From positions 62,141,760 through 62,205,759 of the forward strand of contig CM057005.1 of assembly GCA_029891345.1 (NCBI GenBank): 64,000 bases of DNA, read 5' to 3'. The stretch's first letter is position 1, and every line of letters begins with the position of its first letter. The translations under genes and the position numbers were made by a program. Of this stretch, positions 1 to 64,000 are shown in pieces. The notes below the pieces were generated by a model that was not told the origin of the DNA, ran no database searches, and worked only from the letters and a program-made list of their open reading frames with translations. This DNA is from Dryococelus australis. Taxonomy: Eukaryota; Arthropoda; Insecta; Phasmatodea; Phasmatidae.

Positions 1-322
1 CTCGCCTCCCCCCCCCCCCCCGTCTGTAGCAGTTTTTTTCTCATAGCAAGTTTTTACGAAATTACACTCATTGACATAAAACTCTGGCCGTATCTAGTAA
101 ATGTATTGCGTGCTACCTGTTGTATAGTATTTCCAATTCTTCTTAACTTCGTTCCGTTTGGCATCAATGTCAAGACTAGTTTATTTTACCTAAACTAAAA
201 AATAATGTTCTAGCAAAAATGTGCACTAAGTGCGTGTTAAACTGTAATAAAGTGCGATATTTGCTCTAGCCTTAAATAATTTTGCACCCTACATCAAAGA
301 AAAACATCGGTATCGCTATACC

Positions 323-562
323 TAGGTTGTTCACAGTAAAGTAAGAATTTTTTTAATCCCTCTCATTTGAAATAATAGCCATTAAATACATTATATTTCA
401 GTCTTAGAGGTTGATTTCCGAGTGCGGTTGGATATACACACCGTGTATACTACCTACATGGAAATATTTTTTTAAAAAGGTGATTAAATGATTAAAAAAA
501 ATGGCTGAGAGGAAAAGTAACTAGCGCCTCAAAAGTGCTCACCTTACCGTAAACAGCCTTTA
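323..562 (+). mobile_element. MITE family B, full copy (B1)
   Basis: Both ends carry the terminal repeat shared by many elements in this window (left TAGGTTGTTCACAGTAAAG, right CCGTAAACAGCCTTTA). The interior matches the copies at 55,345 and 57,159: a CATTTGAAATAATAG segment, a CCTTAGAGGTTGATTT segment and a CGAGTGCGGTTGG segment. There is no coding capacity. The TA dinucleotide at the ends suggests Tc1/mariner-type mobilisation, which is inference. Confidence 0.75.
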
Positions 563-564
563 AA

Positions 565-1001
565 TATTTTAGTTTTGGCGTAACCTATACTGACTACATG
601 TTTATCCGGCCTAACTACGGGCGATGATTATTTCTCTTCTCTCGCACAAGGCGCGCACATTGTAAGTTGCAACCTGGTGTTGTATTAAACTTGTTGCTTT
701 ATTTAGCATCTCGCCACACTCGTATTTAAAACCGATGCCATATTCTACACAGTGTTGGCTTGTAATCATACTGCGGATCAGGATGTAACATGGAGCGGCC
801 GACCATATGCCACTGTGCGAGGATCTGGAACCAGGTCAGCTTCCTCTCCTTCAGATCCGCTGCAGTCACTAACCTCTGCTGGCTGTGGCGGCCGGTAGCC
901 ACGAGACTTTTAAACTTCTCGCAACCATCGCATATGTAGACTGGAAGACATGCTTCCTGGCGACGCCGAGAGAACTGTCTACCGGGGCCAGCTGCCGCAT
1001 G
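565..1001. other. Unassigned stretch
   Basis: No gene or repeat recognised. GC rises after about 780. A short open frame running from 885 into the hAT MITE has no recognisable domain and is probably chance. Confidence 0.5.
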
Positions 1002-1009
1002 CTTGTATG

Positions 1010-1284
1010 TAGGGGTGGTGAAATTTCGCGAAAAGATTTCAAGACGAATTATATTTCAAAAACACTAGCGTGGATGAACTGCTTTTTGACACGCGTCAAC
1101 TGTCTGCGCAAGAATCACGCAGGAGCCGTGCCGTTGTTGCGGAATCCTAAGTGGCCCGGTCAAATATGAAAACGCCTTTTTCCAGCAGACAGCAACTGAT
1201 GGCAATATACGACTGCTGTTGAGTGCTTACAGTGTTTACGTCTACCACGTACCCATATGTTTTCTCGAAAAATCACTAGCTCTA
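1010..1284 (+). mobile_element. hAT-type MITE (family F, copy 1)
   Basis: The element has terminal inverted repeats TAGGGGTGGTGAAATTTCGC (left) and, read inward from the right, TAGAGCTAGTGATTTTTCGA. It is flanked by 8-bp direct duplications cttgtatg (1,002-1,009) and cttatatg (1,285-1,292), 7 of 8 identical. An 8-bp duplication is the hAT signature. It is about 275 bp and non-coding. The interior is the reverse complement of 4,296-4,590, including the run around GATTTCAAGACGA. Confidence 0.85.
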
Positions 1285-1292
1285 CTTATATG

Positions 1293-1879
1293 GCCCAAAG
1301 GTTTTCCAACATGGCTTCCGTCTCACGACGTCGTTGCTAGATAGGCGTCACACATGAGTGGTGAGGTCAAAGTCTGCCATACGGTCCAGGATGGCGGTGT
1401 GCTGGTCGCCATTACAATGCACCATCCATATAATTTCATCATGACGACCGTCCGTATTTAACTCGTAACTGATTTTTCCTGCACCCCGAACTCGACTCCG
1501 CAGTTCTTCGTCCGCACGCGATATCAGCTGAATTTTAGTGTGAGTCATCGATGCCTATAACGAAACTCGCCGGGCCGGTCAAGACGAAGAATTCATGCGT
1601 TGTCACTGAGGCGATTGGTTTGGAAATGTACGACATGGGAGCTATCTGGTGGTAGATCCTAAAAAAGTAATAACCATCAAACTCTATAGTGTCCGATACT
1701 GGAAAAAAAAGTCTTATAGTCGAAATTTCGTCGCCAATGTTCAGATAGGATTGATTGGTATGGGTGAAGGGATACTTTTTGTTACGCAAGGCCTATGATT
1801 AGTTTCTGTGGAGGGGTGGATGATGGGTTGGTGTTGGAGTGGTGAACAAGGAAAGGCGGGTCTAGTGTTATATGTAACT
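1293..1879. other. Unassigned stretch
   Basis: Two overlapping minus-strand open frames of 66 and 84 codons lie at 1,348-1,789. I recognise neither. There are no splice-consistent flanks or known motifs, so I leave them unannotated. Confidence 0.4.
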
Positions 1880-2880
1880 CGAATTTAAGATTTTTTTTTC
1901 TATTGTCTCGATTTTTTAAATGTGCTGTAGGTGAGGCGGGATTTGGGAATTGATGGTTAGGGTGAGCATTATATGATCCAGGATTTTTATTTTGTCCCGA
2001 CTTTTTATGTATTTCCGTGGGAGTAGGGGGAATTTGGGTTGAAGGTTAAAGTCGTAAATATTCAACATGGTGATTGGAGTCAGTAACTTATTGTGTTCGT
2101 TAATTTTTACAAGCATTTCTTCGATTTTTTGCAATTTCTCAATTTTTAGAGTTTGGTGGCACTGGCGTCGAGGTTACTAACATCCAACATGTGGGTCGGA
2201 GCCAGTATAACATATTATGTCCGTAGATTTTTATGAATTTTGTCAATTTTTTTAAAGTTATTAATTTTCAAGGTTAGTGGGGTCAAGGTCAACTTCACCA
2301 ACATCCAGAATGGGTGTTAAATCTGTGATGTATTATATTTCTACACTTTTATTATTGACTTTCGATTTTCAATTGTTTTCTCGATTTTTAAATCTGCGGA
2401 AAATGGGTGGCGGGTATTGGGGGGGGGGGGGGGGAGGGACTATGCTGGTGGGATAAGTCTGATTTTAACTTTATATGTCCTTTTTTCAATTTTTTAAAGT
2501 CAATTTTTGATTTTTTGCGATTTTCCTATATTATTTTATAATCGAAAAAAAAAGGGGGGGGGGGGGTTGAGGCGAGGGTCGTGGCATGGATGTAAGGTTT
2601 ACTTGATATGTTTCTCAATTTTTATGTTATTTAAAAAAAAATTTTGCGATTTTTCTCGATATTATTATTGGGAAGTGGTAGGGGTTTGGAAAGGGGCTGA
2701 CGTGGGGGTTTGGTGGGAAGCGTGTAAGGTTAACATTTTATGTTTCTCAAATTTTAGATTTTTCTTTTAATTTTCAGATATTTTTAAATTTTTGGGGTTA
2801 AAGGTAAGGTCATGGATCAAGTTCAAGGTCACCAATATACAATATGGTAGTCGATTGCCATCACAACATGCCCAACCCAG
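1880..2880. repeat. Degenerate minisatellite, unit about 120 bp
   Basis: A GT/T-rich region with a recurring phrase of the form AACATCCAACATGTGGGTCGG, seen near 2,060, 2,185, 2,300 and 2,835. Each copy is followed by a T-rich block (TTTTTCGATTTTT type). Spacing of the first three copies is about 120 bp and the units are strongly diverged. It contains poly-G tracts (2,419 and 2,558). The small open frames here are artefacts of low complexity. Confidence 0.6.
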
Positions 2881-3419
2881 GCCTCCAGCCGCCTGTGATG
2901 TAATGGAGGCGAGTTATCCTAAACCTTGATGCATGTTACTTGCACCATCCTTCCCCTTATCATTCTATTCTCATCACTTTATTCATACGTCTGCCACGCG
3001 AAACTGTAAAATTGTTATAAAAATATTTTACAACTATTTATTTTTATTATTTGTATTAGCATTATAAAACAGCCAGTGTGCCCCTCAAATATTTGCCATT
3101 GGCGGTAGTGACATATTTTTAAGTTTTATTTAGAAATAGTTAAATTAATTGTGAACAGCTTTTACACATACGAAACATAACTTTTATTCAATAATTTTAA
3201 TAACGAGGCTGGTTCCCCCCTCCCCCCTCCTCCTACCACTTTTCTTTCGGATCTCGTATGGGAAGCGAACCTGAGTTAAATTTGCTCAGCTTGGTAGTGA
3301 TTCGATTCGCGACGCAGATCCCCTTATCACAGAGCGTCGTCAAGGTGTTGGACTGGGATTGGGGGAGGGTCTTCCAGCTGCGGTGGCAGTCGTCTGGAGG
3401 GAATATTACTATCGCCCCT

Positions 3420-3740
3420 GCGCCATTTCCGAGCGACGAACCCCCCCCCCCCTCCACACCCTCCCCTACAGTCACCCACGCGTCACCTCGTCAGCGCACG
3501 CAGGGACAGCATCAATCGGGCTCGCCGGAGGCTCTCTCGCTGTTTCGGGTGGATTGATGAAAGGAGCTATTCCTGGAACCGCCGCCGGCGCGGCGGGTTC
3601 CATCCGACACCGCCGTCTCTCTCCCGGGGGGGGGGGGGGGGGGGCGGACGTCTCGTCTCCCCGCGTCGAGCCCGCGACCTCTCAGGGTGGAGTGCGCGCC
3701 TTCCCCGGGGCATATCCAGAGTGGATGTAAGACGTTATTG
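3420..3740. other. CpG-rich island-like segment
   Basis: Locally very GC- and CpG-rich in an AT-rich window, with poly-C and poly-G runs and a strong hairpin at 3,574-3,602 (TGGAACC paired with GGTTCCA, then a GC-rich stem). Overlapping open frames exist on both strands, as expected for GC-rich DNA, and none shows a known domain. It could be a first exon or promoter, or a fragment of a GC-rich repeat. I cannot decide. Confidence 0.35.
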
Positions 3741-3877
3741 CTCCGGTCCCCAGCCAGCGGCCGTTACTGGAGTTATGATTATATGTCCTTGAGCTGTTCT
3801 ATCAGGTGTTTAGAAATTAGAGCGACAAACTTCGCCTGCAGGTTAGTCACGGAAATAGAAATGTGAAAACATATATA

Positions 3878-4282
3878 ACGGCTGCTCACGGTAAAGTGAG
3901 CACTTTAGAAATGAACCTTAGGAAAAAAAAACCACTGTCCCTGCCTGCATATATTTTAATGGGCGCACTGAGTGGCATTTGCCCAGTAAAGTTGGTAACG
4001 ATGGATGGAAAGTAGTTGCGTATCCTAACGTCGAATAAAAAGTGTTAGGTAACCATTTATGATAACTTAAAATTATTTCTTTCGCTTTTTTTTTTTTTTT
4101 TTTTTGCATCCAAGTTTAAAAATTAGCAGATTCGTAAAGTATTTACTTTCTACGTAATTTCAGAGTTTCATTTGACCGACGCTTGAATAAAGTGACAAGG
4201 CCCATGTCAATTTTAATTTTACATAACGCGGGGGAATACAAAACGTGCTTTCAAAAGTGCTCATTTTACCGTGAACCGTCTA
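3878..4282 (+). mobile_element. MITE family A, copy A1
   Basis: A roughly 400-bp non-coding element with ends GGCTGCTCACGGTAAAGTGA and TTTTACCGTGAACCGTCTA, flanked by TA. The diagnostic interior runs through ACCTTAGG, CCTGCCTGCATATATTTTAA, GCGCACTGAGTGGC, CCAGTAAAGTTGGTAACGAT and GACCGACGCTTGAATAAAGT. A T-tract occupies 4,088-4,106. It is a good reference for the interrupted copies A4 and A5. Confidence 0.85.
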
Positions 4283-4295
4283 TACGACCTATGGT

Positions 4296-4590
4296 TAGAG
4301 CTAGTGATTTTTCGCGAAAATATACGGATACACGGTAGACTTAAACACTATAAGCACTCAACAGGAGTTCGTCTATTGCCATTGGTTGCTGTCTGCTTGA
4401 GAAGGCGTTTTAATATTTGATCGGGCCTCTTAGGATTCAGCAACATCGGCACCGCTCCTGCGTGATTCTTGTGCAGGCAGTTAACACGTGTCAAAAAACA
4501 GTTCATCCCCTCTAGATAGGTGAACGACCCTACAGTGTTTTTGAAATATAACTCGTCTTGAAATCTTTTCGCGAAATCTCACTACACCTA
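4296..4590 (-). mobile_element. hAT-type MITE (family F, copy 2)
   Basis: It is flanked by a perfect 8-bp duplication CCTATGGT (4,288-4,295 and 4,591-4,598). Termini are TAGAGCTAGTGATTTTTCGC and, from the right, TAGGTGTAGTGAGATTTCGC. The body is the reverse complement of 1,010-1,284. The 8-bp duplication plus the TAG tip support hAT. It inserted only a few bases from the end of MITE A1. Confidence 0.9.
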
Positions 4591-5078
4591 CCTATGGTCT
4601 AAAGTGTACATAAGGACAGTACATACCTGATAAATTGCACCTGAAGAACTAGTTTATTAAAACTAGTGGAGATGGAAGACTGAGTGTTTGGATTATGCGT
4701 GAAGTTAATTGTGACATGCAGGTTAGTAATCAATATTTCGAATCTAACGTATGCAACAACGTCATGGAGATTAATTAAAAATGATGGTAGCGACCGTGAT
4801 TATTTCCATGAAATAATTTAACGCCTGCGACAAACCACGGCAGACAAGTGTTGTGGTGTTTAGACGTCTTTGTTCGGTTACACATTGTCCTGACATTCAA
4901 TGTTCCACTTTAAAAATACTCTTCGATATTTGTAATAAGCTAATGTTTCAGGTCCAACTTCAAACATGTGCGCAGCTCTTAGGATTCACTTTAGACCACG
5001 AGCCGTAGATAGGTATTCTCCTTTTTTCGTGACTAACCCGTAGTCAAAGTTTGTCGGTATAATTTAGAAATATTCTAT

Positions 5079-5505
5079 ATACTTCACAGTTATTTCCAAT
5101 GACCATTGATGCTCCATCATTTGATTGCTCACGGCTCCGATAATTATAACAGAGCGTTATAGGGAGTCGCCTTATTCTATAATCTCCCAACACAACATCC
5201 GAATTTAAGCCGTTTATTATGGTCTACTGAATTCTTTGTGATGAAACTTCTGCTGTGCTTGTCTTTACGACAGCAGCATACTTGCCGGGTGCAATTTTCA
5301 ACGCACCGCCACCACAGATTCACGCCCATCCGACTAGGTGTCAGAGAGAATCTCCGACTGGGCTACTCTAGGTCAGCCCGTTCTCAACCTTCCTTTAGCT
5401 GACACTTGTGTGGTTCCCGACAAAAATATGACCTTCCCCCGATGAGAATCAAGTTCAGACGCGGGTCGACCCCGGGGGTGCAGATACACCTATCGCTCTT
5501 TCTTA
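5079..5505. other. Unassigned stretch
   Basis: Mixed composition with a GC-richer part at 5,280-5,500. I see no gene and no family shared with the rest of the window. Confidence 0.4.
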
Positions 5506-5665
5506 TAAGCTGATCTCCCGTGGCGATCTAGGGTGCGGACGGCTTTGGGTTCGAATCCCGGATAAGGCATGGGTGTTAGGTTATAAGTTAGTCTGTAAGC
5601 CGTCCCCTGCTAAACTTTCAATCAAAAAACCGGGGGACGTAAAAAAGCCCTTTTCAATACAATTC
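5506..5665 (+). mobile_element. tRNA-derived SINE (family 1), copy 1
   Basis: The tRNA-like head has an A-box-like CGTGGCGATCTAGGG and a clear B box GGTTCGAATCCCGG. A conserved body follows (AGGCATGGGTGTTAGGTTAT, then AAACCGGGGGACGT and AAAAAGCCC) and ends in AATACAAT. The same head, body and tail recur at 39,606-39,795. It would be transcribed by RNA polymerase III and mobilised by a LINE. Confidence 0.8.
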
Positions 5666-6788
5666 TTTTCCATCACCATACTCTTGAATTTATTCACACT
5701 GAAATTCATGTTTGGGTCCTAACGGTTTGGCTGTTAAACTGTCAACAAGCTAGCCACCAGGCCGAAACCATTACGACTGCCCGTGATTCAAACACATCTT
5801 ATGAGGCAGAGACTCCTTTTGGAAAACCAGGCATAGGTAACGCCCGGGAGTTTCCCACGTTTGTTCGGCCAAAGTCATCCGGCGGCACAACTAGGAGGTG
5901 TGAGTTCCCTTGAACTGGCGAAGGCTATTGGCTTGCGAATGACTATCCATTCCCACAAATAGAATATACTGACATGCGATACAAGGGTTGTCAATAGCCC
6001 CGACACATGTCATACCAGCAGCCATCTTACTGCAAGGTGGATCACTGGCTTACACCACGAGCAGGAAACCCTAGCCATTGTGGATAGGTACCAGCTGGCC
6101 CATAAACAAATAAAATGACAAATACTTATCTAAGAGCATGACAGTATGCCTAGCCTTCATTTCCTCAACTAATGTCGAAAGCATACTGACAGAAGACGGA
6201 AATGTATCCAGGTCAATTTTAGTTCGTTGTGTAGTTAGGAACCTGTAGAGATTTAATCACGTCCTCGTGGGAAAATGTTAGTAGCTATTTTGTGATTATT
6301 ATTACTTGCTTACTTGTTAACTGAGAGCTTCGGAAACCCCACTCGAGTTTACTGTTTTTTGACCACTAACAATCCTCACGTCTCGTAATTCAATAACGAT
6401 AGTTCTTACTGTGATTTTAATAAAGAAAAAAAAAAAACAAATTCAGTTGCAAAGTTTTAAATATTACCATTCCATTAAGACACAATTATAATCATGTTTG
6501 TTTCTTTTCAACGCCACTGTTGATTTACTCATCAGTGTTTTCGTTAAAATAAATTAACTGTTCGTCAAGCATTTATTTAAAATGTGTTCGCCAATTGTAG
6601 TCCAGCGGTATCACAATTTTCTATCCTTGCTGAACTAAGGTGATATACGTTCTATCTCAAATATGAAAACTAACTTCCGTATTACGTACAGGTGTCCAAG
6701 TAAAGTTTGACGTCTCGTGGACAACGGGGTTTTCAGAAACACAAGTTTTCCAGACCATTATAAACAGCGAAGTTAGCGGCTAAGACTT
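5666..6788. other. Unassigned stretch, possibly with a degenerate tRNA-like head
   Basis: No gene is recognised. At 6,590-6,660 the sequence TAGTCCAGCGGTATCACA followed by CGTTCTATCTC resembles a decayed A box and B box, possibly an old SINE. Otherwise it is AT-rich sequence with no visible structure. Confidence 0.35.
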
Positions 6789-6935
6789 GTATTTAAAACA
6801 CCATTTCAGCCTGGAGAAATTTCGGGAAGCCAAATAAAGTCAACATCAGGATGACTGAATCGGGAATCGAAACCAGGTTCTCGCAAATGTAAATCCAACA
6901 TGTTACCAGTGCGCCACCTCAGTCGGTACACATTA
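6789..6935 (-). mobile_element. tRNA-derived SINE (family 3)
   Basis: On the minus strand the head reads TGAGGTGGCGCACTGGTAAC (A box) and GGTTTCGATTCCCGATTCAG (B box). It is followed by TTTGGCTTCCCGAAATTTCT and CCAGGCTGAAATGGTG, a body style common in insect SINEs. One copy only, so the 3' end is approximate. Confidence 0.7.
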
Positions 6936-6954
6936 GTTACAGAATACAGCACGT

Positions 6955-7850
6955 CCCAAAGTAATTTTTACACTCTTTAAAACTGAATACCTAATAGAGA
7001 AACTGTTAAAGAGCGACCATACGTCTCGATGGAAATGTGGCGGGCACCGCTGTGCTGGTAAAAGTAATCATCTGGGTAGAGTCGGTGAACAGCTGGCACT
7101 ATTTTTTCCTGAAACAAGGTGCAGTAATTTTCACCTGTAACCATTCCGCCAAAGAATAGTGTATCCGCCAGTCAGCTGGCAGACATACCGCACAACGCTC
7201 TTAACTCAGGAATATTAACAGCTTCTTCTACCAAAATTTGAGGATTTTCATCAACCCAGTACACTCAATTGTTGCTGTCGACAGTTTCATTCATTTTAAA
7301 GGTTACCTCATCGGACCGAACGTCACGTCATTAAAATGTTCATTGTCATTGCAGATGTTCAAAACCCGCTCACAAAATCCGACATACCTGTCTGGATCGT
7401 CATTATTTGTAACGTGATGTAACGTGGAGGTATAGCCCTCCACTTTACTTGCTTTAGAATGCGATGGACACTTGGTTTTCCAACTCCTACCTGACTCACG
7501 CGCATTTTGCCGCGTGGACTTCGACTAGCTGGGAGAACATTTCAATGTGTGAAACACAGCCACTACACTTCCTTCGTCGATTGTAGTTGTCATCCTGCCG
7601 CGCCGTCTTTTCTTCACATCACACACAGTTACATCCCTCTCGAACTTTCCACACAGGCTAGTCGTGTCATTGTACACGTTATGGTGGAGCAGTAACGGAT
7701 TATGCCTCCATCGTCTCTGTACTTTCATCATGTTCTCATTTCCAGTAACGCTTAAAAATTCATTTACCATCATAAAAAAACCTATGCCGCCGCCATTTTC
7801 TCTACAATTGCAGCTGAATGGCTGCACGCGCTTACACACTCTAAAACTAT
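6955..7850 (-). pseudogene. IS630/Tc1-mariner superfamily transposase, decayed
   Basis: The minus-strand translation, pieced across frames, shows the order of an arthropod mariner-related transposase. A helix-turn-helix region reads SLCGKF, KKRRRGRMTTTIDEGSV, then SVHRILK. Next come PDRYVGFCERVLN and the first catalytic block SDEVTF (Asp codon 7,310-7,312). YWVDENPQILVEEAV and GGMVTGENYCTLFQ follow. The second catalytic block, normally QQDGAPPH, is degraded to QHSGARH and has lost the Asp. The third block is not visible. Several frameshifts and stops make it inactive. Upstream residues before the HTH continue to about 7,850. No terminal inverted repeats could be defined. Family homology comes from motif recognition and the exact subfamily is uncertain. 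Confidence 0.8.
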
Positions 7851-8239
7851 GTCCTTATTGCATAAAATACACTCAGTCCCATCAGATAGTATTTCATCTG
7901 TTGTTGACGTACAATGAGTGTAAACATTAATTTGAAATATTCGTTATATCAGGTGACTGAAAGTAATCGGTGTTTAAAACAGTGTTGTCGCAGGTCTTAT
8001 AATGATGCAGGAATGTTTGCCCAGCCACAGTTCTCCAAAAGAGTTCTTTTTCTCGAAGGATACATATTGGCATAGATATACTTCACGTGCTGGTCTTAGT
8101 TTCCGAGAATGAGCTATTTTCGAAGTGATAGAGTTCACCAACGTTTCGCCAAGTAATTCAGTAGGCATAATTAGGGATGAAAAGCAATCAACTGAGAGGC
8201 ACACAATGGAGATACATTTCTTTTACACATAGACAGCAA
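7851..8239. other. Unassigned stretch
   Basis: It probably includes the 5' flank of the transposase relic. No other structure is seen. Confidence 0.4.
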
Positions 8240-10036
8240 TAGTCCATTCACGGTTTCTTCAGATGTTTTGAAACGAACCTTTGAAAAATCACCCTAGGCG
8301 TGACGTGTCAACCTGTGTTTTAAATAACGTGTATAACACAAATATATATCACTGTGATTGACTTTAAAGTAATGTATTCTCAAATAAATGAAATTTTAAC
8401 TTAGTATCTTTAATAACTTGTAATATTTATTTCGTATTAAATACTAATTAAAAACTGTGAGAGCAGCGATGTGTTCGCAACGGCTGGTAAGAAATAGTTC
8501 ACAGATAAAATATTGCTTTAACCTAGTTTTTTGGTATGTTATTTTTAAATTAAATTTGGACTATTTATATATTTAGATTTTTATGTGGCACTGAGGTAAA
8601 CATATTTCATTGTCAGAGTTAAAAATATCAGTGCAAATTACGATGCGTAGGCCCTAGTGACAAGGTGTTTTATTTTTCGTCCGAGAAAGAAACGAATAGA
8701 TGGAGGAGAGCTTGCCGTGCTCTCTCTTTCTCTCTCTTTCTCTCTCTCGGGAAGTTCGGCACCGCTAGTAGCAGCAGAAAATATACATGTTTTCAATTCT
8801 AGCATATTTCATATTTATTACAGCCAAAATAATGATTTTTGAATCTGTAATTTAAACGGAAACGAAATATTATTGTTTGAATAATTGTTATAATGTATTT
8901 AGATCTGATGGCGGGACGGTTACAAATCTGAAGTTGGCAGTTAGTGGCGACTGGCGACATGACATGGCGTGTTGCTCATATAAAGTAGAAATTGAATTGA
9001 ACGAAGCGCTGATTTCTCTTCTTGTGAAAAATACTGAAACGTACCACATCAAGTTTATACACATTGTGATTTTTAAACCTACCTAGGCATGTAACGATGT
9101 TGTGATAAATCTGTTTTTCCATGGCCGGGATAAATATACTGTAACGTGCGTCGTGGCCGCTGAGTATCAAAGATTATTATTCTCTGTATGTTGCGTTAGA
9201 CCAGTGTGTATGAGATTGCAAATATTGGATGTGGGAAATTATTACGCTTTAACTGGAAACTTTTTTTATGATGAAATTAAATTTTTTGAAAGTTACGTCT
9301 GTTTATTTATCACAACGAAACTTTGCCCTGCGTGTTTGAAACACAACTGCGTTTCATGCTTACGTTTCCGTGATCTAATGTTTAACACAATCCCGCCATA
9401 ATACTAAGCCCAGCCAGATAAATTCTAATAAATAATTAAATAAACTTATCAAACAGTAACTACCGATACATAGAAATATGAGCGGAATAAAAGTTACGGT
9501 AGGCATATTTTTAAGTTTGTCGTTACTACGTACAAAATATTAGCGACACGAGTTGCGTGCTTGAATTTACGTGTCTTTTCGTTGGACTGGTTGTTCCTTC
9601 GTTTTAATATTTATTCCAACCGAGGCCGTCCTTTTAAAGAAATAATCCAACATATATCAATAATAAGAGGTTAAATACTACAGTTCTTTCACCCGCAGTT
9701 GTAACAGGGTTAAACACATGTTGCGGTAAAATATTAACGTGTATTTCGTACATAACAAATATTTACGATGTAAAATAATAACCGTAAGAACTATCGCCAA
9801 TTCAGACACTGTTAAAAAGTTATAGAGCTGACCTAAATATGGTTATAGACCTAAATTATGAACATCCGTACGAAATGGTATTTGAAATATGACAGAATTC
9901 TTTGAACTGCTTAAAACAGTAAACAAAGCATTTGACGACCTAAACTTATTAGTAGCGGAAGGATACGTAATCGGTATGCAAAAATAGAACTTTAGTAGGG
10001 CTTCAGATAAGTGTGAAGTAACCGTGAATGACCTAA
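8240..10036 (+). mobile_element. 1.8-kb non-coding TIR element (family D, copy 1)
   Basis: The ends are inverted repeats: left TAGTCCATTCACGGTTTCTT and, from the right, TTAGGTCATTCACGGTTACT. The first about 55 bases (TTTTGAAACGAACCTTTG) and the last about 50 resemble MITE family A ends, so the two families look related. It aligns along its whole length with 30,221-32,108, sharing a CT microsatellite (8,720-8,750), GATAAATCTGT, GGAATAAAAGTTACGGTAGG, GCGACACGAGTTGCGT, GGCCGTCCTTTTAAAGAAAT, and CCGTAAGAACTATCG. No protein is encoded. It is probably a long non-autonomous element. Confidence 0.75.
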
Positions 10037-12637
10037 AGAGGCCTTCCTAGCAAAACCAATCACAGGAAGCATCTATCCACACAGACACGTCTTATCCATT
10101 CACAACAGACCTCTCTTCTCGCATGTTCACGTATTGGCCATAGGAGACCTCTCATCGTTGGTTCATGTGCTGGCGAATAAAATTCAATAACTTTATTGCT
10201 GTTGACTTGTCCCTTCCGTTTTGCGGTTTGACAGCTGTTCTGCATGTACTTGGGTCGTCAGGTATTTCTATGTTCTTATAAAGCTTCCCTGTTAATATTG
10301 GAATGTTAAAAAATTTATATTAATACTTCTTTATGTCATTTTTCTGAATATTTCAAGTTCGGTCGCTAGCATTACAGTCACGTTAGCCAGATGGTCCGTC
10401 ATGTGCAGAACGTTCAGTAAATCCGAGGAAACATGTGTTTGGTGTTCGGAGAAACTCTGCAGATCATATCTGTAACAGGCTTTCTTTTTTAAATGCGTTT
10501 ATTTCAATGCACAATAACATTAGCCAGTGGGATCACTTTTTACACAAGAGGTCAAAACCAATTTTCTTCCATCGTTGTGGTCCGGGACAAGAAAATTGCC
10601 AAATAAACGCAGGATGATTAGGCTACCTGGCATGTAAGTGTAATGCATCGCCAATACATCTGACACGTAGAACAAATTTAGCAGTAGGGTCTGTAAAATT
10701 ACATTATTCGATTTAGGACTTGTATTTGTGATGTCCTTTGTCCTTTATAGTACGGAAGGCAAGCGGAAAACATGACAAAATCATCCCGAAAATTAAGGCT
10801 TGGTTACGTTAACACCGAGAATCTTAACCTCCCTCCTTATTATATGCTGCAACTAAAAAGTTTAGTAACAAAACATTTCAGCTTCGAGTTAAAAAATTAT
10901 TATATTTTTAATTAATTAAAATACGTAACATTTAATTTCCAAGGGAGATCGAAATTTTCGTAGCAACTACATTAAAAAAAGTTTTATCTCCTACGCTCTC
11001 TTCTCATTGTTACTAACATATAGCAGTTTCCCGGTTACAATGTGGTTTCCAGCAGAAAGGTCACCTGTTATAGTTCAAACTTGCATACGAGTGTCGACTT
11101 TTTATTTAATATTTCTTGTTATAAATTACTTTATACATGCATAATGTTGTTATCGAAGAGCAACGAAAAACTGAACAAAAGCACTGCTATCATAAAGGAG
11201 TAACGTAAGTACCTTGAGCAATTTTTTTTTTTTTTAAACATTGCTGGAGATTTGTGGTAATTCATTTCACCATAAATATTATTCGCAAACGCTTACACAG
11301 ATATCCCCTATTTCCCCGTAAATATACTCTGGAGGAAATAGAAATACGTGCCTTGTAATACCGCAGAGATGAAAGCAAGAGATTTCTGTTGGAGTGCAGA
11401 AAGCCTCTTCATCTTTCTCTGTGGTACGGCCGGTTTGGAAAGCTCGCGCTTCAGATAACAAACGTCCCCGTTCGGCCCGATGGCAGAGTAAACAATACAA
11501 GAGATCTCGTCGTTTGAAGAGTCCTGGTACTTCAATCTCCTGGGCGGCGACGTCATCGTCCGTTGAAGATGACAACGTAGGGCAAACCACGCGTTCAAAG
11601 AACTTTCACGAAATATTCGGCGAGTTCAATATTATTCAATTTGTGCCCATAACTGGAGATACCATGGATCTGTGTGCACCTTGAAAAGTTCTTGAACTCT
11701 CCAAGGACGTATGTAAACTCTTATGAGATCCGAAACACTACAGAGAATCATATTTATTTTACCTGGCCCAGCATTGGCTGTTTTAGTATTCAATGGTAAA
11801 TTCCTGTCTTATGCTTTGCACACAACTTATTTACCAAAAGCTTAAATAGCTTGTAAACTGCAAGATGTTTTAAGAGTTATGAAGACTGACAAATGTTGCA
11901 AGCAACAAGACTAAAACAAATATACTTCTGTCAAGATTAAAGCCAAAATCACTTTATGATAGTAACTAACTATTAAAAAAATGGAATATTTCACCAAAAA
12001 CAAGCAGAGAAGTTCTACACAAAACTGATTCTTAAAAATCTGCATCTCTATCATATCTTACAGACCACAATTGGTATTTTCAAGTTATCGAAAACTGGCC
12101 AACGAATAGTGCTATGTGAATTTACATTTCGTAGACAGTTTATCACTGATTAATATCCAAAATAAGATAGGCGGTTACGTATGTTGTAACCATTTTTTTA
12201 ATTCTACAAACGTGTTTTATTTTGCATCAGAGGTGACATGTTGGTAGTTTCACACACTTGGCCATTATTTAAAAAAACATCAAGAATAATATACACTACT
12301 GAGTTTAATTATTCTAACATATAAAATATTAGATCGCGCACTTGTACGCTGATGAACTACTGCCGCAAAGTGTCATCAATTTTTGAGCTTACGGTAAATT
12401 AAATTTTTCACCCGCATCATTTTCGAGCCAACCATTTACTCATAGCTCCGATCACAAAATTAAGAGCTTAGGAAAGCTATCGCAGTGTGCGGAATCTCCT
12501 AAATATAAAATAAAGAACATAATTTGAACCACCTAATGTATGTTTATAGTGTTATATTTATTGACAAGGCATTCTAATGCATGCAAATGACACACACTCA
12601 TGAGCAATTTAATTGGAGGTACCTGCCTAGTAGCATG
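10037..12637. other. Unassigned 2.6 kb
   Basis: Mostly AT-rich. A GC-richer patch at 11,390-11,690 has overlapping open frames on both strands (96 codons plus, 96 and 103 codons minus). I recognise none of the products and see no supporting motif. It could be an exon or chance. Confidence 0.35.
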
Positions 12638-12639
12638 TA

Positions 12640-13061
12640 AAGGTTGTTCACGACAAAGTGAGCACTTTAGAAACGAACCTTAGAGAAAAGTCACTGCTCC
12701 TGAATGCAAGTATTTTAATGGACGCACTGAGTGACAATCGCCCAGTAAAGTTGGTAACGATTGATTGAAAGTAGTTCCATATCTGAACGTTGAATGAAAA
12801 GTGTTAGGTAACCATTTGTGATAACTTAGAATTAATTATTACACTTTCAGTTTTTTTAACGCATCGAAGTGTATAAATTAGCATATTTGCAAAATATTTA
12901 CTTTTCCAATAATTTCACAGTTTAACTTGACAGACGCATGAATAAAGTGATGAGGACCATGGCACTGTTAATTTTACATTAGGCGGAAGAAATTATAGTG
13001 TAAATACAAGTAGATCTTACGCAGGGCTTTCAAAAGTGTTCATTTTACCGTGAACAACCTT
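12640..13061 (+). mobile_element. MITE family A, copy A2
   Basis: Full-length copy with ends AAGGTTGTTCACGACAAAGT and CATTTTACCGTGAACAACCTT, flanked by TA on both sides. It contains the family landmarks GACGCACTGAGTGAC, CCAGTAAAGTTGGTAACGAT, AATAATTTCACAG, GACGCATGAATAAAGTGATG and AAGTAGATCTTACGCAGGGC. It is directly followed by a Tc1 fragment and MITE C2. Confidence 0.9.
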
Positions 13062-13321
13062 TATCACCCCTTTTCGCCCCCGATGACAGCAGAGTGGTGT
13101 GGTATTGCGTGGCAAGGCACTGGAAAAGCTCGGGAGTCGTACTGGTCCATGATCACTGCACAGCATCCCACATTTCACGGAGATCGGTCGGAGCAGGATC
13201 CACGGCGAGCGCATCCTTTTCGACAGATCCCAGATGTGTGCCATAGGACTGAGGTCGGGCGACCTCGACGGCCAGGCAAGCATCCTCATGTCCGTGGAGT
13301 GATCATCCAACCGCTCGTTTA
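13062..13321 (-). pseudogene. Tc1-like transposase, C-terminal fragment
   Basis: The minus strand encodes MLAWPSRSPDLSPMAHIWDL, the third catalytic block of Tc1-like DD34E transposases (normally SPDLNPIEHLW). Here the catalytic Glu of the PIE triplet is replaced by Ala, and no other catalytic blocks are present. The fragment lies exactly between MITE A2 and MITE C2. It is dead and truncated on both sides. Confidence 0.75.
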
Positions 13322-13561
13322 TAGACTATTGACGTTCAATTGAGCACTTTCAAGTCCCTTCCAACAGGCATTAACCGCTAATAAATATATCTTACTGCAG
13401 CCTCAGGCGTTAACTTTCGAGTGTGCTGAAATGTATACCCTGTGTTTATTGGTCACACTGCAATGTTAATACTAAAAAATAGCATGGAGATAGAATTTGG
13501 GTTAAAAAAAAAAACATTTAGAAGGGCCTTAAAAAGTGCTCACTTTATCGTGAACAGCCTA
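13322..13561 (-). mobile_element. MITE family C, copy C2
   Basis: It is the reverse-orientation relative of 61,678-61,876. Interior landmarks match: GGCATTAACCGCTAATAAATA, CTGCAGCCTCAGGC and TGTTTATTGGTC. The right terminus AGTGCTCACTTTATCGTGAA plus CAGCCTA is well preserved. The left terminus (TAGACTATTGACGTTCAATT) aligns without gaps to the shared terminal repeat but has several substitutions. Confidence 0.75.
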
Positions 13562-15188
13562 TACAGTTCGAGACCGGTAGGCCAGTGCGTAATTTAGCTG
13601 TGGGGTACAGATCTCACGGAAAGGTGGTGTAGCTGCAGAAATGGGTGCATATAGTCTGGCAGCAGGTCGCTGCATCGTTCGTCGCTAAGAAACGATGGTA
13701 CGTGTGACAGAAGACGTATTTATTCCCACATAAACAGTACCTATACGAGGATGCCACCTCCACAGGTTTTAACTATACGCTACTGACATGAGGGTTCCAT
13801 CGCTTCATATGCTTGACGACACACTTGAACCCTGCTATTGGCGTGTACAAACGTGTTTTTTTTGTGTGTAGCCACTTTAAATATTTATCAGCTAAAAGTT
13901 AGCTCTTTGAACACACTTGCTATGTATGGGGTAATAATATGGCCCTTATATACTAACGCAAAATGTACTTTACTACGTTGATGACATTAGCTTATCCTGC
14001 ATTATGATACACCTTTCTGGTTAAATGCTACATAAAATACTAACAATTGGCGTCAAATCAAACAGAACATATGTTTTTTTATTTTTTTTTACGAAACCAT
14101 TATAGCGCGTTGTGATTATGTCTGTCCCTCGCGCAAGTTTTTACGCTAGACCTTTTCTAACGTATTCACTAATTGCCCTAGTCGTCACTTAGTTAATGGA
14201 CTTAGGAGTGCATACGATTATCGTTTCGAACTCAAGCGTGGTTTTTCAGGTTTATTTGGTGCAACCATAAAACAGTGGGGAAACACTGGCCGTGATTTTT
14301 ATAATGCTCTGGAGTGCTACGATTCCTTAGAGTAAGGCATCACATTGAGCGTTTACGATTTCAGCCCCACGCACGACATTGTAGAGCTTACTCTCAGTAC
14401 CCGCGCTTTGAAGCTGGCGACTGTGTGCGTTTAGCCGACCACGATCACTCAGTTTCGCATGTAGTACTGTTGATTTGTTTGCTTGAATATTTGTAACAGG
14501 ACAGACACCGAATATAGTCTGCTGTAAATGAGCTGTGAGCTGACTTCTGATTAAGCATTTGTTTGACAGTTAAAAGCAAAATATACACGACACCTTGCGA
14601 AACAACCATGAAATTATTTCAGGACAGTCTCTAAAAAAAATAAATAAAATAAAATAAAATAAAATAAAATTCTTCCACTACAGTAAATGTTAATGCCATG
14701 TTGTCAAAACCTAGCTACTGACGCCATTGCGCCAACTTCTTGTTTCTGGAGAGGGAAACAAGCTCCTATCTCGTTTTCTCTCTTATTCCCTCTCTCTCAG
14801 TGTGTCAGTCTGTCCGCGACGTTATGTATAGATATAACACTTGTTTTCATGTATGCCAAGGTATGAAATGACACGAGTAAAAAATATTCAAGAGAACATA
14901 GTATTAACTCATTGCTTGCAGAGACAAAATGAGTTATAAAAGCGTCATAATAGCTGAAAATTCTGTATTACATGTTTAATTATTACAAGCAATTTTAAAA
15001 TAGAACTCATTAAAATATTATATTTGAAAATTATGAAACAAGACATTTGCTATAAGTTATGATTATTACAAACTGAACTAACGGCCGATCACACGGGAGG
15101 GAGTGCAGCACCCTTTGCCCCCTGCCCAACCCTTCAATACCCGGCGCCAACGTAGCTCAAAATCGGCCACAGAAACATTACAGTACGA
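13562..15188. other. Unassigned 1.6 kb with a TAAAA microsatellite
   Basis: It contains an AAAAT/TAAAA pentanucleotide repeat at 14,637-14,670 and a CT-rich patch at 14,760-14,800. No gene or shared family seen. Confidence 0.5.
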
Positions 15189-15249
15189 TCACCAACTCTT
15201 TGTCCCTGCTTGCCATATATTATGTCGTGCAGGAACAAAGAGCTGGTGA
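15189..15249. other. Long hairpin, pre-miRNA-like geometry
   Basis: A 21-nt arm at 15,189-15,209 (TCACCAACTCTTTGTCCCTGC) pairs with 15,229-15,249 (GCAGGAACAAAGAGCTGGTGA) with only two non-Watson-Crick positions. The loop is 19 nt. A 61-nt near-perfect hairpin could be a microRNA precursor or the remains of a tiny foldback element. I do not recognise either arm as a known miRNA. Confidence 0.45.
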
Positions 15250-15695
15250 GCGGACTTTAACGACTCTTGAGATTATAACGCAAACTATGCTCCAGAGAAT
15301 TTAAGTCATCACGGCCATCGAGGCACGAAGCTTACATTTTATACGTTTACCGGCCCTTCGTACTCGAGCAATTATATGGAATTAACATGTGATTCATAAA
15401 AGCAAGTTTTCTTTTGACGTTCGTGCCCTAACGAAGTGCGTGATTCATTTATATTATTTTGTTGTGGTTTATATTTTGTGGCACACCACCGTGTCTGATG
15501 GTATTCGTCTGAATCGCCTCGCAAAACCCTCAGGCTGAACTGACATCTTATGTGCTTATTTCGATCCAATGTCTGATAGACATGGACTTCCTACTAATAA
15601 TTGCTCTATGGTCAATAAATGTTCTGTGTAAAAAGTAATATAATAATATATGGTGGTCGGTAATGAGCTTGTCGGTGGTCTCTTATTTTTTACTA
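15250..15695. other. Unassigned stretch
   Basis: No gene or repeat recognised. Confidence 0.4.
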
Positions 15696-16091
15696 AAGAC
15701 TGTTCACGATAAAGTGAGCACATTTGAAATCAACCTTAGAAAAATGTCAAGGCCCCTGCCTGCATATATTTTAAATGACGCACTGAGTTACATGCCCCTA
15801 GTAAAGTTGGTAACGATGGATGGGTAGCAGTTATGTATCCTAACGTCAAATAAAAACTGTTAGTAACCATTTTCTCTTTTCTTTTTTTATGAATAAAAAA
15901 GTAAAAGTTAGCAGATTTATAAAATATGTACTTTTATAATACTTTAACACTTTCACTTGACCGACGCATGAATATAATGATGAGGCCCATGGCAATGTTA
16001 ATCTTACGTAAGGCAGAAGAAAACACAAGGCACATGCAAGTAGATCTTAAGCAGGGATTACAAAGGTGCTAATTTTACCGTGAATAGCGTA
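15696..16091 (+). mobile_element. MITE family A, copy A3
   Basis: Ends AAGACTGTTCACGATAAAGT and AATTTTACCGTGAATAGCGTA, TA-flanked. It carries the interior landmarks CCTGCCTGCATATATTTTAA, AGTAAAGTTGGTAACGATGG and GACCGACGCATGAAT. A Tc1-like element begins within about 10 bp of its right end. Confidence 0.85.
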
Positions 16092-16098
16092 TACTGGA

Positions 16099-17509
16099 CC
16101 ACATTAACGTTTGTGAAAAATGCAAAACCAAGAAGGATACATGTGATTGAAATGAACTTTATAATCACAGATTAGGTACATAACAATACACAATTAATTT
16201 GGGATTACAGAACTCTACATGATCTCTGTCCTTGAGAATTCAGTATGATGTGAAGCGCCAACGTGCTGCAATCAGAGCCCCCCCTAAACGTTGTGGCATG
16301 GAATAAAATAGGACTTGGACATGTTCCTGGGGAGTCTCCCTCCATGCGGTTTGTATCCGAGTCCACAAAGTATGAACAATGGTTGCTAGAGGAACGTGAC
16401 GAACAAGTCACCGACCAACCATATCCCAGACACGTTCGATTGGCGACATGTCAGGCGAACGTGCAGGCCAGGGATGCAGTGGTATCCGCCGTTCATTGAA
16501 GAAAGCTTGCACATGGCTAGCCACATATGACTGGGCATTGTCCTGCTAAAACATGGCATGTGGAGTTGCCTGAAGGAGGAGCGGTACCTCGGGCTCTAAA
16601 ACCTCCCTAATGTAGCTGTTGCTGTTCAGATTGCCCTCAATACGCAGGAGTCGACATCGCATGTTGTATCCATTGGCGCCCCACAGCATCATACTTGGCG
16701 TTTGTCTGCTATGCCGCTCCACAATTCAGGCTGCCAGATTACTGTCACCATGGTAATGTTTAAAATGTACGCGGCCATCACTGTAGGGCAGGTTGAAGCG
16801 GGACTCGTCCGAAAACACTATATTCTGACACTCACCACGCCAGCGACGGCGTTCACATGCCCATTGAAGTCTGAGGCGTTTGTGGTTTCTAGACAATGGT
16901 ATCTGACGCTGTGACGTGAATGCCACCAGTCCAGCCTGCAGCAGACGGCGTCGAACCGTCGACGCAGACAAGTCCACACCCGTTGCAGTGCTCCAGTGTC
17001 GAGCCAACACTGTGCACGAGGCTTTACGGTCCCTTACGGTCCATACGGACAAGATGTCGATCATCCCGTGCTGTGTTCACATGGCGTGGTACAGTACCCG
17101 CTCGTCACTTCGTACAATCCTTTCTATCCACTGGCTCCACACAAGCATCACTGTCATAGCAGCACGCCCTGTACGAGCCGAAATGTCGCGGTATGACAAA
17201 CCCGTTTCCCGGAGACTGATCATTCTGGCCCGTTCGAACTCACTCGCATGCTGATATGGCGCCTTTTGACGTCGACGAGGCATACTAGCACTTGCTTTCA
17301 CTTCTTTTGACGGCTCTTCACTGACTGAGATTGGCATAACGCTTACCTTTCCGGTCGCACAAGAGAGGGCACTGCTGGGCCTAGGTGTACGCCATCTCTC
17401 TGCAGTGGTAATCACTTATTGACGGTACACTGTTCTACACATCCTCAGAGTTTGGATTCATCCCGGTCATTTTTTTCTGGGTGTTTCAATTTTCACAAAC
17501 AATAGTGTA
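16099..17509 (-). mobile_element. Tc1-like transposon, inactive
   Basis: A 1.4-kb element around the transposase relic. The imperfect ends share TTTGTGAAAA: left ACATTAACGTTTGTGAAAAA, and from the right CACTATTGTTTGTGAAAATT. A TA (17,508-17,509) lies at the right end, as expected for the TA target. The left tip is degraded and the TA there may be the one at the end of MITE A3 (16,092-16,093). Confidence 0.7.
16240..17283 (-). pseudogene. Tc1-like DD34E transposase, nearly full length but frameshifted
   Basis: It starts at the ATG at 17,281-17,283 (MPRRRQKAPY). An N-terminal helix-turn-helix follows (MISLRETGLSYRDISARTGR). After a frameshift near 17,070 the second DNA-binding part reads ASTVRRRLLQAGL. 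Catalytic residues are visible: the first Asp in FSDESRF (16,807-16,809), the second in QDNAQS (16,540-16,542) directly after an in-frame TAG two codons upstream, and Glu in SPDMSPIERVWD (16,435-16,437). The second Asp and the Glu have 34 residues between them, the DD34E spacing of Tc1-like enzymes. The protein ends at the stop at 16,240-16,242 after RWRFTSY. The triad is intact but at least two frameshifts and a stop make it non-functional. Confidence 0.9.
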
Positions 17510-19324
17510 GTTCTTCAGAGGAATAATTAGTTGGTGATTCGTCTGTTATTTGATTTTCATGAGTGTTGTTTATGTTGAATGCATGATTTGGATTACGAGA
17601 GCTTGTAAGTTTTCGAATATTTTATTTTGTAGCTAATCTCTGCAGAAGCAAGTTTCGCAAACAAACAGAATTTACACAAACTAACTTCTAATATTAGTTT
17701 CAGCTTTCTTTTTGCAATGTTTTCGACGAACCTGGTGGTAAGTCGTGCACTTAACAAGCGTCCAGTCAGGTTTATTCATCAAGTACTGTCATAATTTTAC
17801 ACTCGTAATATTTACGGGGGTCTTCGTGAGGTCGAAAATAAAGTGTACCGTCGCAATCTCCACATTTTTACAGTAAACCCATTAAAATTTTTATTTCTTA
17901 CTTATCTTTACTTGCGAAGTTCGAGTGTTTGGTAGAAACGTAATCTTCAGAGCCGTATAGGATTTCACAGCAACTCGTCGTTGAGCTATCCTCGTCAGAG
18001 ATGACTCGCTTCTGCACGAGACGAAAACGCACTGTAGCAACAAACCCAGGTCGGTTTCACCTCACGTCTCGTTAACGAAACTCCAGAGCGCTCTCGAGAT
18101 GGATGACGTAAGCCGGGAGATCAAGTCAGATGTTCGCGAAGTCCATGCGTCCGAACTGAAGGAAGCCGCTTCAAGAAAGCGGCGGGCTAATTGCTGTAAT
18201 TAACTCAAAGCTTTTTAATAAGACTGCGGTCGAGTGAGAAGGAGGTCGAAAAAAAAAAAGTTGGGCTGGCTAGTTCTGCTACGGATGGAGAGGGACTAGC
18301 GGGAATTAAAAAGGGGCCGAGGATGTAAGTCCTTTCAGAAATCCCAGCCGAGCGAACTCTTCATGTAAATACTGTAATTAGAAGAAATATGATCAGTGAC
18401 ACGATCTTGTGCGCCTTCTTATAGAAACTAAGGTTATTCACAAAATTTTATTTAGCTCTGAAATATTTTTTGTTGAGCAATTCTACGGCGTATTGGAAAT
18501 TAACTTTTGACAGATTTTTTTTTTCAGTATAAAGTTCTATGGAGAGATTTGTGCGTCTCTCAAGATTGAGGTCTTCAGGGCCGATTTAGTGTAAAATATA
18601 TTTTATTAAGTTATATATACTTTCAACGTCATACTTCGTACAAATTTAACTATCCAATAAGCATTCGACGAGTTACCAACCCTTGTATGTAACAATTTTC
18701 TTAATTGGCGCCAGACTGCAAAAGGTTTTAATATCTCAAACAAAGTCTAAATATTTCGTACTCAGAAGCAGGAATCTATTTAGTTATAATAAGTTTGTCA
18801 AGACTTCAGCGGTTGTAAAGCTTTTTCGATCATACTTTATCCAAAGTACTGTGTTTCATTTTAAATATTTCATATTTTGCAGGCAATAAACTCGTTCTTA
18901 AATTCACCTGCAAATGCGTACACCATTCTTGTGAATTTTTCATACCATAAATCGAACATACAATATATTCCAGATCAACTTTTACAAAATTGTCGAGGCT
19001 GTTCCCTATGCACAGTGAGACAGGAAACATTTTAGTAGGTCTCGTAGTCCTAAGTAATTTTTGGATTATCAGACTTTCAAAAAATAAACAATAACTTACG
19101 AATGACATAATGCGCCTACTTTCCTCTACATGGGTGCAAATACATTTTAGTGACGTTCTTAAATTCTTAGATGGTAGGTAGGCGGTGAGGGGTCATTGAC
19201 AGCAATGCCCTTAGATATAAAACCAGAGATATGTGAAGCAGTATAAAGACAATTAAATTACATGAGCGACTTACCCGGAATTCTAATTCAGAAATACTCC
19301 TAAAATTTAACTAGCTTGCAATCA
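17510..19324. other. Unassigned 1.8 kb with a CpG-richer block
   Basis: The block 17,940-18,330 is CpG-richer. It contains a hairpin at 18,165-18,183 (GCCGCTT/AAGCGGC) followed at once by TAATTGCTGTAATTA (18,188-18,202), a palindromic pair of homeodomain core sites. It could be a regulatory element, but nothing else supports that. The rest is AT-rich and unassigned. Confidence 0.3.
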
Positions 19325-20730
19325 ACTGCATTATGGAGGTAGGGTTCGGAGCATCAACTTCAGATGTAATCAGTCTAATGTTTTGAATGATGAGGTTCAC
19401 TTACCTGAAATAATTTATTCGGCCGTAATTTGAAAATAAGTGCCTTAGCCGCTAAAACATACAAGTTTACACGACCTACCCTAACGCTACTTGTGTGAAA
19501 AATTTGGTGGAAATAAGTTGATTCGTATCAGAGATATGGCATAAAAATTTTATTTTCTTAAATAAGGCTATCTTACAAAATTTCTTAAAAAGTGGCTCCA
19601 TGCACGATGTTTGTAATACGTACCGGCAGCACAAAAAGTTTGATTGGAATTGCTAACTTCTTAAATAGATATGCCAAATGTATGAAAATACTTATATAGC
19701 CACCATTTTTTTAAATTATTTTCTGACCCAATTTAAATCATGTAAGTGGTGTGAAAAACGTTCTGGAAATTAGTAGAATCCTTCCGTAAATATGAAAAAA
19801 CATTCAGTTTATTCACATGACACTACTTTGCAAAAAATCCTGCAAAGGAGGATTTCTGTATTCATATCTGTTGGTTGGTCCTCTATATATGACATATAAA
19901 CTCGATTGATCACGTGTATCTTCATAGATAGAGGTCAGAAAGTTTATATATTAGCACAAATTAGTTGCCAAATGTGTTTTTATGTTTAGTTGATGCTTAT
20001 AAAAGATATTCTCAACCTGCAAAATTTGGTTGGTTTTGGTCAAATGGTATGGTAATTATATAAAATAATCATAAAATATTTTTATGCCCGCCATTTTGAA
20101 AATATGTGCCTAATAAAGTTTAATTACTATATATTTATTTACCTGGCCTATCATAGTATTCCTTACGTGCCGAATTTGACGAAAATTTGTTGATTAATAT
20201 TAGAGATATAATGTAAATTATTTATTTTCACGTACGGTGCTATATTTAAAAATGGCGGATTAAAAGTGATTGTTGTTTAGTTTATATGATGCTTGTAATA
20301 CATACCGTCAGCATAAAAACTTGGCTGAAATCGGCCAAATGTTATGTTGGTTATACTAAATAACATAATAATATTTGTTTAGCCGCTATTTTAAAAATAA
20401 ATGTCTAACAGAGATTATTTACTTATATTTACTTGGTCTATCATAGCATTTACTTGCCAAATTTTAAGAAAATCGGTTCAGTAGTTTTCGAGATATAGTA
20501 TAAAAGCCTTATTTTTCATGTAGCGCTATCTCCCAAAATGGCGGACCAACAACAATATTCACCTCTGAATTTAATGCTTACAACTTGTGCTGTCAGCATT
20601 CGAAATATTGTTGAAATCGGTTTGAATGGTTTCCGAGATGACATATCGTCCTAAATGTTAAAATGGCCGCCATTTTTAAGGCAAGTGTCCGTTGCGGTCA
20701 AAAACTATAAAAGTCAAATATCCTTACTTA
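19325..20730. repeat. Diffuse AT-rich repeat with about 300-bp internal periodicity (family G, copy 1)
   Basis: Recurring phrases appear near 19,450, 20,100, 20,400 and 20,600. They are GCCGCCATTTTGAAAATAAG-like, CCTGGCCTATCATAG-like, AAATTTGGTGGAAATAAG-like and a GAGATATGGCATAAAA-like run. The start (AGGTAGGGTTCGGAGCATCA) matches 57,367 onward, so this is the same repeat family as the Helitron-like block there. No protein. Confidence 0.6.
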
Positions 20731-21237
20731 ATACGATATGTGTACTGAGTGTGGAGAGATGCGGTTCACGCTTTCAAACATTGGGCTGTGATCCGCGATG
20801 TGTTCCACGAGCCGGGGGGGGGGGGGGGGGGGAGGAGCGAACTCAGATACACACAAACACGCACATCCAGGAAAGTGATCTCATAATAAGCCTTTCTTTC
20901 CTTCGGAAAGTAGGCTGTAAAAGGTGTTTGTTAAATCATATTTATTTTTAAAAAAAATGAGAAAGTAAGGTGATTTGAACAACAATTTCCGGTATAGCCT
21001 TTTTTTTGCAATTGAATAAATGGTTGGTAGTATCGTGACTCTTTATTATAATAACGCAAATGGTGCCACCTTTTTTATTTCACTTAACTATGTATCTGTC
21101 AATTGTAATCTTTTTTTTTTTCTCGATACATTATTAATAAGCGTACTCGAATTAATAAAAAAACTCTACCTTGCTACAACTCTCAGACCAACGCTTTTTA
21201 CTCAATTTAACACCATGTTTGAAAGTTGAAAGGGAGC
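20731..21237. other. Unassigned stretch with poly-G tract
   Basis: It contains a G run near 20,814-20,832 within a GC-richer patch. No gene is recognised. Confidence 0.4.
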
Positions 21238-21668
21238 TAGGGATGTTAATATAGGATCGATAATGTTTTTATTGGTCATTTATAAAAGTATCGTTTTTTT
21301 TTAAATGGATATAAAAATATATATGTTTTCGGTACATCGGAGTTCGATATTTATCTAATAAAGGACTTGATGATATTTGTAAAATTGTTTGGAATATTAC
21401 ATACTGATGACACAAGGCATCGCAGAAAGATGTGCCGTCTGTTTTTGGTGCACGTTGCCAAAGTAAGCACAGTATTTTTCAAATTCAATTTGTGTATTCA
21501 AAACAGGGCTTATTACAAATATAATTGTTTAAATATTTATTTCCGATACCTGTAAAAATATATTAATATCGATAAAACATTTTTGAAACATATCAACAAT
21601 TTATATCGATATATTGTTTGATAGAATATCTTCATTTCAGTATATATCGATATTTTTGAACATCCCTA
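21238..21668. mobile_element. hAT-type MITE
   Basis: Ends TAGGGATGTTAATATAGG and, from the right, TAGGGATGTTCAAAAATATC, continuing into ATCGAT-rich subterminal repeats. It is flanked by aagggagc (21,230-21,237) and aagggaga (21,669-21,676), an 8-bp duplication with one mismatch. It is 431 bp and non-coding. The TAGGG tip and 8-bp duplication place it in hAT. Confidence 0.85.
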
Positions 21669-21676
21669 AAGGGAGA

Positions 21677-22730
21677 GGTACTACGCCTGACAGCTATACA
21701 TGTAGTGTGCAATGGTGTAGGAACCGTGAGGTAAATCCTCTGTTTCTAATGAAAAGGTGTGGCATTAGCAAATATGAATATAATTAACACCTTGTAATAT
21801 TTCCAGATAATTTTTTTTTTTTTAACCTGTCGCTTTATGGATGCTTACGTACTCAATGATCGCATTACGTTACGTAAATTAATATTCGAAATGAAAATCA
21901 AGTCACAGTTTATTCTAACACGTCATCAAGAATGATCTGTGCAAGTGTTTACATGTGCTTGTGTGAGTTTTGTCCCCTTTATCTTGACAAACGTTAACGC
22001 ACCAATGGACAAAATGCACTCTTTTCCCGGAATCATTTTATCTGACAATTATTTTACTAATAATGCACCTACAAAGTATAACGACTAAAACTTAGTAACA
22101 AAACAATGTAGGCCCTAATGAATGCTCGATGAAAACATCAAGTTTGTAACGGCTGCCGAGAGGGCTCACACCTGGTCCCACTGTGACGTCACGGCTCATA
22201 CACCTGCTCTCTCGTTTTCTTGTTTACGCTGTCCGTAAAGTGTGTTTCAGACTAGTTGTTTCGCTGTGATAGGTGATGTAGGAAACAATTAAGGCCACCA
22301 ATAAATCCCAAATGTTGAATAGCAGCGCACTCCAGAGGACGTCTTATAAAACACCGGCAAAATATGTTGACCCAAACATACTGTAGCAATTGAGTATGTT
22401 CTAAATATTTCACTCAATCGTTCATCCCTTCGCAAGAATCTTTCAGGAGGCGTCAGGTAAAGCTCTAAGATTAGTAATTTTTGTTCGTGGACCTCGTTTT
22501 GACACATGTATAAAACATTACATTTTACTTTCTTTATATAAGCGTAAAAAGTTTGAGTGATTTTGCACACATAACACTAAATATTCAGCGAGATTATTAC
22601 GGAGGTCCCGTGCCGTAAACATCCACACGTAGAAAAGTGAATTTGTCCGATAGTCGCCTCACTGAAACTAATCCCGTGTACGACCTACGAATGTTACTTT
22701 AGCGCTACGCGATTGTCGGATTTTGAACTT
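21677..22730. other. Unassigned 1 kb
   Basis: A GC-richer patch at 22,150-22,230 contains a perfect cAMP-response-type palindrome TGACGTCA (22,182-22,189) with CT-rich sequence downstream. This is weakly promoter-like. No exon is recognisable. Confidence 0.3.
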
Positions 22731-23060
22731 AATCACGGTTACTTCACACTTATCTGAAGCCCTGCTGAAGGTCAACTTCCAGAATATTCCTCCGCCTCGT
22801 GAAAACTAAACTTAAATAAGTCTAGAAAACCACACAGAAGGACAACGCACCCAATTCGTGTGCAGTCAGTGTAATAATATTCTGTGTGAGATATATTTAT
22901 TCGTAGGTGCTACCAACACACGTGCGTTCTCACAATTTTCATGGATGTTTATTATATACGAAATATTTAATTTATTAGTAAAATATTGGTAAAATTTCAA
23001 TTTAACTTGCATATTAGCAGGTGTATAAAACGATTGTGATATATGACATATCATTAAATG
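22731..23060 (-). mobile_element. Fragment of an element sharing the family D tip
   Basis: It begins with TAATCACGGTTACTTCACAC and TTATCTGAAGCCCTGCTG, the reverse complement of the right end of the 8,240-10,036 element. It then continues into a different interior: ATATTCCTCCGCCTCGTG, AGTCAGTGTAATAATATTCT and CCAACACACGTGCGTTCTC. The same interior is found split at 29,736-29,845 and 32,290-32,485. The far end is not defined. Confidence 0.55.
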
Positions 23061-24909
23061 TGTGATTCAGAAATTATGGAAAACCCGCGTGGCAGCTATT
23101 GCAGTTTCCATACGCTGTCCTGACACTAGGTAAACGACAGACGGCGAGCGTTATGAGAAAAATTACACGTACACGCGCCGTCAATATTTCATTTTTAATT
23201 AATATCCGAGCTGTTGGCGTCGCGATAACTACGCGGTGTATGCATGCATCACGTTGTTCGTTCGTACTTGTTTTGAGCTGGCGTCGAAAAAAATGCGCAT
23301 GGCTTCAAGCGCGAGCGTGGCCACTACGAGAACTTACGCTAAGCGGATTGTAATTTTTTTTTTTTTTTTTTATCGCCGACGGGCGTCGTGCAAGCGGGAT
23401 TGAAATTCCGTACTTCACAAACTAAAGTAATTTGCGAAGTTGCTACGCTTGCGTTTATGGCCAGTCTTTCTACATTTCTGTTTCAGGAAGATGCTTTACT
23501 TTACATAGAAAGTATTAAATTTAGTATGTTAATATAACTTGTTTCCTTGCTGGTAAAACGGTGCTGAAAGTTCGAACAAGTGTCGTGTTTCGTAAAATGC
23601 TAAGAATTGTTCTCGAGAATAATGGAGGGACTATAATTTGTAAACATTTCTCGAAATATTTGCCAGTAGTGTGCATTTCTAAGCAAAAAAAAAAAAAAAA
23701 AAAAAATTGTTTAAGTGCTCGATTGAACATCGCGGCAAAGCGCTCCATATTAACTGTAGTATGACCATGAAAGTCGATCTCCCTCCCGTTTTACATCTTA
23801 ATGTGGAACTGCAGCACTTAATGAAGCTATGCGCATCGGCTGCAGTGGTTTAGTTGTTTATTGTGTACAGCTTCGTTTTGACGATCGCGGTAAAAGTCAC
23901 TAGCTCCTTTGGAGTTGGCCGCTTCATAATTTCTGCTCAAACAACTTTATTGGAACTGAAATAATCAAGATTTATGACTGCATCGATTTGTGGGAGGTTA
24001 TTATATCGTGCTTTCACAAAATGGTCTGTAATTTCTTCTTGAATGTGATTATGAATTAGCGCTCAGCGGACACTAAATGCCATTTTGCATGATCAAATAG
24101 ATATTTAATTCAATTTATTTAACTAAAAAGTCACTTCAATTATGAATTGCATTTAATAAGCTTTCGAGTATTCACATGGATATTCATCAGAATCTTTTTA
24201 ATAAAACCAGCTAAAAAAAATTTACAATAGTCAATTTTTAGAAGTATCTACGACTCATGCACGACACGAAAATAATTGGTTAAACAACAGCACATTTTCT
24301 TAATACTATTGTGTATTTTCTTTTTAAAAAACGTCCTTATTTTTTAACAACTTCAAAGTGTGCACCAAACTCAGTGATTAGGGGATTGCTTCTATTTACT
24401 ACTGTTAGAAAAGATTTAGTCGGCGACTGAAATCTTGGATTCAAGAAAATATAGAACGTGTTCTAAACGAAGAGAAACATACATTCAAGAAACTGAAAGA
24501 GAACATGACTGCAGTTATGAGGTTCAGGTGACGTCATATATCATGCAATGAATTGAATTCAATAAAAATTGAGGGTAATTTGAAGAAACATTTGATCGTG
24601 TCGTAGGGCCTTTCCTGTCGGCCGAGGCTGGTAATAAGTAGTTAGTTAACCACTGGTTGGGAAGCATGTGGCTTCTTCCCAACCAAAATGAATTTATCTG
24701 TTTGTATGGATTGGGTAGACACATGTACACAAGCGTTGCTCGAGGCTTTAGAGTCGGCCAAACTAAAGGTTTTTCCTATATTATGGTTTCGTTGCATATC
24801 AGTAGTAACTTGATAAAAATACCAAAACGTTTGAAACATAACTTCCATAATATTTTTCTTAGTGAATTTCAAAATATTAACTTAAAGGCAAAACTAATTT
24901 AAAAAAGTT
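23061..24909. other. Unassigned 1.8 kb
   Basis: CpG-richer at 23,100-23,460, with a T run at 23,350-23,370 and an A run at 23,685-23,706. No gene or shared family recognised. Confidence 0.4.
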
Positions 24910-25344
24910 ATTTTGACCCAAATTGAAGTTTCAGCTAAATTGCGTCTTGAATTACTAAGGGCAATAATTTGAACAAACGCCATTGCTTGAATATGTCGTC
25001 ACAGTAAACGGAGTTTTCTGTGACGACTTAGTGAGGCAATGGTATACATGTGTTAAAAATATGTCAATCATTCATCCTCATTGCAAGCATCTTTCAAAAA
25101 ACTGTTTATTAAAGTCGCAAAAGTGACGTGTTGCAATATTTTTGAAATCCGACACTTTCTTCAACTGCGGTAATGACTTGGCTATTTTGACTTTAATTGA
25201 AGTTTCAGCTAAATTGCGTCTTGAATTACTAAGGGCAATAATTTGAACAAACGCCATTGCTTGAATATGTCGTCGCAGTAAACGGAGTTTTCTGTGACGA
25301 CTTAGTGAGGCAATGGTATACATGTGTTAAAAATATGTCAATCA
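24910..25344. repeat. Direct duplication (about 161 bp, offset 274) containing a conserved hairpin
   Basis: Segments 24,910-25,070 and 25,184-25,344 are nearly identical and separated by 113 bp. Each contains an imperfect hairpin. In copy 1 the outer stem is CCATTGC/GCAATGG (24,980-25,042) and the inner stem GTCGTCACAG/CTGTGACGAC, with loop TAAACGGAGTTTT. One stem base is changed in copy 2. Confidence 0.8.
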
Positions 25345-27899
25345 CTCCTGTTTCGCTACAAACATTCCACAGAAAATTCTGGGTAACTGTTTAAGTAGCA
25401 CAGTTGCTTGTATTGCGACGAAAATATTGTACGCCTGTTCAGTACCCTTGCACGCAGAGGCGACAGGGAACTTAATGCGCTTCGTTACGGATTAGCTTTT
25501 AAGTCAATTCATACCTGAAAGAGGTTATAGATGCAGCTAAATAATCAGTCATGATTAGATATAAGATGAAGTTTATCGTACATAAGGATTATACAATAAC
25601 TATTTACGTAACTATTGGTCGGGGGAGCTTAAATGGAATTACCAAGATGCTAATTAGCTATAATAATTTGTATTACCTAACTCCATTACTATAACAATCT
25701 AATTGTAAAGTCCCCACTTTGTTCATGTTGCCGGAGGCTGATTCTAGGAGGCGGTTAACGACGGCCGGACATACCCATCTCCATGTATTCTTGGTCCGCT
25801 GCCCCGATTACAAAATACGCCGCTCCCAGTGTCCCATTGGCGTATATTGGGTGAGCTGTTTAATACTTTCGACCATTTTTACTGGCTAGTGTAGGGGGTT
25901 TCTGTAACTGTCTTTCTCAAGGTGTTATTGCAATCACGCTCGTGCCCTGGTTCAATGTTCAAAGGTGTGATCAAGCAGGCCGTTCAGCTAAGGGCTGATT
26001 ACTTCTTAATATCTTTGCTCTGGTGCCCTTATCGCCACCTTGCATCAGGGGCCGCATACTTGCAAAATAGGTACAGGTAAGGAAGGGCCTTAATCTTCAC
26101 TGTCGGGGGAGAAATATTTAATTGTGCTCGCGATTCGGTATTCCCTTCCGTTATAAACCTACTGCCCATATTGCTTAATCTGCGACGCAACTCGTAAGCT
26201 TTGGTTTTTGACGTGAATACGTCTTTAAATTTGCAACAATAGTGGAAGGCAATCCAGAAAATCCTAAGATAACAAAATCGGGGGATACAGTTTGGCATTG
26301 CAGTTCCGAATCTATAGTCAACATTCAAAATTCAATTAGACCACTCGATTGTCAAAGGATCAACGGATATGTTACTTTGAGTGAGGACTGTGAAGCATCG
26401 CGCGAGGGGGGGGGGGGAGGGGGCGCACTTTTGAGTTAGTTTCGCCGCCTCTCATATCATAACTAATTCCGAGCATTATACCTTTTGACGAGGAGAAGCT
26501 AACACGCTCGTTTGAGTTTCAATCGACAGCTCTCGTCAAGATCAATCGACTGCATGTATAAAAACATTTGTGTGGCGTGGTTATGGTGAAATGTTATGAG
26601 TTTAATGTAAAAAATTAAGAAAATTTAACACAATGTCAGCCTATACTCGTCAAAAAGCCAAATCTAAATACAGAATTCGTATACGGTTGGAAAGAGCATC
26701 TCAAAAGCAATCCAGTGATACCCATATAACCCCATATGATCGAGTGAAGCTGTGCCGGGAACGTAAAGGAAACGTCAAGGCGTCCGAGCTCGTCGACGTA
26801 GACGTATTCAAGCAATACAAACTGCCGTATCCGTAATACAGCCAAACCCAATTTTGGTCAGTCTTTCGCTCCATAAATTCCTTGAGAGTAATCTGCAATT
26901 AATATTTGTGTAATGCTAAGTAAATTTGCGTCACTAATACTATATCGATACGGAACAAGTTTCGGAAACCAAATATTTTCTGCCACTTATTGAGGGCTAC
27001 AGAAAAGTCTCCAGAATCATAAAATCAAAAACGGAATTCGGACCACTTAATTTCGATGGGGTAAGTTTTACTGGCTATATGTTTGAGTTAACAAAATCAC
27101 CAAATCATATCAATAGTTGATACAATATTTTCGAATAAAAATAAAGTTTAAAATTTCTTAAAATCAGTACACATAAAAACAATTAATTCAACATTTAGGA
27201 AATGTTATTATGTAAAATTGTATAATAATAAAATAATAAAACACTTTCTAATTCTAAATGGAGCCCATTTTCTTAAATGCTCCTTTTAGCAAATTTTGTG
27301 AAGAAAAGTATTTTTTCTTCAAGATGTGTAAATTTAAATATTACAGAGTTGTCGGTACTATTATTTAATAGTTCCAAGACAATTACTTTGGCATGTAAAG
27401 TTACTTTGTGGTTTACATCCCTAATTTTTCGCAAGAAGCTGGAATTTTTCAAATCGAAAACTGCACATTTGTTCAACTATTGCTCTGTACTCTGGACGAG
27501 CAGTTTGCGTTAGAGACACCTACTGTGTTGGCAAAATTGCGCTGAGGTCACTCCTTCAAACGGGAGAACGCCCAGCCACGTGTGACTGGAATGCCATTAG
27601 ATCTTATGCTGACCGTTTAGTTAATAGTCGAGCACAGAACAGGCACGAAACAAGAGCGTGGCCAGATTGTCGGGGCCAAACGTATGGGGCACTCTATATC
27701 CGAAGTCGCACAGGTACCAGGGTTGGCAAAATGCCACCAATTGTCAGTAAATTCCATGCCACTGGCACTGGCAAAAACTTGGGTTTTACCGGAAAATACG
27801 CTCCACATTCTATTTTGCCTTCTCAGAGCGTCCTCTCTAATACGGTCTGGTACGTCAACCAATTTTATAATATTCTATGGCTGCCAATATTTTCTTGTA
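25345..27899. other. Unassigned 2.6 kb
   Basis: Short open frames near 26,240, 26,633-26,898 (both strands) and 27,277 have no recognisable product. A poly-G run lies at about 26,407. Nothing else can be supported. Confidence 0.4.
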
Positions 27900-28102
27900 G
27901 ATCAACAAACATTTCCAGCACATGTGAGCAAAATCGGCCCATACATATAGCAGTTAGACTCCAGCGCCACCTATCGGAACCTAACCTTCCAAATGCAATG
28001 TGCAATAAAACAATTTATTTTAGGTCAACAAATATTTCCTGCAAGTATGAGCAAAATCGGCCCATAAATATAGAAGTTAGACTCCAGTGCCATCTATCGG
28101 AA
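27900..28102. repeat. Two direct copies of an 80-bp unit
   Basis: Units at 27,900-27,979 and 28,023-28,102 (offset 123) share GAGCAAAATCGGCCCATA, TAGACTCCAG and ATCGGAA with about 10 differences. Confidence 0.75.
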
Positions 28103-29735
28103 TGAAACATAACTAAAAACCTTACTCGCCACCTCAATAACACATGATGTGACCATGGTCTCAATTGGTACAGTGGTTTGTCAGTGATTATGAGGTTTAG
28201 TCACGCACAATGGGTTTTATATATAAAGATACAATGTAATAATGTCCCCAGGTGTATAGTAAAATTAGACTATAAGTTAAAGTTATAGGTTTTAATTGAA
28301 AATTTGCATTTACTTATTAATGCCAATTAAATAAATCAGCGTACCATTGTTAATTCTTACATTTCTTATACTAATACAGATTTATGTTTGTAATTAATGA
28401 TAAATCAACATTTTGAGATTGTATTTCCAAGATAATTATTCCAGTAGGTACTCATAAAAGGAAGCCTAATAATTCCTGTGTTTCGTTGGGAAATTGGATG
28501 TTTATGAATCCAAGGGGCCATACTAGATAATGGAGTAGAAAAGAATAAAAACAATTTAGCTTACAAACGCATATTCTAAAGTAAAATATTAGGCCTACAT
28601 ATTATCGGATTACTATAATGACAAATAAGTCAAGCTTGAGATATGATTTTACAGTAGTAGACATAGGTGTTCTTATAAATGTTTTCTTTGCTATAGTAAA
28701 ATTTAAATTTACGTTTAAACTGCTAAAACGTTGAGTGATTTCATGCAAACTTTCCTACCAAGAGGAAAATACTGGCAAAAATTAATAAAGTCCGGAACGG
28801 TTTTAACCTGGCATTTACCAGGTCTTTTCACACAGTGGGTAAAAACTGTGCAATCCCTGACAGGTACCGGAATTTCCACGGGCTGCCGTGTCAAGTGTAC
28901 CGTGAGTTCATGTGCTCGGATAAAACCACTGCCCAGTTAGACGTACCAGTTTTTTTGTATACATACCAGTTTTCAGGGTATCGTACGATGTACCGAGACA
29001 CTTCCGTCTTGGTACGCGAAAATACCAAGATTTCAGCATTTGCGATAACTTGTATCAAAAAGTACCATAAAAGTATTTTGCGTCCAGTACCTCACTTCGC
29101 AAAAAAAGATACGTGTGACCGGCTGGCATCCAAGACTCTGTACGATGCTACCGAGCGTTTAGAGGGAGGTTGACCAGAACATCGGTGATCTTGAGTTCTT
29201 ATTCGATGAAGTTTGATTTTAATGTAGAAATTTTATTTGATTGAAGTTATTTGAAATTTTTGCACCGTTTATTAGGTAGTAAATGGCAATAATTGTTCTT
29301 ACGTGCCAGTGTTGGCCTTTAGTCAAATGCAAAATATGTGCATAAGATTTTCCCTATTACTAACGTAGAGTTTACATTTTTTAAAAATAAAATGCAGAAA
29401 GTAAATGATTTTTTTTTTAAATATAAACAAGCTGTATTTCAGTAGTTCATATTTTTGCACGCATTTAAGTGTTTACTACGCCTTTTGTTTTAAACAATAG
29501 CCTTGTGAAATCAACTATTAACCACAATACATAAAATAATGGCTCGACTATTTTTGTCGTGTGAATTTGCATGGCGTACCAGTTTTTCGTTTCAGGTATC
29601 AGTTTTTTTTTTTTTTTTGTGAGGTCAGTGCCAGGACTTCGGAGTTGCCATCTAACATCCCTACCACTACAGCCAGGGACAGCTGCCGTGGCGTACAGTG
29701 TCGCGATGGCGGGTGTCAACGTAGGCTAGCTTGAT
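28103..29735. other. Unassigned 1.6 kb
   Basis: AT-rich, with a GC-richer patch at 28,790-29,170 carrying an open frame of 112 codons and no recognisable domain. Confidence 0.4.
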
Positions 29736-29995
29736 TGCTATATCTCTTCATGATTACCTCCAACTTTTCCTGAAGCACTGCTAAAGTTACACTATCAGGA
29801 TATTCCTCCGCCTCATGCAAACAAAACTAAGTTAATTCTAATCAGGTTAGGAACAGGATGAGTATTTTTTTGTGGGAAAGATTGGCATAAGGGAAATTTC
29901 CACCGCTAGGTAACCGCTAGTTTTCCAAAGAGGTCACTTTTAATTAGAATTTCAAGCTACGTATATAATAAAATTGGAAAATTTAAATTAGTTAA

Positions 29996-30215
29996 CCCTT
30001 TCAGACCAGATTTAATTTTCTGGTTTTCCGATAAAAATCCGGAAATTTTTTATTTAGTACATTTTGAGACCCAGAGATGGCATTAGTATCTAAAACCATA
30101 GAGTAATGATACACAAATGAGTAAAATGAGTATTTTTTGCAGTAAATGTAATTATAAAAAACAAAACACTGTCTACCTTTAATGGCATCGATTGATACCA
30201 CCGGGTTTGAAAGGG
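29996..30215. mobile_element. piggyBac-type MITE
   Basis: TTAA at 29,992-29,995 and 30,216-30,219 flanks a 220-bp element. It starts CCCTTTCAGACC and ends, read inward from the right, CCCTTTCAAACCCGGTGG. A TTAA target with CCC/GGG tips is diagnostic of piggyBac. No coding capacity. Confidence 0.88.
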
Positions 30216-30220
30216 TTAAG

Positions 30221-32108
30221 TATTGACCATTCCCGAGTGGAAGCGACTTATGAAAATCAACCTTTGGAAAAACACACTAGGCATAACATGCCAACCTGTT
30301 TTTTCAATGACATGTATTCCACAAATATACAACACTGATTAACTTTAGAGTACTGTATTATTGAATAAATGAAACTTTACCTTAATATCTTCTATAACTT
30401 GTAAAATTAATTTCATTTTAAATATGAATTAACAACAGCGAGAGCAGCGACGTGTTGGCAACGGCCGGTAAGAAATAGTTCACTGTTAAAATATAATTTA
30501 ACCTGTTTTTTTAGTATGCTATTTGTAAATTAAACGGTGCCTATTGAAATATTAAAATATTTAGGTAGCCCCGATTGCAAAATATCTCATTTTTACAGTT
30601 TAAATAACCGGAAAATTTCGTGAGTAGGCCGTAAGGTGTTGTTTTATCCAGCGAGAGGAACTTTGAAGCAACTGTCTGTTAAGCGAGGCTTGGCGCTCTC
30701 TCTCTCTCTGTCTCTCTCTCTCTGTCTTTGTCTCTTTCACACTCGGGAAGTTTCAATTCGCTAGTACATGGAAATTGTACATGTTTTTCAATTGTAGCAT
30801 ATTTCATACTTATTACAGCAAAACAATGATTTTTGAATTTTTAATTTACAACTGAAAAGAGATTTTAATATTTGAATACTTATTTTAATATATTTAGATA
30901 CGATGACGGCGCAGAGACAAAGTGAAGTTGGTAGACGTGATGAGCCATGATGTTATGGCGTGCTGCTGTTTTACCAAACGAAGCGTAAATTATTCTTACT
31001 CCGAAAAATACTTCAAATTACCACATCACGTCTGTAGACATTGTGTTTTTTAAACCTACCTAAGCAAGTTACGATGTTTTGATAAATCTGTGTTTCCGCG
31101 GCAGTAATAAATATACTGTTACGGTGTGTTTCGTTAACTTCTGCGTGTGAAATAGCGTGGCGTGGCTCTGTGGTAATCGTTACGCTGGATCTGTGTTGTG
31201 CGTGATTTCAAATTTCTTATGTGAACTATTTATACGTTTTAAATGTGAACTGTTTTTACGACGAAGTTATTTATTTACACCCACGTATGTTTATTTATTA
31301 CAACGTTTTACCTTTGCCCTGGTGTTTGAAACACAGTCGTGTAACGTGATTTACCACCAATCCCAACAAAATAACCAAGCCCAGCCCCAATAAATTTTAA
31401 TAAACCTAATACACAGTAAGTAGCAATACATATAAATATGAGTGGAATAAAAGTTACGGTAGGTTTATTTGTGTGCATGTTCATAGCTATATTTTAAGTT
31501 TCTATAACAAAACATGAGCGACACGAGTTGCGTTCTATTCCTTCGTTATTCGAACTGAGGCCGTCCTTTTAAAGAAATAACCCAACACATATCAATAACA
31601 AAAAGTTAAATACTACAGTTAATTACCCCGCAGTTGTAACGGTGTTTAACACAGTCAAATATTAACGTACATTACGTGTAATGTGCTATGTCGTGGAAAA
31701 CAAATATGTTAATGTAATGTAACCGTAAGAACTATCGTTAATTCAGGCATTTTTAAAACGTCATAAAGCTTACCTGAATAATGTTATAGGCTTAAACTGT
31801 GAATGTTCGTACGAAATGGTTTTGGAAATAGACCTACGACAAAATTCTTTGAAACGCTGTAAACAGTAAACAACACATTTGACAGGTCTAAAAGTAGAAG
31901 TCACATTTCAATGTTTATTTCTAGGTGTAGCGAAGGTTTACGAGCACATGTGCACACACAATGGCATGTAAACATTGATTTTGACAGATGCTACATGGCA
32001 GTCACATGGCAATGTTTGTTTACATTTGGCGGAAGGATACGAAACGGGCCTGCAAGTAGGTATTTAGCAGGGCTCCGAGAAAGTTGCTTCCAATGGGAAA
32101 TGGACTAT
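30221..32108 (+). mobile_element. 1.9-kb non-coding TIR element (family D, copy 2)
   Basis: Ends TATTGACCATTCCCGAGTGG then AAGCGACTT and, from the right, TATAGTCCATTTCCCATTGG then AAGCAACTT. It aligns over its length with 8,240-10,036, including a CT microsatellite (30,693-30,735). Relative to copy 1 it carries an extra stretch of about 125 bp at 31,895-32,020. Its ends differ from copy 1 in the second half of the repeat. Non-coding. Confidence 0.75.
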
Positions 32109-32485
32109 AGTTATTTTATATCTGATTTATAATTATTGCAATAATTATTTTTTACGCAGAATACAGTACAAATTAGGTACACATGCGACACTAGCGCTTA
32201 CCTAGTGGCGAAAAATTTTAGTCCCCAAACTTAAAGAATTAAGCTTCCCAACCCTAGTAGAACTAACCATCACAAAAATTAACCAAGTATAGGAAATTAC
32301 ACCAAAATTACAGTATATCGCATTCGTGCGCATTCAGTGTAATAATATTTTGCATACGAGCTTTCTCACTATGCGTTACCAACACACGTATTTTCTCCCT
32401 GTTTTTGTTCATATAAATAATAAATACAATACTGTAATTTATAAATAAAATATATTACGTGGAATTTCAAATTTATAAAAAGTAA

Positions 32486-32982
32486 GGCACTTTTATCTTC
32501 AGGCATATTCCCACCAGCCATCATGAATTTATGGAATCTTCGCCATACTCTGGAAATACAGTTTTGTATAATGTTTTTTTTTTTTTTGGAACGACAGAGC
32601 GCAGAAAATTGTCTAGTGCATTGTCTGAGGCCAGTATTTCTTGACTACTGTTGATATCGTCACCTTTGCAATCGATCGCAAGAAATAGTCTCGCTTTCCA
32701 CCTAAACAGTTACCAGCTACAAATTAATAAATATAGCGAAGCTGTGGCAGTTCGATAACGTTTGGGAAGCTGTTATTTGGGATACGTCATGCGGGAAATT
32801 TCAATACGCCTTCTGAAATAGAAGCTTCGGCGAAAAATCGATAAGTCTAAGTTTAAGACGCTTGTGATACATGGCATATGCAGGAAACAATTAACCGCGT
32901 CATACATGGGGTGATTAAAAAAAGTTTTTCTTCACAAAGTGAGATGAATCTGCGAATAGGCTATGCAGCGGATAGGCAGATA
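32486..32982. other. Unassigned stretch
   Basis: AT-rich with a T run near 32,576-32,587. No gene. Confidence 0.4.
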
Positions 32983-33080
32983 AAAGCTGTTCACGATAAT
33001 GTGAGCACTTTTGAAATCAACCTCAGAAAAAAGTCACTGCTTCTACCTGCATATATCCTAACGGGAGCCCTGAGTGATGC
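32983..33080 (+). mobile_element. MITE family A, copy A4, left part
   Basis: AAAGCTGTTCACGATAATGT starts it, and it then follows the family through CTACCTGCATATATCCTAAC and GAGCCCTGAGTGATGC, where the match stops abruptly. The matching right part begins at 38,821, so the copy is split by 5.7 kb containing the LINE. Confidence 0.75.
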
Positions 33081-33750
33081 AGTGTCTCGACAGCTAAATC
33101 GTCCATAGATATCGCCTGCTGGCTACATACGCACACAAATACTTCACCGTGGCCATTTCACTTCGCACTCGTCCCTATATACAGATACTAATAATCTTTT
33201 AGTCACGCTCTGGTTTCCCTTCAAACTAGCTTGGGGATATTTTTGCTCTTTCTATTGAGAAACCAGCGTGTCTATTCTGTATAGAATATTGTTTAATTAA
33301 TTTATTTGTTTCTTCTCTTACAGTGTGTTGCCGCCGAATTATTCGCCGCATTATTCGCAGTAGTGCTGCCACCTATTGTTTTCTTGTGAACTGTTTGTGC
33401 TGTATATATCGTGTATTTTGTCACTGACTAATTAGTTTCTTTTTCAGTATATATCTGTTGCGCCTGGCCCGGGCATGAGCTGTAACTCGAGATCTTGGTA
33501 TCGACGAGTGAGGACGTATCTTCAAGGAGTAAGGAGTTGGGACTGCCCCTGTAGGTTTGTATAGCTTTCGCGACTTTTGAGTGTCTGCTCGTCGGTTGTT
33601 GGGTCTAACAGCCATCTCGAGCCTAGCCCCTTGAGGGTCAGCGGCGACAGACTCTCTTGCAGCGAATAGGCATATTTAATTCTTTCTACATACCGTTGCT
33701 TTCCTAGTGCACTCCCCCCTTTTTTTCGGGTCCTGGACGGGCGTAGCTCT

Positions 33751-35369
33751 GTGGAGGGGGTTGGGCCCCCCAATGAATCCGACGATAATCATCGTCATGT
33801 AAAAAACACAGCACCCGGTGCAGAATTTTATGAACCCAACCTGAACAATAGGTCTTCTGTTTTTTCGAGCCGGGAAGTTAATTCTAGTTTTCCCCTCTCT
33901 TCCTCAGACATGGAATTTGAATTCGAGCTTCAGGGTAGCAACCTGAAAAGGCGCAACTCCTATGAGAACTCGGAGGATGCCAGAGCCGCTCTTCATACCC
34001 AATTGAGCAAAAGAAAACATTGAGTACGAACAGCAAACCCTGGGTGAGTCCAGGCAACAGGCACAATGTGCCCCTGGCACGGCACTGGACGTGCAGCCGA
34101 ACATTCCGGTTCGAAACCAGTACGCAATTTTGAGGGAGCAAGTGGCTTCCACCTCGATCCCCGGCTCTTCAAGCCAACCACAAAACGTGGACCTGAACCT
34201 GCGCAACAATGCGAAACACAGAAAGTCTACTTTCCACCTCGTGGTGCGTGACACAGGCAGGTACTCTTTCCTCGTTCGACAGCTCCGAACCATCCATCCC
34301 TCAGGCTAGGAACGGTCTGCACATCATTGCAACCGACCTGCAAAAATGTGAGGCCGCGACAAACATGCTGAAAAACACTGGCATTCCATACTTCACTTAC
34401 AGTACAAATATCGATCCACCCCAGAAGGTCGTGTTTGATCTGCCGGCAGACACGGACCCTAATACCATCGCAGAGGAGCTCACACTGCGTGGGTACCAGG
34501 TGACTGAAGTGTACCAGTTTAAGTACAGAAAACAAAACGATCTAGACCCTTCCCAATACCAGCTCGTACCACAGAACCGCTTCTGCGTCACTGCAGCAAA
34601 GAATGACTCTCTCGGCCCTCTTATCTCTGTAACCCGGCTTAACATGACAATTGTTCATCCCCGCCAGTACCAGAGGAAGCTCAGTGACGTTGCTCAATGC
34701 AAGCTCTGCCAGGCCCTGGACCACACAAAGAATTACTGTAAACTCAACGTAGTCTGCCCACACTGCAGCGGGTCACACAATCTGGATGCCTGTCCCCAGA
34801 TAGCTGCTGCACCGAAATGTGTTAACTGCAATGGCGACCACCTTGCCAACTCGAAAGATTGTCCCAAATTAATTGCAATCGTGCAGCAGCGACAGCAAAC
34901 GGCCCTCAAAAAAATGCAATCTAGAATGCAACCGCAAATGGCAACGACGTCTGCCCCACAAGTACCAGCTAGCGATATCTCACAATATCCTAAACTCCTT
35001 GATGAAAAATTTCTTCCCCCGCAAGCCTCCTACGCACAGGCAGCCAGAGGCCCCGTCCGCCACATTTCAATCCCAACAAACGCCACTCAGGTGCCCCTAG
35101 ACCACGAAACCTTACAGATGCCAACCGCCCCACCCCGCCGGCAAACCCCCGCACCTGTCCACAACTCCGCCCCATCGGCTCCTGGCGACCTCGGAAGCAC
35201 CATGAAGGACCTCATGGACCTCATGAGGTTCCTAAAAAAGGCTAATTTCCGGGCCATCATGAGCCATTTCCGCGGCTACATGATAGTAGCAAACACCCAC
35301 CCAGACCCACACACCAAGTCCATGATCCTCATGGAGGCGCTCATGACTTTTGCGGAGCAGATGCCCTAA
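33751..35369 (+). pseudogene. LINE ORF1: Gag-like protein with CCHC zinc knuckles
   Basis: The likely original start is the ATG at 33,751 (MEGVGPPNES). That frame ends at a TGA (34,021-34,023). The protein continues in the next frame (EYEQQTLGES, RNQYAILREQ, KSTFHLVVRDTG) to about 34,300, then in the third frame (ARNGLHIIATDLQK to the TAA at 35,367-35,369). Two frameshifts therefore break it. The C-terminal two-thirds is intact. It has a PRE_C2HC-like segment (PYFTYSTNIDPPQKVVFDLP) followed by a cluster of CCHC knuckles at 34,698-34,863 (CKLCQALDHTKNYC, CPHCSGSHNLDAC, CVNCNGDHLANSKDC), which bind nucleic acid in the LINE ribonucleoprotein. A proline/glutamine-rich linker follows. The ATG at 34,209 that opens the longest frame lies in out-of-frame sequence and is not a credible start. 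Confidence 0.85.
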
Positions 35370-38069
35370 ATGGACCCACAATCCCTGCAAGCTTCCGGAT
35401 CCCTATCCCTGTTGTACTGGAACAGTAACGGTATTTTCTCACAGCTTTATGAGTTGGAGCGAGTGCTGGAGACGTACGGGATAGAAATCGCGTTAATACA
35501 AGAAACTAGACTGAAACCACGTCGTCGTTTTGCCATTAAAAACTACACTACATACCGTACGGACAGAGTACGAGCAGGCGGAGGTACCTTAATACTAGTT
35601 CATAACAAAATTCAACATCACGTAAATAAGGACCCCGACTGTGAAAACATAAAAACCACTACAATCAATATAAACACAAACTCCGGCCATATAACCGTCA
35701 TCTCAGCCTACCTAGCGCCCCGAGCGAAATTAAAAACCACGGATCTCGATAAATTAATAAACCAGCCCTACCCCTTCATAATTGCAGGCGACTTAAACGC
35801 AAAACATACTGATTGGCACAGTAGAATTAATAATGCTAGTGGTAACATATTACAAAACCACGCGCAGCTCCACAGCTATATTATTCAGGCCCCCGACTCA
35901 CCTACCTTCTTTCCTGCAAATCGCAGACATAATCCGGATGTGCTTGACATAGTTATTACTAACCTACCAAATTTATTTACAGAACTTACAACCCTAACCG
36001 AACTAGACTCAGATCACATGCCAGTTCTATGCAAAATCAGCACAAAATCACTTCAACACCCAGAAACCATCTTAGCAAAAATCCCGGTAACTAACTGGGA
36101 AGGTTTTAAAAGTGAACTGGCGGAAATCTTTACAGAACAACACTTAACGATTCGCGACAAAAATGATATCGATCCAGCCATAGAAATCCTAGAAAATACT
36201 TTAAAAACCCAACTAGCAAAACACACACAATTTTTAAACAGGCGAGAATTTTTAAAGCAAAATTTCCCATACATAGACATGCTACTTGCCGAAAAACGAC
36301 AAGCTAGACATGTATTCCAACGTAACAGGACAGAATCAAACAAAGCTAAATACAACAAGCTGAAAAAACAATTAAAAATCAAATTAGAAACACAAAAAAT
36401 AACAAAATGGGAAAATTTTGTTACCGAACTTTCAGACAACATAAACCAATTCTGGCGGATATCCAGAGTGCTCCGAGGTTCTAGCAATAAAACTCAATCT
36501 ACACCTATCATTTCCCCAACAGGACTAGCTTACGACCCCCAAACTAAAGCAGAAACTATAGCAAATTCTTTGGAAAATCAATTCACTCCGAATGAGAACC
36601 TCGGAGACATAAATTTTACCAGAGATGTAATGACAAACACACAGAAATTTCTAAATAGAAAACCAAAAAAGGAACCGGAATTAATAACCATGCCAGAATT
36701 AATAGCTACCATTAAAAACCTACACCCTAAAAAAGCGCCAGGCCCAGACAAAATAAACAACCAAACTATTAAAAACCTCCCATACGAAGCCCTCTGTCTT
36801 TTACTGGATATCCTAAACGCCATACTAAAATTCAACTACTTCCCACCTGCATGGAAATTGGCAAAAGTGATCACTATCCCTAAACCAGGCAAGGACCCAC
36901 AATTACCTGTAAACCGGAGGCCCATATCGCTACTCAGCTCTCTAAGCAAAGTTTTTGAAAGAATTCTCTTAGCTAGATTAAACTCACATGCAATTAAAAA
37001 ACGCATTATTCCGCAAAAGCAGTTCGGTTCTAGGGCAGGCCACTCCACAACTCACGCTCTAACCACTTTTGTTACAGAAGTTATAAAAACTTCACGCATA
37101 AATAAACAATATTCAATAGCTCTATTCCTGGATGTGGTTAAAGCTTTCGACAAGGTTTGGATACCTGGCCTCATTCAAAAACTCATAAATTTTAAATTTC
37201 CCGATTGCTACATCCACCTCATAAATAACTACTTCTCCAACAGAAAATTCTTCGTAAATTTAGAAGGCGCAAACTCCTTCCACCGTCCCCTAACTGCAGG
37301 AGTACCTCAAGGCTCCGCAATATCTCCATTTTTATATAATATTTACACTGCCGATATCCCCAGCACTTACTGCACTCTACAGATGTATGCTGACGACACC
37401 CTCTTCTATTCAAAAGATAAACATATAAAATATGCACATTTGTTTGCACAGTGTCAACTAGACGAGCTAAGTCAGTGGTATAACCGATGGAAAATTAAAA
37501 TTAATGCAGAAAAAAGTCAAGTACTCATTATCACGCGCAGGAAACAGCCAGAAATTAAACCATTAAAATACAATAATGTAGACATTCCCTACTAAGACGC
37601 AGCTAAATATTTAGGCTTAACAATAGATAATAAATTTAAATGGTCCACACACATAAACGAAACAAGGAAACAAGCTCTAGGAAAAATCCCCTTAATTTAC
37701 CCTCTACTAAAATCGCCTCGGCTTCCTAAACGGCTAAAACTTTTAATATATACTTCTCAAATCCGCTCAGCCATGATGTATGGAAATGAAGTTTGGGGAA
37801 CCGCGTCTAAAACATTAATTAAATCACTTCAAGTCGTCCAGAACAAATATTTAAAAATAATCACAAATGCACCGCCGCGTACACGCATTTCCGACATTCA
37901 CGACGCACTTAAAGTACCTTATATATTCAATAAATCCCATTCTCAAAACAATAAATTCTATGATAAATTATTAACACACCCAAACCCCGTACTCAAAAGG
38001 ATAGGGCAGTATCAACCAGACACGCGTAACCACTTAAAAAGACCTAAAATGCCGAAATTAACACAGTAA
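35370..38069 (+). pseudogene. LINE ORF2: endonuclease and reverse transcriptase, one premature stop
   Basis: The ATG at 35,370 follows the ORF1 stop directly and in the same frame. Residues 12-220 are an APE-type endonuclease: Asn18, Glu45 in QETRL, Asp141 and Asn143 in GDLNAKHTDW, Asp193, and the SDH motif at 214-216. The reverse transcriptase follows. It has KAPGPDKINN, IPKPGKDP, RPISLLSSLSKVFERIL, FLDVVKAFDKVW (catalytic Asp588), AGVPQGSAISP and YADD at 673-676 (37,386-37,397). These motifs place it in the Jockey clade. A TAA at 37,593-37,595 truncates it at 741 residues. The same frame then runs on (DAAKYLGLTIDNKF, the usual thumb region) to the TAA at 38,067-38,069, giving about 899 codons. 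The catalytic residues are all present and the single stop is the only lesion seen. Confidence 0.93.
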
Positions 38070-38820
38070 ACGAAACTGCAAATAACACATTAAAACCTCG
38101 GCAGAGCGAGGAAATTCTCTGATCAGTCCGGGACGGAAATTCGCAAACTTTTAATAAAACTACTTCCCTGTGGCTGTTTCCAGTGAACTTCTCAATCCTC
38201 ATCGGAGCTGCGCACATCTCCCCACCCCACCAAAAACATAACAACACGCCTCCAGCATTTGCTCCTTCTCATTCAGCTGCAATTGAGCCTATTTTTCGCG
38301 CCGAATATTATAATTAACTTATTAATTTTCTCCATAATGGAAATATATAAATTTAAAATCACTAATTACCATCTCACGCTTCACCCTACCATTTCGCAAT
38401 TCATGGCAAGTAGAACTCACGAACCTTGAAATTAACTTCACGGGAATTTTGGCTTAATTAATAACTTCAAAAAAAAAATTATAAATCTACTGCAGGCATA
38501 TGGATTCTTCGAAACCATATGCCAGATTTGTTAATATTTAATTTCACAAGACCTGTATTTTCAAAATTGATACCGTTACTGAAATACAAACTTGGGCACT
38601 CAGTTAAATGTTTGCCACCCACCTACCCCCCGCAGGCAGGGCAGGACAGGGTTAGGGAACCGCTGCTTTGCTGGTCTGACTGGCGGGCTGTCTGAGTTGC
38701 GCCGGGACGTGCAGGGCGTCCTAACCTCTGGGCTATGTGTTCTTTGCGGTCTGGTGAGGGAAACTTCCTCAGCCCGCAGAGAGATACAATTGCTGCAACC
38801 GTATGGGTGGTATAAGGCTG

Positions 38821-38973
38821 ATAATTTCGCAGATTCGCTGGACCAAAGCATGAATAATGTTATGAGGTCCATGGCAATGTTAATATTATATAAGGCAGAA
38901 GAATACACAACGTGCATACAAGTAGATCTTAAGCAGGGCTTTCAAAAGTACGCATTTTACCGTGAATAGCCTA
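38821..38973 (+). mobile_element. MITE family A, copy A4, right part
   Basis: The match resumes with ATAATTTCGCAG, then CAAAGCATGAATAATGTTAT, AAGTAGATCTTAAGCAGGGC and the terminus ATTTTACCGTGAATAGCCTA. About 150 bp of the family consensus is missing between this and the left part at 32,983-33,080. That suggests a deletion accompanied or followed the insertion. Confidence 0.75.
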
Positions 38974-39204
38974 TAGGTCACAGTACAGCAGATCACTCGC
39001 CAATTCGATGCTGGGCCACAATGACCTGTGAGCACCCCTACAATCCAGATCTATCTCCTCACTATGTAGTACAGAAGCCATCGCCTTACTACGGTACCTC
39101 TACTCGCCGCACGTTATAGGGCTCAACGATTTACATGGCAGCGGGAACAATGCTATTAGACCCTTCACGCATGGAGGAAGGTCGCCTGGAGAACGTAGTG
39201 GAGA

Positions 39205-39452
39205 GAATTGGGCGGCTCTTAACATCGAGGTCTTGAGAACCGATAAGGGTGACGCGAGGTATGGAGCAGAACCGGAATGCAAAACCGCGGGTAATGTGAA
39301 AATCCCCGAGAAAACCCGTCGACCAGCGGCATTGTCCGGCATTATTCCTACGCGCAAAAATTCCAGAGCAACTGCGCCGGGAATCGAACCCGTTTCGACT
39401 TTGTGGGAGGTGAGAAGTATGACCACTAACTACATCACCGCGGAGCCTACGT
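39205..39452 (-). mobile_element. tRNA-derived SINE (family 2), copy 1
   Basis: The minus-strand head has CCGCGGTGATGTAGTTAGTG (A-box region) and GGTTCGATTCCCGGC (B box). The body GTCGACGGGTTTTCTCGGGG ends with CAAGACCTCGATGTTAAGAG. It aligns with 40,490-40,740 and 53,183-53,428. Confidence 0.8.
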
Positions 39453-39605
39453 TTAAGAATTATAATATATTTTCTCAAGAATGTTAAATCATTACCTAGT
39501 GACTCATTTGCGAAAGTGCAAAATTCTAATAAATAAATGATTTACAAAACGCAATGTGAATTGAACAAATTCTACTCTAGAAAATTTGGGTTACATTATC
39601 AAAGA

Positions 39606-39795
39606 GAGCCGACCTCCGGTGGCGCAGTCGATTTGTGCGCCACCGATTTGTGGTGTGGGAAGCTCTGGGCCGAATCCCGGGCAAGGCACGGGTGTTAATT
39701 TACGTTAGGTTATAGGTTAGTATGGAAGCCGCCCCCTGCCAAGCCTTCAAGCATAAAACCGGGGGACGTTAAAAAGCCCTATAAAATACAATAAT
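39606..39795 (+). mobile_element. tRNA-derived SINE (family 1), copy 2
   Basis: Head CCGGTGGCGCAGTCGATTTG and B box GGCCGAATCCCGG, body AAGGCACGGGTGTTAAT and TTAGGTTATAGGTTAGTATG, and end CCGGGGGACGTTAAAAAGCC then AATACAATAA. Same family as 5,506-5,665. Confidence 0.85.
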
Positions 39796-40489
39796 CAAAG
39801 AGATCTAGGTCTATGTGCGTCTGCAAATGTCCATCGAAAGATGTCATAAATAAGGCTACAGAGGCGCTAATTCTAGAAACTCAAACTCTCGTTTATGGCC
39901 TCTTTGATTGCTAGAATGAGATGTAATGTTTCCACATTTGTAAACACACAGAGACCCAGACTTCTTTTTGATAATGTTACCCAAAATATTCCTTCGCATA
40001 GCTTGTTAAAGTCACATTTCGTGATGAAAATCACTTACAAATAAAAAAATGTAACTTTCGCAAATAAGGCATTCGGTATTGCTTTAGCGTTCTTGGGCAA
40101 ACATATTTTAACTCTTAAACATCAATTGTGTTCAAGCAGTTAATTGTTAGCGGATAATAAATTCAAGTAGCTAATGCACGAAAATCAAATATTATGTTTG
40201 TGTACCCCGAGTTAACAGAAAAATGAAATAATGGAAATCTATTGTTCGTGATAATGATGAAATGTTATTGGTTTCATCATCTCTGCTTAAAAACCTGGGA
40301 TAGCGATGAATTAAACTATTTGAATTCATACGCCATAACATTAATTTAAAACCATAATTTAATCTACCGCGTAGACGTGACGCTAAATTGGAGATATGAG
40401 GGCTATAGACACTTCACAGCCAGAGCTCTGAATGCTACAAAAACATTGGGTTAATTTATTCAATTTTATGTTGCGCATAGTTGGTGAGT
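39796..40489. other. Unassigned stretch
   Basis: AT-rich. No gene or shared repeat seen. Confidence 0.4.
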
Positions 40490-40740
40490 GAGTGAAGAGA
40501 TTTGAACGGCTCTTAACAGCGAGGTCTTGAGAGCCGATGAGGGTGATTGAGGCGAGTATGGAGCGGCGCCGGAATGAAAAAGCGGGAGAAACAGGAGATC
40601 CCCGAAAAAACCCTCCGACCAACGGCATTTTCCGGCACGATTCGCACTTACGAAAATCCGGTGACCCGGTCGGAGATTGAACTCGGTTCGCCTTGGTGGG
40701 AGGAGAGCAGGCTAACCGCTCAGCTAGCGTGGTCCCGCGC
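40490..40740 (-). mobile_element. tRNA-derived SINE (family 2), copy 2
   Basis: The minus-strand head ACCACGCTAGCTGAGCGGTT (A box) with CTCCCACCAAGGCGAACCGA leads into a mutated B box (GTTCAATCTCCGACC). The 3' part CTCTCAAGACCTCGCTGTTA matches the other two copies. Confidence 0.8.
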
Positions 40741-40780
40741 GTAGTTGGTCTAGTTGTTACCTAAACTCCAACTGAATTAT

Positions 40781-41171
40781 TCATGATGATTCGCAACTAG
40801 ACCGACAAACTTCGGGAGGTGATTCTTTATGAAAAAGTCAAAGGAAAACATATGTGACACTTTATACCTAAACGGGATATTATGGGACGCATGAGCCCTT
40901 AAAAAACGGGGTTTTTAAACCATATTTGTGCAAACCATCGCTAACGAAGTAAAATACAATGACAACTCTCGGAACATTTTTGGATGTTATCGGGACCTTC
41001 AACGTAAGAGGCGACATTTTGCACAAATACGACTTAAAAATCTCGTTTTTTAAGGGATCACACCTCCCTTAATATTCGGTTTAGGTATAAAGTGTCATAT
41101 ATGTTTTCCTTTTATTTTTTTCATGAAGAATCACCTCCCGAAGTTTGTCGGTCTAATTGAAAATCATCCTG
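40781..41171. mobile_element. Foldback element with long inverted repeats (family E, copy 2)
   Basis: About 150 bp at each end are inverted copies, sharing GACCGACAAACTTCGGGAGG, GTGATTCTT, GGAAAACATAT and TATACCTAAACGGGATAT-like runs. Only a short centre is unique (about 40,930-41,020). The tip CAGGATGATTTTCAATTAGA is read from the right end. It is non-coding and 391 bp. The tip resembles 3,803-5,078. Confidence 0.8.
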
Positions 41172-41912
41172 TATATGTGTAACACGTATTTCATGATGAT
41201 TCTGAAAAGAAGGAAAAAAGGCGCACCGTGTGTGAATGTGACAGTATATATCGAAATTTCAGGAACCAAACATTGAAGGATTTTCAATTTCTGCTGAAGT
41301 AATGAAAATGTGTGGTTTTTTTTTCCCCCCCGCTAAATAAATGTCCTCTTGTCCTCTGCGGTGTCCACGTCCGTTTCATCTATTCTGGAGCGATTCGCCG
41401 ATAACATTTGTTCACGTCTCTATCTCGGAAACTGCGTCCCTCTCCCAGGGATGTATTTCGTGCTTCACCGAAACTTCGGGCTGATATTGCTGATCCATTT
41501 CTCCGGCATGAAATACTGTCGATACGATAAAACGTATTATCAGGTAGTTTTTGCTGTTGACTTCCGCAATAGAGCTGATGGGATGTCAGCTACCGATGTT
41601 GGCGTCTCAAATCAATTTTACCAACCAAGCAGAGCTCTCTGTGGGGTTTCTGTAAAGAGCAAATTAATGAAATTTATGTGAAATACACCTACTTTAATAG
41701 GAACACGTTGATAATGGCAACAAATTACTAAAATGAAATGAAATTATACGTATTTTATGAATAACTTCATTAAGGATTTTCGTTGACGGTAAAAATACAA
41801 AGCAATTCTGCGCATATCCTGCAAGTCCAAAAAAAGGTTTATTTTCTACATAAAACAGTAACTTATAAGTAGTTCCAAATCTTCAGTGCAATGAATACAA
41901 TGAGATCAATTA
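41172..41912. other. Unassigned stretch with one 110-codon open frame
   Basis: An open frame on the plus strand at 41,349-41,681 has no motif I recognise. It may be chance or an exon. A T/C run precedes it (41,313-41,331). Confidence 0.3.
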
Positions 41913-42214
41913 TAGGCTATGCATGGCAAAATGAACACTTTTGAAAGCCCTGCTTAAGATCTACTTGTATAAGAGTTCTGTATCGTTCCACTTTATGTAA
42001 AATGAATATTGCCATGGAACTAATCACTTTATTCATGAGTCGGTCAAATGAAACTGTGAAATTATTAAGAAAGTAAATACTTTAAAAATCAGCTCAATTT
42101 TACATATCGATGCATTAAAAAAAACAGAAAGCGAAATATATAATTTAAGTTATCACAAATGGTTACTTAACACTTTATTCGAAGTTAAGATATGGAACTT
42201 CTTTCCATCCGTGG

Positions 42215-42253
42215 CACAGTGGGCTGGATCCAACCATCATAGTGACAAAAATC
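42215..42253 (+). promoter_or_regulatory. Left terminal recombination-signal-like sequence
   Basis: The heptamer CACAGTG (42,215-42,221) is identical to the vertebrate RSS consensus. The spacer at 42,222-42,244 is exactly 23 bp. The nonamer ACAAAAATC (42,245-42,253) matches ACAAAAACC at 8 of 9 positions. It is the presumed transposase binding and cleavage site. Confidence 0.85.
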
Positions 42254-43312
42254 CAAAAATATAACATTTTAATTTTGGACTGAAATAATTACATCTTCTA
42301 CGGGATGTATACTAACTAAGAGATAAATATTTTTAATTTTGGTGAATTAGTAAACTCACGGTGTTTACGAAAAGTTACTAATTTGTGGAGAGTCATGCCA
42401 CACTAGGATTTATCGCCAATTTTCTTTCTTTCACATTAGAGTTTAGCTATTTGTGGAAGTTGCGGTAAATTTATCTTTAGTATTTTCAAAAACTACATTG
42501 AATTCAACATAAAACCGCATTTTAAAATTTAGTAATTTATTAAAAATAAAGTAGGAATAAATTATTTAGAAACACTGTCTTTTTTTCCTTACATTTCGAT
42601 GTAAATCAAGTTGTACAATTCGAGGATTACCTAGGCTCACGGAGATTCGCAGCTTATACTGTAGATAAAATATCAGAGACTCAAGGGATGTAGCGTTTGG
42701 TTGTGTCAAATTGCGGCTTTGGGGTAGAGATCAAATTTAAGTAGGATGCTACGACAGGCTCGTGTGCCAATGCGACAGCGAGAACTCCCACGTATTGATC
42801 AGTAGGCCTACATTTTTGTAAACACCTTTGTATCCCTCGGACGTGCCTGCAGGCGGAGAAACATTTCCGGTGAGTCGGGACCCATTACATGTAAGGCTAC
42901 GAGAGCTGTCGCATTCAGGTTGAAACCTTAGCTTGATCAGTATCAGGCAGTCAGTGTCTACGTCGCGAGGGAAGAGCAACAACAGTCTGTCGAGTGCACT
43001 CGCTCTTTGGCTGTAATTGTGGATGTATCATTTCCGGTGATTAGCCTTCTGTTTATTTTTCTTCTCACTCATATTTATCGTAGTTAAACTTAATAATTGA
43101 ATAATTAGTAATATTGGTATCCTCTAAAAAACTCATAAAAAACGTTCCGCTATAATTTCAAGAATTTTAATAATATCTACGTAACTCCACAATTAAAACG
43201 TTCACTAAATTACATGTGTATGGTGTTCCCAGATTACTACATTTAGTACCTCGGTTTTCATTTTACAGGTATCAAAATGGTAACTAGAAGACATTATAAT
43301 TAATTCAAGTGA

Positions 43313-45342
43313 CTTTGACGAATTCTATGCCCGTGCTTTGGAAAATTATGGTTTACATGAGCACAAAGACTCACTGAAGTCAAAGTTGAAAACGTCTATT
43401 AAAATGTTGTATTAAGGTGGAAAAAATCTTGTCGCGATCGGAAAACATTAGAACGGAAGTATTCTGAATGGTTTGATAACGTTGTGAATTTTCCTGAACA
43501 CGCGGTTTCAATCCCTGGACAGAGTGAAGCAAAAAAAGAAACACCGAACAAACGTGGTCGGCCACAAAAATCGTACAGTGAGGCGAGCGAGCGGACCAAA
43601 AAAAAAAAAAGGATCATGAAACGTGCATCCGACGCTGTTACTACTCTTGAAGCAATCACAGTTTTCTCTTCTCGCCCAAGAGGTAAAAGCAACTGGACTG
43701 GAGTATCGGCAGTAAAACTTGTGGCAGGCAGTACACCAATATCTTCAAAAAACATACTTGAGAAATTACTGACAGCAACACATGAAAAAGCATGCGTTCC
43801 TTATTCTCCCTAAGAAGCATTGTCTCTACTAATTGAATCCAGATTGTCGAAGCAATCACACAATTTAATCAGACTGGCATCAAAGATGCGAAATGCGGAT
43901 ATTTACCCCACCTATTCGAATTTGGTCGAAGCGAAGAAGTTGTGCTATACAGGCAATATCCAGTGCTCAGAAATTGGTTGTGAGGTTCCATTGCAAAATT
44001 TACGTTATCACGAATGTTACAGATATTGGACAATCAACTTAAAGGTGAATTTACATTGCTTTGTAAGTGAGGTTTCGATGGCTCATCTGGGCAGTCTCCA
44101 CACAAGCAGGCCTGGGAAGAGAATACGGAGCCTAGTAACGAAAGTATTTTTCTTCGTTCTTTAGTCCCACTTGTTTTAAAAGTGAAAGATGGTGATGTGT
44201 GGAATAATCCTGGACCGAGCTCCACTCGTTTTTGTCAGCCCATACGGCTCCAGTTCGTTAAAGAGTCAAGAAAGGTTATTAACAAAGAAGAGGATTACAG
44301 CCAAAGTCAAATTAACCATTTATGTAATTTCCAGAGAGAAGGATTGCAAATAAAATATAATATGCTACTGACAATGATTGATGGTAAAGTCCTCTGTGCC
44401 TTGATTGACACCGCTACATTGCAGTGTCAGATTTGTAAGCAGACTGCGAAAGGCCCTTCTTCGTGGACAGTTTCAAAGCCCATAAACGAAGACGCCCTTA
44501 AATATGGAATATCATCGCTGCATGCCTACATCAGATTTTGGAAATCATTCTGGTGATTTCCTACAGATTAGGTTGGTATTAAAATAGTGTTATGAGGGAT
44601 TATGACTTTTGTGGGTGCGACATTCCGACTTGACAATTTTTTGTAGGCTCTGAATCAAAAAGGCGTGGCGACAAAAATGATCCCGAGGTCCGTCAGCGCA
44701 AGGAGGTGGTTTTACAGGACTTGAAGCTATTAATGCACATTAATCCCGATCGCCCAAGACAAGGATTTGACTCCACGACTGACGGTAACTCTGCACGAAG
44801 GTTTTTCTTATGATCCAGCTACAGCATGCAAAGCAACAGGAGTTGACCAGAAAATGATAAAAATGTTTTCTGTCATATTATTGGTTCTGGCTAGTGGTCA
44901 CGAGTTCAGTACTAACAAATTTGATTCTTATTGTGAAAGAACTTTGTTGTACTATAAGAAACTGTACAGTTGTTATAAGCTAATACCGACTTTGCATAAA
45001 GTATTAGAGCATAGTGTAATTATCATGAATCATTGTCTTTTGCCAATGGGCCAGTTGTCTGAAGAGGCTGAGGAAGCAAGAAATTAAGATGTCAGAAATT
45101 ATCGCGAGTTCTTCTGCCGGAAATCAAGTGGAAATGTAAATCTCAGTGATTTGTTTTGTCGGCTTTTATTATCATCAGATGAAGTAATTTCATCTGTGCA
45201 CAAATTACCGACAAAGATTGTTCGGGAACTTTACCCTGAAATTAGAAGCGAATTGGAATATGTACTCATTTCTGATGAATCCGTAGTTGACAGTGAATAT
45301 GACGACAAAAATGGCATGGCAGACAGCGACGAGGACTCATAG
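43313..45342 (+). pseudogene. Transib transposase (RAG1-core-like), decayed
   Basis: Pieced over two main frames. The N-terminal part is a basic RGRPQKS-type segment and EALSLLIESRLSKQSHNLIR. The first catalytic Asp lies in GFDGSSGQS (44,077-44,079). Then come VWNNPGPSSTRFCQPIRLQF and the second Asp in TMIDGKVLC (44,380-44,382), with a CQIC zinc pair after it. LHAYIRF follows, then a zinc-type pair of histidines in LHKVLEH (44,995 and 45,010) and the third acidic residue in GQLSEEAEEARN (45,061-45,063). The HKxLxH pair followed by SE matches the layout of the RAG1 C-terminal core. In-frame stops occur at 43,811, 44,068, 44,554 and 45,085, with frameshifts near 43,420, 44,040 and between 44,556 and 44,767. 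The protein tail is acidic (DSEYDDK, DSDEDS). All three catalytic residues survive, so decay is moderate. The start is not identified. Confidence 0.85.
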
Positions 45343-48180
45343 TCTGGAAGAGTTTTTTAATTATCGTGTGGATATTTTTCTCTTTTTATATGCCTATTAC
45401 TTTAATGTTTGTATCACAATTATAACCTCACGCAATGGAACATGTATGAATGTCAATACATGTTCATAAGCAGTTGAATACAAAGTTTGACATTTTTTAC
45501 TTGTGCCTCATACAAAACGGATTTAGATTTAAATTATTTATGTAAAAATAATTAATATGTATGTCACATGTCAAAACAAATATATAAGTTGTTAAATGGA
45601 ATATTAATAGCTCGTTTGTTTAATATACACATAAAAAATTAATAAATTGTAAAATAATATATTAAATAATAAATATAGAAAGTAAAATATAATGACGAGA
45701 AAAGGGAACCCTATTGACGAATTCTTGCGGTGCACATCATGTAACCCGCAACTCTGAAGGGTTTTCTGGAAATTCTGTATTATTTTTTTATCGGTTACTA
45801 GATGATGTGATGATAACTGTGATATTCACACAGTTTCCAAGGTGTAAATGGGCCTCCACGTTGGGAAAGCAACTCCTTTACTTGTAAATGTTCTCACAGT
45901 GTGTAAGAGTAAATATTGGTGAGGTGTTAATGCAAGCTGTATGTACAGTACCCCAACTAACTTTACAACCGGAAAACACATACAATTTGAAAATTTATAA
46001 GTGGTGGTGTAAATTATTTTGAGTGCCCAGAGAAAATAAATGACTATGGCAAAATAAACTAAATCAACTTTTCGCGGACCCTAGAACCTTGGCGCCAGGC
46101 GCCTAGTACTAAGAATTGCCTTAGGATTAAGACGGTGCAAAATCTCGTACTTTCCTGAACTGAGTAGATAAATTAATTGCCATCTTAGCAACATCAATAA
46201 AATTCAAATAATGTTGTGACATTTCCAGCAAAATCTTTCTGGGAATTTTCCGAGTAAGTATTCCAATAAGATATTTTTTTCGTGCAAAACATGTAATACA
46301 CTTAGGCCAACATGCTACAAGAAGCTAAATCAGAGCAAAATATGTGGAAACCCCCCTTTTTACTCAAATCAACACATTTTAAACACTGGCATAGCATTTT
46401 TCAGACAATCGACAAGGAGTTCAAACACTTCAGGAAAAAAATTATTTGTATATATCACTTCATAGCACTTTAGAACAAGACATTATCAGAAGACACAATA
46501 TAGCACTTTCATTAAAAATAACATAGACAACACATGAAATCAGAACATATTCAATCAACTCGTAGCAACAAGATAATTCACCAAACGCATCGAACAAAAC
46601 CTTTACAAGTGAGAAACACAAGGACGCATCAGATATAGAAATCGCTTTCAGAGAAAATTACACTACAGCATACATAGGTTCTTAAACCTTCAAAATATAA
46701 TTTAGGAGACAAAATAAGAAAACTCTACTACAGTAAAACTGGTTTGAGTAGGGATAACTCTTAAATATCTTTGGGTGTGAGAATTTTTATGCTGGGCTTG
46801 CAGTAATAACTGCTAAAAATAATATTTCATTATCAAGCAATTCATCACTCAAATTGGAAAAGAAAACTATCTCATCCAACAGCAATCAATAAAATGAAAA
46901 TTACGTAATTTAATGAGATCAAACAAATTACTCTCCGATTAGTTCTTAGAGTGTGGCCTTCTAGGGTAAATTGATATTGGCACTCAAAATAAAGTTTATA
47001 TGCAATCACATTAAGAGGGCATCCAAGATACATCTTCCAATTAAAATGGGTCACTTCCAGAACCCATCTCAGATTCAACTCGGTAAGATTTATTTCAAAA
47101 CTCACTCATTAACATCCGCAACATTGCGGATGCAAATAGATGAACCCATCTGCCTTACTGCAGTCATACATGTCGTCAAACCACCGAGTCTCCCTGTCGC
47201 AGGTGATGCCGTCGGCTCTAGTTCCCGCATATATCACACCTCAAAATACTGGAATTAACTCGCCTGTAGAAGCAGGAAATCCAGGTCGCCTAATACAAAC
47301 TCAGTATCCAGAAACATAATTGACAAGGAACCATGTGCGATGTCACGACCCATCCTCGACGAAACTCTCGGGCATCTAAATACGACGTCCTCGCGGTTTT
47401 CATGGCTACTGACAGAAGAAGGGCGAATTAAGGGCCTACACACCCACGCCAAGCATGAATGCGGAAGTTCCAAACCTCATTGTTATCAGCTCAGCCGAGA
47501 TTGGCTGGTAACAATAAAGTTTGAGTTCGCCTCCCTTCATACCGAAACAACGTGCAGGACACGTTCCTATATTCCATATTGACAATAATCACACGTCAAA
47601 ATCGATCGTTAAAATTACAGACATAATACTGTCGGCTCATGGAATAGAATGTCACCACAGGTAAGCATTACGTCTTAAATTACGTGAATACATTGAAAAT
47701 AAGGATAAATGTGTTCATTCAAATCAGTTATGCACACGAGTGGACAAATTAACCTTTAAATATGTCGTTCAATGTAAAAACAATAACAAGTTCGTGTTGG
47801 TAAACACACCGCTCAGTGTCTATTCTCAACAAAATATAGTATTTTTTTTAGTTCCAGTGTCAATATAAGCATAATGTCACGTTTGGTGTATTTTGCAGAC
47901 AAAATTTAAAGTAAATAAATCTGACTGTAAATAACTTTACATGAGGTTTCTGCAGTGCAAAGCACTACAATGGTAACATTAATTTTTTTTATATCCTTCC
48001 GTGAAGGTGTGACAAATTGCACGAAGATCACCTATGTTATTTTCAAATCCCACCCACTTCCCCACAAATTCCAACCCTTTTAGAATTTACTCCAAATTGC
48101 GAATTCAATTGGTTTTTATTCACATGATATATAAGTGTGTCAAATATGAAGTAGGTGTTGCAATTAGGAGAGTCAGGAAG
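45343..48180. other. Non-coding right arm of the Transib element
   Basis: About 2.8 kb between the transposase and the right end. It contains only short open frames on both strands near 46,870-47,580, with no recognised domain. The block 47,130-47,580 is GC-richer than its surroundings and may be a captured or nested sequence. I find no second pair of inverted repeats to prove that. Confidence 0.45.
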
Positions 48181-48219
48181 GATTTTTGGCACTATGAAGA
48201 GTGAATCCAGCCCACTGTG
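48181..48219 (-). promoter_or_regulatory. Right terminal recombination-signal-like sequence
   Basis: Read on the minus strand: heptamer CACAGTG (48,213-48,219), 23-bp spacer (48,190-48,212), nonamer CCAAAAATC (48,181-48,189), 7 of 9 matches to the RSS consensus. The spacer is 19/23 identical to the left one. Both ends are therefore of the 23 type. Confidence 0.85.
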
Positions 48220-48589
48220 AGTCGTTACCAAATTTACTGTGCGAATTTCACTCAGTGGGCTCATTAAAATATATGTATGCAGGAGCAGTTCATTTCAAAA
48301 GTGCTTACTTTATCGTGAACAGCCTTTATCATATGTTACGTACAATCGAAAGTAGCTGTCCTTCAGAAAATTTTACAGCTTCTAAATATGTGACTTTAAC
48401 TTACAAGCATATCGTTACATGTTGCTGGACTGCGTCGCTTCTCTTCCCCCGCCCCACTCGAACTGCCGAAACAGTGTGCTGAGAATAGAGCAATAATGCG
48501 AGAAGCAAGCGGTGATTTGCAAAGGCGATCCGCTGCGTGTACAAGTAATGTAAGCCTATCGGGACTCGGGCGCTCTTTACCTTCAGTGG

Positions 48590-49455
48590 ATTGGATTGAA
48601 TTTCTAGAGTTATCTTTTCAAGAATGTCCTGATCATTGCCCTAGTCTCTCTCAGCATTACTCGGGGTGCAGGGAAACTTCCAGATCGTGACTACAAGAAC
48701 TACTTGAGCCGCGACGGTCCTCCGAGTCAACAGTTCTAGAGTTTGGAGGATTGTGCGACGTTAAGTGCCAGGAGTGCGATGGACAGCGAATTGACGAACC
48801 AGCAGAATGTCTAGTGGCGGCGAGAGCCACCAGCGGAAGTGAAGTCTGCGGACTGCAAGCACCCTGTACAGTGGAGAGTGAGACTGATCGGCGGAACTAC
48901 TGAACTGGATGCGTGAGTGTCAGATATATGGGATGATGGCAATAGACAGATTGAATATGCGTAAATAATGAGTGTAAATTCACTACAACAAATAAAGAAA
49001 CATAGAGAAGGACTTTAATTAGAATTGAGATAGATATTATACACTGTGCTCATTGAGAATATCAAGACTTATAGTGGAGATAGCTCAGAGGCAGTTTGAT
49101 CGCTGTCTTTATATTAGTTAGTCATATAATTCACAATTATTATTAATGCATTATACAATCCAAATTCCTACTGCCATCGTTCCAGATGTGTCTCACTCAC
49201 ATATGAAATCCCACAGTTCCGCCAGTCAGACTCACTCTCCACTGTATCTATGCTCGCAGGCTGTACTCTCGCTGGTACCGTAAACTTGGTGCATAAGACC
49301 ATACAAGCCTCCAGACTCCGAACTTGAAGGACCACCCCAGCTTGTATAGGCCAGCTGTATCGATCCGAGAAAGTTCTCGCTTTTCTCCTTGGAAGGTTCG
49401 AATGTCTGGGGTTTATCGTTTTAAGAATGTTCTGGTCATCGTCCCCGCCTCCCTC
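48590..49455. repeat. Inverted pair of LTR-like sequences, tail to tail
   Basis: 48,590-48,990 (plus) and 49,120-49,455 (minus) are diverged inverted copies. The best part is CAGTGGAGAGTGAGACTGAT/CGGCGGAACT at 48,868-48,900 against 49,212-49,246. AAGAATGTCCTGATCATTGC-like, GGTCCTCCGAGT-like and GTTTGGAGGATTGT-like segments also match. The plus copy ends in an AATAAAGAAAC context, LTR- or polyadenylation-like. No internal retroelement genes. They could be two solo LTRs or a foldback element. Confidence 0.55.
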
Positions 49456-49459
49456 CAGT

Positions 49460-50209
49460 AAAACACATTCCTTATTTTGAAATGTTATTGTACTTAATAA
49501 AATACTATATACTCGAGTTAATGTTTTAAACTATTTTGTAAAAATCCAAGTAATTTGCGAGGCATTGAATTTCGTGTTCACGCAGTCGACAGTTCTATTT
49601 TTTTTCTTTCAAATGACACAGAATAAAATGAATAATGGTAAAAAGTGGAAATTTTACGGAATGAACAAATAATTCAAAGGTTTAGCGAAATATCGTATAT
49701 ACTTACAGGTTAAAATTCTTTATGTGGATGATTCAAAATAATTTATTTTTGAATAGCTATCTGTAAAGCTGTAAGAATGACGTAAAGAAACATTTCCAAG
49801 AGTGAAATAAGTACGCAGTCCACTAAAACTCTAGATACTAATTTTATAACTAAAACAATATTCTTTATTTTTACTACTGTGTACAAAAACCCACATTTAA
49901 TTTAGGAAGATATTTTTAAAAGTATATATTTCAAGGAAATGTGTTTATAAATATATTTCCAATGACCTTAACGTCAGTCTATTGTGCTGAATAAAATGCG
50001 TATATATCAGCATTGGTGTGCTAGCATTTGCAATACAGTAAACCAGACCAACAAAATTTATTTACAATATAAGTTAAAGCAAAAATCGAAAAATAAATAT
50101 AGTTTTGAAAAGCATGAAAAGAATCAAACCACATTATATATATATATCTTTGCATTAATGAAACACTTATATGAGAAGTCTAATGAATACCATGTGTTTA
50201 TTTTCAGGT
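49460..50209. other. Unassigned stretch
   Basis: AT-rich with a short TA microsatellite at 50,136-50,147. It presumably includes the 5' flank of the pogo-like element. I could not find its left inverted repeat. Confidence 0.4.
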
Positions 50210-52211
50210 CTTGTTCGAAGTATAAACGGAAGACAGGTCGTCAATCATGGTACCATTACTTGATGGAGAGGGCAATTCGGGAAGTTGTGTAAGGATCAAT
50301 GGGGACTTTCAAGGCAGCCAAGCAGTTTAGTGTTCCCCAGACAACCCTTGAAAGGCAGCCAAGCAGTTCAGTGTTCCCAGACAACCCTTTCAAGGCAGCC
50401 AAGCAGTTCAGTGTTCCCCAGACAACCCTTGAAAGGCAGCCAAGCAGTTCAGTGTTCCCCAGACAACCCTTGAAAGGCGTGTGCAGAAAGTCTTGGATGA
50501 AAAATCTGTCATGGAAGCGACAGAGAAAGGAACCTCATTCTTTTGTACATAAGATGCTACTGTTTCGTAGGCATATGACAAACCATTACTCAAAGTGTTT
50601 CTTTTTTGTTCAGAGTTGGGAAGATTCAAGACAGTCTTCTGTATAAACCAAGAAAAGGAATTAGTTTCGCACATCCTTGACATGTAGGGTGTTTGAATTT
50701 AGCTTGAATGATTTGCGAGCCTTAGCATTCGAGTTAGCTGAACGAAATAAACTGGATCATAATTTTAACAAAGATAACAAAAAGGCTGGGAAATGTTGGT
50801 ATTATTCATTTTTGAAAAGAAATTTGAAATTTCATTGAGAACACCCTAAGCCACTTCTCTCGCCAGAGCTATGGGATTCAACAGTGTCTCAGTTGCAACA
50901 TTTTTTTGAGTTACTGCGACAAGAATATGAAAAATACTACTTTGGAGCAGACCAGATTTGGAATGTCGATGAAACGGGAGTTTGTACAGTTCCCAAAAAT
51001 ATGTCAAAGGTTATGGATTTGAAAAGGAAAAAAACGAGTTGGAAAGTTGTCTTCTGCAAAGAGTGCCACCCTGGTTACATCAGTGGTCTATATGACCGCG
51101 GCAGGAAAGTTCATGCCATTAATGTTCTTATTCCCCAGAGAAAGGCCAAATAATGATTCCCTCGATCATTCACCACCTGGAACTACAGCTGGGTATCATG
51201 AGAGTGATTGGATGCAAAAAACATAATTTTGTTACTTAGTTTAAGAGGTTTGTGGCTTTTACTAATCCTACAGCAGACAAGCCAGTCCTTATGCTCGAGG
51301 GACACGCAACACACACGAAAAGTCTAGATTTGGTTTTGCTGTCTGGTGAACATCATGTGGTGAGCATATGCTTCCCGCCTCATTGTGCGCATCGCATGCA
51401 ACCTTTGGACATTTTCTTGATCGTACCGCTGAGCCAGTACTACACTCAGGAGGTTGATAAGTAGCTACTGCAGCACCGTGGTCGTTCTGTCTCTGAGAAG
51501 CAAGTTGCTGAGCTCTATGGAAAAGCTTTCACGAGAGCTGCTTTAATGCAGACTGGTTTCAATGGATTTAGAAATACAGGAATTTGCCCATTCGATCCAA
51601 ACATATTCCCAGACTACCTATTTGAACCATCAGGCACAATATAAAGACCTGCTCAGGCACAAGTCGAAATTCAAGAACATAATAAATCTTGTTGATAAGG
51701 TTGACCAAAGCAGGATGGCGAACTTAATGAACAACCTGAACCGGCACCTGTGACACTACTTAGTTCAGCACAAGAAAAAATAAATTCGAGGTTCAGCTTT
51801 GCATCTCCGGATGATGTAAAGATTTTACATTCTGAAAGAAACTTCACGAAAAGTCGCAGAAGTGGTAAAACATCAGTGTTGACCTCTACACCAACTAGTT
51901 GCAGCTGAGTCAATGAAACAAATCAAGTCTAAGGTATGCCAGAAGAAAATCTTCCAGTGTTCCAAAGAAAATTCCTTAAAGTGGCATGTAGACTGTTTGG
52001 TGAATCATTAAAGTCAAAAACTCATGAATTGAGTTCAAGCTCTGATGAAGATAGTGATAATGCTTCATGTGTGTACTACAATGAACTTTATTCAAGATCT
52101 GTAGCCCAAGAAGGCAGGATCCAGTGTGTACAGTGTAAAATCTGGGCCCATGAACTTTGTGGCGGAGCCGATGTACTGGATGACAGATTTATTTGTGACT
52201 ATTTTAAGTAG
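50210..52211 (+). pseudogene. pogo/Tigger-like transposase (DDE_1 type), decayed
   Basis: The N-terminal part has KRKTGRQSW and FKAAKQFSVPQTTLERRV, the helix-turn-helix (CENP-B/psq type) that binds the element ends. This region is disrupted by a tandem repeat. Next come SLNDLRALAFELAERNKLDH, KAGKCWYYSFLKRN, and the first catalytic Asp in WNVDETG (50,968-50,970). The second block, LMLEGHATHT, has Glu instead of Asp (51,297-51,299). The third is MQPLDIF (Asp 51,408-51,410), 36 residues later. After TGFNGFRNTGICPFDPNIFP a C-terminal cysteine-rich PHD-like tail follows (CVYYNELYS, IQCVQCKIWAHELCGG, FICDYF), in which some cysteines are already lost. Many stops and frameshifts, so inactive. The family is recognised from motif order. 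Ends of the element are uncertain. Confidence 0.88.
50313..50475 (+). repeat. Four tandem copies of a 40-41-bp unit inside the transposase HTH
   Basis: Units start at 50,313, 50,354, 50,394 and 50,435. Each is GGCAGCCAAGCAGTTCAGTG plus TTCCCCAGACAACCCTTGAAA with few changes. The unit corresponds to the codons for AAKQFSVPQTTLE of the DNA-binding helix. Two units (81 bp) restore the frame, so that peptide appears again after a frame-shifted copy. Confidence 0.95.
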
Positions 52212-52519
52212 GCCTACAAATTTTATTTAAAATAACACAATATTTTTATTTTAAACGCTTGTAGCAGACGCTCAGTATATGTTATGAAAAAAATTGACAA
52301 ATTTGATAACAGATTTCGGATTTTTTTTTAATATACCTGTTTTTGTAGACTATTGTCCATGTTTCAACGTTTTTTTTGCACTAATTTGCTTGTCAAAAAT
52401 GTATCTCTTTTTATTATACTAACGGTTATAAAAGAGTCATTACCTACAAAAACAAATAGAAGACCTCTTATTAGCACATCTAAGTATTCAATGTAATTCA
52501 ACATTAATTGTTATAACTA

Positions 52520-52745
52520 CCCCATTTTATCAAACCGGTTGGACAAAATGGGGACAAATCACTTTTTATATAAAATACAATGTACCAAAAAAATAAAACA
52601 AGAAAATATAATTTCAACTGTGTATCATAGTAGTAAAATAAATAAAGCTTATATTGCGTAAATTACATCAATATACCTTTTTTCATTTATTCACTAGAGT
52701 ATATCAAAGTTCAACCTCCCCGTTTTGTCCAACTTTCCCCTAAAT
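52520..52745. repeat. 34-bp palindrome plus a third inverted copy, probably the 3' end of the pogo-like element
   Basis: 52,520-52,553 is a near-perfect palindrome (CCCCATTTT ... AAAATGGGG) centred on ACCGGT. A further copy, CTCCCCGTTTTGTCCAACTT, lies at 52,716-52,736 and runs on to TTCCCCTAA. Three occurrences of the same motif downstream of a pogo-like gene suggest subterminal transposase-binding sites. It could instead be a separate small MITE of about 215 bp. Confidence 0.6.
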
Positions 52746-53182
52746 AGTCAATAATTTAAATTTTCTCCACACGTAAGAATTCATAAATATACAGATTATT
52801 TCCACACAGTCATTAGCTAATGTGTTACTGATATTTAAATCAGAGTTTAACATTTTATGTTCAAACATGGATAATTTCATACCGGTTTGGTTTATTACCG
52901 AGTGAAAAACACATTCATTTGAAAGGAAACGGTAGCAGTTTCCAAATTTTTTACATTTGTAGTCTGGTACGTGGTTAGCATATTAAAGGAAATCTCCGCT
53001 TTAAAGGTTTTGAACTTCGGCTGTTATTTAAAATAATTTGTTTCTCGCCTGACATATGCCATACTGGATTTCATAGACAAATTTTTTAGTTTAAGGCGAC
53101 AAATTCCTGGTTTGTATTCGTAATTTAATAAACAGTCATTTATAACTCGGAGGAAATGTCAAATTAGTATCAAAGTTCTTTA
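52746..53182. other. Unassigned stretch
   Basis: AT-rich, nothing recognised. Confidence 0.4.
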
Positions 53183-53428
53183 GGAGTGAGTGAAGAGATT
53201 TTGACGGTTCTTAACAGCGAGGTCTTGAGAGCCGATGGCGGTGAGTATGAAGCAGTGCCGGAACGCAAGGATGGAGGAAGGGGAGAACCCCGAGAAGACC
53301 TGCTGACCAGCGGCATCGTCTGCCACGATTCCCACATGCGAAAGTCAGGAGGCGTCTCTGCCGGGAATCGAGCCCGGTTCGCCTTGGTGGGAGGCAAGTA
53401 GTCTAACCACTACACCACCGCGGCCCCT
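53183..53428 (-). mobile_element. tRNA-derived SINE (family 2), copy 3
   Basis: The best-preserved head. The minus strand reads GGCCGCGGTGGTGTAGTGGT then TAGACTACTTGCCTCCCACC (A-box region) and GGCTCGATTCCCGGC (B box). The 3' part CTCTCAAGACCTCGCTGTTA matches the copies at 39.2 and 40.5 kb. It is not a functional tRNA gene: the body continues without a closing acceptor stem. Confidence 0.88.
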
Positions 53429-53550
53429 GAAGTCCTCTAGGAATTTTCATCCAACCCGAAGTACCATTAGAGCTGTAAGTTCCAGTATCTTCGATAACCG
53501 GGAACACTTAAAAGATTATTATTAATTACTGACTAGTCACTTGAAACTAT

Positions 53551-53968
53551 AAGGTGTTCACGGAAATTAGAACTTTTGAAAGTCCTGCTTAAGATCTACT
53601 TGTATGCTTGTTGTGTATACTTCCACCTTATGTAAAATTAACAATGCCATGGGCCTCATCTCTTTATTCCTGCGTTGGTCAAGTGAAAGTGTGAAATTAT
53701 TAGAAAAGTATATGTTTTGCAAATCTGCTAATTTAAAAACTTTGACGTAATAAGAAAAACAGAAAGCGAAAGAAATAATTTAAGTTATCACAAATTGATA
53801 CCTAACACTTGTTATTCGACGTTAAGATATGGAACTTCTTTCCAGCCATCGTTACCAACTTCACTGGGCGCATGTCACTCAGTGAGCCCGTCTAAATATA
53901 TGCTGGTAGGGGCAATGATTTTCTTCTTATGTTGATTGCAAAGTGTTCACTTCATCGTCAACAGCCTT
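53551..53968 (-). mobile_element. MITE family A, copy A6
   Basis: Uninterrupted reverse copy with ends AAGGTGTTCACGGAAATTAG and TTCATCGTCAACAGCCTT, TA-flanked. It contains GATATGGAACTTCTTTCCAG followed directly by CCATCGTTACCAACTTCACT, the sequence used to place the Transib insertion in copy A5. Confidence 0.88.
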
Positions 53969-53970
53969 TA

Positions 53971-54474
53971 GCAAATAAATTAGGACCTTCGTATAGCCTA
54001 TTCCAAAAGGTTCCTCCTGCAGGTATACAGCTATTTCGCGCGTTCAAGACCTCGAAACGTGAGAGCTGTAAGGCCGACTCTTGCTCGCACACAATAAGCC
54101 CCATCGCCTCTATGCACAATGTGATTAACTGGTGTGCAGTATTTCCGTCCGAGACTCGCTTGAACGTGACTTTAAGCGGCGACCCTCTATTTTTATGGCA
54201 TGCTAAGAAACATACATATATGGTGAGTGCCTTAAAGACCACTCGAAAGTTTCTGTACAGAAAATTTTGCAGCCAAAACTGATTATCCTCGGTAAAAAAA
54301 TGAATATTTCTCCTTTCGCCACTAGAGTCTATTCGCGGTTTCTTTACACTTTTTGGATCAAACCTTTGATAAAACACCCCATATATAACGTGCTTGGTCG
54401 TTTATTAAAAATATCACGCGTGACAAGCGTTTCATATTTTTGTTAACATAAAAGTACCTTAGTTATAATAAATT
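53971..54474. other. Unassigned stretch
   Basis: Contains overlapping open frames on both strands (up to 139 codons, minus, 53,958-54,377), most of it outside the MITE. The product is not recognised. Confidence 0.35.
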
Positions 54475-54735
54475 GAACTATTACTTATATTTGATCTGTA
54501 AATTGAAATATTTTATGTATAATGAAAATGAATAAAAAAATAGTGAGAAAATAAGTGGGTTTTAATGCCTAATAAGAAGAATTACCTATGCAGAATGTAA
54601 TTATACGAACTATTACTTATATTTGATCTGTAAATTGAAATATTTTATGTATAATTAACATGAAAAAAATAGTGAGAAAATAAGTGGGTTTTAATGTCTA
54701 ATAAGAAGAAGTACCTATGCAGAATGTAATTATAC
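54475..54735. repeat. Tandem duplication of a 130-bp unit
   Basis: 54,475-54,606 and 54,607-54,735 are almost identical (GAACTATTACTTATATTTGA at both starts, AATGTAATTATAC at both ends). They differ by a few bases and a short indel. The high identity points to a recent event. Confidence 0.95.
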
Positions 54736-55344
54736 AGAGTGCGCACGAATGTTGTGCGCTGTCCTTTTGGTGAAATTTTGTCGATTCGGTTAAGCTTTGC
54801 TCTCACGAGGCCGACGAATAGCCAAAAAGTATACCTCTAGCAGAGTTTCAGGAAAATGAGACAGGGATAATTTATTCTGGCGCAATATTTACGCGGATAA
54901 CTATTTGTTGGATTTCCGTTTTTTCGTGTACGGTACGGTGACCGCATTCAAGCTCGCGATATTTGAAATCTTAAGCGAGCAGAATAGGATGTCTGTGCAG
55001 GTTTGGCCCAGCCCTCGGTGGCTTCACGTGATTCCAAGCGAGTCGTAACCCTGTCTTCGCGGCGAAGCACTGCCGTCTCCACAGTGTATCGGCTCACCCG
55101 CGGAGGACAGGAGGAGATGGGGCGATGTGAGGAAGGGGTCCTTCAGCTCAAACGACGCGCGCGATCATTGCAAATGGGCGGTTAACAAGTGCTGCGGGGT
55201 TGGCTGCGATAACGGTCGTTTCCTGGTCGCTCGCGCCCGCAGTACGTTATCTCACCCAGACTCCGCTTCTGGTCCTCGGGCCACGCGGATGTGGGCCAGT
55301 CACACTTATCCGCTGTAATCGCAAAACATCCCGGAAAGTACTTG
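54736..55344. other. Unassigned, CpG-rich in its second half
   Basis: 55,000-55,320 is CpG-rich with short open frames (for example 55,003-55,185). No recognisable product. It could be a first exon or regulatory island. Confidence 0.3.
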
Positions 55345-55500
55345 TAGGCTATTCACGGAAAAGTGAGCCCTTTTGAAATCCCTCCCATTTGAAATGGTGG
55401 TCAATAAACAGTCTATATGTTATTTTAGCCTTAGGAGTTTACTATCGAGTGCGGTGGAATACGCACTCTGTGTTTATTACTTACATGGTAATGGAACTTC
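55345..55500 (+). mobile_element. MITE family B, 5' part only (B2)
   Basis: TAGGCTATTCACGGAAAAGT starts it, and the interior follows family B (CCCATTTGAAATGGTGGTCA, TAGCCTTAGGAGTTTACTAT, GAGTGCGGTGGAATACGC) to about 55,500. The right terminus is absent. Confidence 0.75.
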
Positions 55501-57091
55501 CTGAAATTCTATTTATTGTGACCTATGGTTTTAAAATGTTAACTAGTATATGACAGTTTGCCAATTTATGTGCCATGCCTTATGTATTTATTTGTCATTT
55601 AATTATCTGACAGTGTTGTTTATATTTATTTCTGGTCAGGGTTATTTAATTTTATTTTTAAGAATAATAACTGGTCAAAGAAGAGTTTTTAAGTGTTGTG
55701 CCCTAATATAGTATGAAGAGTCAAAGATTAATGTACACAGTTTTTTATTTGGCAGCAATGCGTATTACGTAATATAGCATACGAGAGGGATTTTTGAACG
55801 TACGGATTTTAAGCCATATGGCAACAATGATAATTTCAATTTTTTGAGATGGTTGGAATAACAAATTTTTCTCTTTCGAACATGCGTCGGCGACATTTGG
55901 ATTCTAATTTAATTGAAATATTTTAAATTTGCAGTTTTGGGGGGGGGGGGGGAGGGAGTATAAGGCGGACGGAATGCGCCTCGCGCAAAAGAAGAGGTCC
56001 GATTATGATCTTGTTTCCGTAATCACGTTTTTAATGTACGGCTTCCCAAGCCAGCAGCGATGATACCCAGGGCTGGGTACCGACATCTAGATCTTGTGTT
56101 TAGACCCGGATTATTTCTTCGTAGGCGTGTGGTATACCCCTTTTAACTAACTTCTGTGAAATTATGACAAGTTTCAATCAATTTTCGAAATTTTTTGACC
56201 ATGTTTCTACAATAAATTAACACCAGTTATTACGTGGTGTTAACTGTAAATTTGTACTGCGGAACATAACATTTTGTGGCTCCTACCTTGTTTTATACTT
56301 TCTACTAAACTTCTAAATGTTTTGCCTTCGCATCCCTTTGATGCAGTTTTGATTGTCTCTTCCGACCATTTGCTAAGCTGAGGCTTAAAGAAGTGACGGA
56401 GAAGTGGCTAGTTAAGTGAGAGATATATATTGGAACTGGCAGTAAAATTTAAATCACATACGTAAAGATTTTTGAGTTCATTTGCTGCCGAATTTTAATT
56501 GAAATAATAAACTAAAGTACACGCACAATTTCCTGAACTTTGGAGACACGCTGTTTCTATTGCTGGGTTAAACCATTGTTTTAATACTTTGTTTCTATGC
56601 ACTGCACTAACACCGTTTTTATTTTATCAATCATAAATGCTCCACCAATGTCATGTTACTCATCTGGAAGCTTTTGGTGGTAGTTGTTGTGTTACTACTA
56701 AAGGGTTACCTATGTTTAATTTAAGTGTGTGCCACGTCTTGTTTTGTTTATGATTCTTCACACTGTACACAGTTAGTTGCTTGTTATGCAGTGCTATACA
56801 AGTTTGCTTATTATCTTTACAACACTATTCACGTCATTTTCCACACGAAACTGCTTAATACTACTTTTCAGTATACCACTTCCTTTTTTAAACTAATTAT
56901 TCACGCTACTTTACTAGAAAATGGATTCGATATAACTGACGAGCCTGCATTACTCTACGTGGATGCAAATAATTTTCATGAAATTCTTATAAGGTTAGTT
57001 GGCATAGGTGGTTCTTGACGTCTCATTTAATGCGATCTCATTAGAGAAGCAGCCAGAAGGAAATGCAGCACTAGTGAAGCAATTACAAATA
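55501..57091. other. Unassigned 1.6 kb
   Basis: AT-rich with a poly-G run at about 55,940. One plus-strand open frame of 97 codons (56,725-57,018) has no recognisable motif. Confidence 0.4.
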
Positions 57092-57158
57092 CACACGAGA
57101 CTTATCCGGGACTCGAACACAGACCGCCTCGTGCAGTAAGTTGGCACACGACCAACTA
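57092..57158 (-). mobile_element. Possible SINE head (tRNA-like), fragment
   Basis: The minus strand reads TAGTTGGTCGTGTGCCAACT and TGTTCGAGTCCCGGATAAG, the latter a good B box. It lies directly against MITE B3. Only one copy, with no body recognised. Confidence 0.4.
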
Positions 57159-57366
57159 TAGGCTATTCACGGTAAAGTGAGCACTTTCAAAACACCCATC
57201 ATTTGGAATAATAGTCAATACATATGTTCTATTTTAGCCTTAGACGTTAACTTTCATTACTTACATGGCAATATGTATTTTAAAAGGTAGTTGAAGGGAA
57301 ATAAATGGCGGATAGGATAAAGTAACGAGGGCCTCGAAAAGTGCTCACATTACCGTGAACAGCCTA
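57159..57366 (+). mobile_element. MITE family B, full copy (B3)
   Basis: A 208-bp element with ends TAGGCTATTCACGGTAAAGT and CATTACCGTGAACAGCCTA, flanked by TA on both sides. The interior matches 323-562 but lacks the CGAGTGCGG block. Confidence 0.88.
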
Positions 57367-58960
57367 TACATTACAGAGGTAGTGTTCGGAGTATCAACCT
57401 CGGTAGTAATCAGTTTAAAGTTCTGGTCGACTGGGTTTACCAACTTCAAATATTTACAGGAACGTTATTTTGAAAACAAGTACGCGAGTCCCTTAAACCA
57501 TGAAAGTTGATAAGGCCTACCGTAGCATTACGTTTGTGCAGAATTTGGTGGAAATAGGACTTCACTGGTACATGAGATATGGCATAAAATCTTTAGTTCC
57601 TCAATTGGCGCGTTCGTACAAAAAGGCCTATAAACAGGCTCTGTACAGGCATATTAGATGCGTCTTATAGATACTTTCAGCATAAAATCGTCGGTTGAAG
57701 TTTGTCAAATTATTTAATAGATGTAATTTACTTACCTAAATAATTATATTGCACCAAGTGAAAAAAATTCCGACCCACTTAAATTAAGTAAGTTTACATG
57801 GCCCAGTGTAGTAATGCGTGTCTAAAAAAGTTATGGGAATTAGATGATTGGATCGCGAGATAGGGAATAAATGTTGCATTTGACTACCTGGTATTATACT
57901 ACAAGAACGCGGCGAAAGTTATCTCTATAAGCATATTACATGCTGCTAATAGATACTCCAGCATACAAAGTTTAATTTAAATTTGTTAAATAGTTTAATA
58001 TATATATATGACATACTTATCTAAATTATTTACATGGCCGCTGTACTGTAAATAAAGACACACACATTTACAACCTGCCACACTGCAACACTACTTGAGT
58101 GGAAAGTTCAGTGGGAAATAGCTGGTTCGTCCCAGACGTACTATATAAATGCTCAATTTTTCCACGTGGTTCTAGTTACTGGAGAACAAAAAGGTTGTGT
58201 ATTGTCACATTTTATGTTTGTCATATACACTCTTACATATTAACGTCGGCTGAAATAGTTGGAGACGTAGGGGTATTGAACACTAGCCTAATATATTTAC
58301 ATCACTGTTATTTCGAAAGTATTTTTCCACCACCTTAAGTCATATAAAAAATTTTTATCTAATGCAGAAGCATCACTTGTTGCTCGAATTTGGAGGGTAT
58401 CTGTTGATTGTTACCCGAAATAGGATACAAAAGCTTAATTTTTCATGGGACGCTATCTTAAAAATGGCTGAAAAACGAGTTGATATATTCCTTTATTTGA
58501 CGATTGTTTGGATACTTCCAGCGTACAAAGTTAAATTGAAATAGTTTGTATTGCTTCGTAGATATAATATACTATGCTAAAATATTTATATGACCACTAT
58601 TTTGAAAATAAGTGTTTGGCCTCCTTAAAACATAGCCTATCAATTATCATAGCTTACCGCTGTGCTGCTTGATTGTGCACTTAGGTTGGAATCGGTTTAT
58701 TGTTTCCTGAGACCCAACAATACGTTATTTATGCATGAGTCACTATCTTATAAAATTGCGTTATCTTTATATATATCATTCTTCTGTGCGTGTGTATGTC
58801 ACTGAACTCCTCCTAAACGGCTGGACCGATTTTGATGACATTTTTTTGTGTGTGTTCAAGTGGATTCGAGAATGGTTTAGATTCACAATTCGGTCGACAA
58901 AATATTTTTTTAAATAAATTTAAGATATATGTACAGGACAACGTCTGTCGGGTCCGCTAG
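57367..58960 (+). mobile_element. Helitron-like non-autonomous block (family G, copy 2)
   Basis: It shares its start (AGAGGTAGTGTTCGGAGTAT) and periodic AT-rich interior with 19,325-20,730. The 3' end has the widespread insect phrase AAACGGCTGGACCGATTTTG, then a short GC hairpin (GGAC...GTCC, 58,936-58,955), then GCTAG before T (58,957-58,961). A hairpin followed by CTRR is the Helitron 3' signature. The 5' TC end is not established and no RepHel protein is present. Confidence 0.5.
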
Positions 58961-61677
58961 TATATATATAAAATTCAAAAATGTAAATCTTAATTATCAT
59001 ACTGCAATTACATAAATCATAAAAATACAATTTTTAACTGTAGTGAATAATTTTCTTTATAAGTATAATTAATTGTCTGAAATTGTTATTTCATAAATTA
59101 AAATTGTACTAATTAGGTTCATACATTTATATGAACTAAATTCATAGAATTATATAACTCTTCGGTAGATTTTTTAAATAGTAATTTGTGATGAAATTTC
59201 TTTGGCAGATCAGAAAAACATGATAAATTGTTACATATTGAACAGTTGTGTTAAAATCAGCACTTTTTTTCATCAGTTTTATACATTACTTCTGAGTTTC
59301 ATCCTTTTCGAAATATTAATTTCACCAACACGATTCTCTGTAGTCTTACTGCATAGTTCATTACTACGATAAGGAATATCTGTTTAATCTTTTCAACTTC
59401 CAACATTGTTATCAGACTTTGTCAGTCGTCATTTTGCATTTCGCAGACATGACAGCTAATTCATTACGGTTGGCAAGGGATAGGAGTTTTGGAGTCATTA
59501 ATTTCATATCTCTGTATACCGAAGATATTACTTACCTACGGATCTCTCTACTTGTTTGCTACATACAGTATAAATTTATGTGACAAATTATTGATCAATT
59601 ATATTTATGTGTGTTTAAAATGCTACAAAGTTGTGCATTTCTCATAATAAGCTAGTGTTACTTTGTTTATCATAAGTAGCATGGCTAGTGGCGAGGGTAT
59701 TATTGTTTTGCTTTCCATATAGGGAGTATACGTGCTTATGTATACGACTGGAGTATACGTGCTTATGTATACGACTTAAAAGTAATACTGCAAAACTAAA
59801 CGTTCTTTTTTAAAACGTTTTAATTAAATGTTACAAGGTGAATAGCCACGAGTACTTTCAAGACAAGATATAAAAATGGTGCTGCAGCGAAAGTACCCAC
59901 ACCGATTCTGGAACATTTTTGCTGTTCCAGCACTTTCGGAATATGCCAAAGTTTAGATAACAAGAACTTAGAGAGAATTTTGTGTTAAAAATAATGTAAA
60001 AAATTATGCAAACAGCGATTTTCCATAGAATTAATGATATATAAAGAGCAACTTAATCTGACGTTCACAATGCCACGTTGTATAATAGACCGAAAATTCT
60101 AAAAAAACATTTCGCGAGTTAATTTTGGGGCTTATTTTAAGCCTCTTCGACAAAACATCCATAGAAGGTTTTGCATGGCAGTTGTCACTAGATTTTTAAT
60201 GCCACTGACTAGTGAAGAATTCCTGATGTATACGTTTCACGTTATCTACATGGCAAGTTGTCCCCATTTCATGGGCCGATAAAAAATGCAAAAATAATTT
60301 TCATTTCAGATTTATGACTAGATTTACTGAAGGAGCACTTAAATATTCATTATCAAATAGCAATATAAAATACGTAAGGTGGAATAGGTTCCAGTGTGTG
60401 CAGTACATTTACAATAAGAAGGCTTTAAAAACATATATTTTTAACTGAATATGAATTGGAACATCCTGTTCACATGAAAATTCGAAGATAATATATTTTA
60501 GATAACCATATTCAGGAGAGTAATAAGGGAACAGTACATTTATGGTTTTGCATGACCGCTGAGGATTTATTCTTTATATTATTGTTTACTCTCGTAATCA
60601 CATTAAATAGAAATGAACCCAGACGTCGCAAGAAAATTGTCTTTTGTTAGTCGCAAACGGAAACTGCAGGCTACGAGAATAAATTAATGAGCTATCCCTT
60701 TCAGTACTGCATGTAAGTTACTGGAGTCTGTTGTTCAGATGAGGTAATAAAATGGTAACGTTTTGCGATATTGGTTTCGCAGCTAGCCTCATAACACATT
60801 CCAAGTTCTGAATCGGTTAACAGGTCAGTATAATTTCCTGAGGAATTCGTAGCATCTAACCTTTACCGGAACAGAAATCTACTTTACGAAACCCTACCAT
60901 GTAAACATGAAATGCTCAGTATAACTTCAACGAAAGGTAAACAGTAACCAATCTGTAATCATGTTTTATTATCCTCAACGTTTAACATGAACTGTAGATG
61001 AGGTACATATGTTCCCTTTCAACCACATAGCGTCATGAAAAGTGACGAAAAATTCTCGAGCCATCCAACTATTTTTTTTAAGAAGTTAAATTTTCTATTA
61101 ATGACGAAAAAGACACAAGAACAATGTTCTCTGAAAATCTTGGTTTTTTTTCCCCAGTGTTCAGTCGGACCTAAGCCAATTATTGCCCTCGACTATCCAC
61201 CAGTAAAATGCCTTATCTTAAACACACAATTTTATAGTTTTCAAGTTTCTTGAATTGCGACTTTGAAATGGAAATGAAACGACAATAAATGTTACGCAGC
61301 GAAGTAAACAAAGAAATTAATTTCTCGCGCCTACTCTTTACTGCACTAGGTTTAATACAGAATAATATAAGGCAGAAAAGTATGAGCAATTTTCAGGTAG
61401 AGACTTCAAAGGAACCGTGTAATAAAATAACCAGTTCATGGTGTCTATTGCGTTCAAGAGATAAAAAGCTTCAATATTCACAAGCTTTTGAAGACCTATA
61501 TCCAGTTAAAGGCCAGTAAATCATGAGACAATTTTGAAACGGGGAGTGACAACACAAAACTTAAACCAACGCTACTAAAATTCATACGTTATACATGGCA
61601 ACCGACTGCGTCATTTTAATTTTTTTATTTGCATCGTGTGTGTGTATGTGTGTGTAATTCAAAGCGCATAATTGATA
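58961..61677. other. Unassigned 2.7 kb
   Basis: AT-rich, no gene recognised. It includes a perfect 27-bp tandem duplication at 59,723-59,776, rich in GTATAC, and a GT microsatellite at 61,636-61,654. Confidence 0.5.
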
Positions 61678-61876
61678 TAGGCTGTTCATGGTAAAGTGAG
61701 CACTTTTTATGGCCCTTCTAAATGTTTCCTTTCATACAATTTGACCAATAAACACAGTATATACCTTTCAGCACCCTGAAAATGTAGTGCCTGAGGCTGC
61801 AATAAGATGTATTTATTAGTGGTTAATGCGTGTTGAGAGGGCCTGAAAAAGTGCTCATTTTACCGTGAACAGTCTA
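61678..61876 (+). mobile_element. MITE family C, copy C1
   Basis: A 199-bp element with ends TAGGCTGTTCATGGTAAAGT and CATTTTACCGTGAACAGTCTA, TA-flanked. The interior (GACCAATAAACACAGTATAT, CCTGAGGCTGCAATAAGATG, TATTTATTAGTGGTTAATGC) is unlike families A and B but matches C2 at 13,322-13,561 in reverse. Confidence 0.88.
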
Positions 61877-61924
61877 TACTTCCATGTTCACAGTTAAATA
61901 ATGTGCTTATGCCCTTACACTTTT

Positions 61925-61963
<39 letters not shown>

Positions 61964-63825
61964 TAAGTGCCAAATTTTTATTTGTAATATTTTCAAATCG
62001 TATGAACACATATTTGTTGATTTACCGTGGGCGTGTTAGTGAAAGCGTACGTTCCAAATATGTTTTTTTATTTTATTTTAAAAAAGTTAAGTTATACCCG
62101 ACGTGACCTTAATGCGGTGTCAGGTCTGTACGAAGAGCGTTATTGACTGTTTGGGCCCTCACGAAGGCCGTAAACTGCGAAGCGATTTCATGCCGGGAAC
62201 TACGTCTTCGCCAGCTTGTTTGTTCCGCGCCGTAGTGGAGGATTCCCTCCCATCTTCATCGCCCACCCTCCCAACTTCCGGCGCCTGGTTATGGCCTGAG
62301 GGAAGCAACTAACCCCCCCCCCCCCCCGGCCAAGATATCGCGAGAATTTCATCGCTCCCCACGAGAAAGCCAGATAAACTACCGCTAAACTCTCGCGGGT
62401 CCTGCCATAAGTGTTTCAATTTTCTGGAAGGGAAACTCACTAGGCCCAGCCCACTTCCTCTTCTGAGATGCTATAGTCACGCCATGAGTTCTTCATTATT
62501 TTAGGAAGTTATTTACCATTTACCGATTTTTCCAATGTATTTCATATTCCCTGTATATTTTGCTGTCAAATTCGTTCATATACGATCAGTAGTAAACTCT
62601 GTTAAAAACGCTTCGTTAAGGCTCGTGCAATTTTATCTTCCTTGTAGTAACCAGAAGACTGTCCCGAGTATACGAACATGTAGATAATATTAAATTTATC
62701 TTTCAGCACGGAGATTGAGTGTGAATAATCGTTAATGTATCTTATATCTAATTTGGATAGCCATATATACCTATAGCAAAATGCACAATTGTTCTAAGCA
62801 ATCTGTTCTGAAAACCAATATTTCAAATACGCTTCAAACGAACTGAAACTTCTGATATATCAGCTAATATAGTAACGTGCTCCGCTTTCACCGTTCCATA
62901 TCAGTCGGGGGATAAAAATCACGTGCTTTAGTTGGTCTGCGAGCAACCTGGAGTCTGAACGGCGTAAGTATTTTCAACGGAAAACACTTTTCCGCTCGTA
63001 TCGCCCCCTGAGACTGGCGTTTTTTTTTTTTTTTTTTTTTTCTATTCTTCGCGGTCGAGTGCCGCGAGTTTTTTTTTCCTCGGCAACGTTGAGACGTACG
63101 GCAGGGGCGTGGTCTCTCGGCGAACTTGTGTCGGGACGACTAAGGCGAGTATTTCATGCCATCGCCACAGCTTGGTTTACAAGAGTGGCCCGTATCCTGA
63201 GGAACCACAGAAGTGGGGGCGTGACGTTTCAACATTACCTCTCCGACCTCGCTCGTAGCGTAAGAGAAGAGGAAGTACAAGGCACTCGTGGCGTCTTCCA
63301 AACCCGACTGCACTGGATGCACATCCGGTGCAGTTTGTAAACTGAAAAAAAAAGTGCAATTATAAATATCCTTGCACGAAGCAAGTGCTTGTATGTTGGC
63401 CATATTTGAAATTAAGAGACCTTTTTACCCGCCATATTCCATTTTTTATTTACTTTTTCCTCGATTCTAATTTAGGAGGATTTATCGACATGTGCGACGG
63501 TATAAGCTTAGTTAATTGCCTTACCCATCATTACGGACATGAACTACTATCGCATATTTATGCAACAATCGACACACTAAAAAATTCCATATTAATTCAT
63601 ACTCTTCCATTAATAATCATGTACAAACATTTGCACAGAATCATGAACTGCAATGCTTCTATAGTGAAGCATTTTCTATAATGCTTCTAACTCTCCCGTT
63701 ATGACACTTACAGAATAATTTCCCTATAAGGGGTGATACAGCCTCTTAAACTGCTGTGCTGACTCCGGAGACAGTGCGGCAAAGATTGCTCTCGTTACGC
63801 ACTTATTCTGTGCAGTCGGCAATTT
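61877..63825. other. Unassigned 1.9 kb with GC-rich patches
   Basis: A-tract at 61,929-61,961, poly-C at 62,312-62,327 and T-tract at 63,020-63,041. GC-rich patches (62,100-62,450 and 63,050-63,330) hold open frames on both strands with no known domain. A strong 26-bp hairpin (63,308-63,333, CTGCACTGGATG/CATCCGGTGCAG) lies in the second patch. Confidence 0.4.
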
Positions 63826-63991
63826 CAGGGCTGGATTAACCATTAACCATTAAGTGCTTAAGGAATCAAAGCGAAGGACATCAACATACAGGATTTCTTC
63901 CGGCGATACCAGTATTTGTATTGATCAATGTGGTCATCATGTTGAGAATTGTTTGTAATTTCTCCCAATAAACGTATGTTTAATCCGCCTT
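63826..63991. mobile_element. Possible small MITE
   Basis: CAGGGCTGGATTAACCATTA at the left and, read inward from the right, AAGGCGGATTAAACATACG form an inverted repeat of about 18 bp with a few mismatches. The tip resembles hAT, but no matching 8-bp duplication was found. Confidence 0.35.
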
Positions 63992-64000
63992 AATTAGTTT

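Follow-up and report, generated by a model that had tools for sequence, protein, structure and literature searches.

In the 64,000-nucleotide stretch of Dryococelus australis DNA that was analysed (the window), positions 42215-48219 are bounded by inverted copies of CACAGTG, each followed by 23 bp and an A-rich nonamer (Table 1). The left end (42215-42253) reads CACAGTG, 23 bp and ACAAAAATC, and the right end, read on the minus strand (48219-48181), CACAGTG, 23 bp and CCAAAAATC. A second heptamer-like motif, CATAGTG, lies inside the left spacer (42238-42244). No inverted repeat in the region is longer than the one formed by these two termini (40 nt, 88%). They enclose the remains of a Transib transposase, and the element, 6,005 bp long with a nested insertion included, is almost certainly a Transib DNA transposon of the cut-and-paste type in fossil form, which we assign to a family named A.

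Table 1. Features of the Transib copy and its surroundings (window coordinates).
Feature	Position	Strand	Basis
Host dispersed repeat, left part	41901..42209		Transib inserted into it
Left target-site duplication CGTGG, one base off CGTCG	42210..42214	+	Sequence, flank comparison, empty paralogous sites
Transib copy (family A), dead, with nested insertion	42215..48219	+	Ends common to relatives; transposase remnant
Left heptamer CACAGTG	42215..42221	+	Sequence, pattern scan, relatives' ends
Left 23-bp spacer	42222..42244	+	Sequence, relatives' ends
Left nonamer ACAAAAATC (family CCAAAAATC)	42245..42253	+	Sequence, relatives' ends
Second A-rich block, left ends only: CAAAAATA here, family A GAAAAATC	42254..42261	+	Family A, B and C left ends
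Transposase remnant, at least five open pieces	43403..45342	+	HzTransib matches
Nested repeat, other family	45818..47969		Missing from 16 relatives; copies elsewhere
Right nonamer CCAAAAATC	48181..48189	-	Sequence, pattern scan, relatives' ends
Right 23-bp spacer	48190..48212	-	Sequence, relatives' ends
Right heptamer CACAGTG	48213..48219	-	Sequence, pattern scan, relatives' ends
Right target-site duplication AGTCG, one base off CGTCG	48220..48224	+	Sequence, flank comparison, empty paralogous sites
Host dispersed repeat, right part	48225..48330		Same host repeat as 41901..42209

The best PDB match of the transposase remnant is HzTransib (E=1.3e-24 and 6.3e-15). Only pieces 3 and 4 match it individually, and pieces 2 and 5 gave no PDB match. 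The three catalytic positions are kept (D at 44077-44079, D at 44380-44382 and E at 45073-45075) and align to D126, D225 and E436 of HzTransib, numbered as in PMC6941560, with the surrounding frames broken in this copy. A profile made from the joined window protein and 14 relatives matched HzTransib at 7.2e-183, RAG1L at 1.4e-13 and RAG1 at 6.7e-10 and weaker, and one relative (P0031, from Osmia) lies above the Pfam RAG1 cut-off. An N-terminal profile gave no match to any solved structure up to E=10, the RAG1 nonamer-binding domain included.

A loose scan of the window for the pattern of a recombination signal sequence (RSS), allowing up to 3 mismatches, gave six matches against 2.0 expected, with as many in one of 100 shuffles, so just the two best of the six count. 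The four weaker matches at other places lend something to the view that both CACAGTG-23-nonamer matches are coincidental and that the real termini lie elsewhere. However, the relatives terminate at the same places, the termini are adjoined by CGNCG and 5-bp duplications, and empty paralogous sites exist, which leaves this view with next to no probability. CACAGTG-N24-CAAAAATC with at most one mismatch, a pattern chosen post hoc after the ends had been seen, has two occurrences in the window where 0.02 would be expected, a number that none of 100 shuffles reached. A chance match as the source of the ends is thereby ruled out by the shuffles together with the relatives' ends.

We read 40 left and 47 right family A ends in the same genome, and they give the same borders as those first proposed. 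CACAGTG is intact in 27 of the left and 36 of the right ends and has the majority base at every heptamer position, which upholds its identity (7/7) with the V(D)J consensus. The heptamer, the spacer length and the A-richness of the nonamer are features of the family and not of one copy. The consensus nonamer is CCAAAAATC, 7/9 to the RSS nonamer; its first base is A in only 3/40 left and 1/47 right ends and C in 28 and 42, respectively. The near-consensus left nonamer ACAAAAATC to which the preliminary description had drawn attention is present in the window, but it is largely peculiar to this one copy.

That copies agree in heptamer and nonamer was considered as proof of function and rejected, the decay rates being similar (nonamer 0.05-0.07, heptamer 0.05-0.06, spacer 0.02-0.06). 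Since the nonamer decays as fast as the heptamer and the spacer, agreement between copies reflects common descent, and comparisons of 5' with 3' ends and between families were therefore used instead. Of 19 rows, 18 diverge from the majority sequence by 4.9-6.8% and the remaining one, L035, by 13.1%; the longest open frame among the 21 copies read has 246 aa. The family A copies are one burst that has decayed since.

An exact CGNCG adjoins 22/40 left and 24/47 right ends. Paired flanks agree at 5/5 in nine of 29 copies and at 4/5 or better in 18, compared with 8% and 42% of mismatched pairs; the excess at 4/5 is modest because the targets resemble one another. In 12 of 15 empty paralogous sites, read by eye, exactly five bases are absent. 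Family A thus has a 5-bp target duplication with a preference for CGNCG, although the window's own pair has decayed (CGTGG and AGTCG are equal at 3/5). Homology to Transib transposases, inverted CAC-starting ends with an RSS-like heptamer and, at the level of the family, the 5-bp duplication are all present. Another copy, L022, is inserted at the same site of the same host repeat as the window copy, and a further one, L030, lies at this site in the opposite orientation, as seen from its right flank only. The window copy and L022 are unlikely to stem from a single insertion, because neither has a shorter branch than the other copies and because L030 is opposite at the same site.

The element had been described as one of 6 kb, which has to be corrected. 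Lengths were measured for 16 relatives with both ends: about 3.46-3.88 kb in 14 of them, and 2.8 and 3.1 kb in the other two (in four of 20 relatives, taken as 10-kb pieces, the right end was not recognised). The window copy is 6.0 kb rather than about 3.8 kb because a foreign repeat of about 2.15 kb is nested in its 3' part. This repeat is missing from the 16 relatives (15 junctions displayed) and has other copies elsewhere in the genome. Its left border is 45807 or 45818, the latter giving 8-bp flanks ATGATAAC and ATGGTAAC.

About 2.15 kb without any match to a transposase lie between the coding remnant and the right end, and this stretch is also where a RAGL (ProtoRAG-like) transposon could have lost or concealed its RAG2L gene. 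We consider this highly improbable, as the stretch is a separate repeat of another family, and a RAG2L gene within the extra 2.2 kb was rejected. Relatives of about 3.8 kb leave only about 0.7 kb past the transposase, too short for a RAG2-like partner; judged from their length and from the nested repeat, the element has a single gene and not the convergent RAG1L and RAG2L genes of RAGL elements. The transposase is moreover much closer to HzTransib than to RAG1L in the profile, the heptamer is CACAGTG against CACTATG in ProtoRAG, and the spacers are 23/23 against 27/31.

What the nonamer means in this Transib can be approached by comparing ends. In family A, the 5' and 3' consensus sequences are identical at 35/39 positions within the terminal repeat and at 7/45 beyond it; the match is 3/7 at positions 16-22 (mid-spacer), complete at 23-39, and ends at 39. 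Two further Transib families of this genome, B and C, were compared with it. Family B, whose catalytic stretch is only 42-46% identical to that of A, likewise shows 7-23-9 at either end, with a nonamer CAAAAAATC that is 6/9 to the RSS nonamer. Its consensus ends are equal over 40 bp and diverge from position 41. Between A and B, the nonamer has changed at 1/9 positions and the spacer at 6-8/23. The left end of family C keeps CACAGTG, but positions 31-39 are only 3/9 to the RSS and hold no nonamer, so that the heptamer is common to the three families and the 23-bp nonamer is not; calling the ends textbook 23-type was an overstatement, given also the 6/9 of family B. An A-rich block is found instead at positions 40-47 of the family C left end, equal to that of family A at 8/8, and among the left ends of A, B and C this block, directly inside the nonamer, agrees at 7-8/8. 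The 22-base family C left-end pattern gave 83 matches (control pattern, 4), but no inverted pair within 10 kb, by eye, that would mark its right end. The ends of L090, a 51%-identical copy, were not found within 5.2 kb.

It is possible, though on balance unlikely, that only the heptamer is functional and that the nonamer at 23 bp is a chance A-rich stretch, the outer 15 bp or so and A-richness being sufficient. The family C left end and the decay of the family A nonamer at the rate of its surroundings point this way, as do the HzTransib ends, described in a 2019 paper (PMC8289069) as having an RSS heptamer and hardly any, if any, nonamer similarity. Against it stand the full 5'/3' similarity of family A up to position 39 after a low in mid-spacer, the equality of the family B ends over 40 bp, and the greater agreement of A and B in the nonamer than in the spacer.

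From established Transib biochemistry, a live DDE transposase would pair the two symmetric 39-bp repeats, cleave precisely outside CACAGTG leaving hairpins on the flanks, and join the element into a CGNCG pentamer, whose duplication was observed. The outer CACAGTG block would likely determine where cleavage falls, and a second contact would likely be made at the CCAAAAATC block 23 bp inward, perhaps by the N-terminal GRP-containing region that one paper treats as the counterpart of the RAG1 nonamer-binding domain. We are tempted to suggest, as a tentative and rather doubtful reading of the sequences, that the A and B ends may be functional equivalents of the 23-RSS, bipartite and with the nonamer as inner border, the left 40-47 block telling the two ends apart. 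If this holds, vertebrate RAG could cut family A and B ends paired with a 12-RSS, and the 40-47 block, distinguishing ends without a difference in spacer length, could represent a step before 12/23 asymmetry. These families bear on the origin of the bipartite RSS: the A and B repeats are 7-23-9, stopping at the nonamer or one base past it, the C left end shares with them only the heptamer and an A-rich block lying further in, and together they form a natural substrate set for asking which RSS parts predate vertebrates. The observation in the preliminary description is confirmed and its interpretation partly supported, the collected copies and their consensus upholding both borders, the heptamer and an A-rich nonamer.

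With ProtoRAG and RAGL elements the copy shares a RAG1-like DDE enzyme, CAC ends and a 5-bp duplication. In the comparison with ProtoRAG ends proposed earlier, heptamer and spacers differ as given above; GCCATCTTG and the RAG2L gene of ProtoRAG are further differences. At positions 8-10, where protostome RAGL ends carry AAA, the window element has GGC. To the 23-RSS of jawed vertebrates the likeness is 7/7 in the heptamer, 23 bp in the spacer and 7/9 in the nonamer of the family A consensus, which has CACAGTG, 23 bp and a ACAAAAACC-like nonamer. The element differs in being mobile, dead and without RAG2, and there is no 12/23 pairing because both ends are 23-type. The likeness goes back to the common ancestry of Transib and RAG1, and nothing in the evidence examined points to a V(D)J-like role in this host.

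With the Transib superfamily (HzTransib; Drosophila hopper and Transib2) the copy has in common the core of the transposase, the DDE positions, RSS-like ends that start with CAC, and the 5-bp duplication. RSS-like ends, reportedly noted for Transib by Kapitonov and Jurka in 2005, and CGNCG targets are already published, and the window copy is a further Transib member. The target of Transib is given as CGNCG in PMC4735498, and that of Drosophila hopper and transib2 as CCANTGG instead in PMC3276498. Transibs have been reported in bacteria (PMC9435367); our pattern-based search of viral and prokaryotic contigs, which diverged relatives could escape, confirmed none. In PMC8355894, Transib ends are described with symmetric 20-22-bp spacers or as 12/23 pairs. 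By such published descriptions, the element is set apart from described Transibs by an exact CACAGTG followed, at the same 23-bp distance in either end, by an A-rich nonamer.

Together the ends of the Transib element (Table) form the region's longest inverted repeat (40 nt, 88%). A scan of the window for the end pattern with up to three mismatches gave six matches against 2.0 expected, and is little informative since 1 of 100 shuffles also reached six. The pattern CACAGTG-N24-CAAAAATC, picked post hoc with the ends already known, has exactly two matches with at most one mismatch in the 64 kb, which are both ends; its mean in shuffles was 0.02 and none of 100 shuffles gave two.

Table. Features of the Transib element and its surroundings in the window
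Feature	Position	Strand	Description
Host repeat of the insertion	41901-42209 + 48225-48330		dispersed, abundant, ~415 bp
Left end	42215-42253	plus	CACAGTG-23-ACAAAAATC
Right end	48219-48181	minus	CACAGTG-23-CCAAAAATC
Second heptamer-like motif	42238-42244, 48190-48196		CATAGTG
Transposase remnant	43403-45342		five open pieces
Aligned to HzTransib D126	44077-44079		D
Aligned to HzTransib D225	44380-44382		D
Probable intron	~44590-44648		GT...AG, after YRLG
Aligned to HzTransib E436	45073-45075		E
Nested repeat	45818-47969		~2.15 kb; left border 45807 or 45818

Searches of the genome (3.4 Gb, 646 contigs) with the left end (40 matches scored among 88 candidates) and the right end (40 among 110) identified the family of the window copy, here family A, of which 40 left ends (window and 39 relatives) and 47 right ends were read; the right end was unrecognised in 4 of 20 relatives taken as 10-kb pieces. 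The consensus sequences are CACAGTG-GGCTGGATCCAACCATCATAGTG-CCAAAAATC (left) and CACAGTG-GGCTGGATTCACTCTTCATAGTG-CCAAAAATC (right). The preliminary description of both termini as 23-type recombination signals (RSSs) is thus borne out by the family, with the 7-23-9 layout in both consensuses and CACAGTG exact in 27/40 left and 36/47 right ends. These heptamer and nonamer counts include all rows; the per-position table excludes those with indels or exchanged repeats (five left, three right). The vertebrate RSS nonamer is given as ACAAAAACC in PMC8289069. The near-consensus left nonamer noted earlier is a property of the window copy, which matches it at 8/9 positions, but not of the family, which matches at 7/9: the first base is A in only 3/40 left ends, window included, and 1/47 right ends, and C in 28/40 and 42/47.

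In both family A ends a second heptamer-like motif (6/7 to CACAGTG) adjoins the nonamer. In three copies a spacer of one end's type is found at the opposite end while the sequence further in stays as it was: at both ends in L024 and in the single copy represented by L043 and L089, and at the right end in L067. This exchange is compatible with gene conversion or with recombination of one inverted repeat with the other. L024, with its ends exchanged, retains a perfect CGACG duplication.

The element had been described as 6 kb long, which is not the length of the family: the 16 two-ended relatives measure ~2.8-3.9 kb (14 of them 3.46-3.88 kb) and the window copy exceeds them by a single block of 2.16 kb. 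Sixteen of 20 relatives align straight over the insertion place without this block (15 junctions printed) and the other four give no clean crossing. The last 150 bases of the block gave 40 scored matches among 97 candidates, 35 of which extend to its final base, 47969, and its first 154 bases gave 42 matches, many covering the inner half only. The block is therefore a repeat in its own right. With the left border at 45818 it is flanked by the 8-bp sequences ATGATAAC and ATGGTAAC, a possible target duplication. Without the block, the ~0.7 kb remaining 3' of the transposase is too short for a RAG2L gene as in RAGL (ProtoRAG) transposons.

In single-piece searches of PDB, which covered four of the five transposase pieces (all but 43403-43813), piece 44071-44556 returned only the characterised transposase HzTransib at E<=1 (E=1.3e-24), and piece 44734-45087 returned HzTransib at 6.3e-15 with two other sequences at E~0.6. 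Pieces 43814-44164 and 45088-45342 had no match at E<=1 and E<=10, respectively, and none of the five pieces reached the cut-off in a Pfam scan. Joined as one protein, the pieces found 60 proteins among 7,997 scored candidates, the closest 62% identical across 65% of the query. A profile of 15 sequences (the joined protein and 14 of the 60) matched HzTransib at 7.2e-183 and RAG1L (6b40) at 1.4e-13; RAG1 chains followed, with E=6.7e-10 and weaker. The Pfam RAG1 family was above cut-off in one of six scanned relatives (P0031, Osmia), below it in P0012 and without match in four. The catalytic residues of HzTransib are reported in the review PMC6941560 as D126, D225 and E436; all three align to the same residues in the window when a uniform shift of 17 is applied to the HzTransib chain positions.

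The predicted proteins of the relatives P0001 and P0004 likewise stop at the place of the probable intron after YRLG. A stretch of P0052 (Periplaneta americana), whose listed name cites a reverse transcriptase domain, is 42% identical to the window transposase and is perhaps a chimeric gene model. Several relatives, including P0006, P0007, P0010 and P0031, bear the precomputed Pfam label PF26100, which our own scan of P0007 and P0031 did not return.

All 21 copies read as long stretches have broken frames, and none could encode the whole enzyme, as no open frame in them exceeds 246 aa. Beyond these copies, open frames reach 388 aa round a family A match and 405 aa at L093, a match of another family. 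Divergence from the majority sequence (K2P) is 4.9-6.8% in 18 of 19 aligned rows (13.1% in L035) and the tree is star-like; the family A copies represent one burst, long over.

Insertion is accompanied by a 5-bp target duplication. As read from the alignments, empty paralogous places have exactly five bases fewer than the joined flanks in 12 of 15 cases (4, 4 and 6 in the others). The 5-bp flanks are identical in 9/29 two-ended copies and equal at four or more positions in 18/29, against 8% and 42% in mismatched copy pairs, the latter excess being modest because the targets resemble one another. CGNCG lies immediately outside 22/40 left and 24/47 right ends. Flank disagreements in at least three copies (L029, L030, L033) resemble one-base indels at the border. 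The window flanks, CGTGG and AGTCG, agree at 3/5 positions and each is one base off CGTCG. Five of the 17 flank-compared copies (16 relatives and the window) lie in the host repeat, namely the window copy, L022, L030, L032 and L040. The same pentamer of this repeat was hit by the window copy, L022 and L030 (reverse orientation; right flank only), and is likely to be an insertion hot spot.

Family A, with seven left and six right rows set aside (indels or exchange), shows substitution rates of 0.05-0.06 for the heptamer, 0.05-0.07 for the nonamer and 0.02-0.06 for the spacer, and of 0.04-0.09 directly internal to the ends. With rates so alike, conservation between copies cannot be taken as a sign of function. 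The two ends set against each other, and above all other families, are more telling on whether the nonamer is real. The left and right consensuses are equal at 35/39 terminal positions (counted from CACAGTG), with the four differences all within positions 16-22, and at 7/45 further in.

The value of the element lies in the comparison that it permits between families. A protein search of the genome (150 scored among 989 candidates) listed matches of 37-84% identity, with no clean gap because broken family A copies also score low, and four low ones were fetched. L090 (51%) yielded no ends. L091 (46%) and L092 (42%) define family B, of which 22 left and 22 right ends were read (20 of 40 listed matches per side plus these two). 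Its ends are alike over 40 positions, CACAGTG-GGCCGGATCGAATAATCATGGGG-CAAAAAATC-C, and diverge from 41. The heptamer is exact in 14/22 left and 11/22 right ends, and CGNCG adjoins 11/22 and 7/22. The final two nonamer positions are weak (left 11/22 and 15/22, right 14/22 and 16/22) because the A-run varies in length. Families A and B agree at 7/7 heptamer, 8/9 nonamer and 15-17/23 spacer positions; the family B nonamer matches the RSS at 6/9. At the place of CATAGTG family B has CATGGGG. L093 (37%) defines family C, for which 18 left ends were read (from 24 matches, L093 included); a search with a 22-base pattern from its left end found no right end. CACAGTG is exact in 13/18 and CGNCG present in 13/18; CAGAAAGTA occupies positions 31-39 (3/9 to RSS), followed by GAAAAATC at 40-47. 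This A-rich 40-47 block, CAAAAATA in the window, is common to the left ends of all three families (7-8/8 equal) and absent from the right ends of A and B.

By analogy with HzTransib and RAG, the transposase would pair the two ends, nick and then form a hairpin on the flanking DNA, and join the element to a 5-bp target. The block at 31-39 might be contacted by an N-terminal domain. The N-terminal parts of nine relatives share an invariant GRP motif, which the window has as well, and PMC9435367 equates this part with the RAG1 nonamer-binding domain. An N-terminal profile search among solved structures found no such RAG1 domain, and the HzTransib profile match starts downstream of the GRP part.

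No description of families A, B or C was found by title or abstract in the small set of Transib papers searched, Repbase being outside this search. CGNCG is reported as the Transib target (PMC4735498), and CCANTGG as that of two Drosophila families (PMC3276498). Similarity of Transib ends to RSSs is stated in PMC6941560, heptamer and nonamer being identical in some of them but the spacers various, and the ends of HzTransib are described as showing little nonamer similarity (PMC8289069). The spacers reported for Transib are symmetric, of 20-22 bp, or form 12/23 pairs (PMC8355894), whereas families A and B have a 23-bp spacer at both ends.
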